DNA of 64,000 nt from Phycisphaera sp. (GTDB lineage: Bacteria > Planctomycetota > Phycisphaerae > Phycisphaerales > UBA1924). Every line of letters begins with the position of its first letter. Position 1 is the first letter of the stretch. The stretch lies in the NCBI GenBank assembly GCA_025916675.1, contig CP098402.1:1979205-2043204 (forward strand). The letters run 5' to 3'. Of the stretch, positions 1 to 64,000 are shown piece after piece. Position numbers and translations under genes: made by a program. The notes beneath the pieces were generated by a model, which was not told the origin of the DNA, ran no database searches, and was given only the letters and a program-made list of their open reading frames with translations.

Positions 1-247
<247 letters not shown>

Positions 248-250
248 GCG

Positions 251-1099
251 TTACTGCTGCAGCACCGCGTCGGCCGGCGGCGCGAAGCCGGCTTCCTTGA
301 GCGTGTTGACGCGAACGAACTTGGCTTTGAGGTCGAACACCGCGTCGCCCAGCCAGAAGCCGTCGACGGTGACGCGGTGGAACATCTTCAGGCCCTTGCC
401 GCCCTCGACCTCGCGCCAGTCGCTGAAGGCCATGTAGACGGGCTCGCTGGGCGGGCCCTGCGTGATGCCGATGGGGCGACCGGTCTGCGGGTCGTAGTAG
501 TACTGTGCCAGCGGCGGCTCTCCCGGATCTGGTTCCCCTTTGGGCGAGAGCACGTCCGCTTGCGTGCTCTTGAATTCGCCCTGGCCGCGTGACTCGAGCG
601 GGTTTCGGTTCTCGAAGTGGCTGTGCGTCGGATTGATGACCGTCAGCGGGAACGACGCGAAGTCGACGACCTGATCGACCATCTCGTTCCGGCCGTACTC
701 CATGTCCGGGTCGACCTCGAACATCTCGACTTCCTGACCTTCCCACTCTCGCCAATACCTGTCACCCTGGGTGCCCGATCGCCCTTCGGTGGGCCCCATC
801 CGCATGCCGTACCACGCGGCACCCGAGCGCGACCACGCGAGATGGAATACGAGCGGATTGCCATCGCTCTGGCCCTCGAAGCGGACCTCCAGCGTGCGGA
901 CGTTGTCGAGCGCCGCGGCACCACCCACGAATGCGACCACGCGTTGAGCCACGGCCCGGGCGTCTGGATCCATCGTCTCAAGGGCGGCCAGGGTCCGCGA
1001 CGGGCCGCTCATGTCGGCGCCCCAATCGGGTGCATTGTTCTGGCACCCCGCAAGGCCCAGGCCCAACGCTGCCACGATCATCGCTTGCCAGGTTCGCAT
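251..1099 (-). CDS. Putative lipoprotein of unknown function
   Basis: A 282-residue protein whose start is set by a GGAGGTG ribosome binding site just upstream of an ATG at 1099; an ATG further upstream lacks one. Residues 1-19 form a short signal peptide ending in a lipobox (LGLAGC), so it should be lipid-anchored in the envelope. The mature part holds many aromatic and beta-prone stretches ('TLEVRFEGQSDGNPLVFHLAW', 'YYYDPQTGRPIGI', 'FHRVTVDGFWLGDAVFDL') that resemble LolA/LolB-like outer-membrane lipoprotein-sorting folds or DUF6503-like proteins. That resemblance is inferred from pattern only. It is divergent from terC. Confidence 0.7.
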   Translation of the reverse strand: MRTWQAMIVAALGLGLAGCQNNAPDWGADMSGPSRTLAALETMDPDARAVAQRVVAFVGGAAALDNVRTLEVRFEGQSDGNPLVFHLAWSRSGAAWYGMRMGPTEGRSGTQGDRYWREWEGQEVEMFEVDPDMEYGRNEMVDQVVDFASFPLTVINPTHSHFENRNPLESRGQGEFKSTQADVLSPKGEPDPGEPPLAQYYYDPQTGRPIGITQGPPSEPVYMAFSDWREVEGGKGLKMFHRVTVDGFWLGDAVFDLKAKFVRVNTLKEAGFAPPADAVLQQ

Positions 1100-1172
1100 C
1101 GAGCACCTCCCGCGGCGTTTGTCTCCCGCTGGCACGATAGGGCGGTGTGGGTGTGCGTTCATCCAGGAGATG

Positions 1173-1207
1173 AACGAGCCCCTCGCTCGCGCGAGGGGCT
1201 CGTTTTT
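1173..1207 (+). terminator. Terminator-like hairpin immediately upstream of terC
   Basis: A perfect 12-bp stem (1175-1186 with 1191-1202), a four-base loop and a run of five T on the plus strand form a textbook intrinsic terminator. No plus-strand gene ends just before it: it lies between two divergent genes and only 26 bases ahead of the terC start. It could be a transcriptional attenuator in the terC leader or a relic of a lost gene. Read on the minus strand the T run is only two bases, so it is oriented towards terC. Confidence 0.7.
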
Positions 1208-1232
1208 GACGGATACCGGCTAAACTCACCCC

Positions 1233-2111
1233 ATGATCGAATGCCTCGCATGCCTTGAAACCATCACGCCCATGCTCGCCTTCCTGGCCGACGACGCCGT
1301 CGCGCCATCGCCCGAGCATGTTGGCTTCTTCACCGCCGCGGGGCTCATCGCCCTGCTCACGCTGACGACCCTCGAGATCGTCCTGGGCATCGACAACGTG
1401 GTGTTCATCGCCATCCTGGCCAACCGGTTGCCCAAGGAGAAGCAGGCCAGGGCCCGCACCATCGGGCTGCTGCTGGCGATGGTGATGCGGCTGATCCTCC
1501 TGGCTCTCGCGTTCCTCATCATCCAGCTCAACGAGCCGTTCTACACGATCCCCTGGGTCGACATCCCGCTGTCGGGCAAGAGCCTCATTTTGCTGGGCGG
1601 CGGGCTGTTCCTCATCGCCAAGGCGACGATGGAGATCCACCACATGGTCGAGGACGGCGGGGCCCACAAGGACGACCCCGACGCCCGCCCGGGCATGGGC
1701 AAGGCGGCCGCCAGCTTCGGCGCGGTCCTGTTCCAGATCCTCATGCTCGACCTGGTATTCTCGCTCGACTCGGTCATCACCGCCGTGGGCATGACCAGCA
1801 ACTACTGGATCATGGCGACCGCGGTGGTCATCTCCATCGCCGTGATGATCGCCTTCGCCGGGCCGATCGCCCGCTTCGTGCAGAAGCACCCGACGATGAA
1901 GACGCTCGCCTTGGCGTTCCTGGTGCTCATCGGCGTCTTGCTGGTGGCCGAGGGCGCAGGCCAGCACCTGCCCAGGGGCTACATCTACTTCGCGATGGCC
2001 TTCGCGCTGATCGTCGAGATCGTGAACATGAAGGCGGGGCACCGGCGCAAGCTGGGCGCCAAGGGCGCGGGCGCGACGCCCACGCCGCCCGAGGGCGATT
2101 CAGCCTCATAA
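1233..2111 (+). CDS. TerC family integral membrane protein
   Basis: A 292-residue polytopic membrane protein of the TerC/Alx family, members of which act in metal (notably Mn2+) export or metal-stress tolerance. The family landmarks are present: 'LEIVLGIDNVVFI' in the first helices, a second acidic membrane motif 'LVFSLDSVITAVG' (about residues 172-184), and 'IARFVQKHPTMKTLALAFLVLIG' near the end. About seven hydrophobic helices are visible. The start is uncertain: ATG at 1233 lacks a clear ribosome site and ATG at 1272 is also possible. A terminator-like hairpin sits just ahead of the gene. Confidence 0.9.
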   Translation: MIECLACLETITPMLAFLADDAVAPSPEHVGFFTAAGLIALLTLTTLEIVLGIDNVVFIAILANRLPKEKQARARTIGLLLAMVMRLILLALAFLIIQLNEPFYTIPWVDIPLSGKSLILLGGGLFLIAKATMEIHHMVEDGGAHKDDPDARPGMGKAAASFGAVLFQILMLDLVFSLDSVITAVGMTSNYWIMATAVVISIAVMIAFAGPIARFVQKHPTMKTLALAFLVLIGVLLVAEGAGQHLPRGYIYFAMAFALIVEIVNMKAGHRRKLGAKGAGATPTPPEGDSAS

Positions 2112-2123
2112 CCAGGACCAATG

Positions 2124-2152
2124 AGAAAGACGGGCCCCAGAGGGACCCGTCC
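2124..2152 (-). terminator. Hairpin downstream of tRNA-Val and of terC
   Basis: A GACGGG...CCCGTC stem with inner GC pairs is followed on the minus strand by TTTCTC, suiting the end of the tRNA-Val transcript. On the plus strand it also follows terC by about 15 bases but there the T run is poor. It may serve both converging genes. Confidence 0.5.
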
Positions 2153-2166
2153 TTCGTCCGAACAAG

Positions 2167-2240
2167 TGGGCGATACAGGACTTGAACCTGTGACCTCCTC
2201 GATGTCAACGAGGCGCGCTAGCCAACTGCGCTAATCGCCC
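2167..2240 (-). tRNA. tRNA-Val (anticodon GAC)
   Basis: A full cloverleaf can be drawn: acceptor stem GGGCGAT/ATCGCCC, D-arm with AGTTGGCTA loop, anticodon stem CCTCG/CGAGG with loop TTGACAT (anticodon GAC, reading GUC/GUU), and T-arm ACAGG-TTCAAGT-CCTGT. The discriminator is A and the CCA end is not encoded. Confidence 0.95.
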
Positions 2241-2444
2241 GCATGGTCGCCCCCCTACCGCGCCTGGCAGCCAGGAGGGCCCGGAGTATATCGGCCCGCA
2301 ACCCATCAGGCGACAGCCCGTACAATCTTCAGGTCGCCACGAAGCCACCCCCCGCCACCGAGGCGGCCGGGTCGGCCCCCGCCAGCCAGCGGCCCAGCCC
2401 CGGGCCCCTCCCCCCCCAACCGCCCGGGCACACAGGAGGCCACC

Positions 2445-3404
2445 ATGCGCCCCACCCGTTCGGCCCTGCTCGCTCTCACGCTCGTTGGCACGCTGCCCGC
2501 AGCATCCCTCGCCCAGGACGCCCCGGCCACGCCCGCGCCGTCGTCGCTGCCCACGGTCGACGACCCGGCCGCCATCGGGCAGGAACTGGAGACCCAAGAA
2601 GAACTCAAGGACGCCCTCAAGGCCCACCACCTCCGCCGCGAGCACCTCGAGGTCGAGCTGCGCCGCATCCGCCACCGCTACTTCCGCAACCCACGGGCCC
2701 AAGACCTGCGCGCCGCCGGTTTCGAGAAACTCAAGGCGTACAACGACCCGGCCATCTTCGAGTCGATGATCGAGATCTTCAGCCGGGCGGGCGACGACGT
2801 GGTCGAGTTCATCATCGACCACCTGGCCTCGCTGGAAACTCCCGAGGCGCTGGCGACCGTCGCGTGGACGGCCGTCTTCGACAGCCACGCGCGCCGCCGC
2901 GCGATGGCCACCGACACGCTGGCCGACACACTCGACGGGAAGGATGCGCCGCGCGCCGTCAAGAGCGTCGTCGCCGATGGGCTCCGCCGCGCCCACGACC
3001 CGCACGTGGCCAACGCCGCGGGCCTGGCCGCCACGCTCAAGATGGCCGACGCCATCCCCGCCATGATCGCCAGCCAGGTCGTCGGCCGGGGCAACGGCTC
3101 GGGCGGCGGCAGCCTGGCGTACATCCTCATCGGCCAGCAGCAGGCCTTCGTGAGCGACCTCGAACCAGTGGTCGGCGACAGCGCCGTCGCGTTCGACCCG
3201 ACCCTGAGCGTCGTGACCGAGGGCGTGGTGCTCCGCGTGATGGACGCCGTCGTGGTCACCTACCGCGTCGAGGTCCACGACGCCCTGGTCCGCCTCACCA
3301 GCGACCTGAGCGGCCGCGACACGAGCTACCTGGGCTGGGACGTGCCCAAGTGGCGGCAGTGGTACACGAAGGAGTTTTTGCCGGAGTATGCAGGGCGGAA
3401 GTAG
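2445..3404 (+). CDS. Secreted helical (HEAT-like) protein of unknown function
   Basis: A 319-residue protein with an AGGAGG ribosome site seven bases before the ATG and a signal peptide ending near 'ASLAQ' (residue ~24). The mature part begins with a Pro/Ala-rich linker and a charged helix rich in Glu/Arg (about 50-85). It continues as alternating helices ('ALATVAWTAVFDSHARRRAMATDTL', 'VANAAGLAATLKMADAIPAMI') typical of HEAT/armadillo-type repeat proteins. The C-terminus is 'WRQWYTKEFLPEY', a 'W..W' motif common at the end of planctomycetal repeat proteins. Probably periplasmic. No enzymatic motif is seen. Confidence 0.75.
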   Translation: MRPTRSALLALTLVGTLPAASLAQDAPATPAPSSLPTVDDPAAIGQELETQEELKDALKAHHLRREHLEVELRRIRHRYFRNPRAQDLRAAGFEKLKAYNDPAIFESMIEIFSRAGDDVVEFIIDHLASLETPEALATVAWTAVFDSHARRRAMATDTLADTLDGKDAPRAVKSVVADGLRRAHDPHVANAAGLAATLKMADAIPAMIASQVVGRGNGSGGGSLAYILIGQQQAFVSDLEPVVGDSAVAFDPTLSVVTEGVVLRVMDAVVVTYRVEVHDALVRLTSDLSGRDTSYLGWDVPKWRQWYTKEFLPEYAGRK

Positions 3405-3444
3405 GCTTGGACCAAGCAGAAGAGCATCAGGTTGCCCCTTTTCG

Positions 3445-4470
3445 CTATGACGCTTTCTCTGCTTCAAGGATCTTGCGACACAGTTCTGTGATGGACCCCG
3501 CAGGCGCATCGAGTCGCTTGGTGATCGAGTCGATGGGCGAAGCGACAGTGCCAGATTGAGCTCTAACCGCAGGGGCGGGGCCGGCGTCGTCGTAGTGCAT
3601 GACCCACTCGCCAGGCAGCAGACCACAATAGAAATTGCCAAGCAGGGTGCCGAGACCGGTTGTGAGAGTGACCGCGTCGCATCGCTGGGCACTACTGTCT
3701 TTGCGCCACGCCTCAAGCGTCGCATCGAGCACCGGCGGCGAGAGTTGCCCGTCTGGCGCGGTGCCATATTGGCGGATTAGCGCCGTGCCCGCGTTACGCC
3801 ACACCTCAAGTTGCGCCACGACCTCGACCGTCAAGGGTTCACTCCGCTGCCCCTCCCACCAGGCCGTATCGGGCTTCCTCTCAGCAATAGATCCCGTTGG
3901 CGAAATTAGAACCTTGGTGTTGGTGATTGCGAGGCGCTTCGAGTCGTAGTCTCGTCGCATGCGCACACGGAAAGATTGATCGCCATCAGATGTATATATG
4001 TGCGGAGACACGGGATGTTCAGCAACCATAAAGCGTTCGAGCGATGTTGCGGCCGTGTTATTGGTGTCCGGCAGCCGAAAGGCAACCAACTCGTCAACGG
4101 CTGGGACGCACAAGCCGAACTCATCACCAAGATGCGTTTGGCAAAACGTGACAAAACTTGGCTCGACGAATAATCCGGAAACAAACGCCGTGCCCTCTAT
4201 GACAATGAGCGTTACCTGACCGGCCGGACCCCTGAACGCTTGCACAACGCCCGGCCGCTGTGCGATTTCGGCAAGATTCTGTCGAGCCTGCACCATGGCT
4301 GCATCGAAACCGCCATGTTCTTGCAGGTCTACGTCGGTAAGATATCTCCAGCCCTGCTCGTCACCATCCACAATGCAGAGGATGTGGTCATCAAGCCACG
4401 GCCGGTTCGCGAAGACTTGCGAGCCCTCGCCCAAACACGCGTCGAGCCGGACCTGAGGGTAGACCGCCAT
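3445..4470 (-). CDS. Hypothetical cytosolic protein, DUF1444/DUF3806-like
   Basis: A 341-residue protein with no signal peptide or membrane segment. The central region (about 90-200) has patches such as 'VPAVDELVAFRLPDTNN' and 'MRRDYDSKRLAITNTKVLISP' that recall the DUF1444/YtpQ family. The C-terminal 'GLGTLLGNFYCGLLPGEWVMHYDD' (about 275-298) resembles the 'lG..lG......W' core of DUF3806. Both assignments are by eye. It is slightly richer in AT than its neighbours. The stop is 40 bases from the convergent gene upstream of it, and the ABC ATPase ends 65 bases upstream on the same strand. Confidence 0.65.
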   Translation of the reverse strand: MAVYPQVRLDACLGEGSQVFANRPWLDDHILCIVDGDEQGWRYLTDVDLQEHGGFDAAMVQARQNLAEIAQRPGVVQAFRGPAGQVTLIVIEGTAFVSGLFVEPSFVTFCQTHLGDEFGLCVPAVDELVAFRLPDTNNTAATSLERFMVAEHPVSPHIYTSDGDQSFRVRMRRDYDSKRLAITNTKVLISPTGSIAERKPDTAWWEGQRSEPLTVEVVAQLEVWRNAGTALIRQYGTAPDGQLSPPVLDATLEAWRKDSSAQRCDAVTLTTGLGTLLGNFYCGLLPGEWVMHYDDAGPAPAVRAQSGTVASPIDSITKRLDAPAGSITELCRKILEAEKAS

Positions 4471-4535
4471 TCACTCATCTCCCTTGGGACAGTCATCGGC
4501 CAACCGAATTCTCAACCGCTTCCGGTGCCTAGAAC

Positions 4536-5483
4536 CTATTGCACCAACCCCTTCGTCAACCGCATGAACGCCGTCTCCAGGTTCACCGCTTCTTCGGTGA
4601 AGTGCTTCAGACGGAACCCGTGGTTGATGAGGATGCTGGGCACGTCGGCGATGGCCACCGAGCCCTCCTGGTCGAGCGTGAGGTGGATCTCCACGCCGTC
4701 GTCGCCGTCGACCAGGTCGGCCTTCTTCACGCCGGGCAGCTTGGCCAGCACCTCGGCCGCGTCGGGCGAACGCTCGACCACCTGCAAATGCAGCACGTGG
4801 CCCACCCTCGCCCGGTTCAGCGCCTCGCGGACGGTGCCGGTGTAGAGCAGCTTGCCGCGCTCGATGATGCCAACGACGTTGCACAGCTCGGCCAGCTCGT
4901 GCAAAATGTGGCTCGAGATCAGGATGGTCTTGCCCATCCGCTTGAGTTCCTTCAAGAGCTCCCTGATCTCGATGCGAGCCCGCGGGTCGAGGCCCGATGC
5001 GGGTTCGTCCATCAGCAGCACCTTCGGGTCGTGCAGCAACACCCGCGCCACGCTCAGCCGCTGCTGCATGCCGCGGCTCAGGCTGTTCACCTCGGCGGTC
5101 GCCTTGTACGTCAGGTCGGTCAGCTCGAGCACGTCGCTCACGACGGTCTTGCGTTGCTTGCCGTGGATGTCATACGCCGCCGCGAAGAACTCGAGGTACT
5201 CGGTGACGACCATGTCCTCGTACGCGCCCATGAAGTCGGGCACGTAGCCGATGAGCGGTCGGATCATCCGGTTCTGGTAGCCGATGGTGTGCCCGGCCAC
5301 CTGGGCCTGCCCGCTGCTCGGCTTCAGCAGCGTGGCCAGCACCTTGATGGTCGTCGTCTTGCCCGCGCCATTGGGGCCGATGAAGCCGAAGCAATCGCCC
5401 TCGTCGATCGCCAGATTGAGATTGTCCAGCGCGACGAGTTCGCCGTAACGTTTGGTCAGGTTGATGGTCTCGATGATCGGCAC
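4536..5483 (-). CDS. ABC transporter ATP-binding protein
   Basis: A 315-residue ATPase that would power a membrane transporter on the cytosolic face. All nucleotide-binding motifs are present: Walker A GPNGAGKTT (~41-49), Q-loop region, ABC signature 'SRGMQQRLS' (~135), Walker B 'VLLMDEPASGLDPRAR' and H-loop 'ISSHIL'. A C-terminal ~90-residue extension resembles the regulatory domain of NatA/CcmA-type ATPases. The start chosen is a GTG at 5483 preceded by GGGAG; the reading frame stays open further upstream but that extension would run into the upstream gene. No permease gene adjoins it. The nearest same-strand partner is the large membrane protein 46 bases upstream. Confidence 0.92.
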   Translation of the reverse strand: MPIIETINLTKRYGELVALDNLNLAIDEGDCFGFIGPNGAGKTTTIKVLATLLKPSSGQAQVAGHTIGYQNRMIRPLIGYVPDFMGAYEDMVVTEYLEFFAAAYDIHGKQRKTVVSDVLELTDLTYKATAEVNSLSRGMQQRLSVARVLLHDPKVLLMDEPASGLDPRARIEIRELLKELKRMGKTILISSHILHELAELCNVVGIIERGKLLYTGTVREALNRARVGHVLHLQVVERSPDAAEVLAKLPGVKKADLVDGDDGVEIHLTLDQEGSVAIADVPSILINHGFRLKHFTEEAVNLETAFMRLTKGLVQ

Positions 5484-5529
5484 GCGACACTCCCTTGCTC
5501 GCCCCTTGCCGGGGCTCCTCGGCCGGCGG

Positions 5530-8031
5530 TTAGAAGCCCGGGCCCTCTTCGTCCTCGTCGGCAGCATCCGGATCGGGCGTCGCCAGGATCTCGGGCGGCT
5601 GGCCATCCAGCGGGTACACCCAGCGCACGAACGTCCGCCCGCGCAGGTTCGGGTCTCGGCCCTCGATGGTTATGGGCGTCGGACAAGGCGCACCACGCTC
5701 GGCGTTGCCCACGCCCATGTGCCCTAGCACGATGATGCAAGGCCGCGTCATCCACACGCTCATGTCCATGCCGTGCAGCACCCGTCGCGTGGCCGCACCG
5801 TACTGGCCCTGGGCCCCGGTCCGGCTGGTCGGTGGCGCGCCGATCTGGTTAATAAAGCTGGCGATGACGAGCTGCTCGCTCACGCTGCTAGCGTCACCGG
5901 GCAAGTCGTCGCTCGTTGAAAACGTGTTGAGCTGCGGCACGCCACGGCCGTCGAGAAGCTTGCGCAGCGATGGATCGTAAGTTCCAAGATAGCTCGTATT
6001 CGCGGCCAGATCCAACATGGTTCCCGATGGCCAAACGCTGTTCAGCCCGAACGCCGACGCGTTCATGATCGGGCGATTCGGGTCCACGCCCGGCCGCACG
6101 TCGTACATGCCGTGGTTCACGATGATGACCACGTCGTGCAGGTTGCCGGGCAGGTCGTGCAGCAGCCATCCGGTGGCCTCACTCGTACGTTGCGACGCGG
6201 GGATGCCAGTCGGGCGTGGCGTTGCCCGCAGCACGCCGGGCGCACCGTTCGCGTCCACCGGCGTGGGCATGCCCCACACGATGGGCCCGGCCCACTGCAC
6301 GCTCAGCTCCTTCATCGTCGAACGCACGGGGAAGCTCATGCCGCTCGGCCGGGCCGCCAGCACGGGGTAGCCGCGGTTGTCGGGGAACGTGCCGACGGTC
6401 GCGTTGATCTCCGGGCTCATCCACGGGCTCATCGTCGCGATGGTCGAGCCCGCGTCCTCGTCGCCCACGCGCACGGTCGCCTGCCCATACCACGGCACGA
6501 TGAGCCCGGCCCAGGTGCGCGTGCGCTGCTCGGTCTGCCCGTACACGTGATCGATCACCGTGAGGTGCGCGCCGCGGATCGACGCGGGGCTGAGCAGCAC
6601 CGCGCCGCCCCAGGCGATGCCGGTGAACACCGCCGTCACGCCCACGAAGGCTACCCACGCGTGCTTGGCCCGGCCGGTCTTCTTGAGCACCGCGAAGCCC
6701 ACCGGACCGGCGATGAGCCAGTACGTGATGAACACCACGAAGCCCAATAGCACGCCAGCCGCCGGGCTGCCCGTCTGTGCGATGGCCGCATCGATGGCGT
6801 GGTCGTAGTGGCGCACCTTGCGGTCGGGCGGCCTGAGCTGCACACCGCCGGCCGGGCCGCGCATGCTCCAGGGCCGCAGATCCCCGCGACGCCCCAGCAC
6901 GCGGTGCCAGAAGCTGCCCGCCGATGGCACGCCCACGCGCAATAACGAGTCGTCGCCCACGTCGATGCCCACCAGCGAGACCTGCCCGAGCCCGACCTGC
7001 CGTCGCACCACGATCGCGCGATCCTGCGGGTCGCTCAGCACCACGAACGCGTCCTCGTCGTCGGCATCGGCGCGAGGCTCGAACGTGTGCGCGACGATGG
7101 TGTTGGGCAGCACGATGTCGTTGCGTAGCGTCAGCAGCGGGCGGATCGGCCCGGTCGGATAATCGGCGTCGCGCGTGGCCGTCACGCGGGGCATGATGTC
7201 GAACAGCGGGTTGTTCAGTTCGCCCGACAGCCACGTGCTCCCGACCTGGGGCATCACGACCACCAAGTGACCGCCCTGCTTGACCCACCGCCGCAGCGTG
7301 TCGGCCCGCTCGGCCCCCAGCGTCACGGGCTCGTCCTGCGTCCACACGAACACGTCGTACTGGCTTAGCCCCGCCCACGCGTCGGGCATGGTCGCCGGGT
7401 TCAGCCGCGTGGCGACAGCTATCGGCTCGTGCAGCCGCGTGTCGTAGGGCTTGTCCTGCCCATCGCCGTACGCCGTGAGCCCGGCGGTACGCGAGCCGAC
7501 AACCCCGATCATCCCCGTTTCGGCGCTGACCAATCCTCTCGGGCTCAGGTACGCCTCGCCCACCATCCTCCCCGCCCGGGGCGAGGCGGTGTCGGTCTGC
7601 TCGGCCTCGTACACCCGCGCCAGCAGGCGGTCGCCCGTCCTGAAACGGAACGGCATGCGCAGGTACGTCCAGATCTCCTGCCGCTGGCCCGGGTTCGACG
7701 CGAGCCCGCGCTCGTATTCGGTGGTGTCCCCGTCGGCGTCCTTGACCTCGATCCGCACCAGCAACTCACGCTGCCTCACGCCCCGGTCGGTGATCGCCAG
7801 CCGCAGCCCGGTCCACGAGCCCGGACGAACGACGTCGCCGAGCCCGAATTCGACCGCGTCGATCGCCACCTCACCCTGCCCGATGCCAAGGGCCGCCGCG
7901 GGATCATCGGGGTCGGCATCCTGGGCCAGCACCGCGGGGCCCGCGAGCAGCCCAACGGCAAGAACGACACCAATCAGGCCCGAGCGAATCGGGGTTAAGA
8001 TGGGCCCGAGAACAACCGATACCAATTCCAT
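5530..8031 (-). CDS. Large membrane protein with a glutamine-amidotransferase-like domain
   Basis: An 833-residue protein with a signal peptide (to about 'AVLAQD', residue ~37). A periplasmic beta-rich region follows, then a segment at ~215-265 ('YDVFVWTQDEPVTL...RRWVKQGGHLVVVMPQ') of the class I glutamine-amidotransferase-like fold often seen in large planctomycetal membrane proteins. Two adjoining transmembrane helices lie at ~428-452 and ~458-482, and a long C-terminal region ends in an acidic tail. It precedes the ABC ATPase by 46 bases, so the two probably form one operon, as in GldG-like systems. That functional link is inferred. Its ATG start overlaps by two bases the start of the divergent small gene. 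Confidence 0.72.
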   Translation of the reverse strand: MELVSVVLGPILTPIRSGLIGVVLAVGLLAGPAVLAQDADPDDPAAALGIGQGEVAIDAVEFGLGDVVRPGSWTGLRLAITDRGVRQRELLVRIEVKDADGDTTEYERGLASNPGQRQEIWTYLRMPFRFRTGDRLLARVYEAEQTDTASPRAGRMVGEAYLSPRGLVSAETGMIGVVGSRTAGLTAYGDGQDKPYDTRLHEPIAVATRLNPATMPDAWAGLSQYDVFVWTQDEPVTLGAERADTLRRWVKQGGHLVVVMPQVGSTWLSGELNNPLFDIMPRVTATRDADYPTGPIRPLLTLRNDIVLPNTIVAHTFEPRADADDEDAFVVLSDPQDRAIVVRRQVGLGQVSLVGIDVGDDSLLRVGVPSAGSFWHRVLGRRGDLRPWSMRGPAGGVQLRPPDRKVRHYDHAIDAAIAQTGSPAAGVLLGFVVFITYWLIAGPVGFAVLKKTGRAKHAWVAFVGVTAVFTGIAWGGAVLLSPASIRGAHLTVIDHVYGQTEQRTRTWAGLIVPWYGQATVRVGDEDAGSTIATMSPWMSPEINATVGTFPDNRGYPVLAARPSGMSFPVRSTMKELSVQWAGPIVWGMPTPVDANGAPGVLRATPRPTGIPASQRTSEATGWLLHDLPGNLHDVVIIVNHGMYDVRPGVDPNRPIMNASAFGLNSVWPSGTMLDLAANTSYLGTYDPSLRKLLDGRGVPQLNTFSTSDDLPGDASSVSEQLVIASFINQIGAPPTSRTGAQGQYGAATRRVLHGMDMSVWMTRPCIIVLGHMGVGNAERGAPCPTPITIEGRDPNLRGRTFVRWVYPLDGQPPEILATPDPDAADEDEEGPGF

Positions 8032-8323
8032 GAACGTCCCTAGCGAGGCCGGGTTCGTGCTGGTGGGCATCGCCGCCCTGGGCATCGGTGCCATGCTGCT
8101 GTCCATGGCCGCCGCCATCCGCCATGGGGTTAGCTTCATCGAACTCGAAGCACGCGTCAAGGCGCTACGCGCCCAGCAGCGCCAGTTGCTGATCGAACGC
8201 GGCATGATCGAGCCAGACGAGGGCGAGATCATCGAGGTCGACGTAGTCGACGACGAAGAGGCCATCCAGGCCATCCCCGTCGACGAGGACGAGCCCGCCC
8301 AGCCCGAACGCATGGCGGCCTGA
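8030..8323 (+). CDS. Small single-pass membrane protein of unknown function
   Basis: A 97-residue protein with one N-terminal hydrophobic helix ('GFVLVGIAALGIGAMLLSMAAAI', ~8-30), a short basic coiled-coil segment ('EARVKALRAQQRQLLIERGM') and a strongly acidic tail. The layout suggests an inner-membrane protein with a cytosolic tail. The start is ambiguous: ATG at 8030 overlaps the opposite gene's ATG, and an in-frame ATG at 8000 would add ten residues. It converges with the dipeptidase gene with a single base between. Confidence 0.6.
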   Translation: MNVPSEAGFVLVGIAALGIGAMLLSMAAAIRHGVSFIELEARVKALRAQQRQLLIERGMIEPDEGEIIEVDVVDDEEAIQAIPVDEDEPAQPERMAA

Positions 8324-8324
8324 C

Positions 8325-9755
8325 TCACGCCCCGCCACCCCGGAGCAGATCGATCAGCACCGCGTGCGACCGCGCTCCCATGCGGAAGCACGGCAGCTCG
8401 AACTTCTCATTGGGCGAGTGCACCCGGTCGTCGTCGAGCCCGAAGCCCATAAACACAGTGTCGAGCCCCAGGCTGTCCTTGAGCATGCCCGCGACGGGGA
8501 TCGAGCCGCCGGTCTTGATGAGCGCCACTTCCATGCCGGTCGATTGCTCCATCGCCTGACGGGCCTTGGCAAGCCACTTCGAGGTCGGGTCTACGCTCGA
8601 CGGGTGCCCGCCGTGCATGTCTTCCAGCTCCCACCGGCAGCCCGGCGGGGTCTTGTCTTCCAACCACGTGAAGAACTTCTTGACGATGTCGTCGGGGTCC
8701 TGGTTCGCCACCAGACGAAAACTCACCTTGGCCGTCGCGTACGCGGGGATCACCGTCTTGGCACCCGCGCCCATGTACCCGCCCCACATGCCGTTGATCT
8801 CGGCCGTCGGCCGCGACCACTCACGCTCGATGCTGGTGAACCCGGCCTCGCCGATGTCGGCCTCGGGCGAGAGCCCGATATGGCTGAGCATGTCGGGGAT
8901 GTCGATGTTGAGCGACGCCCACTGGGCCCGCTCCTCGTCGGTCGCCTCGATGAGATCGTCGTAAAACCCGTCGATCGTCACATGGCGGTTCTCGTCCCAC
9001 ATCTGCGCGAGCACCTTGGATAGCTCGTTCAGCGGGTTGGGCATGCGCCCGCCCCAGAAGCCGCTGTGCACGTCCTTGTCGGGCCCGTGCAGGCGGATCT
9101 GCGTGTACGCCAGCCCGCGAACGCCGTAGGTAATGGCCGGCCTGGTTCGCGAGATCATCCCGGTGTCGCTAATGAGGCAGAAGTCGCAGCCCTTGAGCTC
9201 GCCCTCATACTCCTTCAGGAACTTCTCGAGGTTCTCCGAACCCGATTCTTCTTCCCCCTCGAGCAGCACCGTCACGCGCAGCCCGCCGGCGGCTTCGCCG
9301 CTCTCTTCCTTCCACGCGCGCAGCGCTTCGAGGTACATCGCCACCTGGCCCTTGTCGTCGCTCGCCCCGCGCGCCACGATGTGATCGGCCGGCGTCTTCG
9401 CGTCGGCCTTCTTCACCACCGGGTCGAACGGCCCGCTCTCCCACAGGTCCAGCGGGTCGGGCGGCTGCACGTCGTAGTGGCCATAAAACAAAACATGAGG
9501 CCCGGTGCCGCTGTCGGCGTTGGGCGTCTTGGCCAGCACGCACGGGTGCCCCGGCTCGTCCTTGGTGCCCGTGGGCAGCACGCGGGCGGTCAGCCCGGCC
9601 TCTTCCAGCCGCTCGGCCGCCCAGCGGGCCGCGTCTTTGCATTGGTAGGCGAACTCGGGGTCGGCGCTGATGCTGGCGATGCGGAGCCACTCGCACAGCC
9701 GATCGACGGCCTGCGGTTCGGTCTGCTCGAGCTTCTGGAGAACCTGGTCGATCAT
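8325..9755 (-). CDS. M20 family metallo-dipeptidase
   Basis: A 476-residue dizinc peptidase of the M20 (CNDP/DapE-like) family, probably hydrolysing dipeptides in the cytosol. Metal and catalytic residues are all recognisable: His93 and Asp95 in GHYDVQPP, bridging Asp133 in 'ARGASDDKG', catalytic Glu168 and metal Glu169 in 'LLEGEEESGS', Asp197 in 'ISDTGM', and a late His in 'DDRVHSPNEKFE'. The dimerisation lid domain lies between ~205 and ~350 ('DVHSGFWGGRMPNPLNEL'). Length fits the family. No signal peptide is seen. Confidence 0.95.
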   Translation of the reverse strand: MIDQVLQKLEQTEPQAVDRLCEWLRIASISADPEFAYQCKDAARWAAERLEEAGLTARVLPTGTKDEPGHPCVLAKTPNADSGTGPHVLFYGHYDVQPPDPLDLWESGPFDPVVKKADAKTPADHIVARGASDDKGQVAMYLEALRAWKEESGEAAGGLRVTVLLEGEEESGSENLEKFLKEYEGELKGCDFCLISDTGMISRTRPAITYGVRGLAYTQIRLHGPDKDVHSGFWGGRMPNPLNELSKVLAQMWDENRHVTIDGFYDDLIEATDEERAQWASLNIDIPDMLSHIGLSPEADIGEAGFTSIEREWSRPTAEINGMWGGYMGAGAKTVIPAYATAKVSFRLVANQDPDDIVKKFFTWLEDKTPPGCRWELEDMHGGHPSSVDPTSKWLAKARQAMEQSTGMEVALIKTGGSIPVAGMLKDSLGLDTVFMGFGLDDDRVHSPNEKFELPCFRMGARSHAVLIDLLRGGGA

Positions 9756-9839
9756 GCATGCTCCTACGCGGCATTTGTACGCCGTCGAAGGGGCATCGTT
9801 GCAGCCTCGACCCCGGACTTCTTGAGCAGCCGCCCCGAA

Positions 9840-10352
9840 TCAGCCCCCGGCTTCCTCTCGGTCGAGGGCTTCGAGCATGAGGTCGTCCGGCGGAGCGGGG
9901 TTGTGGCCCACCACCTGCCGACCGCAATCGGGGCAGGTCGCCGAGCCGCCGGCGGGCACGTACACCCAGGTCGGATCCCACTTCGCCTCGCCGTCGCTGG
10001 TCCAGTGGCACGCCTCTGCCGGCATGAGCGTATCAGCATCGGTGTTCGGGTTACGGACGGGGAACCCCACGTCCTCAGCCAGGCGGTAGTCCTCGAACAC
10101 CTCGCCGGTCTCCACGTCGATCAGCGTGATCTCCTGCGTCCACCGCTCCAGCGAGCCCACCTCGCTTTGCAGCGAGCGCGCCGCGATCACCGCAACGCCG
10201 ATGAGGCATCCGAGGATGACCACGGCCAGGATGACGTTCTTCGGCGGGAGCCCGCCCGATCCGCCGTCATCGCCTCGCTTAGCGGAGTTCGGCTGCTGGC
10301 GATCAAAATCGTCGATCAGGCTGCCGAGATTCTCTGATTGGGCCTGCACCAT
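9840..10352 (-). CDS. Hypothetical single-pass membrane protein with a CPDC motif
   Basis: A 170-residue protein starting at an ATG with GGAG six bases upstream. An N-terminal disordered cytosolic part (rich in Gln, Asp, Gly) is followed by one transmembrane helix ('NVILAVVILGCLIGVAVIAA') and a soluble domain ending in 'ATCPDCGRQVVGH', a lone zinc-knuckle-like or redox-active CxxC. It lies 39 bases downstream of a prepilin-like gene on the same strand, so it may be co-expressed with it. The function is not recognised. Confidence 0.65.
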   Translation of the reverse strand: MVQAQSENLGSLIDDFDRQQPNSAKRGDDGGSGGLPPKNVILAVVILGCLIGVAVIAARSLQSEVGSLERWTQEITLIDVETGEVFEDYRLAEDVGFPVRNPNTDADTLMPAEACHWTSDGEAKWDPTWVYVPAGGSATCPDCGRQVVGHNPAPPDDLMLEALDREEAGG

Positions 10353-10391
10353 CGCTGCTCCACGCAATCCCGTGATCTCGAACGGACCGGA

Positions 10392-11477
10392 TCAGGGCAC
10401 AATGTAGGGATTCCGGCGCGACACGTCCTGCGCCTTGCTGGGCCACTTTTCTTTCGCGTACTCCCAGAAGCTGGTGGGGTCGCCGACCTTCGTGCCGGTG
10501 GGGAACCAGAAGTCGGGGTTGGTGGCCTCGCCGTCGGTCATAAGCTTCACGTGGCCGTCGAAGAACGCCAGATGCCCCAGCACCTGCGTGGCGGCCACAC
10601 GCTCTGGGTCGGTCTGCGTGCCATGCCGGAAGGCAACGCGGCGCAGGTCGGGATACGTATTCGGATCCCGCACATGCAGACGCCTCCCACTCTCACCGGG
10701 TGCAGCCGAGCGATCGAGCTCGCGGTTCTCGTTGAACCACGCGCCCGTGCCCCCGAACGCGCCGCCGTACCAGCCGCCACTGCCGTCGCGCTCGCCGATC
10801 GCATAATCGAAGTCGGGCTTGGTGCGTCCGGAGGCGTACCGGTGTCCCTCGAACACGGCGACCTTCTGGAACAGCGTGCCAACGTTGTAGATGTACGGCT
10901 TGTAGTTCCCGCGATCGTTCAACCGCGGCGACGTGCCGCCCTCGCGCGGCGGCTTGGTGGTCGTCGTGAACTGCGTGCTCATGTTGTAGCCGATCATCCG
11001 ACCGGTGGTCCAGAGCGAGGAACCTCCGAACGGCGTGGACTGGAATCGGTTTGCCGGGCAGATGTACTCGTCCACGTTTTGGCGGTACCAATCGAACCGC
11101 TCGGAGCGGTACTGCTCGCCCTCGCGCGTGCGCCCCTCGATGCGGACCCCCTCGCCGGGCCCATTGCGGCCGTTCATGTGCGCCAGCGGGCCCATCCAGT
11201 CCCAGGTCTGCATGGCGATGCCGTTGTAGATGCCGAAGCTGGCGTCGTAGCCGCTCGTGTCGGGGCTGCCGACGATGGCGTCCTTGTACTCGTTGGCGTA
11301 GACATTGATGCTCTGGACGATCGAACGCAGGTTGCTCGCGCCCTTCACCTGCCGCGCCACGCCGCGGGCCTGGCCCAGCGCGGGCAGCAGAATGCCGATG
11401 AGCAACGCGATGATGGCGATGACCACCAGCAGCTCAATCAGTGTGAAGCCCGACCGCCCGCCTTGCCTTCGAAGCAT
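10392..11477 (-). CDS. Prepilin-type N-terminal cleavage/methylation protein (planctomycetal pseudopilin-like)
   Basis: A 361-residue protein with the class III signal 'GGRSGFTLIELLVVIAIIALLIGILLP': peptidase cleaves after Gly and Phe becomes the methylated first residue. The start at 11477 is chosen because GGAGGG lies about nine bases upstream; an in-frame ATG nine codons earlier has no ribosome site. The large soluble domain ends with 'HLAFFDGHVKLMTDGEA', the tail typical of the DUF1559-like planctomycetal prepilin proteins. Such proteins are abundant paralogs whose assembly into pili has not been established. Confidence 0.9.
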   Translation of the reverse strand: MLRRQGGRSGFTLIELLVVIAIIALLIGILLPALGQARGVARQVKGASNLRSIVQSINVYANEYKDAIVGSPDTSGYDASFGIYNGIAMQTWDWMGPLAHMNGRNGPGEGVRIEGRTREGEQYRSERFDWYRQNVDEYICPANRFQSTPFGGSSLWTTGRMIGYNMSTQFTTTTKPPREGGTSPRLNDRGNYKPYIYNVGTLFQKVAVFEGHRYASGRTKPDFDYAIGERDGSGGWYGGAFGGTGAWFNENRELDRSAAPGESGRRLHVRDPNTYPDLRRVAFRHGTQTDPERVAATQVLGHLAFFDGHVKLMTDGEATNPDFWFPTGTKVGDPTSFWEYAKEKWPSKAQDVSRRNPYIVP

Positions 11478-11726
11478 GCCCTTATCCCTCCGGAACTCGG
11501 CCATCTTACATCCATGGGTCTCGTATTGAGAGGCCCAAGTCTAGCTCCCATCGCCACCGACTTCGGCCCCGGAGGGGGCTGGATTGGGGTTCTAGGGGTT
11601 CTTAGCGCTTTGCTAACCGACATCCTGTCGCTTATCGCGCCACGAGTGCCTCGCCACGCCCATGCTGGGGCCATTGGGCGGCCATATCTCACGAACCCTC
11701 CAATCGCCGCCAACCTATCATGACTC

Positions 11727-12776
11727 GTGAAGCTCATCCTCCCGAACCCCCGTGGCTTCTGCGCGGGCGTCAGCATGGCCATCGACGTCGTCGACCAGGT
11801 GCTCGACCTGTGCCCGGGCCAGCCCGTCTACGTCTACCACGACATCGTCCACAACACCCACGTCGTGGGTCGCTTCAAGGCCCGGGGTGTCCGATTCATC
11901 GAGGACGTCGATCTGGTGCCCGACGGCGCCATCGTGGTCTTCAGCGCCCACGGCATCCCCCCGCGGGTCCGCCAGAAGGCCCTCGATCGCGGCCTGCGGG
12001 TTATCGACGCCACGTGCCCGCTGGTCACCAAGGTCCACAACGAGGCTATCCGGTATGCCCGCCTGGGCTACCAGATCCTGCTCGTGGGCCACAAGAACCA
12101 CCAGGAGATCATCGGCACCAGCGGCGAGGCCCCGGGCGCCACCCAGGTCGTCGAGATGCCTGAGGACATCCCCCACCTCCGCATCGAAGACCCTACCAAG
12201 TTGGTCTACCTGACCCAGACCACGCTGAGCACCGACGACGCGGCCGTCATCATCGACGCGCTCAAGGCGGCCTTTCCCGACATCAAGGCCCCGCCCAGCG
12301 AGGACATCTGCTACGCCACCACCAACCGCCAGCACGCCGTGCGCACGCTCGCGCCCACGTGCGATCTCACGCTGGTCGTGGGCTCGACCAACAGCAGCAA
12401 CAGCAAACGCCTGACCGAGATCAGCGCGACCGCCGGCACGCCCGGCAAGCTCATCGACGACGCGAGCCACATCGACCACGCGTGGTTCGCGTCACCCGAT
12501 GACACGGTTCTGATCACCGCCGGCGCGAGCGCGCCCGAGGACCTTGTGTCTGAGGTCTGCCGGACGCTGCTGGAACGCTACGGCGGCGAGATCCACGCCT
12601 GCGACGTGTTCGAAGAAGACGTCTACTTCGCGCCCCCCGCCGGCCTCAAGCAAATGATGCGCGAGCGGGGCATCGACCCCAAGAGCCGGGCGATTCGCGT
12701 GACCAAGCCGGAGGTCACCGAGTCGGAATACGGCAGTGTTGCGCTGACCATCAGCGCGCCCGGAGGCATCGCGTAA
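11727..12776 (+). CDS. ispH: 4-hydroxy-3-methylbut-2-enyl diphosphate reductase
   Basis: A 349-residue [4Fe-4S] enzyme that makes IPP and DMAPP in the last step of the MEP isoprenoid pathway. The three cluster cysteines are Cys12 (GFCAGV), Cys97 (ATCPLVTKVH) and Cys195 (EDICYATTNRQ). Substrate-binding His42, His75, His125 and Glu127 (GHKNHQEIIG) and the 'SNSSNSKRL' loop are all in place. The start is a GTG at 11727, which gives the usual N-terminus directly before the first Cys motif. The C-terminus runs ~30 residues past the usual end ('PPAGLKQMMRERGIDPKSRAI'). Confidence 0.97.
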   Translation: MKLILPNPRGFCAGVSMAIDVVDQVLDLCPGQPVYVYHDIVHNTHVVGRFKARGVRFIEDVDLVPDGAIVVFSAHGIPPRVRQKALDRGLRVIDATCPLVTKVHNEAIRYARLGYQILLVGHKNHQEIIGTSGEAPGATQVVEMPEDIPHLRIEDPTKLVYLTQTTLSTDDAAVIIDALKAAFPDIKAPPSEDICYATTNRQHAVRTLAPTCDLTLVVGSTNSSNSKRLTEISATAGTPGKLIDDASHIDHAWFASPDDTVLITAGASAPEDLVSEVCRTLLERYGGEIHACDVFEEDVYFAPPAGLKQMMRERGIDPKSRAIRVTKPEVTESEYGSVALTISAPGGIA

Positions 12777-12966
12777 CTGGACGGGCCGATTTGAGGATCC
12801 GGAGATTCGGTGGCCATCCGGCACATGAAGGACAGGACATGACCGTCGCCGGTACCAATCTCACTGGCCCGAGCAGCTGCCGCATGCACATCAATGCGAC
12901 GGATCGCCCGTCATTTTTGGTTTTGAGGTGTTCCAGACGGCCCCTGCAACAGCCGGTGTTCAGGCC

Positions 12967-13281
12967 TCAGCCAGTGCCTTTGTCTTCTACCGCCTCGGCC
13001 TCGTCCGCGATCGCCTTGAGCGCCTTCCCATTCATCAGCGGGATGCTCGTGCGACCCGTGCTCAGCACGACGCGTACGTAGGGCTTGCACATGCCGCAGC
13101 CCGTGCAGCAGCCGGTGCGTTCGCTGAGTTGGTCCTGGGTCAGGCCCTCCTCGCGGGCCATCTTCAGCAGCTTCTCAAAGGGCTGGTCGTAGCACACGCA
13201 CCGCTCGACGCGAACCCGCGACGTGGACGCGTCGAGGTCGGCGATGGTGGCGGGTTTGGCGGTCTCTTGGCCCATACTCAC
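12967..13281 (-). CDS. BFD-like [2Fe-2S]-binding protein
   Basis: A ~104-residue small protein. It has the bacterioferritin-associated ferredoxin (Fer2_BFD) pattern: an early 'RCVCYDQPF' and a later 'TGCCTGCGMCKPY' supply the cluster cysteines, separated by a helical 'LLKMAREEGLTQDQLSERT'. Such domains pass electrons or serve in iron release. The start is GTG at 13281 or ATG at 13275, neither with a strong ribosome site. It converges on ispH across 190 bases with nothing recognised. There is no bacterioferritin gene nearby. Confidence 0.85.
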   Translation of the reverse strand: MSMGQETAKPATIADLDASTSRVRVERCVCYDQPFEKLLKMAREEGLTQDQLSERTGCCTGCGMCKPYVRVVLSTGRTSIPLMNGKALKAIADEAEAVEDKGTG

Positions 13282-13312
13282 GACACACTATCGGCCGGCC
13301 GCGAGCGGTTTC

Positions 13313-14146
13313 TCACCTCCATACCCGCCAGTCGGGTATATAGCGAGGGCCATTGTGGATGCCGACCGATCCGATCCCCCGCGCCGGCTGCGTGAGCCAG
13401 CCCGCCTCGGCCCGATAGCCTCGTGCGCTGCCGTCGGCGTGGACGGCCATGCAACTGGCTCCAGCCCCCAGCCCGCCGTGCCGAAAGCAGGTGGTGGGAA
13501 AGCCGTTGCGTCGCCAGCGGGCACCATCTGGCCCCGCCCCCGCGTAGAGCATCGGCGGATCGAGCAGGGCGTTGCTGGCGGGCAGGACCATGGGCCCGCG
13601 GCTGATGAGCGTGTCGGCAAACACGAGCAGGCTCGCCGGATCGGCGATGCCGCTCAGCCGCTGGTGCGGCCGGTGGCCAATCTCGTACGACCAGCCGGGC
13701 GTGTACGCGGGGCTGAGGTAATAACCGTTGTAGCCGTAGGTGCTGGTTGGGGCTTGGGTCGCACCCTGGTGGGCGTACGTGCCCGGCCGTTGCGCGGGGC
13801 AGGCGAACGGGCCGATCTCTCCCGGCTTGGCGTCGAGATAGGACGACAACAACCCGCGAGAATGATCGAGCGAGCCGCTGGCCGACCCGTCGGCACCCCA
13901 CCAGTAGACGCTGTCGCCCCCACCGGTGTCGGCTGGGTCGGTATACGCCAGCGGCATCGCCAGCCCGTCATGGTCGCCGGCGTACATCGTCCATGCGACG
14001 CCGAACTGGCGCACGTTGCTCGAGCACACCGCCCCACGGGCCGCGTCGCGCGCGCCCGAGAGCGCCGGCAGTAACACGCCGACGAGCGTGCCCACGATTG
14101 CGGTGATCACCAGCACCTCAATGAGCGTGAACGCGCGGCGGGCCAT
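13313..14146 (-). CDS. Prepilin-like protein, third gene of the B12-riboswitch operon
   Basis: A 277-residue class III signal protein: 'RRAFTLIEVLVITAIVGTLVGVLLP' at the N-terminus, then a soluble domain with the planctomycetal prepilin tail 'FRHGGLGAG...VHADGSARGY'. The ATG at 14146 overlaps the TGA of the preceding propeller gene by one base (TGATG), which implies translational coupling, so an earlier in-frame ATG at 14182 is less likely. It has a Cys in the mature domain ('CSSNVRQFG') and another pair further on. Its co-expression with two dockerin proteins downstream of a cobalamin riboswitch is unusual for a prepilin. Confidence 0.88.
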   Translation of the reverse strand: MARRAFTLIEVLVITAIVGTLVGVLLPALSGARDAARGAVCSSNVRQFGVAWTMYAGDHDGLAMPLAYTDPADTGGGDSVYWWGADGSASGSLDHSRGLLSSYLDAKPGEIGPFACPAQRPGTYAHQGATQAPTSTYGYNGYYLSPAYTPGWSYEIGHRPHQRLSGIADPASLLVFADTLISRGPMVLPASNALLDPPMLYAGAGPDGARWRRNGFPTTCFRHGGLGAGASCMAVHADGSARGYRAEAGWLTQPARGIGSVGIHNGPRYIPDWRVWR

Positions 14147-15576
14147 CAAGCACACCCCGCGTCGAAGGCGTTCTGGAAGCACAGGAAATCGAAGATCGTC
14201 GGTGTCCCGTCGCCATCACAGTCCGCCGCAAGATCGCCGGCATCGAACGCGTTCTGGAACGCCAGGAAATCGAAGATCGTCAGCGAGCCGTCGCCATCAA
14301 AATCGGCGAAGCAAGTCGGGTCGAGAGCGAAGGCCACGACATGGTCGCCCCACATGCTGACCGCGATACCCTGGGCGATCGCGGGCGAACCTCCTCCGAG
14401 GTCCGTCCGCGCGTGAACGAACTCGGCGCCGGCCGGGTGGGCGTCGAGATCAACGAGTGCGAGCCCGCCGTCGGGCGCGCCCACGAGCAGCGCGACCCCA
14501 TCGGGTGTGCGGATCGCCGCGGGCTGGTGGTCCCAGCCACCCAGCGCGAGATACTCGCCGGGATCGATGCGGCCATCGGCGTTGAGGTCGTCCCAGGTCT
14601 CCGTGGCCAGGTCCCAAACCCGCTCGGCGGTAGTGGCCCGATCGTTGAAGAGCTGGATCGTGGGCAGCGAACCGAACCCCTCCAGTCCCGCGGACAGCAC
14701 AACCCGGCCATCGCCCAGTGGAATCGGCGTGGCATCGGTGCGCTCGCAGGCGATCGCCCACAACTCGTCGCCGGTCGCCGCGTCGAGCTTGACCATGTTG
14801 CTATTGTCGCGCCCACCGCTGAAGGCGTAGCTGGCCGCGAACAGCGAGCCGCCCTCGTACGCGATCCCGCCGAAGAAGCCGATCGGGTTGCTGGCCGTCC
14901 ACGCCTCGGTGTCGTGCTCGAAGGCCTTGATCGAGCCGTCGGCCAGCGCCACGAACACGCGCGGGCCGTCCACGGCGGGCGTGGCACCGGATGCCGACCC
15001 GATCGTCACCTCGTCGATCACCTCGCCATCGGCCGCGTCGAGCATCAGCAGCCTTGCCCCGCCGCCGAACGGATCGTACGTGGTCAACCGTACGACACCA
15101 TTGTCGGCGTCGATAGCCGGCGACGCGTTGACCACCGGCTGGCCCAGCGCAGCTCGCCACAGTTCTGCGCCGTTGCCCAGGTCGAGTGCCACAGCCGAAG
15201 AGCCCGTGGTGACGATGACGAATCCGCCACCACGCACGCCTTCGAGGGCCGGGCTCGACCACGAGAGCAGCACCGGAGCATCAACCGGGGCACGCCACAG
15301 TTCTTCGCCGGTGCCAGCTTCGAGCGCGATCGCGTTGGCGTGCCCATCCAGCAAGCCCAGCACCACGACCACGCCGTCACTCGAGATCACCGGCGACACC
15401 TGCGGGATCGCTTCGAATACGCCGCCGGCGTCGTAAAGCCATGCCTCCGTGCTGAGCTCAGGAAGTACCGCAGTATCGGCAATCGACACGCGATGGGGCG
15501 TGGCGGCGGCGTGCGTCCAGGCGTCCTGCGCGATCGCCCGCATCGCGGTCACGAGAATGACGGCAGCACTACGCAT
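14146..15576 (-). CDS. Secreted PQQ-type beta-propeller protein with C-terminal GC-type dockerin
   Basis: A 476-residue exported protein. A short signal region (to 'AIAQ', ~17) is followed by repeated propeller blades of the PQQ-enzyme-repeat kind: 'ALEAGTGEELWRAPV', 'ALDLGNGAELWRAAL', 'MLDAADGEVIDEV', 'KLDAATGDELWAI'. Residues ~422-476 hold a dockerin-like module with two 'DGDG..TIFDFLxFQNAF' calcium-loop repeats bracketed by Cys, the GC-type anchor of Phycisphaerales. No PQQ dehydrogenase active site is seen, so a binding or scaffold role is more likely. Its ATG overlaps the previous gene by eight bases and its stop overlaps the next start. It lies under cobalamin riboswitch control; BtuG of Bacteroides, a B12-capturing surface protein, is also a beta-propeller, but homology is not claimed. 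Confidence 0.88.
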   Translation of the reverse strand: MRSAAVILVTAMRAIAQDAWTHAAATPHRVSIADTAVLPELSTEAWLYDAGGVFEAIPQVSPVISSDGVVVVLGLLDGHANAIALEAGTGEELWRAPVDAPVLLSWSSPALEGVRGGGFVIVTTGSSAVALDLGNGAELWRAALGQPVVNASPAIDADNGVVRLTTYDPFGGGARLLMLDAADGEVIDEVTIGSASGATPAVDGPRVFVALADGSIKAFEHDTEAWTASNPIGFFGGIAYEGGSLFAASYAFSGGRDNSNMVKLDAATGDELWAIACERTDATPIPLGDGRVVLSAGLEGFGSLPTIQLFNDRATTAERVWDLATETWDDLNADGRIDPGEYLALGGWDHQPAAIRTPDGVALLVGAPDGGLALVDLDAHPAGAEFVHARTDLGGGSPAIAQGIAVSMWGDHVVAFALDPTCFADFDGDGSLTIFDFLAFQNAFDAGDLAADCDGDGTPTIFDFLCFQNAFDAGCA

Positions 15577-16465
15577 CGCAGCCGTCCACGAACAGGTTGG
15601 TGAAGGTCAGGTAGTCGAAGATATCGAGCGAGCCATTCTCATCGAAGTCAGCCCGGCCGTCGCCAGTGGCGAACAGGCTCTGGAACGCGAGGAAGTCGAA
15701 CACGTCGACCTCGCCGTTGCCATCGACATCGGCCTCGCACAACGAACGCACGACCGCCAGCGCATCGATGTCGGGCGACTGTCCGTCGCCGGCCGTGATG
15801 CGCACGAAGTTGGCCTCCAGCAGCCCGGCCGCGCCGATGTCGATGCCAACGCCGCCACCCGAGCCGTTGTACGCCGCAAGCAGCTCATCCCAGTTCGCAC
15901 CGTCCGGGTCGAAACCGGGATTCACAGGCAGCCGAAAGTCGCTCGGGACATCGCCGCGCTCCTCGGTGAAGGGGGTTGCCAGGTCGAGATAGCCAAGCGT
16001 CGGATAATGATCTTCGGCGGCGGCCGCAACGGCAAAAAACTCGACGCCATCCTGCGAGACCTCGATCGAGCCCCCGTCGAAGAACGTGCCGCCCACGACG
16101 CCCGCGGGGAAGGCCGAGTCGATGTAGCCGCCGTTGTGGAAGAGGATCAGGTCGATGCCGAATGGGTTGAACGCCGCGTCGAACGCGGGCGTGCCCAAGC
16201 GCAGCGTCAAACTCCCACCCGCGCCGATGGTGACGACCTCGCTGGACAGGAACGGCGGGTTGAACGGCGTGACAACGCCGGGGAACGAGCCCACGCCCGT
16301 GTACCGCGTTGGCTTACCAAGAGCGCCCGAGGGGTCATCAAACCCGATCGGCACGTCGGCACCTGGCGTGTACTCGACCACCTCGGCTGCCCACGGGTCG
16401 AGTAGGCCCTGGGCACTCGCAACGGCGGAAATGGACAGAACAACAGACAAAGCAACCGTGCGCAT
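15569..16465 (-). CDS. Secreted GC-type dockerin protein, first gene of the B12-riboswitch operon
   Basis: A 298-residue protein with a signal peptide ending at 'ASAQG' (~19). A beta-sandwich-like domain of about 220 residues ('GSLTLRLGTPAFDAAFNPFGIDLILFHNGGY', 'GSIEVSQDGVEFFAVA', 'GLLEANFVRITAGDGQSPDIDALAVVR') ends in a GC-type dockerin at ~242-298. The domain reads like PEP-CTERM-type cell-surface proteins with a discoidin-like end ('DIDALAVV'). It begins with a strong GGAAGGGG ribosome site seven bases before the ATG, and that site is complementary to an upstream leader segment. It is the first gene after the cobalamin riboswitch. Confidence 0.85.
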   Translation of the reverse strand: MRTVALSVVLSISAVASAQGLLDPWAAEVVEYTPGADVPIGFDDPSGALGKPTRYTGVGSFPGVVTPFNPPFLSSEVVTIGAGGSLTLRLGTPAFDAAFNPFGIDLILFHNGGYIDSAFPAGVVGGTFFDGGSIEVSQDGVEFFAVAAAAEDHYPTLGYLDLATPFTEERGDVPSDFRLPVNPGFDPDGANWDELLAAYNGSGGGVGIDIGAAGLLEANFVRITAGDGQSPDIDALAVVRSLCEADVDGNGEVDVFDFLAFQSLFATGDGRADFDENGSLDIFDYLTFTNLFVDGCDA

Positions 16466-16652
16466 CGCGCACCCCTTCCGTGCCGGCTTGTCACCGGCGT
16501 GCGTCCCGATTCGCGCGGGACGGCCCCGGACTGTTCACCCAAAAGGGGTGGGTCCATAGATCGCTTCTCGCTTGGGTATCCGTAGCACGGCTGCGCACAC
16601 GCCCGGGGCACACGGGCTCGCACCGTGCCACCCCATTCGCGAGGGCGACAAC
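16466..16652 (-). promoter_or_regulatory. Leader (expression platform) between cobalamin aptamer and first gene
   Basis: About 190 bases of untranslated leader. Read on the minus strand it holds several hairpins: CACCC-CTTTT-GGGTG near 16536-16550, GTCCCG...CGGGAC near 16503-16525, and GCCGG-TGACAA-GCCGG just before the ribosome site. The sequence CACCCCTT (complement of 16543-16550) is exactly complementary to AAGGGGTG of the ribosome site (16469-16476). No T-tract follows any hairpin, so control is more likely at translation than by termination. The pairing scheme is inferred. Confidence 0.6.
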
Positions 16653-16869
16653 GCAGGCTCGTGGCAGGTCTTCCGGCTCCGGGCCCGAGTCTCGGCGGCC
16701 TTCCCGCGAAGGAGTCAAAAACTCCCCGCAGTGGCGTGCTCCCCAGATAGCTTCTGGGGGCCGAGGTCGGAACATGCCCGTTACGGCGGCGCGTCCGCGG
16801 TGGCTTTACACCACACTTCCCTTTTCACTCCCACCCGATGGTGGGAGAACCACTAGCCCATGAGCCTAC
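16653..16869 (-). promoter_or_regulatory. Cobalamin (AdoCbl-type) riboswitch
   Basis: On the minus strand this region carries the B12 riboswitch core. The P1 stem is made by 16858-16869 with 16653-16664. A conserved GTGAAAAGGGAAG-type block follows, then the 'CCGCGG.CGC..CCGTAAC' junction, 'GCCACTG', 'GGGAAGGC', and finally the B12 box AGCCGGAAGACCTGCC (16663-16678). Order and spacing match the class. It lies between the hflX stop and a three-gene operon of surface proteins, not next to B12 synthesis or BtuB-type uptake genes. Confidence 0.93.
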
Positions 16870-16952
16870 TCCGGTTTTCGGAAGGGATCAAGAGTGATGA
16901 ACCCGAAGATCGCAGGGGGCTTGGAAGGGGGTGATCGGGTAGGCGGGTGGTC

Positions 16953-18341
16953 TTAAACGCCCTTCCACCCCGCCCGCTGGACCTGGCCAAGTTCGGGCGT
17001 ATCCACGCCCAGCGACCGCAACTGCCTGAGCAGCCGATCGCTCATCTCGGCCTTCACCACCAGCGTGCCGTCCTCATACTCGCGATCATGGACCGTGGCC
17101 TGCGTCTCGATCAGGTTGATCGCTTTGGGATTACTCAGCTCCACGCGCAGCGTTAGATTGCGCACGTCGCCCTCGGCCAGCCGCTGGATGCGTCGCGCCA
17201 GCTTCTCCTGGCCCGGACGGTCCTGGCCTTCTTTCGGAGGTAGCGAGCATAACGCGATCGCGTCGGGCAACCGCTGCTGCCACACGAGCAGTTCGCGGTT
17301 ATCCTGCAAGCGATCGATCTTGTTCAGCACGATCACACGCGCGGGCGGCGACCAGCTCTCGCCCTCTTCGGCCTTGGCGGTCTCAACATCGAGATCGTCG
17401 AGCGTCTTCATGACGGTCTGGTACTGCAACTCGCACGCGGGGTCGGCCACGTCCAGCACGACGATCAGCACGTCCGCGTGCGTCGCTTCTTCGAGCGTGG
17501 CCCGGAACGACGCGATCAGCCGGTGGGGCAGATCGCGCACGAAGCCGACCGTATCGCTCAGCATGATCTCCAGCCCGCCGCCCAGGTCCCACGCGCGGGT
17601 GCGCGTCATGAGCGTGGCGAACACGCGATCGTCGGCGTAGGCCCCGCCCTCGGTGAGCGTATTGAACAACGTGCTCTTGCCGGCGTTGGTATAGCCCACC
17701 AACCCCACGGTGAACCGCTCGGCATTACGCTGGCGGACCGCACGGCGCTTGCGGCCCTGCACGCGCTCCAGTTCTCGCTCCAGTTCGAGCCTGCGCCGCT
17801 GCACCAATCGGCGGTCGATCTCCAGCTGCTGCTCGCCCGGCCCGCGCGTGCCGACGCCGCCGATTCCTCCGCTGCCGACAATGCGCTCCAGGTGGTCCCA
17901 CATCGCGCGCAGGCGCGGGTAGGTGTACTCCAACTGGGCCAGTTCGACCTGCAGCTTGGCCTCGTGCGTCGTCGCGCGACTGGCGAAGATGTCCAGGATC
18001 AACTCCGAACGATCGAGCACCTTGCGTTCGGTGGTCCGCTCGATGGCCGAGATCTGCGCGGGGCTCAGGTCGTGATCGAAGATGATCGTGGTTGCGCCGA
18101 GCGCCTCGCACAGGTCCTTCAGCTCCTCAACCTTGCCCTTGCCTAAGTACGTTCCCGATTGCGGTCGCTGCATCCGCTGCTCGAGCTCGCCCACGACGAC
18201 CGCACCAGCCTGCTCGGCCAGGGCGCGAAGCTCGCCGAACGGGTCGGCCGGGTCGTAGGTCGACTCGGGCAATCGCGCGGCGGCCAGCACCGCACGCTCG
18301 GCGCGGACTTCGATGGAGGTTCGTTCTTTGCTTGGAGGCAT
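16953..18341 (-). CDS. hflX: GTPase HflX
   Basis: A 462-residue ribosome-associated GTPase involved in rescue or splitting of stalled 70S ribosomes. Residues ~30-195 are the HflX N-terminal domain ('SGTYLGKGKVEEL', 'IFDHDLSPAQISAIE', the Gly-rich 'GSGGIGGVGTRGPGEQQLE'), then a long helical linker and the G domain with G1 'GYTNAGKST', G3 'DTVGFVRDLP' and G4 'NKID'. The ATG at 18341 is chosen to give a family-like length; the frame is open further up but would run into the divergent protease gene. The ribosome site is weak. Confidence 0.95.
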   Translation of the reverse strand: MPPSKERTSIEVRAERAVLAAARLPESTYDPADPFGELRALAEQAGAVVVGELEQRMQRPQSGTYLGKGKVEELKDLCEALGATTIIFDHDLSPAQISAIERTTERKVLDRSELILDIFASRATTHEAKLQVELAQLEYTYPRLRAMWDHLERIVGSGGIGGVGTRGPGEQQLEIDRRLVQRRRLELERELERVQGRKRRAVRQRNAERFTVGLVGYTNAGKSTLFNTLTEGGAYADDRVFATLMTRTRAWDLGGGLEIMLSDTVGFVRDLPHRLIASFRATLEEATHADVLIVVLDVADPACELQYQTVMKTLDDLDVETAKAEEGESWSPPARVIVLNKIDRLQDNRELLVWQQRLPDAIALCSLPPKEGQDRPGQEKLARRIQRLAEGDVRNLTLRVELSNPKAINLIETQATVHDREYEDGTLVVKAEMSDRLLRQLRSLGVDTPELGQVQRAGWKGV

Positions 18342-18437
18342 GCGGGCTCGGATTCTGTCTGGCGGTGGGCTGGCGGCGGGCGTATCGTGACGGTGCATGA
18401 AGTCTACGAGCACCGACAAGGCCAGCGGGGCCGCCGC

Positions 18438-19970
18438 ATGGCGATAGTTGCGAAAGAGAAGCCCGACGACACCAAGTCGGGCGGGCCGCTCTGGGGCCCG
18501 GGCCGCTTCCTGCTGGTCGTCGCCCTGCTGGTAGCCGTCTCGGCCTCGTTGCTGGTGCTGCGTGAGCGGCTGCTGGGCCTCGGCCGCTTCGCCCAGGCCG
18601 CCGCGGTCCTCCAGATCATCCAGGACGAGTACGTCCAGGAGACCGACGCCGACGAGTTGGGCCAGGCCGCCATCGCGGGCATGCTGAACCATCTGGGCGA
18701 CCCCAACAGCATCTACGTGCCCCCCGCCGTCGCCGAACAATTCAACCGCATGGTCATGGGGTCAGACTTCGTCGGCATCGGCGTGCAAGTGCAACGCCGC
18801 GACGGGCTCGTGACCGTCACCACGCCCATGGCCGGCACACCCGCCGCCCGCGCGGGTGTCATGCCGGGCGATCGAATTGTCGCCGTCGACGGCGTCGACA
18901 CCCGTGAACTCGACACCGAGGAGGTCACAACGCTGATCGCCGGACCCAAGGGCGGCAGCGTCGCGCTCACCATCGAGCGCGACGGCGAAGAGATCGACTT
19001 CGAGATCGTCCGCGGCGACATCCGGGCCGAATCGGTCAAGGGGCTTCGGCGCCTGGACACCGAGGGAACCTGGAACCACGCGCTCGACTCGGAGCTGGGC
19101 ATCGGCTACATCCGCATTACCCAGTTCGTCGGCGGCTCGGCGATACATACGTTCGAGGCCATCGAGCGCGCCAAGGAACAACTGGGTGGCATGGACGCGC
19201 TCGTCCTCGATCTGCGATCCAACCCCGGCGGCATCATCGGCGAGGCCGTGGGCGTGGCCGACCTGTTCATCCCCGGCGGCCCGGTCGTGCGCACCGAGAA
19301 CCGCGCGGGAGACTCGGCCACCCTCGACGCCGCGGAGGGCGTGGCCTTCGAGGGCCCCATCGTCGTGCTCATCGACGGCGTGAGCGCCTCGGGTTCGGAG
19401 ATTGTCGCGGGCGCGATGGTCGAGCAATTGGACAATGCCAAAGCGCTCGGCACGCGAACCTTCGGCAAGGCGAGCGTCCAAACCGTCTACGGCCTGCCCG
19501 ACGGCGGCACGCTGAAGCTCACCGAGGCCCACTACCTGCTGCCCAGCGGCCGCAACCTCCAACGCGTGCCCGGATCCAGCGAGTGGGGCGTGGACCCGAG
19601 CCCGGGCATGCACGTCGCGCTCGGCGACGGAGACGACCTCCGTCTGACCGAACTGTTCGCGAGGCTCGACACCGTTGGTGGTGAGGACGGAAACGGCGAC
19701 ATCCCCGCCGGAACATGGGAATCGGCCGATGCCCTGTTGGCAGCAATCAACGACCCCCAACTCGCCGCGGCGCATCAAGCCCTCGCTGGCGTACTCGCCT
19801 CGGGCGACTGGCCCCGCGTGGGCGGCGACCCCATCACCGGCGAACGCGCTCTGCGCATCGAGCAACTCGAACGCACCATCGAGCGCATGGACGCCGAGCG
19901 GACCCGCATGCTCGACGAGATCCGCGAGCTCGAGTCCGAAATCGAACCGCCCATCCCAAGTGATTCCTGA
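18438..19970 (+). CDS. S41 family C-terminal processing peptidase
   Basis: A ~510-residue periplasmic serine protease of the CtpA/tail-specific type. One N-terminal membrane anchor ('FLLVVALLVAVSASLLVL', ~18-36), a PDZ domain (~105-190, 'GVMPGDRIVAVDGVDTREL') and the S41 catalytic domain follow. The nucleophile Ser is in 'GVSASGSEIVAGAM' and the general-base Lys in 'RTFGKASVQT'; 'DLRSNPGG' is also present. A C-terminal ~90-residue helical extension ends in a coiled coil rich in Glu and Arg. ATG at 18438 is preferred. The stop runs to within 17 bases of tsaD, so the genes are probably co-transcribed. Confidence 0.93.
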   Translation: MAIVAKEKPDDTKSGGPLWGPGRFLLVVALLVAVSASLLVLRERLLGLGRFAQAAAVLQIIQDEYVQETDADELGQAAIAGMLNHLGDPNSIYVPPAVAEQFNRMVMGSDFVGIGVQVQRRDGLVTVTTPMAGTPAARAGVMPGDRIVAVDGVDTRELDTEEVTTLIAGPKGGSVALTIERDGEEIDFEIVRGDIRAESVKGLRRLDTEGTWNHALDSELGIGYIRITQFVGGSAIHTFEAIERAKEQLGGMDALVLDLRSNPGGIIGEAVGVADLFIPGGPVVRTENRAGDSATLDAAEGVAFEGPIVVLIDGVSASGSEIVAGAMVEQLDNAKALGTRTFGKASVQTVYGLPDGGTLKLTEAHYLLPSGRNLQRVPGSSEWGVDPSPGMHVALGDGDDLRLTELFARLDTVGGEDGNGDIPAGTWESADALLAAINDPQLAAAHQALAGVLASGDWPRVGGDPITGERALRIEQLERTIERMDAERTRMLDEIRELESEIEPPIPSDS

Positions 19971-19986
19971 TGCGCTGGGCTTCTCC

Positions 19987-21063
19987 ATGCTGACGCTCGG
20001 CTTCGAGACCTCGTGCGACGAGACGGCCTGCGCCATCGTGCGGGACGGCCGCACCGTGCTCAGCAACGCCATCGCCACCCAGACCGAACTGCACGAGGGC
20101 TACGGCGGCGTCGTGCCCGAGATCGCGGGGCGCGCCCACGTCGAACGCATCATCCCCGTCATGCGCAGGGCCGTCGCCGACGCGGGCGTGTCGCTCAAGG
20201 ACATCGACGCCATCGCCGTCGGCCATCGCCCGGGGCTCATCGGCAGCCTTCTCGTGGGCGTGAGCGCCGCCAAGGCCGCGGCCCTCGCGCTGGACGTCCC
20301 GCTCATGGGCGTCGACCATGTGCAGGCCCACCTCGTTGCCGGCACGCTCGACACCGAAGCCGACCCGCCCATGCCCGCGCTCGGCCTGGTCGTCAGCGGC
20401 GGGCACACCGCGATGTACCACATGCCCAGCCTCATCGAGGCCCAGCGCCTCGGCTCCACGCGCGACGACGCCGTGGGCGAGGCCTACGACAAGGCCGCCA
20501 CCATCCTGGGCCTGCAGTACCCCGGTGGCCCACGCCTCGACGCCCTCGCCCAAGATCCCACGGCCGATGCCCACGCCGTCCAGCTCCCAGTGAGCAAGCT
20601 CGAAGACGGCTCGCTCGACTTCTCCTTCAGCGGCCTGAAGACGGCCATGCTCTACGCCGTCAAGGGCGTGCCCGTGCGCAAGGGCCGGCCCGGGCCGCCA
20701 CCACCGCCACCGCTCACCGAAGAGCGCGTGCGTGACCTCGCCGCCAGCTTCCAGCGTGCCGCGTGCCACGCCATCATGCTCAAGATGGGTCGCGCCCTCG
20801 AAGCGCTCGCCGACAGCGGCATCGAGTGCAGGAGCATCCTCGCCGGCGGCGGGGTCACGGCCAACAGCCGATTACGCAAGGAACTCACGTCACTGGCCGA
20901 CGAACGGAACTTGGAACTCCGACTGCCCAAGATGGAATACTGCCTCGACAACGCCGCCATGATCGCCGCGCTCGGCGGCCGCCGCCTCATGGCCGGCCTG
21001 CACGACGATCTTACGTTGCGGGCCCACCCCTCGAGCGACATCCCCGCCTTCACAGCGCTATGA
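19987..21063 (+). CDS. tsaD: tRNA N6-adenosine threonylcarbamoyltransferase
   Basis: A 358-residue ASKHA-fold enzyme that transfers the threonylcarbamoyl group to A37 of ANN-decoding tRNAs, with TsaB, TsaC and TsaE elsewhere. Visible signatures are 'GFETSCDETACAIV' at the start, 'YGGVVPEIAGRAHVE', metal-binding HxxxH in 'VDHVQAHLVAG', nucleotide loops 'LVVSGGHTAMY' and 'EAYDKAATILGLQYPGGP', and 'GGGVTANSRLR'. A Pro-rich insertion ('GPPPPPPLTEE') at ~235-250 is unusual. Its TGA overlaps the next ATG (ATGA). Confidence 0.97.
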   Translation: MLTLGFETSCDETACAIVRDGRTVLSNAIATQTELHEGYGGVVPEIAGRAHVERIIPVMRRAVADAGVSLKDIDAIAVGHRPGLIGSLLVGVSAAKAAALALDVPLMGVDHVQAHLVAGTLDTEADPPMPALGLVVSGGHTAMYHMPSLIEAQRLGSTRDDAVGEAYDKAATILGLQYPGGPRLDALAQDPTADAHAVQLPVSKLEDGSLDFSFSGLKTAMLYAVKGVPVRKGRPGPPPPPPLTEERVRDLAASFQRAACHAIMLKMGRALEALADSGIECRSILAGGGVTANSRLRKELTSLADERNLELRLPKMEYCLDNAAMIAALGGRRLMAGLHDDLTLRAHPSSDIPAFTAL

Positions 21064-21605
21064 CCGACCCTTTCGACCAACCCGCACGCGTCACCCGCCC
21101 GCTCCACCCCGCCGGCGAGGCCGACGCCGACATCCTGACCCACTGCACGCTCGACCGCGGCCGCGTGGGCGGGCCCGGCGGCCAGCACCGCAACAAGGTC
21201 GAGACCGCCGTCACGCTCACGCACACCCCCACCGGCCTAAGCGCCCAGGCCGCCGAGCGCCGCAGCCCCAAGGACAACGAGCGCATGGCCCTACGCCGCC
21301 TGCGCCTCGCCCTGGCCACGCACGTCCGCCTGCCCGTGCCCGACGGCGACGTCCGCAGCGACCTGTGGATCCAGCGCACACGCGGCGGCAAGGTGGCCGT
21401 CAACCCCAGCCACCGCGACTTTCCCACGATGCTGGCCGAGGCGATGGACATGCTCTGGGCCGCGCGCATGGATGTCAGGAGGGCCGCCACGCGCCTGGGC
21501 ATCAGCGCGACCCAGCTCGTCCGACTGATCGCCAAGCACCCGGCGGCGCTGGCCGAGATGAACGAGCAGCGGACGGAGCGCAAGCTCCGTCCGCTGCATC
21601 CATGA
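21060..21605 (+). CDS. Release-factor-like protein with GGQ motif
   Basis: A 181-residue protein with the peptidyl-tRNA hydrolysing loop of class I release factors, 'GRVGGPGGQHRNKVETAVTLTH' at ~33-54. It lacks the codon-recognition domain, like ArfB/PrfH-type rescue factors. After the GGQ domain come basic helices and a C-terminal segment ('VRRAATRLGISATQLVRLIAKHPAAL') that looks helix-turn-helix-like. It is translationally coupled to tsaD by a four-base ATGA overlap. The 3' end contains a 13-bp perfect hairpin. A role in rescue of stalled ribosomes is inferred. Confidence 0.88.
   Translation: MTDPFDQPARVTRPLHPAGEADADILTHCTLDRGRVGGPGGQHRNKVETAVTLTHTPTGLSAQAAERRSPKDNERMALRRLRLALATHVRLPVPDGDVRSDLWIQRTRGGKVAVNPSHRDFPTMLAEAMDMLWAARMDVRRAATRLGISATQLVRLIAKHPAALAEMNEQRTERKLRPLHP
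21567..21596 (+). terminator. 13-bp GCAA-loop hairpin at the 3' end of the release-factor-like gene
   Basis: 21567-21579 pairs perfectly with 21584-21596 around a GCAA tetraloop. It overlaps the last coding triplets and lies between convergent genes. There is no T run, so it may protect the transcript 3' end or act with Rho rather than terminate alone. Confidence 0.4.
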
Positions 21606-21632
21606 GTCGTCTAAGCTGGCGGTGGGCTCGGA

Positions 21633-22334
21633 TCAGGCCGCGTCGGCGGCGGCCATCGGCCCGCCGCTGCTGCCCTGGGTGCCGAAGCTGAAGGTCGCCG
21701 GCTCGCTCCACTCGCTGGCCGGGCCGCTGCTGATCTGGGCCCGCACGCGGTACTGGGTCTCGAGCAGGCCGAAGGGGACGGCCTGGTCGTCGTAGAACTT
21801 CTCGGTGACGGTGTTCTGGCGGGTCCACGGCCCGGGCGTGCCGCCCAGGGGCGTGTCGCGCCGCTCGACCTGGTATTGCGCGCCGCCGCCGCTGGTGACG
21901 CGGAAGGCCACGCGGATGATGCCGCCGCTCAGGTGCTCGGGGGTCTCGAGGACGGGCTGCGGCGGCGCGGGGCGTTCGCTGGGGGTCTTGGGCGGGTCGA
22001 TCTGGGCCAGGCTGTAGACGTCGGGGTCGCTGGTCGCCTTGGCGAAGGCGTCGATGGTGTCGATGTCGGCACCGAGGATGGCTTCGAGCGTCGCGAAGGC
22101 GTTGAGCTTGGCGACGGTGGCCGCCTTGGAGGCGCTGCGGGCGTTGAGCGCGGCCGTGTACGCCGCCTCGGCCGCGGTGGTGGCCGCGTCGGTGTCGGCG
22201 ATCTGCGTGGGTGTGAGCCCGATTACCGGCGGGCTGCCCTGGCCCCCGGCCCACACGTCGGCGTGCAGGCGTGCGTAGTCGAGGAAGGCCTGATCGGTGT
22301 CTGGGACTCGTGCCATCGCGATGCTCCGGTTCAT
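21633..22334 (-). CDS. Fibronectin type III-like protein (paralog of the gene at 54384-55067)
   Basis: A 233-residue protein without a signal peptide. Residues ~1-110 are Ala-rich helices ('ADTDAATTAAEAAYTAALNARSASKAATVAKLNA'), then a linker 'DPDVYSLAQIDPPKTPSERP' leads to one fibronectin III-like beta-sandwich (~125-220: 'IRVAFRVTSGGGAQYQVERR', 'YRVRAQISSGPASEWSEPATF'). The same architecture and linker motif ('GDPGVYATASIPEP') appear in the protein at 54384-55067, so these are diverged paralogs. M7 is an alternative start. The function is not recognised. Confidence 0.7.
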   Translation of the reverse strand: MNRSIAMARVPDTDQAFLDYARLHADVWAGGQGSPPVIGLTPTQIADTDAATTAAEAAYTAALNARSASKAATVAKLNAFATLEAILGADIDTIDAFAKATSDPDVYSLAQIDPPKTPSERPAPPQPVLETPEHLSGGIIRVAFRVTSGGGAQYQVERRDTPLGGTPGPWTRQNTVTEKFYDDQAVPFGLLETQYRVRAQISSGPASEWSEPATFSFGTQGSSGGPMAAADAA

Positions 22335-22590
22335 GCGGCCGACTCGCGGCCAGGTTCGCTCGGGCCGTGCCCCGGCTCGCCGCCGGTCGTGCCGCCCATG
22401 CCTGGTGTATCGAGTGGTCCGCGGGGGTGATCCAGTCGGATCGTGATGGTTGTGGCGAAAAGTAGGATGTCGGGTCCGGGAACGGGCGAGAACGGCCCGG
22501 AGGGGCTGGGCGGTGCGTTCTTATGGGTCGCCGCTCTTGCCGAGCCGCGTGGGTCACCACGCGGCCTTCGTTCTTATCTTCTTCTTCCCA

Positions 22591-22610
22591 ATTGCCTATT
22601 GCCCATTGCC
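22591..22610. repeat. Dispersed 20-mer, first copy
   Basis: Identical to 56713-56732; lies between the fibronectin-III-like gene and the FG-GAP gene. The rest of this intergenic stretch (22335-22623) holds nothing else recognisable. Confidence 0.8.
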
Positions 22611-22623
22611 GTGCCCTCTTCTC

Positions 22624-23976
22624 CTACTCACACCCCGCGTCGAACTCGTTCTGGAACGCCAGGAAGTCGAAGATCGTGAGCTCGCCGTCGCCGTCGAAGT
22701 CGGCTTGGGGGTCGCCGTCCTGGAAGAGGTTGAGGAATGTGAGGAAGTCGAAGATGGTGAGGGTGCCATCGGCGTCGAGGTCGGGGGGGCAGAGGTAGCA
22801 GGAGAGGTCGAAGACATCGACCGAGCCGGTCGGAACGCCACCGACAAGCGAGTCTCGGGCACCGACGGCTGCGAGGTTGCCGACGAGTTGTGTTCGAAAG
22901 CCGTACCGCCATGCCTGCAACTCCGGGACGAGGGCGGCGGTCTCCCGCCAGAGCCCATCAGCGCCGCGTCGGAACAGGTAGACCGTCCCGTCGCTGGTGG
23001 GTGAATCGCCGCTCGATGCCCCGACGAGGAGCGTGTCGCCTTCGAGCGCAAGGCCCACGCCGAAGCGGTCGCGCAGTGCCGGTTCGGCATGGGTCAGCTC
23101 TTGCTCCAGCTCCCAGATACCATCAACCAGGCGATACACATAGACCGCGCCCTGCTCGTCGAACTGGCGATCGGAGATGTGGCCTCCGACAACGAGCGTG
23201 TCGCCATCGAGCGCGAGCGCAATGCCGAACTGCGGTCCATTGAGGATGTCCGGCGCTACAAGTTTCTGCGGAAGCTCAAGTTCGCCGCCGGGCAATCGTC
23301 GGTAGGCATAGGCGGCTCCGCCAAAAGGAGCGGTGAATCGCTCCGTACTCGCACCGATGACCAGCCAGTCGTCGTTGAGATCGAACGAGACGCCGAACGC
23401 CGACGACACGGATGTGCCGCTGGGATTGGCCAACTGCTCCACGAAGATCCAGTCGCCATCGATCTCCCGATACACCAGCACACCGCTTATCGTCTGCACG
23501 ATGGCGACGCCATCGCGCAGCAGGACGCCCGACCCGGTCACGCCGGTAAGCGGCGGCACGCAGATCGGCCCGACCTCGACCCACCGCTCGCCATCGAACT
23601 GGAACTCGAACACCATGTTGCAGTCCAGGCCGAGCGCGCGTGTGATGAGGGCCCGATCACCGTCGAGGGCGATCGCGCGACCAAAGCCCCAGGACCAGCC
23701 GAGCCCAGCCGGTTCGATCCGTTGCGTGAACACCCACTCACCGTCGGCGTCGCGCTGGTACGCGTAGGCATATCCGTTTGCGCAGAACGGATCGCCGCAT
23801 TGCGTGTAATCTGTACCATCTGCCACCAGGAGATGCCGGTCGTTCATCGCCAGGCGCTGGCCAAAGTCTGCCGCAAAATCCGAGGGCGAGGTCAGCCGCT
23901 GGGGCGGGCACTGGGCCGGCGTGGTTACCGCGATCCCCAGCAGGGCGAGGATGGTGGCGATGAGTCTCACTCGCAC
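22624..23976 (-). CDS. Secreted FG-GAP/beta-propeller protein with C-terminal GC-type dockerin (copy 2 of tandem pair)
   Basis: A 450-residue exported protein: signal peptide to ~21, then about seven propeller-like blades, each with 'ALDGDTLVVGG..', 'DDWLVIGAS', 'ALEGDTLLVGASSGD'-type strands of integrin alpha/FG-GAP kind. A dockerin at ~396-450 with two 'DGDG.LTIFDFL.F.N.F' repeats ends in a Cys ('DAGCE'). A GTG start at 23976 overlaps the upstream paralog's stop by ten bases. Overall order and wording match the gene at 23967-25322, so this is a tandem duplication. Likely surface-attached through the dockerin. Confidence 0.85.
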   Translation of the reverse strand: MRVRLIATILALLGIAVTTPAQCPPQRLTSPSDFAADFGQRLAMNDRHLLVADGTDYTQCGDPFCANGYAYAYQRDADGEWVFTQRIEPAGLGWSWGFGRAIALDGDRALITRALGLDCNMVFEFQFDGERWVEVGPICVPPLTGVTGSGVLLRDGVAIVQTISGVLVYREIDGDWIFVEQLANPSGTSVSSAFGVSFDLNDDWLVIGASTERFTAPFGGAAYAYRRLPGGELELPQKLVAPDILNGPQFGIALALDGDTLVVGGHISDRQFDEQGAVYVYRLVDGIWELEQELTHAEPALRDRFGVGLALEGDTLLVGASSGDSPTSDGTVYLFRRGADGLWRETAALVPELQAWRYGFRTQLVGNLAAVGARDSLVGGVPTGSVDVFDLSCYLCPPDLDADGTLTIFDFLTFLNLFQDGDPQADFDGDGELTIFDFLAFQNEFDAGCE

Positions 23977-25322
23977 CCCGCATCGAACGCCGTCTGGAAC
24001 GCCAGGAAGTCGAAGATGGTCAGCTCGCCATCGCCGTCGAAGTCTGCGATGGAGTCGCCATCCTGGAAGAGGTTGAAGAAGAGCAGGAAGTCGAAGATGG
24101 TGAGCGCGCCGTCGGCGTCGAGGTCGGGAGCGCAGAGGAAGCAGGAGATGTCGAAGATGTCGACCGAGCCTGTGAATTCACCGGCGACCACCGTGTCGCG
24201 GGCACCGATGGCCGCCATGCCGTCGGCCAGCGCAAGCCAGAAGCCGTACTGGTACGCCGGCTCATCGGGCAGCACCGGGCCGACCTCTCGCCAATGGCCA
24301 TCGCCACCTCGACGGAACAGGTATGCAGCGCCGATCGTTAGCGGGGTGGGCTTGCTGCCAGCGCCCACCAGTAGCAGATCACCGTCGAGGGCGAGGCTCA
24401 CGCCAAAGCGGTCGCGTGCCGCCGGATCGGAATGGGTGAGCTCTTGTTCGAGAACCCACTGGCCGTCGACCAACCGATGCACATACAAGGCACCCTGTTC
24501 GACAAAGCTCCTATCCGAGATGTTGCCGCCGATGATGAGCGTGTCGCCTTCGAGGGCGACCGAGTTACCGAACTGCGGGCCCGTGAGGATATCCGGCGCC
24601 ACAAGCTTCTGGGCCAGTTCTAGTTCGCCGTCGGGCAGGCGTCGGTAGACGTAGGCCGCGCCGCCGAAGATCGCGGTGATCCGCTCGTAAGACGCGCCAA
24701 TGACGAGCCAGTCATCGTTGAAGTCGAAGTCGATGCCGAAAGAAGATGCTTCTCCGGTCCCGTCGGGATTGAAGAGTGTGTGGGTGAGCGTCCAATCCTC
24801 GGGATCCTGCTGGTACACGAGCACACCGCTCAGGGTCCGGACAACGGCCATGTTCCCCCGAAGCTCTACTCCGGAGCCGTCGACGCCGCTGAGCGGGGGC
24901 GGGCATAGCTGGCCCGTTTCGACCCATCGCTCGCCGTCGTACTCAAAGAGGTAGGGCACGCCGCCACAGTCCGGGCCGAACGTGCGGGTGATGATGGCCC
25001 GGTCGCCATCCAAAGCGATGGCCCGGCCGAAGCCATAGTTCCAGCCCAGGTCGCTCGGCTCAATGCGCTGGGTGAACACCCACTCTCCGTCGGCGTCACG
25101 CTCGTAGGCGTAGGCGTAGCCGTTTGGGCAGAACGGATCGCCGCAAAGCGTATAGTCGGTGGCATCCCCGACCAGCAGGTGGCGATCGTTCATTTGAACG
25201 GCAGCACCAAAGTCTGCCGCAAGGTCCGACGGCGAAGTCAGGCGCTGGGGGGGGCACTGGCCTTGCGTGTTTGCCGCCAACATGAGAAGGGCAGTCGTGG
25301 CAGCGGTGTATTGGGTGTGCAT
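23967..25322 (-). CDS. Secreted FG-GAP/beta-propeller protein with C-terminal GC-type dockerin (copy 1 of tandem pair)
   Basis: A 451-residue paralog of the next gene, alike from 'CPPQRLTSPSD' after the signal peptide to the dockerin at ~397-451. The blade motifs are the same ('AYAYERDADGEWVFTQRIEPS', 'GAAYVYRRLPDGELELAQKLVAPDIL'). The four Cys near the N-terminus ('QCPPQ', 'LCGDPFCPNG') are shared and may form disulfides. It is divergent from the large secreted protein at 25528 across ~200 bases that hold a C-rich run. No enzymatic residues stand out. Confidence 0.85.
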   Translation of the reverse strand: MHTQYTAATTALLMLAANTQGQCPPQRLTSPSDLAADFGAAVQMNDRHLLVGDATDYTLCGDPFCPNGYAYAYERDADGEWVFTQRIEPSDLGWNYGFGRAIALDGDRAIITRTFGPDCGGVPYLFEYDGERWVETGQLCPPPLSGVDGSGVELRGNMAVVRTLSGVLVYQQDPEDWTLTHTLFNPDGTGEASSFGIDFDFNDDWLVIGASYERITAIFGGAAYVYRRLPDGELELAQKLVAPDILTGPQFGNSVALEGDTLIIGGNISDRSFVEQGALYVHRLVDGQWVLEQELTHSDPAARDRFGVSLALDGDLLLVGAGSKPTPLTIGAAYLFRRGGDGHWREVGPVLPDEPAYQYGFWLALADGMAAIGARDTVVAGEFTGSVDIFDISCFLCAPDLDADGALTIFDFLLFFNLFQDGDSIADFDGDGELTIFDFLAFQTAFDAGCE

Positions 25323-25527
25323 TGCTCCATTGTGACCGATCCGACACCAGGATGCAAGTGAATATTGGCTTCAACACCCGACCCCCCCCCCAAACACATC
25401 GTGAATTCCATGCTCTCAAACAAAAATGGGCTTGCGAAGCGGATCACAATTGGGTAGCTTGACGCACTGTGGCCTGTGTGCGCGGCCGTTCCCGGATCGG
25501 TATCCCCGAACCCCAAAGGAGCGCACC

Positions 25528-27408
25528 ATGGCGCTGTCCCGTTCGACCGTTTCGTGCATCGCCCTCGTCGCTGGCTTGGGCCTCTCGACCGCCCTGGCCC
25601 AGGTCCAGACCGTCGCCTACACGACCTATGACGACGATCCGTTCGGCGCGAACAGTACCGACGCGGGCGTGAGCGTCAACGCCCAGGCCGTGCTGACGAC
25701 CTCCAACATGCGTGTGTCCCTGTTCAGCCGGAACGGATCGCTGCTTAACTCACGGCAGGTGGGCGGCACCAACCCCAACCCGTGGCCGTTCACCCGCGCC
25801 GATCCGCTGACCACGATGGGCCCCAGCCGGTTCTTCGATCCGCAGACGGTCTACCACCCACAATCCGGCCGCCTCTGGATGCTCTACAGCGAAGAAAACA
25901 CCGCGACCGGCTCCGGCCAGAACGACATCTCGCCGCTGCACATCGCCGTCTCGAAAGCGATGACGGGCTCGGACACGCTCGACACATTCGACGCCGAGGA
26001 CTGGTGGTACTACACGGGCACGAGTGGTGCCCGGCCAATCTTCAACTTACAGGACACGATGACCAAATACCGCAACGTGCAAGGACTACATGATCCGTTT
26101 GGGGGCGCGGGCCTGGGGCTGCTCGACAAGCCGCACTTCGCGGTCGACGAGCAGGCCGCTTATGTGACGATGAATGGCAACGCCTTGATCGGCGGAGGCA
26201 ACTTCAACGCCATCGCCATCATCCCAACCACTCACGGCACGACAAGCAACCCGCTCTCGATCCTCGATGGTGACAAGCCGTCATCTGGCGACATGGTGTT
26301 CCTTCGCAATCCTGATCTTCGGCCGGTGCCCGACAACCATCAGCGGCATTACACCGTCCAGGAACCCTTCGAGCAGGTGGACAATGCCCAGTTCATCCTC
26401 AGCCTGAATCCTGCTGGCGAGATCGGTGACCCCACGGATTCGATCCGTCTCGCCGGGCTGTGGTTCAACGACTCGCCGCCCTCACCGGAGAGCCCGCGCT
26501 GGGAGTACTCCCAGCGCGTCAAGTTCGAGACCGGCTCGACCACCGTTCTCGAGATAGACGATATGAACTTCGCCAACGCCTACGAGTTTCGCGGGGGATC
26601 AATCCTCGGCGGCGGGACGTACCAACCGATGACACCCGATTCCGGATTTCGTCCCGCCGCGGCCGCCGCCACCACATTCTTCCCCAGCGCCGTGCTGGTG
26701 AAGATCAACAACAACGACTGGCGCATCTTCGCCGTCCATCACGTGCGCCCGGTCGATTCGTCGGATGTGGCCCTCAACCAGTGGATCATCCAGTGGTACG
26801 TGATCGATCCCGACCTCGCGAACTTCCGGTCGGTCGATCCTGTTTCGGGTTCCACGCCCTCGACAGCCTGGAAGCCAACCGTTGAGACTACCGGCCGCCT
26901 GGATACCGCCGGCGAACGCTACCACCCGGTCATCGGCGTGACCGAGCAGGGTGTGGCCTACATCGAGTACACGTATTCGAGCACGACGGTCTGGCCCGAG
27001 GTCCGTCGGGCCACGCTCAACAGCAGTTACACCGCCATCGTGTCCGGCAGCGAGACCACTGTCCAAGCAGGGCCGCTCAACGAGTATGACGGCGCCCGCT
27101 GGGCCGACTTCGCCGACATGCAGGCCGACCCTGTGACAGGGTGCGCGTTCTGGTCGACGCACACGCTGGTGCATCAGAACGACATCACCATCAACGACAA
27201 ACGCGACGTGTGGCTGTTCCAGAGCGTGTTCAACTGCGGCAACTCGAACCTGAACTTCGACGGCGGCACTGATCTCTACGACATGGCCATGTTCAACAGC
27301 CTCTACTCCACCGGCGCCCGCCGGGTGGACATGAACACCGACGGCACGACCGACGCCACCGACGCGGCGATCTACGCCGACGAGTACGACAAGGCGACCG
27401 GGCCGTAG
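25528..27408 (+). CDS. Large secreted protein with a divergent C-terminal dockerin-like module
   Basis: A 626-residue exported protein. An AAGGAG site eight bases before the ATG and a signal peptide ending 'TALAQ' (~25) fix the start. The body has repeated beta-strand patterns and aromatic motifs ('PQTVYHPQSGRLWMLYSE', 'LDKPHFAVDEQAAYVTMNGNAL', 'RYHPVIGVTEQGVAYIEYTYSS') that suggest a beta-propeller, perhaps sialidase-like. The last ~55 residues ('NLNFDGGTDLYDMAMFNSLY', 'VDMNTDGTTDATDAAIYADEY') form two calcium-loop-like repeats without the standard 'IFDFL' wording or flanking Cys. A hairpin terminator follows at 27438. Confidence 0.78.
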   Translation: MALSRSTVSCIALVAGLGLSTALAQVQTVAYTTYDDDPFGANSTDAGVSVNAQAVLTTSNMRVSLFSRNGSLLNSRQVGGTNPNPWPFTRADPLTTMGPSRFFDPQTVYHPQSGRLWMLYSEENTATGSGQNDISPLHIAVSKAMTGSDTLDTFDAEDWWYYTGTSGARPIFNLQDTMTKYRNVQGLHDPFGGAGLGLLDKPHFAVDEQAAYVTMNGNALIGGGNFNAIAIIPTTHGTTSNPLSILDGDKPSSGDMVFLRNPDLRPVPDNHQRHYTVQEPFEQVDNAQFILSLNPAGEIGDPTDSIRLAGLWFNDSPPSPESPRWEYSQRVKFETGSTTVLEIDDMNFANAYEFRGGSILGGGTYQPMTPDSGFRPAAAAATTFFPSAVLVKINNNDWRIFAVHHVRPVDSSDVALNQWIIQWYVIDPDLANFRSVDPVSGSTPSTAWKPTVETTGRLDTAGERYHPVIGVTEQGVAYIEYTYSSTTVWPEVRRATLNSSYTAIVSGSETTVQAGPLNEYDGARWADFADMQADPVTGCAFWSTHTLVHQNDITINDKRDVWLFQSVFNCGNSNLNFDGGTDLYDMAMFNSLYSTGARRVDMNTDGTTDATDAAIYADEYDKATGP

Positions 27409-27437
27409 GCGGATCGGACATCTCGAATCACCCCACG

Positions 27438-27460
27438 GGCCCGCCAACGCGGGCCTTTTC
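27438..27460 (+). terminator. Rho-independent terminator after the large secreted protein gene
   Basis: Stem GGCCCGC/GCGGGCC (27438-27444 with 27449-27455), CAAC loop, then TTTTC. It lies 30 bases after the stop codon in the right orientation. Confidence 0.75.
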
Positions 27461-27846
27461 TCATGCCCCTCCGAGCCCTCCGCGGCCCCGCGTTCACCGT
27501 GCCGCGACGGGGCATCCGCTCGTCTTCGAGCGCATGTCCCGGCGCAGGGCCCCGCCGGCGAGGCGAACAGGAAGAAGGCCGCGTAACACACGCCGCGCGG
27601 CTCGGACGGGGGGGAAGCCCCCCCCACGGAGTGGGCTCACGCTCGCGGCTCGGAAGGAGGGATAAGCCCCCCACGGAGTGGCCACCCCGCCTCACGGCGG
27701 GGGCTCGTGGAGTGGGAACGACAGAACCCCGTACGGAGTACCCCCCGCGGAGCAAAGCCCTCCGCGGAGCAAAGCCCCCTGCGGAGCAGGTCCGGATAGA
27801 GGAACCGCTCTCGCGGCCCGCCGGGGCGGTTTCGGCCCCCCGGATG

Positions 27847-28035
27847 GAGTTTCCCTCGCGGGGATTGCTCCATCCCTTGCGCCGATTGCTCCATCCGGCG
27901 CAAGGAAAACTCCATCCCCCGCGTCGATCGCTCCGTCCATAGCCAGGAAGGTCCCGTCCGGGGCGACGGGTGCTCCATCCCCGGCGCGGATAGCCCCATC
28001 CGGAAGGGGGATCGTTCCGGCCCCGGCGGCCGATG
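27847..28035 (+). repeat. 21-bp tandem repeat array, core CTCCATCC
   Basis: Units start every 21 bases with a conserved core close to CTCCATCC at 27868, 27889, 27910, 27931, 27952, 27973, 27994 and 28015; the remainder of each unit varies. Because 21 is a multiple of 3, every frame reads as a seven-residue repeat (for example 'APSxARx' on the plus strand). No start or ribosome site makes a convincing gene. Confidence 0.8.
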
Positions 28036-28179
28036 GGCCGGTCGGGGCGTTGCCAGCGGCGGCGGGGCGCATCGAGGCGTGCCCGTTCTCGGGCGTGGGC
28101 CCCCTCGCTCGCGAGGCTCTTGCACCAAACTCGCCCTCAGAAGCCCGTTGACGCTCGCAAACCGGAGCCCCACACGCCT

Positions 28180-28245
28180 CCCTCTGTGACCTCCGAGACC
28201 TCCGCGTTGAAGATCTTGAACGCGGAGGGCACAGAGGGCTCAGAG
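28180..28245. repeat. Long imperfect palindrome with core GTTGAAGATCTTGAAC
   Basis: Arms rich in CCTCTGTG/CACAGAGG and CCTCCGCG/CGCGGAGG flank the core. The same core and arm wording recur in the longer, nearly perfect palindrome at 54211-54274, so both belong to one dispersed family. Confidence 0.75.
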
Positions 28246-28326
28246 CAAGGGGAAAGGCGCCCGGGATTGCACTGTCGAGTCGGCGTTGATGCAAGAGCCT
28301 CTCACGCGAGGGGCTCGTGGAGTGCA

Positions 28327-28500
28327 GGGCGCGGCCCCGCCGGCGAGGCGACAAGACGAACAAGCCCGAAAGGGCGCGGCTTCGCTGGCGAAGCGACAAG
28401 ACGAACAAGCCCGAAAGGGCGCGGCCCCGCTGGCGAGGCGACAAGACGAACAAGCCCGAAAGGGCGCGGCCCCGCTGGCGAAGCGACAAAAGAAACCCCG
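28327..28500. repeat. 45-bp tandem repeat array with two stem-loops per unit
   Basis: Four units begin at 28327, 28372, 28417 and 28462; the last is incomplete. Each has a GCCC-GAAA-GGGC tetraloop hairpin and a second stem such as GCTTCGC-TG-GCGAAGC. In the second unit the C:G pairs of the stem are replaced by T:A pairs on both sides, which keeps the stem intact. It lies directly downstream of the RND pump gene (minus strand), so it may also shape that transcript's 3' end. Confidence 0.85.
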
Positions 28501-28505
28501 CCCCA

Positions 28506-31500
28506 TCACACCGCCGGCTGGGCCACCCCGTCGCCGATCACGGCTTCGTCGCGCGCCTGCCGCCGCTCCGGGGGCGCAGGCGCGCTCGCCGCATCGCTCC
28601 GCCGCGTCAGCGCGCGCTTGGCCGCCACGCGCATGTCGATGACCAGGCTGAACAAGAGCGGCGTGAGCAGCAGCGTGAAGAACGTGCTCACCAGCAGCCC
28701 ACCCACGACCACCGAGCCCAGCCCGCGGTACATCTCCGAGCCCGCCCCGGGGAAGAGGACGAGCGGCAGCATGCCGCCCACGCTGGTCAGCGTGCCCATG
28801 AAGATCGGGCGGATGCGCGTGGTCGTGGCCCTGGCGATCGCCTCGTGGGCCTCGCCAACATCGGCGCTGGCGTCCTCCATCGGGTTTCGATCCATGAACC
28901 CCAGGCTCTGGTGCACGATCAGGATGGAGTTGTTCACCACGATGCCAACCAGGATCACGAAGCCCAGGATCGTCAGCACGTCCAGGTTCTGCGGCGCGAT
29001 CGTCGGGTCGGCCGCCGACACGGCGTGCACCCACGCCAGCGCCGCGAACCCGCCGACGATCGCCAGGGGCACCGTGAACATGATGACCAGGGGATATAAG
29101 AAGCTCTCGAACAGGGCGCACATCAGCAAGTACACCACGGCCAGCGCCCACACGAACCGAGCCGTCAGGAGCGCGGGGCTCGCCGCCAAACCGCCGAACA
29201 GCAGCAGGAAGATGCCGCCAAGGAGCACGAGCCCCACCGCGCCGTAGGCGTACCACGGCTGGTTCCGCCGTATCGAGATCACGAGTGTCACGATCGCGAG
29301 GGCCAACCCGCCAAACTGGGCAACGCCGCCGGCCGCCCACAGCACCCTCGATCCCGCCCCGCCGGCGGTCCTCGGTCCATCGGCGCTCATGCCGAACATC
29401 GCCACCTGCACCTCGTCGAGCTTGGCGGCGGTGCCCTCCATCCGGATACGCATGGTCGAATCGATCTGCCCGCTCTCGCGCAGGGGCGCGATGATCTCGT
29501 TGCGGATCTTCGCGATCACCTCGCCCACGGGCTCGCCCTCGGGCGGCCGCACGTTGATGGTCACGCTGGGCAGTTCCTCGACGCGGCTGATCTCCTGGGG
29601 CGCGATGCTGCGGGTGATGTCCACCACGCTGTCCACCGGCACCACCGGCCCGGCCGGCGTGGCGATGGGGACGCTCAGCATCTTCTCGATGTACTCCAGC
29701 CGCCCGCCGAGGGGCAGCATGACCAGGTCGACCTGCTCGCCGTCGAGCTGGTAGTCGCCCACGAACACGCCGTCGAACAGCCCGCGCACCGCCAGCCCCA
29801 CGCCCTCGGTGGTCAGGCCCAGGTCGCGCCCGACCGAGTTCACCTCGGCCCGCATCTCGGGCTGCCCGAGGCTGAAGTTCGCTGGGTTGGGCTGGACACG
29901 CCCGTACCCGTATATGCCCGCGGCCGTGCCGAACACCTGGCCGGCCACGGCCTTGACCTTCTCGAGGTTGGGCCCGCTGATCTCGATATCGATCGTGCCG
30001 CCGCCGGTCGCGCCCATGCCGAACAGCGACGCCTGGCTCGCGCCGCCGAAGATGTCGCCGTTGAGCTGGTTGAACGTGTTGGTCAGCACCTGCCCGATGG
30101 GGATCACGACGCGCTCGTCGGCGCTCGTGGCGCCGGCGAACATCTGCGTGCCGAACGCGCCGATGAAGAAGTTCTCGATCGCCACCGGCTCGTACGCCGG
30201 CATCTCGCCGGTCTCCGGATCGGGCGCGTAGCCGTAGGGGATCTTGGGCAGGTCCGACAGCTTGCCGTCCTCGCCCAGCTCTTGCAGCGTGTACGGCCCC
30301 ACCATCGCTTCCATCCGCTCGGCCAGCTCGGTGCGCGCCTCGACGCTCTGGCCGGGAGGCAACAACAGGCCCCCAAACACGAGGTTCCGGTTGCCCGCGG
30401 GCAGGTAGTCCAGCGGTGGCATCAGCACCCACGACAACAGCAGGCTCGCGGCCGTCAGCACGACGATCGCAAGCGGGCGAAGCGTGAACCCACGCCACGA
30501 GCCCATCATCCACCGGATAACCCTGCCGAAGGTCTCGCAGAGCATCGTGCCCAGTGTCGCCAGCCCACCCAGGCTGCGAACCGCGCGGCCGAATCCCGAT
30601 TTGGGTTCACGCACCTCGCCCAGCCAGCTCGCGCTGGCCGACGGGATCACCGTCAGCGACACGATGAGCGACAGCGACACCGCGCCCACGATGGCCAGCG
30701 AGATGTCGCGGAACAACTGCCCGGCCTCTTCCTGGATCGTCAGGATCGGGATGAACACCACGGCCGTCGTCAGCGTCGACGCGAGCACCGCGCCCCAGAC
30801 CTCCTTGGCGCCGTCGTACGCGGCCGTCGCGGGCGTCTTGCCCATCGCCCGGTGGCGGTCGATGTTCTCGAGCACGACGATGGCGTTGTCGACCACCATG
30901 CCCACCGCGAACGCGAGCCCGGCCAGCGAGATCACGTTCAGCGTCCGTCCCAGGCCCAGCAGCACCAGGAACGTGCCGATGACCGAGATCGGGATCGCCA
31001 GCGCGATCACCAGCGTCGCCGGCACGCTGCGCAGGAACACGAGCAGCACCACGCCCGCCAGGATGCCGCCGATCCAGAGGTTCTGCAGCACCAGGTCGAT
31101 CGCCGAGCTGATGTACGTCGTCTCGTCGTACACCTGCCGCAGGCGCAGGTGCGGGCCCACCCGATCGTCCAGGTTGGGCAGGATGTCCAGCCGCACCTGC
31201 TCGATCTGCTCATTGACGCCAGCCATGACCTCCACGACGTTGGCGTCGGTCTGGCGCAAGACATTGATCGCCAGGCACGGCTGGCCCAGCGAACGCACGA
31301 AGCCGCGCGACTTCTGGTAGCTCAGCTCCACAGTCCCGATGTCGCGGAGGTACACCGGCTTGCCGTCGCGGTACGCCACGATCGTGCCCAGCACCTGCTC
31401 GGGCTCGCTGAACTGCCCGACGACGCGCACGCGGTAATCACGCTTGCCCTCGGCGATCGTCCCGGCCGACACGTTGCGGTTCTCGCCGCGCAAGGCGTCG

Positions 31501-32135
31501 AAAACGTCCACATGGTTCAGCCCGCGCAATGCCATCGCGGAGGGGTCGAGCAGCACACGCACCTCGCGCTCGCGCCCGCCGTACACGTTGACCTCGGCCA
31601 CCCCGCCAACGCGCTCCAGGAACGGCCGGATCTCGCGATCTACCTGATCGAACAACGTGGAAATGTCGAAGTCCTCGAACTCGTCGAGATAGTCCGGATC
31701 GATGTCCAGGATGATCCACGCGATCGCGTTCTCGGGCCCGCCGCTGGTATCGGCGATGTTCGGTTCGTCGACCTCATCGGGGTACTCGGGAACCTGCCGC
31801 AGCGCGTCCGACACCTCCTGCGACGCGCGGTCGATGTCCGAGCCGATGTAGTATTCGAGCGTGATCGACGCCGACCCCTCGCTGCTCAGCGAACGCATCG
31901 ACTTGAGATTCGACACGTTCTTGAGCCGCTCCTCCTGCTCCTTGGTGATCTCGTCGACCACCTCCTGCGGGCTGCGGCCCGGCCAGTTCGTTGTCACCGT
32001 GATGATCGGCCGATCGACCGTGGGCGTGAGCTGGATCGGGATGGCACCGACACCGATCAGCCCGAACATCACCACGATCAGTACGGCCACCACAACGCCC
32101 ACCGGGCGCTGGATCGCAAGTCGCACCAAGTCCAC
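28506..32135 (-). CDS. RND-family efflux transporter permease
   Basis: A 1209-residue inner-membrane pump of the AcrB/CusA superfamily. It has the N-terminal helix 'DLVRLAIQRPVGVVVAVLIVVMFGLIGVGAIPIQLTPTVDRP', the porter domain, the helix block 'GMVVDNAIVVLENIDRH' near ~415 (motif A with the Asp used in proton relay), 'PAVFIPILTI', and the C-terminal half ending 'GFVILVGIVVNNSILIVHQ' and 'PIFMGTLTSVGGMLPLVL'. A long periplasmic loop in the second half is interrupted by extra membrane helices at ~960-1010. Start is GTG at 32135, three bases after the adaptor stop. Substrate unknown. Confidence 0.93.
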   Translation of the reverse strand: MDLVRLAIQRPVGVVVAVLIVVMFGLIGVGAIPIQLTPTVDRPIITVTTNWPGRSPQEVVDEITKEQEERLKNVSNLKSMRSLSSEGSASITLEYYIGSDIDRASQEVSDALRQVPEYPDEVDEPNIADTSGGPENAIAWIILDIDPDYLDEFEDFDISTLFDQVDREIRPFLERVGGVAEVNVYGGREREVRVLLDPSAMALRGLNHVDVFDALRGENRNVSAGTIAEGKRDYRVRVVGQFSEPEQVLGTIVAYRDGKPVYLRDIGTVELSYQKSRGFVRSLGQPCLAINVLRQTDANVVEVMAGVNEQIEQVRLDILPNLDDRVGPHLRLRQVYDETTYISSAIDLVLQNLWIGGILAGVVLLVFLRSVPATLVIALAIPISVIGTFLVLLGLGRTLNVISLAGLAFAVGMVVDNAIVVLENIDRHRAMGKTPATAAYDGAKEVWGAVLASTLTTAVVFIPILTIQEEAGQLFRDISLAIVGAVSLSLIVSLTVIPSASASWLGEVREPKSGFGRAVRSLGGLATLGTMLCETFGRVIRWMMGSWRGFTLRPLAIVVLTAASLLLSWVLMPPLDYLPAGNRNLVFGGLLLPPGQSVEARTELAERMEAMVGPYTLQELGEDGKLSDLPKIPYGYAPDPETGEMPAYEPVAIENFFIGAFGTQMFAGATSADERVVIPIGQVLTNTFNQLNGDIFGGASQASLFGMGATGGGTIDIEISGPNLEKVKAVAGQVFGTAAGIYGYGRVQPNPANFSLGQPEMRAEVNSVGRDLGLTTEGVGLAVRGLFDGVFVGDYQLDGEQVDLVMLPLGGRLEYIEKMLSVPIATPAGPVVPVDSVVDITRSIAPQEISRVEELPSVTINVRPPEGEPVGEVIAKIRNEIIAPLRESGQIDSTMRIRMEGTAAKLDEVQVAMFGMSADGPRTAGGAGSRVLWAAGGVAQFGGLALAIVTLVISIRRNQPWYAYGAVGLVLLGGIFLLLFGGLAASPALLTARFVWALAVVYLLMCALFESFLYPLVIMFTVPLAIVGGFAALAWVHAVSAADPTIAPQNLDVLTILGFVILVGIVVNNSILIVHQSLGFMDRNPMEDASADVGEAHEAIARATTTRIRPIFMGTLTSVGGMLPLVLFPGAGSEMYRGLGSVVVGGLLVSTFFTLLLTPLLFSLVIDMRVAAKRALTRRSDAASAPAPPERRQARDEAVIGDGVAQPAV

Positions 32136-32138
32136 GGA

Positions 32139-33329
32139 TCAAGCCCCTCCGGCCGGCGAACCACCATCATCGGCGCCACCAGCACGTTGCCCCTGCGAGT
32201 CGTCCTCGGGAAGATTCAAGATGTTCAACGGCTGCATCGGGAACATCCGCTCGTTCCCCTCAACGACCACCATCGCTCCGGGCGGCAACGCGCCGGCCCG
32301 GATCGCCACGCGATCGCCCGCCGCGAACATCCGCGTCACACGCGCCGGCGCGGCGGCAAAGCCCCCGTCCTGCCCGGGCACCGCGAAGTACACGAACTCG
32401 CCCGCGTCGTCGCGCAGCATCGCGTCCTTATGCACGGTCAGCATCGGCTCGGTCACGCCAGTCGGCGTCAGACCCATCGCGCTCATGCCCGGACGAAACC
32501 GCTCCTCGGCATTCTCGAGCACGATGCGCACCGGGAACAATCGGCTCCTCGGATCGGCATCGGGCACGATCGTGAAGCTCGACGCCTCGACCTCGTCGCC
32601 CGTCGCCGGGATGCGCACGCGGACCTGGCTGCCCTCTTGCGAGAGCCTCGCCACCAATCGCTCGGGCACGTCGATCCACGCCTCGACGGTCTTGAGCGAC
32701 ACGATCTCCGCCACGGGGTCGCCGCCGCCCAGCCACTGCCCCGCCTCGGCGTTGCGTCGCACGATCCGCCCCGTGAACGGCGCCTTCACAACCATGTCCT
32801 CGAGCCGCGTCTTGGCGAGATCAACCAAAACCTCGTTGAGCACGACATCGGCCCGGGCCGCCTCAAGCCGCGCCTCGGCGGCTTGCAGGTCGGTGCGGGC
32901 CTGATCGATCTCGCGCTCGTTCCCCCCGCCGCGGTCGTAGGTCTGCTGCACGCGCTCGAGATCCCGCCGGGCATTCTCAACCAGCGCCTCGCGCTCGGCC
33001 ACCGACGCCCGGGCGCTGAGCAGCACGGCTTCTGCACGACGAAGCTCAAGCGCGGCGCGCGTGTCGTCCAGCCTTGCGATCACCTGGCCGGCCTCGACCT
33101 TGTCGCCCTCGCGCACGACGACCTCGGCTACCAGGCCTTCTTCTTCGGCAGCAAGTACCGACCGTCGCGCCGCCCGGATCTGCCCGGTCGATTCGCGCCA
33201 CGTCTCCAGCGGCTCGCTCCGGGCTTCATCGATCCGCACGCTCGTCGCCGGGGCTTGGGCCAGGGCCACCAATGGCATCAGGACCACCGCCCCGAAAGCC
33301 GCCCCAAGGACGGCCATATTCGCTCGCAT
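32139..33329 (-). CDS. RND efflux periplasmic adaptor (membrane fusion protein)
   Basis: A 396-residue adaptor: signal peptide (to 'ALAQ', ~25), barrel-sandwich halves ('LVAEVVVREGDKVEAGQVIARLDD' and 'VVKAPFTGRIVRRNAEAGQWLGGGDPV'), and between them a long coiled-coil hairpin rich in Ala, Arg and Glu (~80-165). A beta-barrel and a membrane-proximal domain follow. The start at 33329 has GGAGG upstream and overlaps the TGA of the preceding gene (TGATG). It links the inner-membrane RND pump to an outer-membrane channel; no TolC-like gene is present in the operon. Confidence 0.92.
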   Translation of the reverse strand: MRANMAVLGAAFGAVVLMPLVALAQAPATSVRIDEARSEPLETWRESTGQIRAARRSVLAAEEEGLVAEVVVREGDKVEAGQVIARLDDTRAALELRRAEAVLLSARASVAEREALVENARRDLERVQQTYDRGGGNEREIDQARTDLQAAEARLEAARADVVLNEVLVDLAKTRLEDMVVKAPFTGRIVRRNAEAGQWLGGGDPVAEIVSLKTVEAWIDVPERLVARLSQEGSQVRVRIPATGDEVEASSFTIVPDADPRSRLFPVRIVLENAEERFRPGMSAMGLTPTGVTEPMLTVHKDAMLRDDAGEFVYFAVPGQDGGFAAAPARVTRMFAAGDRVAIRAGALPPGAMVVVEGNERMFPMQPLNILNLPEDDSQGQRAGGADDGGSPAGGA

Positions 33330-34759
33330 CAGTTGTCCTCCAGGGCCTCCGCCGATCTCGAGAGCCCCGCCTCTTCCATCAGGTACATGCCATACAACCA
33401 CTTCCCACGAACGAACGGATCCACCTTGAGCTTCCCGGTGAGTACCCCAAACTGGGGGCGGCTCTCGATCGGGGCCGCCAACGCGATCTCTATCGCATCA
33501 TACGGCGTCGGCGGCACACCCAGACAGCACCCGTCCCACGGATGCTGCATCAGGAGCAACTCGCTGACAAAACGCTCGGCGAAGGGGATCGCCAGATTGC
33601 CCTCGAAGCGCACCCACCGGCCGTCAAACATCGTCACCCGCTCGGGCAGCACCAATTTGGCGCGTGCGGGGTTGAACGTCTCGCTCGCCGACATCATCAG
33701 CGTCCAAGGCAACACGTACGGATCGGCTTTGGTACCCGAGCCCGTCACCGTGAAGCGGTCATCCAATCGCAGGTCCCCGTCGACCTTCTCGATCTTCGCC
33801 GGCCTCACGTCAAAGCCTTGGAACTCAAGCGGTGCCGTCTCGAACCCTTCGGGCCTTGGCAACGCCCGGATCTCGGCCCACAAGTCCTCGGTCTCGGGCG
33901 GCGGCCGGGTCGATTCCACGCTCGTGCCACCGGTCCACTCGGCCAGTGTCAGCCCGGGCAACGGTTCGAGTCGCAGCAATCGCTCGGCACCGTACACCAA
34001 TTGCTCGCCCTGCGCGTCCCGGCCGACATAGCCAGCAAGCTTGCCCTGATCGGTCAACAAGGGCGATCCCAGCACCGACTCGGGCAGCGGCGAAGCCATC
34101 ACAATCCTGACAACCTGCTCGACCACCCGCACGCGAGAGACTTCGAGCACGGCCACGGGATGCCCTGGGTCCTCCTCACCCGGCTCGGCAGCGGCACCGA
34201 TCATCAGCAGCGTTTCCTCGGGAAAGGGCTCCAAGACCGCCACCTGCAACCCGCGCATCAGCTCGCTTGGCAAGTCCACCTGCAACAGCACCAGATCGAC
34301 CTGCGGCACGTCGGCGACAATCCGCTGCACGTCGAAGCGCCGACCGATGTCGAGCACGACCTCACCGCGCACCGCGCCCTCGACCGCCGATCGAGGCACC
34401 GCCAGGCGGCCCGGCCCGACAAAGAACCCTGTTGCCGTCGATGCCGGTTCTTGGGCATCGACAGCGAAGAGCTCGACCCCAACCACCGCCGGGCTGTACA
34501 ACGGCGCCATCGCCAGCAGCCCGATGTCCTGGTGCTGGGCCGCCTGCGCGACCTGATCGCGGATGGAACCGGTCTCGGTCCCGGCCTCCACACGCGACAC
34601 TGGCACCACGGCCTCGGGCAGGGGCGCCGTGCCACCGGACGCACCGCCCGAGTTGGCCTCGAACACCGCCACGCCGGCAACCACGCACACTACGAGCGCT
34701 ACAACGCCCCCAATGAAGACCACAGGCGGCACCTTTCGTTGATTTATCGCATCTATCAT
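33329..34759 (-). CDS. Trypsin-like (probably inactive) domain fused to DUF3299
   Basis: A 476-residue protein with one N-terminal membrane helix ('VPPVVFIGGVVALVVCVVAGVAVF'). Residues ~85-260 read as a chymotrypsin-type fold ('GVELFAVDAQEPASTATGFFVGPGRLAVPRSAV', 'VDLVLLQVDLP', 'LGSPLLTDQGKLAGYVG'). The His expected in the 'T..HV' position is replaced by Arg-Ser and the GxSGGP loop reads 'VLGSPLL', so the triad looks broken. Residues ~370-450 ('MFDGRWVRFEGNLAIPF', 'LMQHPWDGCCLGVPPTPYDAIEI') are DUF3299-like. It sits between the LolC-like permease and the RND adaptor, with a one-base stop/start overlap to the latter. Confidence 0.78.
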   Translation of the reverse strand: MIDAINQRKVPPVVFIGGVVALVVCVVAGVAVFEANSGGASGGTAPLPEAVVPVSRVEAGTETGSIRDQVAQAAQHQDIGLLAMAPLYSPAVVGVELFAVDAQEPASTATGFFVGPGRLAVPRSAVEGAVRGEVVLDIGRRFDVQRIVADVPQVDLVLLQVDLPSELMRGLQVAVLEPFPEETLLMIGAAAEPGEEDPGHPVAVLEVSRVRVVEQVVRIVMASPLPESVLGSPLLTDQGKLAGYVGRDAQGEQLVYGAERLLRLEPLPGLTLAEWTGGTSVESTRPPPETEDLWAEIRALPRPEGFETAPLEFQGFDVRPAKIEKVDGDLRLDDRFTVTGSGTKADPYVLPWTLMMSASETFNPARAKLVLPERVTMFDGRWVRFEGNLAIPFAERFVSELLLMQHPWDGCCLGVPPTPYDAIEIALAAPIESRPQFGVLTGKLKVDPFVRGKWLYGMYLMEEAGLSRSAEALEDN

Positions 34760-34769
34760 GAGTGCAAGG

Positions 34770-36068
34770 CTAGCCCAGGGGCCGGAGGTGGGCCGCAACG
34801 GGGGTCCGATACGCCAGCACCGCCGGGGCCACCCCCGCCAGCGCCGCCAGCACGACGGCCGCCATACCGACCACCCCGAACGCCACCGGGGAAACCGCCG
34901 GCTCGACCACGAGCCCGAGTTGAGCCTTGAGCCCCCAAGACACCGCCAGCCCGCCGAGCACGCTCATCACCACACCAACCACCGCCCCGGCGGCTCCCAG
35001 CATTACCGCCTCGGCCAGCACCCACAGCACCAGCCGCCCCCGGCTGGCCCCCAGCACGCGGAACGTTGCAACCTCCCGCCGCCGCATCTGCCCCGCCGTG
35101 TACAGCGCCAGCATGATCGACACCGCCCCGGAGACCAGCACCACGAACGCCATCGCGATCAGCAGCCGATCCACCCGGCTCACGATCCGGAAGAGCGCAT
35201 CGATCTCGCTCGCGGGCGACGCCACCATCAGCGACGGATTCCGCCGCAAGTCGCTGGCTAGGTCGGCCACCGCCGCCGACGCCTGTCGCCCTTCACGAAC
35301 GACACCGCGCACGTACACACCGGTAACCAACCGATCCGCCGCCGACAGGTCGCCCTCGGTCACGCGGTCGGCCTCGCCCCCCGCTTGCCGATCCCGCTTA
35401 TCCTGCGCATGGATGACCCACCCCGACGCAAGATCGGCAAACACCACGCGATCGTGCGGCGTGCCGCTCAACTCCAGAACACCAACAATGGTGTAGCTGA
35501 ACCCGCCATGCACGAACCCACCGCCGGCAAGCCCGCACGTCAGGAACAGTTCATCTCCGATTCCGAGCCCGGTTTCCTGCGCCACGCGCGCTCCTAGGAC
35601 CGCCTCGAATCGGCCCTCGATCGCCCGCCCGTTCGCAACACTCCAGCGACCGTCCTCGCCATCGCGTTCGGGGTCGTACCCCGCATCGGGGCTGAATTGC
35701 TCAAAGAACCTCGGCTCGACGGCCGTCACCGGATAGTCCTCGAACGAGTCCCCCTGCTGGATCGGCAGCGCGTACGCCACCCGCGGGTCGCGTTGCAACT
35801 GCTGCACCTGCAACCACGTCATCGCCCGGCTGGGCGTGCCCGCGTGGAACACCGAGTTGAGCACGCTCACGAGCGCCGAGGGCTCGGCCGACACCACCAG
35901 GTGCATGTTGCCCGCGCCGCGCTCGAGCGTCTCCCGCGTCGCGTTGCGCATGCTCAAGATCGTGAGCAGCAGGCCTACCGCGATCGCCACGGTGATCGTC
36001 GTCGTCACCGTCTGGAACCGCCGCGCCAGCAGCGACCGCAGCACCACCCGAGTCCCGCTGAGCGCCAT
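34770..36068 (-). CDS. ABC transporter permease, LolC/MacB (FtsX) type
   Basis: A 432-residue permease with the FtsX layout: an N-terminal helix ('VTTTITVAIAVGLLLTILSM'), a large periplasmic MacB_PCD-like domain, and three C-terminal helices ('LIAMAFVVLVSGAVSIMLALYT', 'LVLWVLAEAVMLGAAGAVVGVVMSVLGGL', 'VVGMAAVVLAALAGVAPAVLA'). The 'REVATFRVLGASRGRLVLWVLAEA' coupling helix is clear. Such proteins move lipoproteins, peptides or drugs by mechanotransmission rather than direct transport. Its ATG overlaps the stop of the ATPase gene (TGATG). Confidence 0.92.
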   Translation of the reverse strand: MALSGTRVVLRSLLARRFQTVTTTITVAIAVGLLLTILSMRNATRETLERGAGNMHLVVSAEPSALVSVLNSVFHAGTPSRAMTWLQVQQLQRDPRVAYALPIQQGDSFEDYPVTAVEPRFFEQFSPDAGYDPERDGEDGRWSVANGRAIEGRFEAVLGARVAQETGLGIGDELFLTCGLAGGGFVHGGFSYTIVGVLELSGTPHDRVVFADLASGWVIHAQDKRDRQAGGEADRVTEGDLSAADRLVTGVYVRGVVREGRQASAAVADLASDLRRNPSLMVASPASEIDALFRIVSRVDRLLIAMAFVVLVSGAVSIMLALYTAGQMRRREVATFRVLGASRGRLVLWVLAEAVMLGAAGAVVGVVMSVLGGLAVSWGLKAQLGLVVEPAVSPVAFGVVGMAAVVLAALAGVAPAVLAYRTPVAAHLRPLG

Positions 36069-36757
36069 CAGCCACGCTCCACGATCGCAGGTTCCGCCAG
36101 CGTTTCCAGATCCTCAACCCGCTCGAAGTGCTTAGAGGCCGCCGGATCATGGCTCACGCACAGCAGCGCTGCCCCGGCCTCGACGCACGCGCCCTTGATG
36201 AGTTCGATCGCCACGTCGGCGTTCTCGGGGTCCAGGCTCGCCGTTGGCTCGTCAGCCAATACGAGCGCGGGTTTGGCAGCAACCGCTCGCGCGACGGCCA
36301 CCCGTTGCTGCTGCCCCACGCTCAACTCTTCAGGCCGCGCATCCATACGCTCGATGCCCAATCGCTCCAGCAACATCCTCGCCCGCCCGTTATGCTCACT
36401 GCGCGGGATCTCCGAGAACATCATCCCCGCCAGCACGTTCTCCATCGCGCTGAAGCCGTGCAGCAGATTGAACGTCTGGAACACCAACCCAAGGTGCCGC
36501 CCCCGAAAACGATCCCTCGCGCCCCCACGCAGCGCGTGCAAGTCCTGCCCGGCGATCTCAACCCGCCCCAGCGTCGGCTCGAGCAGCCCCGCAACAAGCC
36601 CCAGCAGCGTCGTCTTGCCGCTACCCGAATGCCCCCGCAGCAGTGCCACCTCGCCGCGAGCTAGCTCGAAGTGACCAACGCGAACGACCGGCGGGGCGTC
36701 CACCGCCCCCCGGTCGTAGCGAAAGCTCAAATCTTCAATACGCAACGCTACGGCCAT
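36068..36757 (-). CDS. ABC transporter ATP-binding protein, LolD/MacB type
   Basis: A 229-residue ATPase with Walker A 'GHSGSGKTT', 'QTFNLLHGFSAMENV' Q-loop region, signature 'LSVGQQQRVAVARA', Walker B 'ALVLADEPTASLDPEN' and H-loop 'SHDPA'. The wording matches the LolD/MacB/FtsE class. ATG at 36757 is chosen; the frame continues 18 codons upstream without a ribosome site. First gene of the five-gene operon that runs to the RND pump. The C-terminus overlaps the permease start by one base. Confidence 0.93.
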   Translation of the reverse strand: MAVALRIEDLSFRYDRGAVDAPPVVRVGHFELARGEVALLRGHSGSGKTTLLGLVAGLLEPTLGRVEIAGQDLHALRGGARDRFRGRHLGLVFQTFNLLHGFSAMENVLAGMMFSEIPRSEHNGRARMLLERLGIERMDARPEELSVGQQQRVAVARAVAAKPALVLADEPTASLDPENADVAIELIKGACVEAGAALLCVSHDPAASKHFERVEDLETLAEPAIVERG

Positions 36758-36782
36758 GGGCCAAGCGTACGCACCAACCAAA

Positions 36783-38969
36783 TTACTCGACCCGGAACTC
36801 GACGTCGTCAAGGCCGATCCGCCCCTGCGACGATCCCGAGCCCGGCCCGAACTCGAAGCGCACCTGCTCGACGTCGCTCAGGTCCAGGCTCGTGCCATCA
36901 CGCAGGAAGTCCCCAAGGTTGATCGTGATGGTCTCGAACTCGTTCGACCACCCCGCTCCCGTGCCGGTACCCGTGCGCTGGTAGGGCTCCTCGACACCGC
37001 CGCCGTACGCGCCGATATTGATCGAGCTACTGCCGCCCGAGCCGTCCACCAGCGTCACGGTGAAGTCCAGATCACCAAGCTGGGCGGCCGTTTCGGGAGC
37101 GCGGCTGATCTGGCACGCCCGGAAGCTCAGTGACACGAACCCGCTCACGTCACGATGGATCGGAAGGAGGTTGTACACGAACGAGGCCGGCGAACCGTTC
37201 CAAGCGAACGTCACGCCGTTGGTGTTGTCGGGCGAACCGGGTCGCGCGCGGCTCATGCCGTTCATCGGTTGCGAGGGAACCCACGTATACGAGCTGTCAA
37301 GGTCTCGCATCAGGCCCTCGAACACGCCCGACACCCCCACCGAGATCGACGCGCCGCTGCTGGCCAGCGTCGTCGAGCTCTGGCTCTGGAAATCATCGAC
37401 CACGAAATCAGCACCGCCACGCGCGGGGCGATACTCGTTGTCCACGACCGTCGAGTCTGAGATTGCCGGATAATCCAGGCTCTCCCACTGCCGCTCCAGC
37501 ACGTCGCGGGCCGGCTCGTTGCCGCGCACGTAGTGCTGGATCAACGCCAACCAATCAATGAGCGCCACGCGCTGCACCTCGGGCCGGCCGATCTCCGTGC
37601 CCGGAGGCCCGCTGAAATCGTTGAACCCGCAGCAGTTGAAATCGTTGTGGTCGGCGCCCTGGATGTACGTCACCTGCTTGTCGCCCGTGCCGCGCTCATA
37701 GATTGCGAACGGCTTGCTGCCACCCGCCACGCTGCCGCGCACGTCGCCGTCAGACGAGCCGTAGACCAGGTGGAAATTGGAATCACCCGGCAACGCACGG
37801 ATGCCGAAGTCGGTCGGCGCGATGCTCGATACCACAAGGATGTCGTCCAGCGAATAGTTCACCGGGGTGTAGCTGCCCGTCACGATGCGGTCGTACGCCC
37901 GGGCCACGCCTTCGCCGCCGCGGCTGTGGCCGATCCACACGGTACGGCTCTGATCGAGCCGCCCGTTCAACGCGCCACCAGCAATGGTCGCGAGGTTCCC
38001 GAAGAAGTAGTCGGTGTGCCGCAGCGTGGTGTCGCTGGCCGTCTCGATGCCCGGGCCGGTGTTGTTCTCGTGGCTCATCACCACCCAGCCGTGGCTGGCG
38101 AAGTGATCGTGCATGTAGTCGTACCACACATACTGCTGCCCGTTGCCGTGGCTGATGATCACCACCGGCACGTCGCTCCGGCTGGCGATGTCGCTGGGAT
38201 AGGTCAACCGCTGCTGATCACGCGTACTGGGGATGCCTGGGAACGTGGCGGTGTACGTCGACACACGCGTGCGAGCCACCGGGCCAAGGGTCGTGAGGTC
38301 CTTGAAGAGCCAGAAGCCGACGCTCTCGAGCCCGTCGATGAGGTCGCCCGCCCCAAGCTCACCATCGCCATCGACATCGATCACGACATCGTACGGCACG
38401 CCGATACTCTCACCTGCGTCGGCGTTCAAGAAGGCAGTGCCACCCATCGCCGCGATGTTGTCGGCTGTCGATCCACCGCCGCTAAAGCTCGCCGGCTGCG
38501 GCAGCCCGCGAGCGTCCACCAGGGTTGGATCGGCGTCCCACTCCGCGGCTGACTTGTCGGCCACCAGGTACACGTCAACCGGCCCACCGGGCACGCTCGC
38601 CTGGGCGGGGTCGATCGCGACGGAGATGACCTCGCCCGTGCTGAACGTCCGCACGTAATCCGCGTGCGGGAACCCGCCGAGTTCCACCGCGGCGAGTTGG
38701 AGGCTCACGATGTCGCCCGAGGGGCACCCCATCACGAACTGGTTCTGGAACTCGAGGAAATCGAAGATATCCAGCCGGCCGTTGCCGTCGAAGTCCGCCC
38801 TCAGATCTCCAGCGGAGAACAGGTTCTGGAATTCGAGAAAGTCAAAGACCGTCAGCGAGCCGTCACCGTCGAGGTCGGCCGGGCAATCGGCCTGGGCGTA
38901 CGCCGCCGATCCAAAAGCCAACCCAGCCGCGACGGCCAGCATCGCGCCGGTTCGTGTCGTGTTCCGCAT
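36783..38969 (-). CDS. Secreted alpha/beta hydrolase with N-terminal GC-type dockerin (copy B)
   Basis: A ~728-residue exported hydrolase. Signal peptide to ~'AAYAQA' (26), then the dockerin directly after it at ~28-82, the reverse of the usual C-terminal position. The alpha/beta hydrolase core (~230-500) has an oxyanion motif 'VIISHGNGQQY', nucleophile Ser in 'WIGHSRGGEGVAR' (~349) and catalytic His in 'IQGADHNDFNCCGFNDF' (~441), with a Cys pair beside it. The last ~150 residues form a beta-sandwich ending 'GRIGLDDVEFRV'. ATG at 38969 fits GAGGAG spacing; ATG at 38972 is one codon earlier. An esterase-like role on an extracellular substrate is inferred. It lies downstream of its paralog on the same strand. 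Confidence 0.88.
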   Translation of the reverse strand: MRNTTRTGAMLAVAAGLAFGSAAYAQADCPADLDGDGSLTVFDFLEFQNLFSAGDLRADFDGNGRLDIFDFLEFQNQFVMGCPSGDIVSLQLAAVELGGFPHADYVRTFSTGEVISVAIDPAQASVPGGPVDVYLVADKSAAEWDADPTLVDARGLPQPASFSGGGSTADNIAAMGGTAFLNADAGESIGVPYDVVIDVDGDGELGAGDLIDGLESVGFWLFKDLTTLGPVARTRVSTYTATFPGIPSTRDQQRLTYPSDIASRSDVPVVIISHGNGQQYVWYDYMHDHFASHGWVVMSHENNTGPGIETASDTTLRHTDYFFGNLATIAGGALNGRLDQSRTVWIGHSRGGEGVARAYDRIVTGSYTPVNYSLDDILVVSSIAPTDFGIRALPGDSNFHLVYGSSDGDVRGSVAGGSKPFAIYERGTGDKQVTYIQGADHNDFNCCGFNDFSGPPGTEIGRPEVQRVALIDWLALIQHYVRGNEPARDVLERQWESLDYPAISDSTVVDNEYRPARGGADFVVDDFQSQSSTTLASSGASISVGVSGVFEGLMRDLDSSYTWVPSQPMNGMSRARPGSPDNTNGVTFAWNGSPASFVYNLLPIHRDVSGFVSLSFRACQISRAPETAAQLGDLDFTVTLVDGSGGSSSINIGAYGGGVEEPYQRTGTGTGAGWSNEFETITINLGDFLRDGTSLDLSDVEQVRFEFGPGSGSSQGRIGLDDVEFRVE

Positions 38970-39028
38970 CATCTGCTCCTCTGCTCCCCCGAGCTCGCGT
39001 GTGTGTTTCTCTCGTGGTTGTGCGCGGC

Positions 39029-41194
39029 TTAGGGCAGCAGCCGCACGTCGTCCAAACCGATGCGCCCCTCGTCCGAGCCATGGCTCGGACCGAAGCGCAA
39101 CCGGACAGTCTCGATATCGCCAAGGTCCAGGGCGCTGCCATCGCGGGTGAAGTCGATCAGCCGCAGCCGGATGGTCTCGAACTCGTTCTGCCAGCCCGCC
39201 CCCGAGCCGTAGCTCGTGCGTTGGTACGGATCTCGCACGAGCGTCGCGTACGTCCCGGTCGACACCGCGCTGGCGTTGCCGTCGCCGTCGACCAGTTCGA
39301 TCGTAAAGAAGAGCCCGGCCATGGACGCCGTCGTGAGCGGATGCCGCGTCGATTGGGCGACGCGCATGCTAATGGAGCCATAACCGGTCAGGTCACGCTG
39401 CCCGGCGGGCAAGCCAAACTCGTACGCCCCATCAGCATTATCCCATTGGAACACCACGCCGGCCGAATCATCGCTGGCGCTCGCGCTGGCGCGCGTCATG
39501 CCGTTCATCGGGTCGGTGCCGCTGGTCGAGAACGCCGAGTCGTTGTCTTCGAGCCGCCCCTCGGTCAGGCTCGCCACGTCGAAGCCCACGGTCGCGCCGC
39601 TGCTGGCCGCCGTCGTCGAGGGTGCGCTCTGGTAGTCATCGATCACGTATCCCGCGGCCGGGCCGGGGTTCTGCTCGCGGATGATGGTCGAGCTCTGGGC
39701 GATGCTGGGCGACTGGAGCGACCGCTGGTGGCGCCAGACGAACTCGTCAGCCCACATGTTGTCCTTCAGGTATCGCTCGGCCAGCGCGAGCCACGCCGCA
39801 TTGGCGATGCGCTGGCCCTCGGGCCGGCCGATCGCCGTGCCGGGAGGCCCGGTGAAGTCGTTGAACCCGCAGCAGTTGAAGTCGTTGTGGTCGGCGCCAT
39901 GCACGTAGGTCACCTGCTTCGATCCCGTGCCACGCTCGTAGAGCTGGTAGCTCTGGCGGTCGTCGCGGTGCGGGCAACCGCACACGTCGCCGTCGGCCGC
40001 GCCGAACAGCAGGTGGTAGTTCTGATCGTGAATCTGGCTGAGCGTCGCGCGCCACACCGTCGGCGCGATGCTGCTTGTGACCTTGAAGTCGCTCAGCCCG
40101 TAGCTCTGCGGCACGTACACGCCGTCGACGATCTTGCTCGTGGCGCGCACCACGCCCTCGCCGCCGCGGCTGTGGCCGATCCACATGATGCGCGACGTGT
40201 CGATCCGGCCGGCCAGTTCGGGCGCAAACGAGGCGTATCCACTGATGAACGCGTCGGCGTGCCGCAGCATGCTGTCGCTGGCAGCCTCGATGCCGGGGAT
40301 CGTGTCGTTCTGGTGGCTCATGACCACGTAGCCGTGGCTGGCCAGGTGCTGCTGCACGTAGTCGTACCAGCGGTAGTCGTGCCCGTTGCCGTGCGCGATG
40401 ATCACCAGCGGCATGTCCGTCAGGCTCGGATCATCGGGGTACACCAGCAGCTCACGCACGCGGTGCGACGGCAGGCCGGGCCAGCTCACGGCGTAGTCGA
40501 GCGGGTCGGCGCGATCGTATGGGCCAAGGCGGGTGAGGTCCTTGGCGTACCACATGCCCGTGGCGTCGCCGAGGCCGTCGACCAGATCGCCCTCGGACAT
40601 CATCCCATCGCGATCGGCGTCGATCACGATGTCGTAGCCCGCGGCCACGCGGGGATCGGTCTCGGCCGGTGAGAGCAACGCGGTCGCGTTCAGCGAGAAC
40701 ACGTTGGCCGACAGAGAACCGCCGGGGAAGGTCACGGACTGCTCCCCGGTCGACCGGGCATCAACGAGCATGGGGTCGGCATCCCACTCCGCCTCGGTGC
40801 GCGCCGGCACGACGTAGACGTCCACGGGAACACCCATCAGGCCGGGATGCTTCGTTGGATCCAACGCGACGGCGGCGGTCTGGCCGAACACGAACGTGTC
40901 GACGATCTCGATATGCGGGAACGCGGCCAGCGAACGGCCGGCCAGGTCGAGGCCGGTGATATCGGCCGGGCACCCCGCGTCGAAGGCGTTCTGGAACGCC
41001 AGGAAGTCGAAGATGGTCAGGTCGCCGTCGCCGTCGAAGTCGGCCAGCGGATCGCCCGAGCTGAACAGGTTCTGGAACTCGAGGAAGTCGAAGATGGTCA
41101 GGTCACCATCGCCGTCGAGGTCAGCCGGGCAGGCCTGGGCGGTGACAGTGAGACCAACGACGGACAGCAGGGCAGCAAGCACGGTTCTACGCAT
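39029..41194 (-). CDS. Secreted alpha/beta hydrolase with N-terminal GC-type dockerin (copy A)
   Basis: A 721-residue paralog of the previous entry, the same in order: signal peptide (~1-20), dockerin ~22-76 with two 'DGDGDLTIFDFLxFQN' repeats, hydrolase core with 'VIIAHGNGHDYRWYDY', nucleophile Ser in 'WIGHSRGGEGVVR' (~341) and His in 'VHGADHNDFNCCGFNDF', and a C-terminal beta-sandwich ending 'GRIGLDDVRLL'. A 'CGCPHRDD' segment in the core is not found in copy B. The pair arose by tandem duplication, about 60 bases apart. Downstream of its start codon, codon use is as in the neighbours. Confidence 0.88.
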   Translation of the reverse strand: MRRTVLAALLSVVGLTVTAQACPADLDGDGDLTIFDFLEFQNLFSSGDPLADFDGDGDLTIFDFLAFQNAFDAGCPADITGLDLAGRSLAAFPHIEIVDTFVFGQTAAVALDPTKHPGLMGVPVDVYVVPARTEAEWDADPMLVDARSTGEQSVTFPGGSLSANVFSLNATALLSPAETDPRVAAGYDIVIDADRDGMMSEGDLVDGLGDATGMWYAKDLTRLGPYDRADPLDYAVSWPGLPSHRVRELLVYPDDPSLTDMPLVIIAHGNGHDYRWYDYVQQHLASHGYVVMSHQNDTIPGIEAASDSMLRHADAFISGYASFAPELAGRIDTSRIMWIGHSRGGEGVVRATSKIVDGVYVPQSYGLSDFKVTSSIAPTVWRATLSQIHDQNYHLLFGAADGDVCGCPHRDDRQSYQLYERGTGSKQVTYVHGADHNDFNCCGFNDFTGPPGTAIGRPEGQRIANAAWLALAERYLKDNMWADEFVWRHQRSLQSPSIAQSSTIIREQNPGPAAGYVIDDYQSAPSTTAASSGATVGFDVASLTEGRLEDNDSAFSTSGTDPMNGMTRASASASDDSAGVVFQWDNADGAYEFGLPAGQRDLTGYGSISMRVAQSTRHPLTTASMAGLFFTIELVDGDGNASAVSTGTYATLVRDPYQRTSYGSGAGWQNEFETIRLRLIDFTRDGSALDLGDIETVRLRFGPSHGSDEGRIGLDDVRLLP

Positions 41195-41332
41195 CGGAGG
41201 ATTCCCCTACACGAGGCGGCATGTGGAAGAAGGCCGCCCCAGATGCACAGATTACAGCACTCGGGGGCCGACCGCGACGGAAAATGGTGAAAAAGTGGCC
41301 CACAACCGCCATATTGCGGCGCGCGAGCAGCG

Positions 41333-42511
41333 TCAGGCCCGTTCCAGAGCCCCCACACGCCCAAGGGCGAACGAGGCAGCCAGCGGATCGGCGTCCGAGC
41401 CGTCGAGCATGGCGGCAACAGCACCCGCGGCTGTCCGATAAGCCAGCGACATCCCGTGGCCCGTAAACCCGCCGCAGTACCAGACCGAGTCGTCCTCGCT
41501 CACCGGGCCGACCAGGGGCATGCCGTCGGGCGAGAAGCCCATCGTGCCCGCCCACCGCGCCACAACTTTGATCGGGCGATCGAGCAGCATGCGCGCGAAG
41601 CTCTCGATGGCCTCCTGCACCGGCGGGGTCGATTGGTCGTCGAGGGTCTGCTCGTTTTGCGTGAAGCGATTCCGGCAGCCGCCCACGACGATCGTGCCGT
41701 CGGGCGTCTGGCGGATGTACTCGTGCCCGCGATTGGCGTAATAGGCGTAGTCCAGGCGCGCGCCCTCGGCGGTCAGGGCGAGCATCTGCCCGCGGTTGGG
41801 CCTCACAATCGGCGCGAGATTCGGCAGCAGCGAGCCGGCGTACGCGTTGGTACACACCAGCACACGCCGGGCGTGCACGGTCGCGCCGGCGGTCCGCACG
41901 ACACAATGGCCATCGTGCGTGCTCGCGGGCTCGATGGCGTGGGTTTCCTGCCCGGCGAGAACCGCCGTGCCGAGCTTGCTCGCGAGCAGACCCACGAGTT
42001 CGGCAGGGTTGACCGTCGCGTCCCCGGGATTCACCAGCCCGGTGATGGGCAGACCGCTGGCCCAAGCGCTGTCCGTGCCCGATTCACTCAACAGCACGCC
42101 GAAACCGTCGGCTTGCAGGAGCGACGCCGATTCGATGAGCTCGTCGGCCTCGTTCTGGTCGAGAGCGAGCAAACAACTCGGAGTGTGCTTGTAAGACGGC
42201 AGCTCCGAGATGCCCTCGGACTGGAGCCCGCGGAGGTTTTCCTCGCTCCAGCGCCAGACGTGCTGGGCGGTCTCAATCCCCAGCGTGTCGCGTGCTGAGC
42301 GGTAGTTCTCGGCGAGCCCACGCATGAGGTAGCCGGCGTTGCGGGAGCTCGCGCCCGAGCCGGGCGCGTGGCGTTCGAGCACGACGACAGAAAGGCCGCG
42401 GCGGATCAGGTGGAGCGCCGCGGACAGGCCGCAGACACCCGCACCGACCACGGCGGCGTCGACGTCGATGGTCTGGGGTTTGGAGGATCTCTGCCAGTAG
42501 GGAACGGTCAT
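41333..42511 (-). CDS. FAD-dependent oxidoreductase, glycine/D-amino acid oxidase (DAO) family
   Basis: A 392-residue flavoenzyme. The N-terminal dinucleotide site reads 'DAAVVGAGVCGLSAALHLIRRGLSVVVLE' and is followed by 'GSGASSRNAGYLM', the FAD-contacting stretch of the DAO fold. 'IVRPNRGQMLAL' and the C-terminal 'RWAGTMGFSPDGMPLVGP...FTGHGMSLAYRTA' complete the family pattern. It probably oxidises an amine or amino acid and forms H2O2. The closest named relatives (PuuB/GcvT-linked oxidases) cannot be told apart by eye. It is not obviously in an operon with its neighbours. Confidence 0.9.
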   Translation of the reverse strand: MTVPYWQRSSKPQTIDVDAAVVGAGVCGLSAALHLIRRGLSVVVLERHAPGSGASSRNAGYLMRGLAENYRSARDTLGIETAQHVWRWSEENLRGLQSEGISELPSYKHTPSCLLALDQNEADELIESASLLQADGFGVLLSESGTDSAWASGLPITGLVNPGDATVNPAELVGLLASKLGTAVLAGQETHAIEPASTHDGHCVVRTAGATVHARRVLVCTNAYAGSLLPNLAPIVRPNRGQMLALTAEGARLDYAYYANRGHEYIRQTPDGTIVVGGCRNRFTQNEQTLDDQSTPPVQEAIESFARMLLDRPIKVVARWAGTMGFSPDGMPLVGPVSEDDSVWYCGGFTGHGMSLAYRTAAGAVAAMLDGSDADPLAASFALGRVGALERA

Positions 42512-42534
42512 CTGGCGTCAGCCAGCGGCGGCCC

Positions 42535-42735
42535 TCAGGCGGCGGCGAGGCCGGTGGCACGCGAGGCACGCAGCAGACGGCGGCCGGCGTAGGCCAGCAA
42601 GCCAATGCCCAGAGCCACCACAAGGACGGCGGGCACCGAGATCGACAGGCCACCGGCATGGACGGCCATGCAGTCGGCGCAGAAGCCGGCGTGGGCGTGC
42701 GAGGCGTGGCAACCGTGGGTCGAGCAAACGTGCAT
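42535..42735 (-). CDS. Small Cys/His-rich protein with C-terminal membrane helix
   Basis: A 66-residue protein with GGAG seven bases before the ATG. The first 26 residues hold four Cys (4, 9, 19, 22) and six His (2, 7, 10, 13, 15, 26) in a CxxH...CxxC arrangement that suggests a B-box-like zinc site or a metal-binding patch. A single helix ('SISVPAVLVVALGIGLLAYAG') and a basic end follow. It has its own promoter with an overlapping dyad at 42788-42824. The function is not known; metal sensing or delivery is a guess from composition. Confidence 0.72.
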   Translation of the reverse strand: MHVCSTHGCHASHAHAGFCADCMAVHAGGLSISVPAVLVVALGIGLLAYAGRRLLRASRATGLAAA

Positions 42736-42787
42736 GTGCGTCTCCGAGTGTGGTGCTCCAGCAAGCGATGCCGGGGGCGATAAGCAG

Positions 42788-42824
42788 AGTGTACCTCATC
42801 GAGAATCGAGTTTCAAGACTCGAT
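42788..42824 (-). promoter_or_regulatory. Sigma-70-like promoter with overlapping inverted-repeat operator
   Basis: On the minus strand TTGAAA and TACACT are separated by 17 bases, close to the consensus promoter. The -35 box lies within a perfect dyad, ATCGAGT-N6-ACTCGAT (42805-42824), a position expected for a repressor. The promoter points at the Cys/His-rich gene, whose start is 53 bases from the -10 element. Confidence 0.65.
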
Positions 42825-42882
42825 AAGGAGAGAATCGGCCAGATGCGGCTCGGACCTGAACCGCGTGCATCACAATGGCATC

Positions 42883-42921
42883 AAAACGACACCGCGGCGG
42901 GCTGTGTGGCCCGCCGCGGTG
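42883..42921 (-). terminator. Strong intrinsic terminator after rpmG
   Basis: A perfect 13-bp stem (42890-42902 with 42909-42921) with a six-base loop, followed on the minus strand by TCGTTTTG. It ends the tuf-rpmG transcript. Confidence 0.85.
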
Positions 42922-42958
42922 GATTGGTTCGAGATGTCGCCCTGTGGGCTTGGGGGCC

Positions 42959-43141
42959 TTACTTGCGCTTGATCTTGTGGATCGTGTGCTTGCGCAGGCG
43001 GGGGCAGTACTTGTTGATGCCCTCTTTCATGCCCTCGGGCAGCCCACCACGAACGTTGACCGAGGTGCGGTAGTTGAGGTCGCCGGTCTCGCTGCACTGG
43101 AGCCAGACGTATTCGCGGGCAGCGCCCTTTTTCTTAGCCAT
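42959..43141 (-). CDS. rpmG: 50S ribosomal protein L33
   Basis: A 60-residue, basic protein of the large subunit E-site region. 'AREYVWLQCSETGDLNYRTSVN' and 'LRKHTIHKIKRK' match L33; the zinc-type CxxC pairs are reduced to two single Cys ('LQCSE', 'KYCPR'), so this is a C-minus or degenerate form. It follows tuf by 36 bases, an order common in bacteria. Confidence 0.93.
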   Translation of the reverse strand: MAKKKGAAREYVWLQCSETGDLNYRTSVNVRGGLPEGMKEGINKYCPRLRKHTIHKIKRK

Positions 43142-43177
43142 GGGTCACGTCCTCTTTGGGCGTACAGGAAAAGGTGC

Positions 43178-44380
43178 TTACTCGATGATCTCGGTGACGA
43201 CGCCCGAACCGATGGTGCGGCCACCCTCGCGGACGGCGAACCGGAGGCCGGCTTCCATGGCAACGGGCTTGCCCTCGAGGTCGACCTCGACCTCGACGTT
43301 ATCGCCGGGCATGCACATCTCGGCCCCGCCGACGAGGTTGACCTGGCCGGTCACGTCGGTGGTCCGCATGTAGAACTGGGGTTTGTAGCCCGAGAAGAAC
43401 GGGGTGTGGCGGCCGCCCTCCTCCTTGGTCAGCACGTAGACCTCACCCTTGAACTTGCGGTGGGTGTTGATGCTGCCGGGCTTCACGATGACCTGGCCGC
43501 GCTGGATTTCCTTCTTCTCGACGCCGCGGAGCAGGATGCCGCAGTTGTCGCCGGCCATGCCCTCGGTCATCTCCTTGTTGAACATCTCAACACCGGTGAT
43601 GGTGGTCTTGAGCGGCTCGGGACGCAGGCCGACAACCTCGGCGGCATCGCCGACCTTGACGACGCCACGCTCGATGCGGCCGGTAGCCACGGTACCGCGG
43701 CCCTTGATGCTGAACACGTCCTCGACGGCCATCAGGAAGGGCTTGTCCGACTCGCGGGGCGGCTCGGGGATGTAGGAGTCCAGGGCATCGAAGAGCTCGT
43801 CGACGCCCTTGTTGGCGGCGTCGTCGTTGGGCGCTTCGATGGCAGCCTTGGCGGTGATGTGGACGATCGGGGTGTCGTCGCCGGGGAAGTCGTACTTGCT
43901 CAGCAGGTCGCGGACTTCCATCTCGACGAGCTCGAGGAGCTCGGGATCGTCGACGAGGTCGACCTTGTTCAGGGCGACGACGATGTAGGGCACGCCCACC
44001 TGGCGGGCGAGCAGCACGTGCTCACGCGTCTGGGGCATGGGGCCGTCGGCGGCCGAGACCACGAGGATGGCGCCGTCCATCTGGGCGGCACCGGTGATCA
44101 TGTTCTTCACGTAATCGGCGTGGCCCGGGCAATCGACGTGCGCGTAGTGGCGGTTGTCGGTCTCGTACTCGACGTGCGACGAGTGGATCGTCACGGTCTT
44201 GGACGCGTCACGGACGGTACCACCCTTGGTGATTTCGGCATAGGTCTTGGCCTTGCCACCGCGCTTGACGGCCGACCTGGCCGCCATGGCGGCGGTCAGG
44301 GTGCTCTTGCCGTGATCGATGTGGCCGATCGTGCCAACGTTTACGTGCGGCTTGGTCCGCTCGAAGACCTCTTTTGCCAT
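43178..44380 (-). CDS. tuf: Elongation factor Tu
   Basis: A 400-residue GTPase that delivers aminoacyl-tRNA to the ribosome. G1 'GHIDHGKST', G2-region '[15 protein letters not shown]', G3 '[36 protein letters not shown]', G4 'NKVDLVDD', and domain 2/3 motifs '[13 protein letters not shown]' and '[12 protein letters not shown]' are all intact. The switch I region departs from the usual 'RGITI' wording ('SKTVTI'), which is worth noting but not disabling by itself. Upstream 424 bases hold only tRNA-Thr. Confidence 0.97.
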
Positions 44381-44632
44381 CGCCGTCTACCTCCAGCATT
44401 GCCTTCGCGTCGGCCGCCCCGCTGAAAGGGCGTCTGGCCGACCGGTTTCCTGATGAATCAAAGCCGGAATCCACGCGGAACCGGCGATGTCTGCATGTTG
44501 CCCGGGTGGTCTGCCCGAGCCCGTCACCCGCCGCAAATCGGCGGAGGGAACTATAGACTCGTTAGACCCGACGTGGGGCCGGACGCGGCGGCCTTCAGAT
44601 GGGCCCAAAGGGCCGGTACGGAAGGCTGCCAA
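44381..44632. other. Leader region of tuf, no gene seen
   Basis: About 250 bases between tuf and tRNA-Thr. There is no convincing open frame or hairpin terminator; it presumably holds the tuf promoter and leader, or tRNA-Thr and tuf share a transcript as in many bacteria. Confidence 0.5.
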
Positions 44633-44704
44633 AGCCGCTGGTGAGATTTGAACTCACGACCTCACCCTTACCAAGGGTGCGCTCTACCACTGAGCTACAG
44701 CGGC
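44633..44704 (-). tRNA. tRNA-Thr (anticodon GGT)
   Basis: Cloverleaf: acceptor GCCGCTG/CAGCGGC, D-arm with AGTGGTA loop, anticodon stem CACCC/GGGTG with loop TTGGTAA (anticodon GGT, reading ACC/ACU), T-arm GTGAG-TTCAAAT-CTCAC. The discriminator is U and CCA is not encoded. It lies upstream of tuf on the same strand, as tRNA-Thr often does. Confidence 0.95.
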
Positions 44705-44804
44705 ACCGAGGGCTTCCCCCCGACGGGCGGGAAGAGTGCTCACCCAACGGCGAGCCAACATGGTACCCGGTGGGCTATCGGCGTCAACCCGGCTGGACTT
44801 CGGT

Positions 44805-46679
44805 TTACCGGTCGTTCTCGGTGTCTTCGCCGCCCAGGAGCTGGGTGCGGGCCAGGTCCTGGTACAACTCGCAGCGGGCCATGAGCTGGTCGTGGGTGCC
44901 GATGTCGACGATCTTGCCGGCCGCAAGGACAACGATGCGATCGGCCCGGCGGACCGTGCTCAGGCGGTGGGCGACCACCACGGTGGTGCGGCCCTGGCTG
45001 AATTCGTCCATGGCCTCGTTGATGCGGGCCTCCGAGCCCGCGTCGATCATGCTGGTGGCCTCGTCGAGGATCAGGATGGCCGGATCTCGCAAGATCGACC
45101 GGGCGATCGCCAGCCGCTGCCGCTGCCCGCCCGAGAGCGAGGTACCCCGCTCGGCGATGGCGGCCTTCATGCCCCCTGGCATCTGCTCGACAAACTCGGT
45201 GGCGCGGGCCCGGTCGAGGGCGGCCTGCACCTCGGCATCGGAGGCGGTGGGCTTGCCATAGGCGACGTTGTCCCGCACGCTGCCCTCGAACAGCACGGTC
45301 TCCTGGCTCACCACGCCGATCTGCTTACGCAGGGAGCGGACCGAGACCTTCGTAAGGTCGTGGCCGTCGACGAGGACCGCCCCTTGCTCGGGGTCGTAGA
45401 GGCGGTAGAGCAAGCCGAGCAGCGTGGTCTTGCCCGAGCCGTTGGGGCCGACGATGGCGACGCGCTCGCCGTGCTCGATCGAGAGCGAGACGCCGTCGAC
45501 CGCCGGCGTGCGCGCGCCGGGGTAGCGGACCGAGACGTTCTTGAGTTCGATGACCCGGCTGTGGCGTGGCAGGCGTTCGAGCCCGGCCTCGTGGCCGGGC
45601 TCGGTGCTGGCGTTGAGGAGTTCTTCGAGGCGTTCGGCCGCGCCGGCGGAGGTCTGCATGTCGTTGAGCAGGCCGGTGAGGGGCTTGAGGGCGGCACCGC
45701 CCAAGGCCAGGCCGGCGAGGACCTTCACAAAATCGGGCACTTCGAGGCGACCGTTGGTAATCGCCCAGAACGCCACAAGCACGAGGACCACCAGGATGAG
45801 GACCGTGAGCACCTCGACGAACGGCTTGGACAAGGCCCGGGCTGTGCGGGCCTTGAGCATCTGGTGGTACACACGGCGATTGGCCAGGCTGAAGCGGTGG
45901 GTCTCGCGGCGTTCGGCGGTGTAGGCCTTGACCACCCGCAGGGCCTGGGCGGCCTCGGTGGCGATGCTGAGCAATTGGGCGCGATGACCCATGGCAGCCT
46001 TCGATGCCTTCTTGATGCGACGCCCAAAGTAGCGAATGACGCCCCAGACCGCCGGCGCGATGATCAGGGCCAGCAGCGAGAGCTTCCAGTCGATGATGAA
46101 CGCGAAAACGAGGGCACCAAGGCCCTTGGTGACCTGCGTGACGGCCTTGCTGAGCAGGGCCTCGAAGCCGTAGGCGAGCTGGTCCGCGTCGGCGATGAGG
46201 CGGCTGACGGCATCGCTGCCACCAACGCTGCCGGCAGAAGCGTCGGCCTGGCCGTCGCTCGAACCGCGCTGGGCGGCCAGCAGGGGCATAAAGAGCAGGG
46301 CCCGGAACGCCTGCCGGCGGACGCGCATGACCGTGCGATGCACCACGGTGAGGGCCAGGAACGAGTGGGTGAACTGGAACACCCCGGCAAACACCGCCAG
46401 CACGGCGATGAGGATGACCAGGAAGACGATGCTGGGCCAAGCATCCTGGGGCAGGCTGTCGACCAGCCAGGCTGGGAACTGCCAGGAGCCCTTGGCGTTG
46501 TGGTCGAGGGCCAGCTTCTGGAGGCCCTGTTGCTCTTTGAACAGGCCGTCGACGATGGGCGAGGAGGTCAAGAGGCCGATCGCCAGGCTACCGCCCGAGA
46601 GCACGGCGCACAGCAGCGCCAGGGCGATACGCCCCTTGAAGATGAGCATGAGCTTGGCGAGTCGCCAGAAGGCCGGCAT
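44805..46679 (-). CDS. ABC exporter, fused permease and ATPase (MsbA-like)
   Basis: A 624-residue half-transporter. Six membrane helices occupy ~1-330 ('RIALALLCAVLSGGSLAIGLLT', 'IVFLVILIAVLAVFAGVFQFT', 'GALVFAFIIDWKLSLLALIIAPAVWG', 'LTVLILVVLVLVAFWAI'). The ATPase follows with Walker A 'GPNGSGKTT', 'VSQETVLFEGSVRDNVAYG', signature 'LSGGQRQRLAIARS', Walker B 'ILILDEATSMID' and H-loop 'VAHRLST'. The wording is closest to MsbA/lipid-exporter types; substrate not known. ATG at 46679 is used since the open frame further upstream is unconserved-looking. Confidence 0.92.
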   Translation of the reverse strand: MPAFWRLAKLMLIFKGRIALALLCAVLSGGSLAIGLLTSSPIVDGLFKEQQGLQKLALDHNAKGSWQFPAWLVDSLPQDAWPSIVFLVILIAVLAVFAGVFQFTHSFLALTVVHRTVMRVRRQAFRALLFMPLLAAQRGSSDGQADASAGSVGGSDAVSRLIADADQLAYGFEALLSKAVTQVTKGLGALVFAFIIDWKLSLLALIIAPAVWGVIRYFGRRIKKASKAAMGHRAQLLSIATEAAQALRVVKAYTAERRETHRFSLANRRVYHQMLKARTARALSKPFVEVLTVLILVVLVLVAFWAITNGRLEVPDFVKVLAGLALGGAALKPLTGLLNDMQTSAGAAERLEELLNASTEPGHEAGLERLPRHSRVIELKNVSVRYPGARTPAVDGVSLSIEHGERVAIVGPNGSGKTTLLGLLYRLYDPEQGAVLVDGHDLTKVSVRSLRKQIGVVSQETVLFEGSVRDNVAYGKPTASDAEVQAALDRARATEFVEQMPGGMKAAIAERGTSLSGGQRQRLAIARSILRDPAILILDEATSMIDAGSEARINEAMDEFSQGRTTVVVAHRLSTVRRADRIVVLAAGKIVDIGTHDQLMARCELYQDLARTQLLGGEDTENDR

Positions 46680-46893
46680 GGGCTGGGAGTATTGCCTACC
46701 CCCACCGCTGGAGCAATGTTGGGGTTTAGTGCGAATAGGCTCCTGCTGGCCACGCATGGCACCCTGAAGGGGCCACCACGGGCCTTGGCCGCTGGGATAG
46801 GGGGCCCTGACGAAGAAGCGACAGGGTGGCGCGGCCTTTGCATGCACAATCGGTACCGCCCCGTGACTTGGGGCCAATCCGGAGGAGATGCTG

Positions 46894-48351
46894 ATGTTCT
46901 CGAAGCCCAACCCGACCGACCGCCCGGCTCACCGCGAATCTGGCGGGATCGAATTCGACACCTTGGAGCCCCGCAAGCTGCTGAGCCACACCACCGGGCT
47001 CGACCACGCCCTGTACATGCCCGAGGGCTTTAGCGCCCCCAGCGTGGTGGAGGTGGTCGAACTGGCCTACGCCGACGACAGCGGTAGCGCCGACTGGGAG
47101 CTGTGGGCGCACTACGAGCGTGATGGCGCGGGCGACGAGATCACCCGCATCGCCCAGGGCACGCTGAACGCGGGCGACACCGATTCGGTCGCCGTGTGGG
47201 GCGACGGCGCGAGCCTGGTAAGGGCCGACGAGCCCTACAGCTTGGTGCTGCGCACGAGCGACGACGACATGACCGCGTTGCTGCGGCACAGCGACTTCGA
47301 TGCCCAAACTGCCCAGCACTTCGTCGAGGTTGGCGATGACGACTTCGTAATCACCGGCCTGCGCCGCGACGACGCGGCCTCGCGCGACTTCGTCGTCTTC
47401 CACAACACCGGCGACGACAGCACAACCGTGCGGTTGGAGTTGGAAGACAACCGCGGCCGCACGTTCGTGTTCCAGCAGACCGTGCTGAGCGACCGGCGCG
47501 GCGGCTGGAACCTGCAGCAGATGGAGAACCTGCCACGGGGCGTGTTTACCGCGCGAGTGACCAGTGACAACATGCTCGTGCTCGCGGGCACGCGGTACGC
47601 CCTGGAGCGTGACGTGGCGACCATCGAGCTGCCCAACCGGACGCTGGCCGCGGCCGGCGCGCTGCTGAGCGCCGAATTCGACGGTGGCGGCGGCCCCGAC
47701 GAGGACACCACGTTCTTCATTGCCAACCCCTCGGACGAGACGGTCGAGATCCGGTTCACGACGATCCAGCGTGACGACGGCCCCATCAGCGGCCCGGCGA
47801 CATTCACTGCAACGGTCGGCGCCAATGACACGGCCAGCGTGTCGCTGCGGGATGTCGGCTTCAACGGCGGGGACGACGACTTCTCGATCGTGTACGAGGC
47901 GGACGCGGCGATCTCGGTCAGCGTCGTGACCGAGCGGCGGAGCAACCTGATCTTCACCCAGCCCGAGACGCGGGCGAGCGAGTCGTGGTTCTTCGATCAG
48001 GGCCTCATCGAGCGGCTCCGTAGCGATGAGATCCGCACCGAGGACGTGTACCTATTCAACCCGACGGCCATCTCGCAGGACGTGACCATCACCTTCACCT
48101 TCGCCGATGGCACGCGGATCGTCGAGACCAAGAGCCTGGATTCGCTGGAGGTCGAGGACGTGGACGGGCGGATCGACGACCTGTTCGGCCTGCCCATCGG
48201 CGGGCTGGCCTTCACGATCTCCATCGAGAGCACCGGGCCGCTGGTGGCGATGCTCGAGCACTGGGATCCGATCGATCGGGCGTCGCCGGCCACGAGCCAT
48301 GGCGTGCCAACCGGCACGGTGCTGGATCTGGTCGGTATCGCGGTGTTCTGA
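46894..48351 (+). CDS. Surface protein with planctomycetal LEPR-XLL motif
   Basis: A 485-residue protein. GGAGG eight bases upstream favours the ATG at 46894 over one two codons earlier. The N-terminus 'IEFDTLEPRKLLS' is the LEPR-XLL motif seen at the start of many planctomycetal extracellular proteins, thought to act in sorting. The remainder is repeated beta-rich units of about 110 residues ('ATFTATVGANDTASVSLRDVGF', 'DVTITFTFADGTRIVETKSLDSLEVEDVD', 'FVITGLRRDDAASRDFVVFHNTGDD') resembling DUF5719-like or cohesin-type surface repeats. No dockerin is present. Confidence 0.82.
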   Translation: MFSKPNPTDRPAHRESGGIEFDTLEPRKLLSHTTGLDHALYMPEGFSAPSVVEVVELAYADDSGSADWELWAHYERDGAGDEITRIAQGTLNAGDTDSVAVWGDGASLVRADEPYSLVLRTSDDDMTALLRHSDFDAQTAQHFVEVGDDDFVITGLRRDDAASRDFVVFHNTGDDSTTVRLELEDNRGRTFVFQQTVLSDRRGGWNLQQMENLPRGVFTARVTSDNMLVLAGTRYALERDVATIELPNRTLAAAGALLSAEFDGGGGPDEDTTFFIANPSDETVEIRFTTIQRDDGPISGPATFTATVGANDTASVSLRDVGFNGGDDDFSIVYEADAAISVSVVTERRSNLIFTQPETRASESWFFDQGLIERLRSDEIRTEDVYLFNPTAISQDVTITFTFADGTRIVETKSLDSLEVEDVDGRIDDLFGLPIGGLAFTISIESTGPLVAMLEHWDPIDRASPATSHGVPTGTVLDLVGIAVF

Positions 48352-48398
48352 TCGGCCCGGTTCAGGCTCGCGGGCCATGGGACCGATACGCTTGGGTG

Positions 48399-49328
48399 AT
48401 GAACAGCCATCGCCCGAGTGTTGTCATGTTGGTGTTCCTGGCCGGCCTCACGACCAGCCCTACCTGCGCGCAGGAGGATGCAGAACCGGAAGAGACCGCT
48501 GCGCTTCCCGAGGCCATCCGCAAGCTCCTCCTCGGTGCGAACGAGCCGGGCTCCGGTGGTACGGGCATGCTGGCCATCGAGGGCACGGTGCTGCCCGAGC
48601 GGCCCGGGCTGATCCGGCGGACACCCTACGGCGAGTGGGCGTTCGTGTTCATGGGCGACGACGGGCAGGCCAAGGCGATGGTGCTGCTGCCGTGCCGCCA
48701 GCTCGAACGACTGGTGGAATCGGTGGGCGAGCTCGAATCGCCCGCGGTGCGGCTGACCGGTGCCCTGACGGTATACGACCGCGTGAACTACCTCTTGCCG
48801 ACGAACTACGCGGTCATCACCGCGCCCGTGGTCGCACCGGCCGATGCCGAGCAAGATGCGGACGGGCAGGGCGTCGATCCGCTCTCGCGGATCGACCCGG
48901 AGTTGCGGAAGATCGCCGAAGAACTCGAGTCGGGGCGTACGCGGGCTCGCTCATTGGAAGCCCCAGTGGTATCACCCCCAGCGGTACGAGAGGCGACCAA
49001 CGGTGAGGCGCGGCCCCAGGGTGAGGCGGTCGAACGCGACGCGTTCCAGGAGGGTGATCGGCTGATCCGGCGCCGGGTCCGGCTCGAACGGCAGCGCGGT
49101 CTGTGGACGCTGCGGTTCGACCAGGACGCCGACGGCGCGGGTTTGGAGTCGCCACTGTTGGTGCTGCCGAACAGCTCGCTGCGAGCGATGGAGCAATCGG
49201 TCAACCGCTATGGCGACCAGGTCGCCTTCGAAGTGAGCGGGACCGTGTATCGATACGGCCGCCAGCCGTACGTCCTCATCACGATGCACTTCGTGCAGCC
49301 GCTCGAAGGGCTCAAGCCCAGGGGTTGA
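48399..49328 (+). CDS. Secreted hypothetical protein
   Basis: A 309-residue protein with a signal peptide ending 'SPTCAQE' (~24). The mature part consists of two similar beta-rich segments: residues ~50-145 ('GMLAIEGTVLPERPGLIRRTPYGEWAFVFMGDDG...LTGALTVYDRVNYLLPTNYAVIT') and ~215-305 ('ERDAFQEGDRLIRRRVRLERQRGLWTLRFDQDADG...VSGTVYRYGRQPYVLITMHFVQ'). They are joined by an acidic and disordered linker. The two halves look like an internal duplication of an OB-like domain. The start is ATG at 48399, with GTG at 48396 an alternative. Confidence 0.72.
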   Translation: MNSHRPSVVMLVFLAGLTTSPTCAQEDAEPEETAALPEAIRKLLLGANEPGSGGTGMLAIEGTVLPERPGLIRRTPYGEWAFVFMGDDGQAKAMVLLPCRQLERLVESVGELESPAVRLTGALTVYDRVNYLLPTNYAVITAPVVAPADAEQDADGQGVDPLSRIDPELRKIAEELESGRTRARSLEAPVVSPPAVREATNGEARPQGEAVERDAFQEGDRLIRRRVRLERQRGLWTLRFDQDADGAGLESPLLVLPNSSLRAMEQSVNRYGDQVAFEVSGTVYRYGRQPYVLITMHFVQPLEGLKPRG

Positions 49329-49344
49329 CCGCACCCGGACCTGC

Positions 49345-51147
49345 TCAGCCGCCTGGCGGGATCTCGGCTGGTTGTTCGGCGGGCTGGCTCGATTCTGGAG
49401 GCGCGGCCGTTTCTGGAGTCGGCTCGGACTTGGGCTCGGGCAGGCCAAGGAGTGAGCGGGCCTGGGCGAATGCACGATCGCCAGCGGGGCCCTCGACGAA
49501 CATCTTCCGTGTCGGCTGGCCCAGGATGGCTCGCACGGCGAGCGGGCGGCGGGCGAGTTCTTGTGCCGCTGCCAGCCGCTCGCCCACGGGCATAAAGCGT
49601 GCGAGTGCGCTCGTGATTGGCAGGGGTTCAAGGGCCGTTCCATCCGTTGGCGTGCTGAGTTCGAGCAGCGCAACACGGCGAAGGAGCGGGGCCCAGGGCT
49701 TGTGACGGGCGATGGCATCGGCGGCGTATTGCAGAAGAGCAGGGTCGGCCTCTGCCGCGACGAGCAGGTCTTCGACGTGCTGGGGCAGGGCGGCCAGGGC
49801 GTCCGCGGCGGCACGCCGGATCTCGGCACGATCTGAGAACAACAGCGACCGCACGGTGGTACGCCCCTGCTCTTTGCCGAGTTGTGCGAGCACGGCGACA
49901 CCCGACGGGACCCACGCCGTGGATTCGTCGGCGTTGGCGATTGCCAGGATGCGCTCGGTCTGGTCGGGCGTGGGTGTGAATCCGGTGTTCACCAGGCTCT
50001 GCACGGCGCGCATGGCACCGGTGCGCGTGGGCTCGCCGTGTTCCAGCCAGCGCAGGACAGCGTCGATCGCCGCCGCGTCTGGCGAGCGGCGGAAGGCGCG
50101 CAGCATGACGGCGGCGACCTCGGGCTCGGTTTCCTTGCGCAGGGCAACGCTCAGGCGAGGCGCCGAACCCGCGGGCACGATGCGATCAACGAGCACCGCG
50201 GCGGCCTGGCGAATCTGGGCCTGCGGATCCTCGAGCAAGGCGATGAGGGCCGCAGCAACCTCGGGGCTCGGCAGCACGCCACGCTCGAGATCGCGGAGCA
50301 ACAAATCCGTCGCGAGGAGACGGACGGCGGGCTCGGCGTCGGCGAGCATGGACGCGAGCACCGCGGGACGCTCGGAGGCTGGGAGAGCGGCGTACAGCCG
50401 GCGCGAAGAGTCGGTGAGTCTGGCCAGCAGTTCGCGCTCGCGCTCGGCCAAACGCTCCGCGCGAGCGCGCACGCCATCGGCCAGCATCGTCCGCCAGGCC
50501 AGCGGCGGCAGGTGCTGGTGGCGCGCGAACCACTGACGCCAGGCCTCGGGTGAGGCGGCGAGGTCTTCCCGGCCGGTCATGGCCATGAGTGCTTGCGCGA
50601 CCGCACGCCGCTGGCCGTTGGTCGAGGCCTCGAGCCAGGCGATCAGGGCCTCGCACGATGCGGGCTCGAGCGAACGCGAGAGGATCCGTTGGCACGCCGA
50701 GCGGGCATCGCTCGAGATGCCATCGAAGCTCCAGCGGGCATCGCCGTTCTCACCATCGACGCGGAGGGTGCGCACGAGCGCGCCGGCCAGCGCTTCGGCG
50801 TCGGACTGCTCCTCGGCTGTCGCGTCGAGCAAGCGGAGCGAAGCGGCGGGCTCCTCGGCGAACCAGGACCTGGCGACCGAGAGGCCGGAATCGGTCGCGA
50901 ACCGCTTGAGCACCTCGCGCGCGGCCTGGAGGCGGGCCGGTTCGTCGGCGGCCGATGCCAGAACGGCAATCGGATCGGACGCGGGCGTGGCGATTTCGCT
51001 GTTGCTCTTGCCCCGGGATTCGCCAACGGGCTGGAGGGCGGCGTGGGTGGTTGGGGCGCAGCACAACACGACCAGCACGGCTGGCACCAACCCCGCCCGC
51101 GATCGCAGACGGGACGCCCGTCCCCAAGTCGACCCATTCGGCATCAT
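49345..51147 (-). CDS. Secreted HEAT-repeat protein
   Basis: A 600-residue protein with a signal peptide ('AGLVPAVLVVLCCAPTTHA', ~14-36). At least eight HEAT-like repeats lie between ~260 and ~500 ('LRDLERGVLPSPEVAAALIALLEDPQAQIRQAAAVLVDRIV', 'VLRWLEHGEPTRTGAMRAVQSLV', 'RSLLFSDRAEIRRAAADALAALP'), and a Pro/Glu-rich tail ends the protein. A scaffold for periplasmic protein contacts is the usual role. It converges with the OB-like secreted gene with 16 bases between. Confidence 0.78.
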   Translation of the reverse strand: MMPNGSTWGRASRLRSRAGLVPAVLVVLCCAPTTHAALQPVGESRGKSNSEIATPASDPIAVLASAADEPARLQAAREVLKRFATDSGLSVARSWFAEEPAASLRLLDATAEEQSDAEALAGALVRTLRVDGENGDARWSFDGISSDARSACQRILSRSLEPASCEALIAWLEASTNGQRRAVAQALMAMTGREDLAASPEAWRQWFARHQHLPPLAWRTMLADGVRARAERLAERERELLARLTDSSRRLYAALPASERPAVLASMLADAEPAVRLLATDLLLRDLERGVLPSPEVAAALIALLEDPQAQIRQAAAVLVDRIVPAGSAPRLSVALRKETEPEVAAVMLRAFRRSPDAAAIDAVLRWLEHGEPTRTGAMRAVQSLVNTGFTPTPDQTERILAIANADESTAWVPSGVAVLAQLGKEQGRTTVRSLLFSDRAEIRRAAADALAALPQHVEDLLVAAEADPALLQYAADAIARHKPWAPLLRRVALLELSTPTDGTALEPLPITSALARFMPVGERLAAAQELARRPLAVRAILGQPTRKMFVEGPAGDRAFAQARSLLGLPEPKSEPTPETAAPPESSQPAEQPAEIPPGG

Positions 51148-51299
51148 GTCAGCATACGCCCGCACCCCGGAATTGCCACGCTCGTAAGGCCTTGCCGCCA
51201 CAAGAAATGCGGCCGATCGGCGACCGGCACGCGACTTCCATCGGCCAAGATTGGCCCGGGCCTGCACGCGGGAGGCTTATCTCGGTTCAGAAAGGTTGG

Positions 51300-52277
51300 T
51301 TAGATCTCAGGTTCTGGGTCTGGAGAAGTCCCACCGCGGGAGACGGTGGCGCGTGCCTCGACCGCCTGGTGGATGGCCTCGGCCTGGGGCCTGGGATCCC
51401 AGCAGCTCGCGCGATCCTCGCGATCCACGACCTCTCGGAGGGTGAGCAAGACCTGCGTGTAGGCGGCCCATCCGAAGGCGAGCACGACGAACAGCACCAG
51501 GGTGCTGGGGAGCCACACCAGATCGGGCGCGTCGTCCCACCCGTCCAAGGCGTGGGCGTAGGCCACTCCGAACAAAGTGGTCGCCGCGAACGCCAGTAGG
51601 CCCAGCGAGGCCGAGACAATCGCGATCAGCGCCAAGGTGAGGCCCGGCCGGGCGATCAGGTTGGCGGCGGCTCGCTGGATGGCGTCCGGGGCGTCGGCGT
51701 CGTTGGTGGCGATTGCCGGGATGGCCAGCAGCAGGAGGATCGTTGCGAGTGCCACGCTCAGCATCGCCGCAAAACCAAGAAGGGTCGCCAGCCCGCCGCC
51801 GAAGGAGCCGCCAATCCAGCCCCCCACCGCGATGGCGAGCCAGGTGGCCAGCATGATGCCGACCAGCGCGGAGACGTAGGTCGATACGCACAGACCGCAG
51901 CTCGCGAGCATCGTCGGGAAACGCCCCCAGACCTCCGCCCGCGTCGGACGGGCTGCGATCGTCCGGGCGATGGCGGTGCCGCACACGCACACGATCAGGA
52001 CGAGCCAGGTGAGCTTGGCCCAGGCCCAGACGGTGCCCCAGAAGCCCTGAACGCCCATCCATGGCAGGAGTTCTTCGGCCGAGATCGGCAGCGTCCACGA
52101 GGCGGCAAGAGCGGCCAACCCCGCCAACGCGATCGTCACGGGATGGAAGGCCAGCCCGCCCGCTCGGAACACGAACGCGGTCGATTCGGCCAGTTCCGTC
52201 CACGAGCCGGGCTCGGCGACCGTCCACGGGTGGGCGGTTCGGTCGCTCTGGTCGTACTCCGGCGGACGGCTGGTCAT
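51300..52277 (-). CDS. Polytopic membrane protein of unknown function
   Basis: A 325-residue protein with a soluble N-terminus and six hydrophobic helices ('VTIALAGLAALAASWTL', 'LTWLVLIVCVCGTAIA', 'ALVGIMLATWLAIAVGGWI', 'LSVALATILLLLAIPAI', 'TLALIAIVSASLGLLAFAA', 'LVLFVVLAFGWAAYTQVLL'), consistent with YIP1/DUF4013-like planctomycetal membrane proteins. It diverges from the gene at 52429, another membrane protein, so the two may share a regulatory region. No enzyme motif is seen. Confidence 0.7.
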   Translation of the reverse strand: MTSRPPEYDQSDRTAHPWTVAEPGSWTELAESTAFVFRAGGLAFHPVTIALAGLAALAASWTLPISAEELLPWMGVQGFWGTVWAWAKLTWLVLIVCVCGTAIARTIAARPTRAEVWGRFPTMLASCGLCVSTYVSALVGIMLATWLAIAVGGWIGGSFGGGLATLLGFAAMLSVALATILLLLAIPAIATNDADAPDAIQRAAANLIARPGLTLALIAIVSASLGLLAFAATTLFGVAYAHALDGWDDAPDLVWLPSTLVLFVVLAFGWAAYTQVLLTLREVVDREDRASCWDPRPQAEAIHQAVEARATVSRGGTSPDPEPEI

Positions 52278-52428
52278 CGTGGGTGATCCCCTCCAAACGA
52301 TCTGGATGCTCCGATCCTTGGCCTGCCGGGGGTCGAAGTGGCCGCCGGGGCGGCAACAATCGTCTGTTGGGCATCGGTTTCCGCCCTACCGGCTTCGTGG
52401 TCGGGGCGTGGGGCCGACCGGAGCGACC

Positions 52429-53280
52429 ATGATCGACGCAACCGTCCGCTGGATCCTCTACATCGTGGCGCTGGTCCTGATCGGCCCCGTCGCGGGCCTG
52501 CTCATGGGCCTCACCGATGGGCCCGATGGCTCGGCGGGCACGGCCGTGGTCTCGACCAGCCCGATCATCGGTGTGATATCCCTGATGCTCGGCTCGATCC
52601 TGGCTGCGGGCATCGGCGCTCTCGCGGCCTGGCGGTGCGGGCTGCGGCCCGGGCTCACGTGCGCTGGCATCGTCATGTGCTGGATGGCCGGGATGTCGGC
52701 CAGCACCGCTTCGGCCGTCTCGTCGACCGGCGATGGTCCCTGGGGTGCGTTCGTGGTCGAGGGCGTGCTGGTCGCCGTGTGCCTGGTGGGCATCGGTATC
52801 GCCGTTGCTCTGGCCGCCCAGCGGCACACGCCCCAGCCGGGCGAGCACATCACGCCCCAATCGGCCGAAGCGATGGAGACCGAGCACTCGCTCAGCTTCT
52901 CGGGTCGGTCGGTGGCGGCGGTCGTGATCGCCGTCGCGGCCGGTGGTGCCGCGGCCTGGGTGCTCGCGGTCACCGACCTCAAGGGCCAGGTCATCGCCGC
53001 CGCGGCGCTGGCGGCAATCGCCATCGCGGTGGTCGTCAAGCTGGTCGATCTCAAGACCCCCGCGCTGGGCGCGCTCGCGGCGGCGGCGCTGCTGGCCATC
53101 GCCGGCCCCGCCTACGCCATGGCGACCGTGCCCACCGACACCGCCCTCGCGGCCGCGTACGCCCAGGCGCTGCCCGGCATTGTTCGATTGACCCCGCTCG
53201 ACTGGGCCGCCGGCACGCTGCTGGGCACGCCGATTGGCCTGGCGTGGGCGGCGTCGATCGTCAAGCGGGCCGAGAGCTAA
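52429..53280 (+). CDS. Polytopic membrane protein of unknown function
   Basis: A 283-residue protein with GGAG five bases before the ATG. About seven helices are seen, including 'WILYIVALVLIGPVAGLLMGL', 'IIGVISLMLGSILAAGIGALAAW', 'GVLVAVCLVGIGIAVALAA', 'AAVVIAVAAGGAAAWVLAV' and 'LGALAAAALLAIAGPAYAMA', with short charged loops. No transporter signature was recognised. folE2 starts 54 bases downstream on the same strand, but a functional link is not evident. Confidence 0.68.
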   Translation: MIDATVRWILYIVALVLIGPVAGLLMGLTDGPDGSAGTAVVSTSPIIGVISLMLGSILAAGIGALAAWRCGLRPGLTCAGIVMCWMAGMSASTASAVSSTGDGPWGAFVVEGVLVAVCLVGIGIAVALAAQRHTPQPGEHITPQSAEAMETEHSLSFSGRSVAAVVIAVAAGGAAAWVLAVTDLKGQVIAAAALAAIAIAVVVKLVDLKTPALGALAAAALLAIAGPAYAMATVPTDTALAAAYAQALPGIVRLTPLDWAAGTLLGTPIGLAWAASIVKRAES

Positions 53281-53334
53281 GGGCCGCGTTCTTTCCCGGC
53301 ATACTTGCCCGATCCGAGAGGTTCCCCTTTGACC

Positions 53335-54144
53335 ATGACCCCCACCTCAGACACGCCCTCCAACTCGTCCATGCCCGACATGCAGTCGAGCGCCGACCCG
53401 CGTGAGATCGCCATCGACCGCGTGGGCGTGCGTGAGGTGGTGTACCCCATCAAGCTGCGGACCCGCGACGGCGGCGAGCAGGGCTCGATCGCTAAGGTCG
53501 GCATGTACGTCGCCCTGCCCCACACCCAGAAGGGCACGCACATGAGCCGCTTCATCGAGGTGCTCGAGGCCCACGCGTGCGAGCCGCTGACGCCCGAGAT
53601 GTTCCCCGGCATCGCGCGCGCCATCCGCGATCGGCTGAACGCGCAGGAGGCCCACATCTCGGCCAGCTTCACCTACTTTATGAAGAAGAAGGCCCCGGTC
53701 ACCGGCATCGAGAGCCTGATGGACTACGAGGTGACCTTCGAGTGTACCGCCAATGGTGACGACGATTTCGTGATGACCGTCGCCGCACCCGCCACGAGCC
53801 TCTGCCCGTGCAGCAAGGAGATCTCCGCCTACGGCGCCCACAACCAGCGCTGCGAGATCAAGGCCAGCGTCCGCTTCACCGGCGCCATGTGGATCGAGGA
53901 TCTGGTCGAGATCTGCGAGGGTGCCAGTTCACTGGAAGTCTTCGCCCTGCTCAAGCGGCCCGACGAGAAGTACGTGACCGAGCACGCCTTCGATAACCCA
54001 AAGTTCGTCGAGGACATCGTGCGGGATCTGGCGATCGCGTTGGACGCGGATGATCGCGTGCGGTGGTACGCGATCAGTAGTGAGAACTTTGAGAGCATCC
54101 ATAGCCATAACGCGTATGCGGAGCTGGAGCGGAGGAAGGGGTGA
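53335..54144 (+). CDS. folE2: GTP cyclohydrolase FolE2
   Basis: A 269-residue alternative GTP cyclohydrolase I (type IB), which makes dihydroneopterin triphosphate for folate and, in some bacteria, queuosine. The family wording is clear: 'IDRVGVREVVYPI', 'VGMYVALPHTQKGTHMSRFIEVL', 'LCPCSKEISAYGAHNQR' (Cys and His of the metal site), 'SRSL..EEF'-equivalent 'TEHAFDNPKFVEDIV' and 'NFESIHSHNAYAEL'. N-terminal residues 1-25 are extra and disordered. Type IB enzymes often replace FolE when zinc is scarce, but no Zur site was recognised. Confidence 0.93.
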   Translation: MTPTSDTPSNSSMPDMQSSADPREIAIDRVGVREVVYPIKLRTRDGGEQGSIAKVGMYVALPHTQKGTHMSRFIEVLEAHACEPLTPEMFPGIARAIRDRLNAQEAHISASFTYFMKKKAPVTGIESLMDYEVTFECTANGDDDFVMTVAAPATSLCPCSKEISAYGAHNQRCEIKASVRFTGAMWIEDLVEICEGASSLEVFALLKRPDEKYVTEHAFDNPKFVEDIVRDLAIALDADDRVRWYAISSENFESIHSHNAYAELERRKG

Positions 54145-54154
54145 TCCCTTCTCC

Positions 54155-54182
54155 CGAGCCGCGGGCGTGAGCACGCGGACAA
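54155..54182. repeat. REP-like element, single unit
   Basis: CGAGCCGCGGGCGTGAGC followed by ACGCGGACAA is a hairpin with GTGA loop. It follows the pattern of the two arms of the larger element at 56608-56691, with a few changed bases. It lies right after folE2. Confidence 0.65.
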
Positions 54183-54210
54183 ACGCCCTCACGTGACCCC
54201 CAACTCCCCC

Positions 54211-54274
54211 CTCTGCGCCCTTTGCGACCTCTGCGTTGAAGATCTTGAACGCAGAGGTCGCAAAGGGCGCAGAG
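54211..54274. repeat. 64-bp nearly perfect palindrome with core GTTGAAGATCTTGAAC
   Basis: Bases 54211-54237 pair with 54248-54274 without mismatch, and the AAGATCTT core is itself palindromic; only one pair (G-G flanking the core) fails. It is the second member of the family at 28180-28245 and lies between folE2 and the fibronectin-III-like gene, which converge. Confidence 0.85.
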
Positions 54275-54383
54275 AGCAAAGCAAGGCGCTGCGCTCGGGG
54301 AGTGTTGCAAGATCCGCGCACGGCAACGGCCGGGAGCATCGCCCCCGGCCGCCACCGGACTCGGAGATTTCGAAGAACACAAC

Positions 54384-55067
54384 TCAGGCCGCGAGGGTCG
54401 CGCCCTCCTGCTGGTTGCCCGGCACGCCCAGGAACACAACTTGCGGCGCCGTCCACGCGCTGTAGCGCGGCTGGCGGTCGGGGCTGCCGGCGCCGGCGGC
54501 GCCCTTCACCCCGCGGATGCGGTAGTAGGCCCTGGGCGTGCCGCTGGGCACGCCGGCGTCCAACGTCTCGCGGGCGGGCACGCTCGTGATTGTGGTCCAG
54601 CTCACCCCGTCGGTGAGGCTGCGCTGGACCTCATAGAACGTGCCCTGGGCCACCGAGCCCTCCCACCGGATGTCCACCGCGCCGCTGGTGCGCATCGACA
54701 ACTCGATGTTCGTCGGCACGGCCGGCGGTGCGCTGGGGCTGGGGTCGGCGGGCTCGGGGATGCTGGCCGTGGCGTACACGCCCGGGTCCCCGGTGGTCTC
54801 GGCGTAGGCCTTGATCGTCGCCACGAGGGCGGCGCCGAGGTCGCGGAGCTCATCGGTGCCGGTGTAGTACTCTAAAGTCGCATCCTTGCTGCTCTGGCGG
54901 CTCGTTAAAGCCGTCTGATACAGCGAAGATGCACTGGCTGTTTTTCCAGCCAGCTCCGTGACGGCTTCAACCGAGAGGCCTATCGCGGTCGGATCAGCCT
55001 GCCACGAGGACAGGCGCTGGGTGAAGAACTGGATCAGTTCAGAACGTTTCGTCGGGAGTACCGACAT
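54384..55067 (-). CDS. Fibronectin type III-like protein (paralog of the gene at 21633-22334)
   Basis: A 227-residue protein starting at an ATG with AAAGGA about nine bases upstream. Helical N-terminal part (~1-105: 'TKRSELIQFFTQRLSSWQ', 'SSLYQTALTSRQSSKDATLEYYTGTDELRDLGAALVATIKAYAE'), then a linker 'TGDPGVYATASIPEPADP' and a fibronectin III-like domain (~120-215: 'IELSMRTSGAVDIRWEGSVAQGTFYEVQRSL', 'AYYRIRGVKGAAGAGS'). The linker phrase and organisation match the protein at 21633-22334. A 21-bp repeat array lies upstream. Function unknown. Confidence 0.75.
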   Translation of the reverse strand: MSVLPTKRSELIQFFTQRLSSWQADPTAIGLSVEAVTELAGKTASASSLYQTALTSRQSSKDATLEYYTGTDELRDLGAALVATIKAYAETTGDPGVYATASIPEPADPSPSAPPAVPTNIELSMRTSGAVDIRWEGSVAQGTFYEVQRSLTDGVSWTTITSVPARETLDAGVPSGTPRAYYRIRGVKGAAGAGSPDRQPRYSAWTAPQVVFLGVPGNQQEGATLAA

Positions 55068-55578
55068 GACTCGATTCCTTTCGAATCGTGGTTTCACCGC
55101 GGTCGGGGGACTCGGTGAGTCGCGTTCCCCTTCGTTGGCCTGAGCACGCGGCGACCCATCGCCACCGCTGTTCCAGGTTTCGGCGGTCCTGGAACCCGAC
55201 TTTGGTCCGATTCCCAAAATTCGTCAAAATCATCACAACCGGCACGGCCGCCAGATCACCCAAACAAAGCCCACGACCCTACAAACCGGCCATTTCACGG
55301 CACAATCGCGTTTCGGCCGTCCGCATAACCCTTGTTCGAAATGATTTCGAAGGCCTTCGAAACTGTTTGAGGGGCCTTCGAAACCGTTTGAGAGACCTTC
55401 GAAGTAATTTCGCGGGCCTTCGAAATCGTTTGGGAGGCCTTCGAAAGAGTTTCGCGGGCCTTCGAGATTACTTGGGAAGGCTTCCAAATTATTTGAGGGC
55501 GCCTTGAGGAGCTTCGCAAAGAGTTTGGATAGGTACCGCAGGGTTGAGTCGAAAGTCCGAGCAGCTTCACGGTTGATC
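55068..55578. other. Intergenic region with a 21-bp repeat array
   Basis: About 510 bases separating the fibronectin-III-like gene from the DUF2806-like gene (both minus strand). The first ~260 bases look like ordinary leader sequence; the rest is the repeat array. Open frames of 80-140 codons across it on both strands are products of the 21-bp periodicity. Confidence 0.6.
55333..55522. repeat. 21-bp tandem repeat array, core CCTTCGAA
   Basis: Nine units begin every 21 bases at 55333, 55354, 55375, 55396, 55417, 55438, 55459, 55480 and 55501; a CCTTCGAA-like core starts each and the rest varies. All frames therefore read as heptads ('NxFEGLR', 'SKAxxTV', 'LRNxLxG'). The unit length equals that of the array at 27847-28035 although the core differs. 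Confidence 0.88.
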
Positions 55579-56475
55579 TCACTTCTGATCCGGGTTCACC
55601 ACAACGGGCGAATGGTTTTTCCATCGATGTACAAGGTACTCAACAAAGCCATCGACCGGCGTCGGCGTACAGAATTTCATCAACTCGATTGCAGGAGCTG
55701 TGAATATAGCATAGCCAATAGGAATGCTCTGCTTGTGATCAGTTGATGTGACGTACTTGTAATCGTCAGAACTGTACAAAGTACACTGAATCACAGTCCC
55801 AAAGTATTCTAGCACAAATGATTCTGGCACATTCCTTTGATTGAAACCGGCAAAAGCGTCGTAGTGCAAGAGACCAATACTATCCAAGTGAGCCAAATCC
55901 TCGAAGTACAGGCCTGTATTCTCGTAGATGCCCTCGTCTTCGTCTACAAACGGAACAACATTTTCGTCGATGAGCACAGCAAAACGGCACAGCGTTTGAA
56001 AGGTCTCGGCTTCCGATTGGTCCATGTCACTGAGAAGATTGATAGCCCGTTTAGACACTGAACCAGGTGAGTTTGCTTCACCAGCAAGAATTTTGGCCCA
56101 CAGCTCTTGCATCTGTTCACTCGAGACAACTCTGCATTTCTCAAAGAAGTTAACCACCCAATCGTCATCCATCTTGTTAGCGTCCGTGTCCGCTTGTAGT
56201 TTTGGAAATGCTTTCTCTGCAATCGATTCCATGTTCGCTTGCTTCTTGGCTTCTTCGCTAACAAACCGTCGCATCGCGCGTAGTTCAAGTTCCGAGATAG
56301 CAATCTCGTTCTCTGCGTGAATCAGTTCCGCCGCGGCCTCGGCTTTGGCGACCCTCTTGATCTGCCAAGGCTTGCATCCGCCTTCTATCGCACCAGAGAT
56401 CTTCTCAATCAAAGTATTGATGGGCTTTGACAGACCGCTGAGGTTGACGGCTGAGATGGAGTTGTCGTCACTCAT
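55579..56475 (-). CDS. DUF2806-like protein
   Basis: A 298-residue cytosolic protein. The family phrases are 'LSGLSKPINTLIEKISGAIEGGCKPWQIKRVAKAEA' at the N-terminus, 'RAMRRFVSEEAKKQANMESI', 'DDDWVVNFFEKCRVVSSEQMQELWAKILAGEANSPGSVSKRAINLL', and 'HLDSIGLL'. Members occur sporadically in bacteria and in some accessory regions. The gene is visibly richer in AT than the window around it, next to a repeat array on one side and a REP-like element on the other, which supports horizontal transfer. A role in phage defence is only speculation. Confidence 0.85.
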   Translation of the reverse strand: MSDDNSISAVNLSGLSKPINTLIEKISGAIEGGCKPWQIKRVAKAEAAAELIHAENEIAISELELRAMRRFVSEEAKKQANMESIAEKAFPKLQADTDANKMDDDWVVNFFEKCRVVSSEQMQELWAKILAGEANSPGSVSKRAINLLSDMDQSEAETFQTLCRFAVLIDENVVPFVDEDEGIYENTGLYFEDLAHLDSIGLLHYDAFAGFNQRNVPESFVLEYFGTVIQCTLYSSDDYKYVTSTDHKQSIPIGYAIFTAPAIELMKFCTPTPVDGFVEYLVHRWKNHSPVVVNPDQK

Positions 56476-56607
56476 AGCTCGATGCTAGCCATCAATATAC
56501 GATCATCGGCCGTCGACAACTGCTTGAGGACCCCCCCCAGCTTCGGAGACTCGGCAGCTCCCCCACTGGGAGCGGGGGAGCGGGTCGGAGGCGGCACGCT
56601 TTTCTTT

Positions 56608-56691
56608 ACGAGCCGCTGGCGTGAGCCAGCGGACAAGACAGCACGACAGACTCCGGCGCGTCCTGTCCGCTGGCTCACGCCAGCGGCTCGT
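56608..56691. repeat. REP-like inverted pair (BIME-like), 28-bp arms
   Basis: 56608-56635 is the exact reverse complement of 56664-56691, with 28 bases between. Each arm is also a hairpin on its own (CCGCTGGC-GTGA-GCCAGCGG), so the two arms can form separate stem-loops or one long cruciform. A diverged single unit lies at 54155-54182. Confidence 0.85.
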
Positions 56692-56712
56692 CAGGAAGTC
56701 CGGCTCCGACCC

Positions 56713-56732
56713 ATTGCCTATTGCCCATTGCC
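56713..56732. repeat. Dispersed 20-mer, second copy
   Basis: ATTGCCTATTGCCCATTGCC is identical to 22591-22610. Both copies are intergenic and flanked by CCCA/CCAA variants. Confidence 0.8.
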
Positions 56733-56742
56733 AAATCCGGGC

Positions 56743-56772
56743 AAAAGAAAACCCACGCCAAAACGACGTGGG
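56743..56772 (-). terminator. Intrinsic terminator of the ribosomal protein operon
   Basis: On the minus strand CCCACGTC-GTTTT-GGCGTGGG forms an eight-base-pair stem followed by TTTTCTTTT. It lies 30 bases after the rplQ stop. Confidence 0.85.
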
Positions 56773-56802
56773 CTCGTTCCATTCCAGCGAAGCTGAGTCC
56801 CT

Positions 56803-57492
56803 TCAGGACTCGGACGACTCGCCCGAGCCCTCGGACTCCTCGGACTTCGGCTCGGCCGTCGCCGTCGCGGCGGCCTTGTCCCCACCACGCTCCTTGCGGA
56901 GCTTCGCGTTGTACGCCGAACGCTTGTCGGCCTGGCGGCGGCGGCGGCTGGGGTTGCCGCCGATCTCGGGGCCCTCCTCGGCGCCGACGAACTGGATCAC
57001 GCACATCTCGGTGGCGTCGCCCAGGCGGTGGTAGCCGATGCGGACGATGCGGGTGTAACCGCCCTGGCGGTCCTCGAAGCGGGGGGCCACGTTCTCGAAG
57101 ATGTGGCGGACCAGCTTGGGGGCCTTGCGAAGCTCGCCGTAGCGGTTGCGCTCGACCTGGTCGTCGCTTGGGATGTCGAAGAACTTCTCGGTGCGCTCGC
57201 GCTGGTCGGCCACGCGCTGCTTGGCGGCCTCGTCGGCGTTCTTGGGCGTGTAGAGCCAGTCGAAGGCCTTGCGGTCCCGGCCGAGGATGGCGATGACCTG
57301 CCGGCGGCTGTGGAGGTCGCCCTTCTTGGCCTTGGTGATGATCTTCTCGACCATCGGCTGCAGGGCCTTGGCCTTGGGCACGCTGGTGACGATCTGCCCA
57401 TGCTCGAAGAGCGAGGCGGCCATGTTGCGCAGCATCGCCTGGCGGTGCGTGCGGGTGCGGCCGAGCTTGAAGCCTGCTTTACGGTGGCGCAT
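56803..57492 (-). CDS. rplQ: 50S ribosomal protein L17
   Basis: A 229-residue protein; the L17 core is in residues 1-~170 ('MRHRKAGFKLGRTRTHRQAMLRNMAASLFEHGQIVTSVPKAKALQPMVEKIITKAKKGDL', 'GGYTRIVRIGYHRLGDATEMCVIQFV'). A helical insertion in the middle ('DEAAKQRVADQRERTEKFFDIP') and an acidic, low-complexity tail ('EESEGSGESSES') make it much longer than the ~120 residues common in other phyla. It is the last gene of the operon, 147 bases after rpoA. Confidence 0.96.
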   Translation of the reverse strand: MRHRKAGFKLGRTRTHRQAMLRNMAASLFEHGQIVTSVPKAKALQPMVEKIITKAKKGDLHSRRQVIAILGRDRKAFDWLYTPKNADEAAKQRVADQRERTEKFFDIPSDDQVERNRYGELRKAPKLVRHIFENVAPRFEDRQGGYTRIVRIGYHRLGDATEMCVIQFVGAEEGPEIGGNPSRRRRQADKRSAYNAKLRKERGGDKAAATATAEPKSEESEGSGESSES

Positions 57493-57639
57493 GACGGGAG
57501 TCCTTCACGGAGCCGGGAAGACCCGGGGGGAACCAAACAGCCGACGGGAGCGATCACCGCTGCCGAACGGGTCGAGATTCTAGCCCACCCTGCCCATCAG
57601 GACAAAGCGAGTGTGAGCCCGGAGGGCTCTACGGAGCGC

Positions 57640-58650
57640 TCAGAGCTGAACCACCTCTGGGGCGTAGCCCTCGGGCAGGTCCATGCCGAGCTCCAGGCCC
57701 ATCTCGGTGAGCTTCTTCTTGACCTCGCGGAGGCTCGTGCGGCCGAAGCTGCGGAGCTTGAGCAGCTCGCTCTCGGTCTGCATGATGACCGAGCCCACGG
57801 TGTAGAGCTTGGCGCTCTCCAGGCAGTTGCTGGCCCGGACGCTGAGCTCGAGCTCGCTGATGGGCTGGTTGAGCTTGCGGATGAGACCCTCGTCGACGCC
57901 CGCGGCCGCGGCGGCCTCCTCGCTGACACGCTCCTGGCCCAGCTCGAAGTACTGGACGAAGGGGTTCAGGTGCTTGCGTAGGATCTTGCCGGCCTCGACC
58001 AGGGCCATCTCGGGCGTCAGCGTGCCGTCGGTCCAGATGTCCATGGACAGCTTGTCGTAGTTGGTCCGCTGGCCGACGCGGGTGTCCTCGACGTGGTAGC
58101 GCACGCGGTGGACGGGGCTGAAGATCGAGTCGACGGCGATCAGGCCGATGTCCTGCTCGTCGCGGCGGGCGAGGTGCTCGTTAGCGGGCACGTAGCCGCG
58201 GCCCTTGGAGACGTGCAGCTCCATCTCGAAGTCGATCTCGCTGGTGAGCGTGCAGAGCACCAGGTCCTTGTTAACGATGGTGACGTTGGTGTCGGCCTCG
58301 ATGAGGTCGGCGGTCACCTCGCCCGGGCCCTGGGCGGCCAGGTGCATGACGCGGGGCTCGTCGCCCTCGAGCTTCAAGACAAGATTCTTGATGTTCAGGA
58401 CCAGATCGGTCACGTCCTCGAGCACGCCGGGTAGCGTCTCGAACTCGTGGCTGGCACCCTTGATCTTGACGGCGGTGACGGCCGCGCCCTCGATGGAGCT
58501 CAGCAGGATGCGGCGGAGGCTGTTGCCGATGGTCGTGCCGAAGCCGCGCTCGAAGGGCTCGACACTGAAGCGACCAAAGGTGGTGTTGTTGAACTTGGGA
58601 TCAGAGACAACGCGATTGGGGAGTTCCAGGCCACGCCAGCGAACGCGCAT
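57640..58650 (-). CDS. rpoA: DNA-directed RNA polymerase subunit alpha
   Basis: A 336-residue alpha subunit with the N-terminal dimerisation domain ('FGRFSVEPFERGFGTTIGNSLRRILLSSIEGAAVTAVKI', 'HEFETLPGVLEDVTDLVLNIKNL') and the C-terminal domain ('ELSVRASNCLESAKLYTVGSVIMQTESELLKLRSFGRTSLREVKKKL') that contacts UP elements and activators. Length is normal. The ribosome site is AGGTA-like and weak. rpsD, usually just upstream, is absent. Confidence 0.97.
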   Translation of the reverse strand: MRVRWRGLELPNRVVSDPKFNNTTFGRFSVEPFERGFGTTIGNSLRRILLSSIEGAAVTAVKIKGASHEFETLPGVLEDVTDLVLNIKNLVLKLEGDEPRVMHLAAQGPGEVTADLIEADTNVTIVNKDLVLCTLTSEIDFEMELHVSKGRGYVPANEHLARRDEQDIGLIAVDSIFSPVHRVRYHVEDTRVGQRTNYDKLSMDIWTDGTLTPEMALVEAGKILRKHLNPFVQYFELGQERVSEEAAAAAGVDEGLIRKLNQPISELELSVRASNCLESAKLYTVGSVIMQTESELLKLRSFGRTSLREVKKKLTEMGLELGMDLPEGYAPEVVQL

Positions 58651-58851
58651 AGGTCTACCTCTTTTGTGCTGGCGGCACGTGCCGGAACGGGGGCAAGCCT
58701 GCTCGATTCACGGAACGCTCACCGGCGCCGCCAGCAATGGGCCGGGTGGTTCCTTCTGTTCGAGGGCCTTGGAAGCGGTCGCGATCCTGTTAGGGAACGC
58801 GGCCGGAAGTTCGAGTCGGCGAAGCGGCGTTAGACGCGACGCGAATTGGTC

Positions 58852-59229
58852 TTAGACGCGACGCTTCTTGGGGGGCCGGCAGCCGTTGTGGGGCACGGGG
58901 GTGTGGTCCTCGATGGCGGTCACGCGGACGCCGGTGGAGACCACGCCGTTGACGGCGGCCTCGCGCCCGCCGCCGGTGCCGCGGATGCGGACCTCGGCCT
59001 CGCTCATGCCCATCTTGCGGACCTTCTGGCCCACGCTCTCGCCCGCGCGGGTGGCGGCGAAGGGCGTGGCCTTGCGGGCGCCCTTGAAGCCGATGGTGCC
59101 GGCCGAATCCCAGGCGAGGGTCTCGCCGTTGGTATCGGTGATGGTGATCATCGTGTTGTTGTTGGTCGCCTTGACGTGGATGATCCCACGGACGACGTTC
59201 TTCCGAATCTTCTTGGTCTTCTTCGCCAT
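58852..59229 (-). CDS. rpsK: 30S ribosomal protein S11
   Basis: A 125-residue platform protein: 'GIIHVKATNNNTMITITDTNGETLAWDSAGTIGFKGARKATPFAA', 'GGGREAAVNGV' and 'DHTPVPHNGCRPPKKRRV' match S11 throughout. 200 bases follow before rpoA, where rpsD is usually found; no open frame for it is seen. A short duplication of the last coding triplets (GTCTAAG..., about 58838-58851 and 58852-58866) lies past the stop. Confidence 0.97.
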   Translation of the reverse strand: MAKKTKKIRKNVVRGIIHVKATNNNTMITITDTNGETLAWDSAGTIGFKGARKATPFAATRAGESVGQKVRKMGMSEAEVRIRGTGGGREAAVNGVVSTGVRVTAIEDHTPVPHNGCRPPKKRRV

Positions 59230-59354
59230 CGAGTCATCGCTCCAGTTGCTTCCACTTTGGGTTCCCAGTGAAGACCGGGCTGGAAGCTCGCGAATGGTGT
59301 CGGTTCTGAACTAGTGCCTGATGCCTGATCCCCAATGCCTGCGGCGCACGCCGC

Positions 59355-59732
59355 TTAGCCCTTGACGCCCTTCTTGCCGGCCACGGTCTTCTTGCGACCC
59401 TTGCGGGTGCGAGCGTTGCAGCGCGTGCGCTGGCCTCGGCTCGGTAGGCCGCGGCGGTGACGCTCGCCGCGGTAGGCCCGGGTGTCCTTAAGGCGTTGGA
59501 TGTTCTGGCCGACCTGGCGACGCAGGGCACCCTCGACGATGTAGTTACCGTCGATGATCGCACCGATCTGGGCGACCTCCTGCTCGGTCAGGTCGTTGGC
59601 GCGACGGTTGGGATCGATCTGGGCCTCGCCCAGCACGTCCATCGCGAACTTCGGGCCGATGCCATGCACGTACTGCAGGGCGTAGTAGATCTTCTTGCGA
59701 TCGGGGATGTCAATACCTGCAATACGCGGCAC
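59355..59732 (-). CDS. rpsM: 30S ribosomal protein S13
   Basis: A 125-residue head protein: 'RIAGIDIPDRKKIYYALQYVHGIGPKFAMDVL', the helix-hairpin-helix region, 'HRRGLPSRGQRTRCNARTRKG' and a basic tail are all standard. It follows rpmJ by 38 bases. Confidence 0.97.
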   Translation of the reverse strand: MPRIAGIDIPDRKKIYYALQYVHGIGPKFAMDVLGEAQIDPNRRANDLTEQEVAQIGAIIDGNYIVEGALRRQVGQNIQRLKDTRAYRGERHRRGLPSRGQRTRCNARTRKGRKKTVAGKKGVKG

Positions 59733-59770
59733 GTGTGTGCTCCCTGGCCCTTGGCCAATTCAGCCGACAA

Positions 59771-59887
59771 TCAGCCCTGGCGCTGCTTGAAGCGGGGGTT
59801 CTTCTTGTTGATGATGTAGACCCGGCCGCGACGGCGGACGATCTGGCAGTCCTTCGACCGCCTCTTGACGCTTGCTTTCACCTTCAT
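59771..59887 (-). CDS. rpmJ: 50S ribosomal protein L36
   Basis: A 38-residue protein, too short for many gene finders: '[20 protein letters not shown]' followed by '[18 protein letters not shown]'. Only one of the zinc-site cysteines remains (Cys14), so this is a C-minus form. A GAGGTG ribosome site lies six bases before the ATG. It lies between map and rpsM, the usual place; infA, which often precedes it, is not present. Confidence 0.95.
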
Positions 59888-59979
59888 CGGCCACCTCGCT
59901 CAAGTCAATACTATCACTCGCCCGGACCCAGCCCGGTGCGAAGGGGATTGTACCCCGCTGCGGTCGCAGAGTCACCAAA

Positions 59980-60761
59980 TCATGAAGCCCCGAGCACGCG
60001 AGTTTGTTCGTTTTCCACGACGATCATGGCTTCGCGGGCCACCGCAGGCGATCCGTCTGCCGTTCGGATGGCCCAACCATCCTCCGAATCGACTGTCCCG
60101 CCAGACCCCGAGGTGATGGCCGGCTCGAGCGTAAAGACCATGCCCGGCCTGAGAATCACCGGCGGGTCCGATGGCTTGGGTACAAGCGGCAGCGCAGGCA
60201 GTTCATGGGGAGCCAGACCGATGCCGTGACCGGCGAGTCCTTGGACAAGCCTTACATCGTGGGCCTCCGCGGCACCGGCCATCGCGGCGGCAACATCGCT
60301 CCAGGCCACACCGGGCGCGATGGCCTTCAGGCCGGCCTGCCAGACGGCGTCGAGGGCGTCCAGCAGCGGATGCCCCCCACCACCGACGACGACCGTGTCG
60401 GCCACGTCGGCATGCCAGCCGTCGAGCGAGAGCATGAGGTCGATGGTGGCGAGTTGGCCGGTTCGGAGCGGCTGCTCGTCGGGAAGGGCGTGGGCGATGG
60501 TGTCGTCGGTGCTGACCGCGCAGGCGTGACCAAATGGCTGGCCTTGGTCGCCGATCACATCGACCATGACGGGCTTGGCACCAGCCAACTCGATGCGCTC
60601 CAGGCACACCGAAGCCAGTTCGAGCGGCAGAACACCCGACCGAGCTTGGGCGAGTAGTTCGTCGAGCACCAAGCGCGCAAGAAACGCCGCGCCCGAGAGC
60701 GCGGCGATATCGGAATCGGAGTAGAGCTGCGGCCCGCGGAGCTTTCGCGCGGCCGGGGGCA

Positions 60762-60762
<1 letters not shown>
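59980..60762 (-). CDS. map: Methionine aminopeptidase, type I
   Basis: A 260-residue dimetal enzyme that removes the initiator Met. Ligands: Asp pair in 'SLDGWHADVADTVV', His in 'GLAGHGIGLAPHELP', Glu in 'FTLEPAITSG' and Glu in 'AREAMIVVENE'; the substrate His is in 'TIAHALPDEQPL'. The sequence is divergent from the E. coli type, with a longer N-terminus ('KLRGPQLYSDSDIAALSGAAFLARLVLDELLAQARSGV'). The ATG at 60762 overlaps the secY TAA by one base (TAATG), so this start is preferred over any further upstream. Confidence 0.94.
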
Positions 60763-62168
<1,406 letters not shown>

Positions 62169-62246
62169 CGATCCTCCGCCGACACTCGGCAGCCGGCCCC
62201 GTCCGAAGCCGGCCGCGCGGCCGGCCAGAGGGGACGGCCCGAGGCG

Positions 62247-62831
62247 TTACTTCTTCTTGCTGTTCGCCGCCTGGCGACGCTCGAGATTCGGGCGACGCAG
62301 CTTCTTCGTGAGGTTCTTGGGGGTCTTGTCGTCGCTGTTGCGATCGATGCCACGGACGCGATCGCGGCGTGTGCCGGTCTCGGTCACGCTGCCTCCAGCG
62401 TCCTCGATCAGCTTGCGGGCCTGCCCGCTGACTCGGCTGACGTTGAACGTGAGCTCGGTCTTCAGGCCGCCCTCGGGCACGTTGCCCAGGATCTTGACGT
62501 CCCGACTGGTGTCGCGGATGAGGCCGGCCTTGATGAGGGCCTCGGCGTCGACGGTGCCGCCGTTCTTGAAGTCCTCGTGCTCGACGATGTCCTTGATGTT
62601 GACGATCCAGAACAGCGTCTTGAACTTGACGTTCGTGAAGCCGAACTTGGGCATCGTGCGGAACATGGGCATCTGCCCGCCCTCGAACTGGTGGAGGGTC
62701 GAGTGGCCGCGACGGCTGCCGGCACCCTTCTGGCCGCGACCGGCGCGCTTGCCGCCGCTGGCGGGGCCGCGACCGACGCGCTTGCGCTGCTTGTAGCGTC
62801 CGGCTTGGGCGGTGATCTCGTGAATCATCAT
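62247..62831 (-). CDS. rplO: 50S ribosomal protein L15
   Basis: A 194-residue protein; 'KRVGRGPASGGKRAGRGQKGAGSRRGHSTLHQFEGGQMPMFRTMPKFGF' is the L15 N-terminal region. The C-terminal ~50 residues ('RGIDRNSDDKTPKNLTKKLRRPNLERRQAANSKKK') are an extra basic extension. Start is the first of two ATGs (62831; 62828 is equally possible). Only 49 bases separate it from rpsE, so rpmD (L30) is missing from its usual place. Confidence 0.96.
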   Translation of the reverse strand: MMIHEITAQAGRYKQRKRVGRGPASGGKRAGRGQKGAGSRRGHSTLHQFEGGQMPMFRTMPKFGFTNVKFKTLFWIVNIKDIVEHEDFKNGGTVDAEALIKAGLIRDTSRDVKILGNVPEGGLKTELTFNVSRVSGQARKLIEDAGGSVTETGTRRDRVRGIDRNSDDKTPKNLTKKLRRPNLERRQAANSKKK

Positions 62832-62880
62832 GGCTGCAATACTCCGTGGCCCGCCCGTGGCGTCGGCCCTTCGAGATCAA

Positions 62881-63483
62881 TCAGTTGCTGTTGTCCTGGT
62901 CGCCTTCGGTGGCGGCCTCGGCCGTCTCCGAAGACGTGCCGATGCCCGCACCGGTGAGCGAGCGGGCACGCTCGATACGCTGCTCGATCACCGAATCGTC
63001 GAGTTCCACGCCGCGGCGTTCGGCCACGTCGGAGACCAGACGCAGCCGGGCCAGGCCGTCGATGGTCGCCTTGACCACGTTGAGCTTGTTGCTCGAGCCC
63101 AGGCTCTTGGTGATGCAATCGTTGTAGCCGGCCATCTCGAGCACGGCGCGGACGGTGGCGCCCGCGACGATGCCCGTACCCGGCGTGGCGGGGATCAGGC
63201 GGATCTTGGAAGCCGAGAACTTGCTCTCGACCTCGTGGGGCACGGTGGTGCCCAGCCGCTTGACGCTCACCATGCCGCGGCGGGCCTTGCGCTGGGCCTT
63301 CTCGATGGCCACCGGCACCTCGGTGCTCTTGGCGTAGCCGTAGCCCACCTTGCCCTGGCGATCGCCCACGACCACGAGCGCTCCAAAGCTGAAGCGGCGG
63401 CCACCCTTCACCGTCGCGGCGGTGCGATAGATGTTGACCGTGGTCGATTCGATCTGTCCGGATTCGTCGATCATCTCAGGCAT
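62881..63483 (-). CDS. rpsE: 30S ribosomal protein S5
   Basis: A 200-residue protein with the double-stranded RNA-binding-like fold ('TVNIYRTAATVKGGRRFSFGALVVVGDRQGKVGYGYAKSTEVP', 'KIRLIPATPGTGIVAGATVRAVLEMAGYNDCITKSLGSSNKLN') and a C-terminal disordered, acidic tail ending 'EGDQDNSN'. GAGGG is about six bases before the ATG. It belongs to the spc operon. Confidence 0.97.
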   Translation of the reverse strand: MPEMIDESGQIESTTVNIYRTAATVKGGRRFSFGALVVVGDRQGKVGYGYAKSTEVPVAIEKAQRKARRGMVSVKRLGTTVPHEVESKFSASKIRLIPATPGTGIVAGATVRAVLEMAGYNDCITKSLGSSNKLNVVKATIDGLARLRLVSDVAERRGVELDDSVIEQRIERARSLTGAGIGTSSETAEAATEGDQDNSN

Positions 63484-63541
63484 TCAGAGCCCTCGTTTCC
63501 AAAACTGCGGGTCGGCCTTGAGCGGGCCGGCCCGGATTGCG

Positions 63542-63904
63542 TCAGAATTTCAATCCGCCCTCGCGAGCCGCGTCGGCTAGCGCCCGGACCCGGCCGTGGT
63601 AGCGGAAGCCGCCACGGTCGAAGACCACCTTCTCGATGCCCTTGGCCTTGGCCCGCTCGGCGATGAGCTTGCCAACGGACTTGGCGGCCTCGGTGTTCCC
63701 GGTGCCGTCGCCGCTGTAGCCCTTGTCCATCGTCGAGGCGGCGCACAGCGTCGTACCGTCCAGGTCGTTGACCACCTGGGCGTAGACGTGCCGCAGCGAG
63801 CGATAGATGCACAGGCGTGGGACGGTGCCCGTGCCCGAGACACGCTTGCGGATGCCGGTGCGACGGCGGGTCCGGCGGGTTTGCTTGGCTTTCTGCCTGT
63901 CCAT
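63542..63904 (-). CDS. rplR: 50S ribosomal protein L18
   Basis: A 120-residue 5S rRNA-binding protein: '[45 protein letters not shown]', '[42 protein letters not shown]'. Normal length and ends. 58 bases separate it from rpsE. Confidence 0.97.
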
Positions 63905-63979
63905 TGCGTCAGAACCTCAAAGAGAACCGGGACAACTTTCGAGCCCAAAAAGGGCCCACGGGAGACGAACCAGCCGGCA

Positions 63980-64000
63980 TCACGCGCCGGCGGTCTTGCC
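63980..64000 (-). CDS. rplF: 50S ribosomal protein L6, last seven codons (partial)
   Basis: The minus strand reads ...GKTAGA followed by TGA at the window edge. Position (upstream of rplR in the spc order) and the basic 'GKTxGx' ending common to L6 support the call, but only six residues are visible. Confidence 0.6.
   Translation of the reverse strand, partial: GKTAGA

Follow-up and report, generated by a model that had tools for sequence, protein, structure and literature searches.

A cobalamin riboswitch precedes genes for a BtuH-like secreted protein, a propeller and a prepilin-like protein in a planctomycete: a probable surface system for B12 capture

What is the function of a cobalamin riboswitch that stands before genes of secreted proteins? 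The question is raised by a locus of Phycisphaera sp. lying in a stretch of 64,000 nucleotides (the window; contig CP098402.1, positions 1,979,205 to 2,043,204), the features of which are collected in Table 1. The initial annotation had read this locus as a riboswitch-controlled operon of three genes, coding for a secreted dockerin protein, a PQQ-type propeller with a dockerin and a prepilin-like protein, none of them being a B12-synthesis or BtuB/BtuFCD gene. These gene contents are borne out, and Pfam and NCBIfam scans of P1-P4 listed no B12-synthesis or BtuBFCD family. All four genes lie on the minus strand downstream of the riboswitch. An overlap of 8 bases between P1 and P2, and the sharing of base 14146 by the stop codon of P2 and the ATG of P3, agree with the overlaps of 1-8 bases that had been claimed. 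A fourth gene, P4, begins 31 bases past P3 (start as in the ORF list).

Table 1. Features of the locus, with positions counted from the first base of the window
Feature	Position	Strand	Detail
Cobalamin riboswitch aptamer (RF00174)	16646..16869	(-)	cmscan, 80.6 bits
P1, secreted BtuH-domain-like protein with C-terminal GC-type dockerin, proposed B12 binder	15569..16465	(-)	298 aa
P2, secreted PQQ/BamB-type beta-propeller with GC-type dockerin	14146..15576	(-)	476 aa
P3, DUF1559 prepilin-like protein (AFTLIE motif), proposed pseudopilin	13313..14146	(-)	277 aa, likely ATG
P4, small BFD-like protein with CxC...CxxC	12967..13281	(-)	Fer2_BFD

The riboswitch, which had been placed at 16653-16869 from the sequence alone, was confirmed by cmscan with its end at 16646 rather than 16653. 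The match covers model positions 1-189 of 189 (E 3e-18) and its score is far above the gathering score of RF00174 (31.5 bits), so a lack of covariance support does not apply here. A whole-genome search revealed it to be the sole RF00174 match in the 3.6-Mb genome. The 221-nt leader from the riboswitch to P1 folds no better than its shuffles (z -0.29). Cobalamin riboswitches usually repress; the direction of control would be one in which P1-P4 are made when the B12 level of the cell is low.

Conservation of the arrangement in the host family was monitored next to the riboswitch matches, which were found in 139 of 150 genomes, as a single match in 134 of the 139. There are 144 matches altogether, with three sites under the cut-off, and the downstream sequence was inspected for 141 of them, leaving out those of G078, G134 and G110 near contig ends. 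A P1 homologue lies downstream at 134 of the 141 sites, corresponding to 134 of the 136 genomes for which a site was inspected. A first pass with the window's P1 as the only query recovers 89 of the 141, the figure of 134 having been obtained with a profile grown on the same loci. These counts rest on HMM matches to reading frames, with E-values for those small sets and with rough gene calls in the GC-rich relatives. Among the seven sites without P1, one is at a contig end (L095) and another has a riboswitch match of 41 bits (L148). Three (L116, L121, L122) represent one of the two riboswitches of their genomes and are followed by family Y, the FDDIxFWVG... proteins, for which no convincing solved relative was found (best E 0.14). 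The remaining two (L055, L131) are likewise one of two sites in the genome, with P2 present and P1 absent.

Beyond the host family, a riboswitch could be assigned upstream of the P1 gene for 40 of 44 further loci, a subset of 80 from which those judged to belong to the host family had been removed. This placement rests on agreeing coordinates, and at least two of the 44 (L218, L272) share riboswitch coordinates with G059 and G139, which are host-family sites already counted; the riboswitch was seen directly in 12 of the 15 loci scanned. Loci labelled Pirellulales, Sedimentisphaerales and Verrucomicrobia are included among those with the riboswitch upstream of P1. Of the four loci with no riboswitch placed, L262 and L270 come from genomes with a riboswitch elsewhere or on another contig, L226 and L249 from genomes devoid of one. 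The pattern that had been named as speaking against the proposal, i.e. related operons devoid of the riboswitch and cobalamin riboswitches before B12 genes only, is therefore mostly not observed; the exceptions, besides these four loci, are at least one host-family genome with P1 and no riboswitch match (G068) and one with a weak riboswitch and no P1 (G026).

The link of the locus to a proven B12 binder sits in P1 and not in P2, since it is the P1 family that matches the BtuH domain. P1 has a signal peptide, seen by eye, and a GC-type dockerin (37 bits against a cut-off of 29 in the NCBIfam scan), which is replaced by a PEP-CTERM-like tail in many relatives. A class B homologue of P1 matches BtuH2 (7biz_A, E 7.6e-15) and the H-domain of BtuG1 (8blw_B, E 1.5e-18). 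Profile A1, built from 12 class A rows headed by the window's P1 plus 3 class B rows, also matches 8blw_B (E 8.2e-07), and the wider profile A2 of 64 sequences gives a weaker match to 7biz_A (E 0.0027). When the window's P1 is the single query against solved structures, even a limit of E 10 brings up no BtuH structure; calmodulins and other EF-hand proteins make up most of the 60 matches listed. Homology to BtuH2 and the BtuG1 H-domain was thus found through members of the family, and the BtuH link of the window's P1 runs via relatives, profiles and fold.

The AF2 model of P1 (pLDDT 89.2) supports a BtuH-type fold. In VIA-align its two best matches are 8blw_B (Z 12.2, 147 aligned residues, 3.3 A) and 7biz_B (Z 11.9), at 19-21% identity, and the next entry has a Z of 9.5. 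Foldseek also relates the model to 8blw_B (E 3.5e-06), yet superposes the two badly (TM 0.36 normalised by query length, rmsd 13.9). It ranks CBM32 modules next, with E about 1e-3, and does not have 7biz among the best 50 matches listed. The nearness of the fold to galactose-binding/CBM32 modules (Z about 7-8 in VIA-align) suggests that P1 could bind sugar. Among the eight named contact residues of BtuH2, Asn399 is retained in 71/75 class A and 47/47 class B sequences and Tyr510 in 64/75 and 42/47, respectively, with 12 of the 134 P1 homologues left out as belonging to neither class. On the same set, Phe401 is retained in 34/75 and 36/47, Gln333 in 0/75 and 43/47, and Leu578 in 2/75 and 27/47; all 122 sequences lack His476, Trp511 and Trp577. 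The window's P1 retains two of the eight, Asn399 and Tyr510. By analogy with BtuH2, P1 may bind B12. An assignment to DUF4465 was rejected, as no Pfam match to it was given by P1, one class A relative and one class B relative (E up to 1).

P2 displays a strong PQQ_2 match (73.3 bits against a cut-off of 27.6) and a GC-type dockerin (35.3 bits). The initial annotation had suggested that the propeller is the B12 catcher by likeness to BtuG, a seven-bladed propeller lidding BtuB (PMC10404256, as far as the part consulted goes). This is not supported for P2, in which the Pfam scan found only PQQ_2, Beta-prop_ACSF4, PQQ and dockerin/EF-hand families and no PF16819, the propeller family named for BtuG-type loci in the portion consulted of PMC13398666. 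The AF2 model of P2 (pLDDT 89.9) also indicates a BamB/Rv3035-like fold, as evident from the best structural matches listed, which are tetrathionate hydrolase, BamB, Rv3035 and YxaL, along with eight-bladed designs; BtuG is not among the best 50 listed by VIA-align, which does not in itself disprove a BtuG-like fold.

For P3 the ATG at 14146 is the likely start, the ORF list having a GTG at 14182. It matches DUF1559 (PF07596, 28.6 bits against a cut-off of 23.3), while N_methyl (18.3 bits) is under its cut-off of 21.2 and gspG (28.4 bits) far under 88.85. A prepilin-type N-terminus is evident by eye from the AFTLIE motif, a similar motif being present in 115 of 121 homologues. P3 nearly equals P1 in constancy: of 126 long riboswitch loci, 119 hold a P3 homologue (score of at least 150) and 122 a P1 homologue. 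P4 matches Fer2_BFD at 19.0 bits, under the cut-off of 26; its homologues occur in 87 of 141 riboswitch loci, and CxC..CxxC is found in 91 of 91 matches. All 21 genomes searched for secretins contain them, and a GspE-like ATPase was found in that of Phycisphaera sp.

BtuB with TonB is the established outer-membrane route for B12. The Phycisphaera sp. genome has 0 matches to PF00593 and 0 to PF07715, i.e. no TonB-dependent receptor; PF00593 is absent in all 13 host-family genomes searched, and 132 of 150 have no Plug match, 123 of these carrying the riboswitch, as compared to 18 with a Plug match. The 13 genomes also lack MetE and any corrin methyltransferase family member over the cut-off, and a MetH part was found in Phycisphaera sp., which, judged by its gene content, seems unable to make B12. 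These observations together suggest that B12 is probably imported without BtuB. P1 is no simple substitute for BtuB, however, since at least four (G150, G152, G153, G156) of the six genomes of the order with a TonB-dependent receptor also have P1. Most planctomycetes known in 2012 were without TonB and its receptors, according to the part of PMC3422733 that was consulted.

The operon, then, probably encodes a cobalamin-controlled surface system for B12 capture in bacteria without BtuB. This portion of the initial annotation stands by virtue of P1 and its linkage to the riboswitch, with the propeller as the BtuG-like catcher not supported; the poor Foldseek superposition, the contact-residue counts and the P1-bearing genomes with a TonB receptor weigh slightly against it. 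Low cell B12 would permit production of P1-P4 through the riboswitch. P1 would be exported, held at the surface by its dockerin, and bind a cobamide by its BtuH-type domain, and P2 may act beside it, just as a propeller and the H-domain are united in Bacteroides BtuG1. P3, as the pseudopilin of a secretin-linked machine, might export or display P1 and P2 or carry the loaded complex inward, and P4 may act in the cytoplasm as an electron donor to the cobamide brought in. We infer the surface position and these roles of P2, P3 and P4; the pseudopilus step is hypothetical. A bolder version, rather unlikely in our estimate, is a TonB-independent outer-membrane route in which a riboswitch-controlled pseudopilus of P3, passing through a secretin, displays or retracts BtuH-type and propeller catchers and so replaces BtuB-TonB in this family, with operons of this kind in other Planctomycetota and Verrucomicrobia.

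A narrower form of the surface-capture reading, in which P1 and P2 bind B12, P3 is merely a secretion pseudopilin and B12 leaks through porins or an unrecognised channel, is quite possible, if short of probable. Pseudopilins of type II systems serve the export of folded proteins, and the secretins and GspE-like ATPase described above fit such a role, as does L262 (labelled Desulfotomaculum), where P1 and a PQQ_2 protein occur and no P3 was found on the 3-kb contig. The near-equal constancy of P3 and P1 argues against it, as does the position of P3 behind a B12 switch, for which a general exporter would have no use. Alternatively, P1 might be a lectin-like module, B12-regulated and not B12-binding, by which the cell attaches to B12-producing partners or to algal matter under B12 scarcity. 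We consider this improbable: the CBM32, fucolectin and PAPP-A modules are close to P1 in fold (Z 7 to 9.5), the window's P1 keeps few BtuH2 contacts, and dockerin or PEP-CTERM-like tails are generic parts for surface display, but the two top structural matches of P1 and the class B sequence match are all B12-uptake proteins, Asn399 and Tyr510 are retained in most sequences, and the genome seems to require B12 import. A riboswitch that has decayed or arisen by chance before unrelated surface genes is hardly credible given its score over the full model, the recurrence of the arrangement at nearly all host-family sites and its presence in loci with other order and phylum labels, even though Pfam and NCBIfam name no operon gene as a B12 gene and three host-family sites are under the cut-off.

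By profile and fold, the P1 family shares its domain with Bacteroides BtuH2 and the BtuG1 H-domain (7biz, 8blw), whose loci likewise bear B12 riboswitches and encode exported proteins in the parts of PMC10404256 and PMC8941943 consulted. Unlike those loci, the P1-P4 operon has no btuB, btuG or btuFCD named in it, the anchor of P1 is a dockerin or PEP-CTERM-like tail instead of a lipoprotein, and six of the eight named BtuH2 contacts are missing from the window's P1. The likeness to BtuG goes, at most, as far as a gene for a secreted propeller that neighbours one for an H-domain-type protein downstream of a cobalamin riboswitch, whereas P2 is of PQQ_2/BamB type and no BtuB was found for it to lid. 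P1 also differs in family from the DUF4465/BtuJ proteins, which are exported and bind B12, one shown binder being from Mucisphaera calidilacus of the same class, Phycisphaerae (PMC13398666, in part). Fibres of planctomycetal crateriform structures bind dextran, are pilus-like and have been proposed to act in nutrient uptake (PMC5394234, in part, where the fibre gene is not given); any link to P3 would be conjectural.

In the open-access literature, papers naming planctomycetes, BtuB and cobalamin exist, no paper was found joining BtuH or a cobalamin riboswitch with planctomycetes, and a cobalamin riboswitch was found together with a pseudopilin for Klebsiella only. The present locus extends the BtuH-type domain to planctomycetes, suggests a job for one DUF1559 pseudopilin and makes planctomycete B12 uptake without TonB testable with a handful of genes, as a cobalamin riboswitch precedes a BtuH-type protein, and mostly a pseudopilin, in a family largely devoid of the TonB plug domain. 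A further gene, X, lies between the riboswitch and P1 in class B loci and has no Pfam family (one member scanned); its profile matches designed and natural propellers and gives a weak alignment with that of P2 (hhalign probability 69.5), so X counts as a propeller in a loose sense.

The cobalamin riboswitch and the overlapping gene array behind it, as described in the initial annotation, are real and widely conserved: a riboswitch match (E up to 0.001) is present in 139 of 150 sampled genomes of the family to which the window's genome (G000) belongs, over cut-off in 136, with two matches in five. In the window, the riboswitch precedes a secreted protein (P1), a PQQ/BamB-type propeller (P2), a prepilin-like protein (P3) and a small BFD-like protein (P4). 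P1 and P2 overlap by 8 bases and P2 and P3 by 1 base, and P3 and P4 are 31 bases apart. No second cobalamin riboswitch turned up in the 3,617,591-base genome, which was searched in full.

Features of the riboswitch operon and of related loci (window coordinates unless a locus is named)
Feature	Position	Strand	Remarks
Cobalamin riboswitch	16869-16646	minus	RF00174, complete, 80.6 bits, E 3e-18
P1	15569-16465	minus	GC-type dockerin at C-terminal end
P2	14146-15576	minus	GC-type dockerin at C-terminal end
P3	13313-14146	minus	DUF1559 match and prepilin-type start
P4	12967-13281	minus	weak likeness to BFD [2Fe-2S] domains
Second prepilin-like protein near the operon	10392-11504		N_methyl over its cut-off
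Two adjacent, paralogue-like reading frames	22624-25322		22624-23976 (the one scanned) with FG-GAP repeats and weak dockerin match
GspE-like ATPase, GspD-like secretin and divergent Peripla_BP_2 gene, together	L314 6285-11790		L314 = G000:C1:1258000-1277000; secretin at G000:C1:1266192
FecCD-type permease gene	L184 6394-7341		G000:C1:320393-321340; adjoins ATP synthase epsilon-like gene (named by eye); same in genomes G083 and G004
P1 homologue, then PQQ_2 protein	L262 407-3072		contig labelled Desulfotomaculum, presumably without outer membrane

Downstream genes were examined at 141 of the 144 family riboswitch sites, some of which stop at contig ends. The window's P1 as sole query recovered a P1 homologue at 89 of these sites in a first pass, while a profile search gave P1 at 134 (with a profile grown on those same loci), P2 at 77, P3 at 124 and P4 at 87. 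Among the 126 sites where 4 kb or more could be read from the start of the riboswitch, P1 was found at 122, a P3 homologue scoring 150 or more at 119, P2 at 71 and P4 at 87; P3 is thus about as constant as P1. The layout riboswitch-P1-P2-P3(-P4), class A, accounts for 70 of the 126 and riboswitch-X-P1-P3(-P4), class B, for 44, the intervening gene X being likely another propeller. A crude pattern divided the C-terminal anchors of the 134 P1 proteins into PEP-CTERM-like (56), dockerin-like (38), other (36) and cut (4), a rough split, as several 'other' and one 'dockerin-like' example look PEP-CTERM-like. A P1 profile match is present in 125 of the 198 genomes of the taxonomic class.

Homology and the fold of its model place P1 in the BtuH domain group. 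P1 of a class B locus (L051) matches two chains of known structure, 8blw_B at E 1.5e-18 and 7biz_A at E 7.6e-15, reported as Bacteroides BtuG1 with a fused H-domain (PMC10404256) and as a crystal structure of BtuH2 with B12 (PMC8941943), respectively. A profile with the window's P1 as the first of 12 class A rows, joined by 3 class B rows, found 8blw_B at E 8.2e-07, and a wider 64-sequence profile found 7biz_A at just E 0.0027; the window's P1 as sole query against solved structures found neither 8blw nor 7biz. Its AlphaFold2 model is confident (mean pLDDT 89.2; blocks up to residue 220 are mostly at 94-98). Foldseek placed 8blw_B on top with an E of 3.5e-06, yet with a TM of 0.36 and an rmsd of 13.9, followed by CBM32 modules at about 1e-3, and in VIA-align the top ranks go to 8blw_B (Z 12.2) and 7biz_B (Z 11.9), with PAPP-A next at 9.5.

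The pocket of P1, as judged from residue counts, appears altered as compared to that of BtuH2, for which eight residues near B12 are named (PMC8941943), and B12 binding is putative. P1 proteins of both classes have mostly retained Asn399 and Tyr510, the only two of the eight present in the window's P1. Gln333 is kept in class B alone (43/47 as against 0/75 in class A) and Phe401 in 34/75 of class A and 36/47 of class B, while His476, Trp511 and Trp577 are kept in none of the 75 class A or 47 class B proteins.

Structures similar to the P2 model (pLDDT 89.9) include tetrathionate hydrolase, BamB, YxaL and Rv3035, of which Rv3035 has also been solved in complex with FecB; an identity of P2 with BtuG is not supported. 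Surface B12 capture, which the initial annotation guessed at with the propeller as the catcher, is likely to be the role of the operon, the probable catcher being P1 rather than the propeller. Pairing of an H-domain protein with a propeller has a precedent in BtuG1, in which the two are reported as fused (PMC10404256).

Beyond the family, a P1-profile scan of genome contigs gave 119 relatives, of which 80 were kept and 44 chosen as seemingly outside the family set, at least two of them (L218, L272) in fact belonging to it. Whole-genome searches found a cobalamin riboswitch for 42 of the 44; by coordinates, it precedes P1 on the same strand in 40. Direct scanning of 15 of the loci revealed it in 12; the exceptions were L226, L262 and L270, each with P1 no more than about 1 kb from a contig end. 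The riboswitch of L221 (Lacipirellula limnantheis I41) and that of L260 (Botrimarina colliarenosi Pla108) are followed by a pilin-like gene, a family Y gene and P1, in this order. P3 profile scores are 66-76 in four loci of this type, 113-144 in six Verrucomicrobia-type loci, 227 in L270 and 255 in a Sedimentisphaerales locus. On these scores a pilin-like partner is shared, which in the low-scoring Lacipirellula- and Verrucomicrobia-type loci is at most a putative P3 orthologue.

Family Y proteins carry the motifs FDDIxFWVG..NxAALxIDW and WGFRWDG, and in the two members scanned no Pfam family besides a dockerin exceeded its cut-off. They lie within the operon in Pirellulales-type loci (L221, L215, L240, L260, L273) and, in three family genomes with two cobalamin riboswitches each, follow one of the pair (L116, L121, L122); in L111, family Y and P1 share one open frame.

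G000 seems to depend on imported B12. It encodes four B12-binding domains and a part of MetH (606.8 bits to positions 612-1182 of the methionine synthase model, whose cut-off for the full length is 1010.85 and is not reached), and MetE has no match in any of the 13 family genomes searched. The corrin methyltransferase family (TP_methylase) has no match in G000 and none over cut-off in the 13 genomes, with one match below cut-off in G109. Since all 14 control genomes have members, so complete a lack is remarkable and merits re-examination; RsmI, the usual housekeeping member, seems absent too from the 13. G000 also has one Peripla_BP_2 protein and one strong FecCD-type permease match (top NCBIfam models FhuB, 155 bits, and BtuC, 151 bits, neither of which reaches its cut-off), and neither BtuD nor BtuF was noticed adjoining the permease gene.

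TonB-dependent receptor barrels are lacking in G000 (3.6 Mb, with seven secretin matches) and in all 13 family genomes searched, as against their presence in 6 of the 8 genomes searched from elsewhere in the order. The plug domain is likewise missing from G000 and has no match in 132 of the 150 family genomes, 123 of these with the riboswitch; in the 16 family genomes with both, plug and riboswitch are on different contigs. Most planctomycetes then studied had been reported by 2012 to have lost TonB (PMC3422733). A simple exchange of the receptor for P1 is argued against by the presence of both in no fewer than four genomes of the order.

The link of the operon to B12 is supported, and its working may be pictured as follows. 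Low B12 would open expression, P1 together with P2 would catch cobamide at the cell surface, the pseudopilin P3 might help to export or carry them, and P4 may act in cytoplasmic reduction. This would amount to a novel form of B12 capture at the surface; a TonB-independent import route is a bolder, unproven reading. A pseudopilus step is hinted at by the constancy of P3 and by a secretin match within 3 kb of a Peripla_BP_2 match in 10 of 13 family genomes, the latter a weak hint, because the Peripla_BP_2 gene of G000 is far from the operon and, on inspection by eye, lacks a clear signal peptide. Pilus-like fibres binding dextran have been reported in other planctomycetes (PMC5394234).
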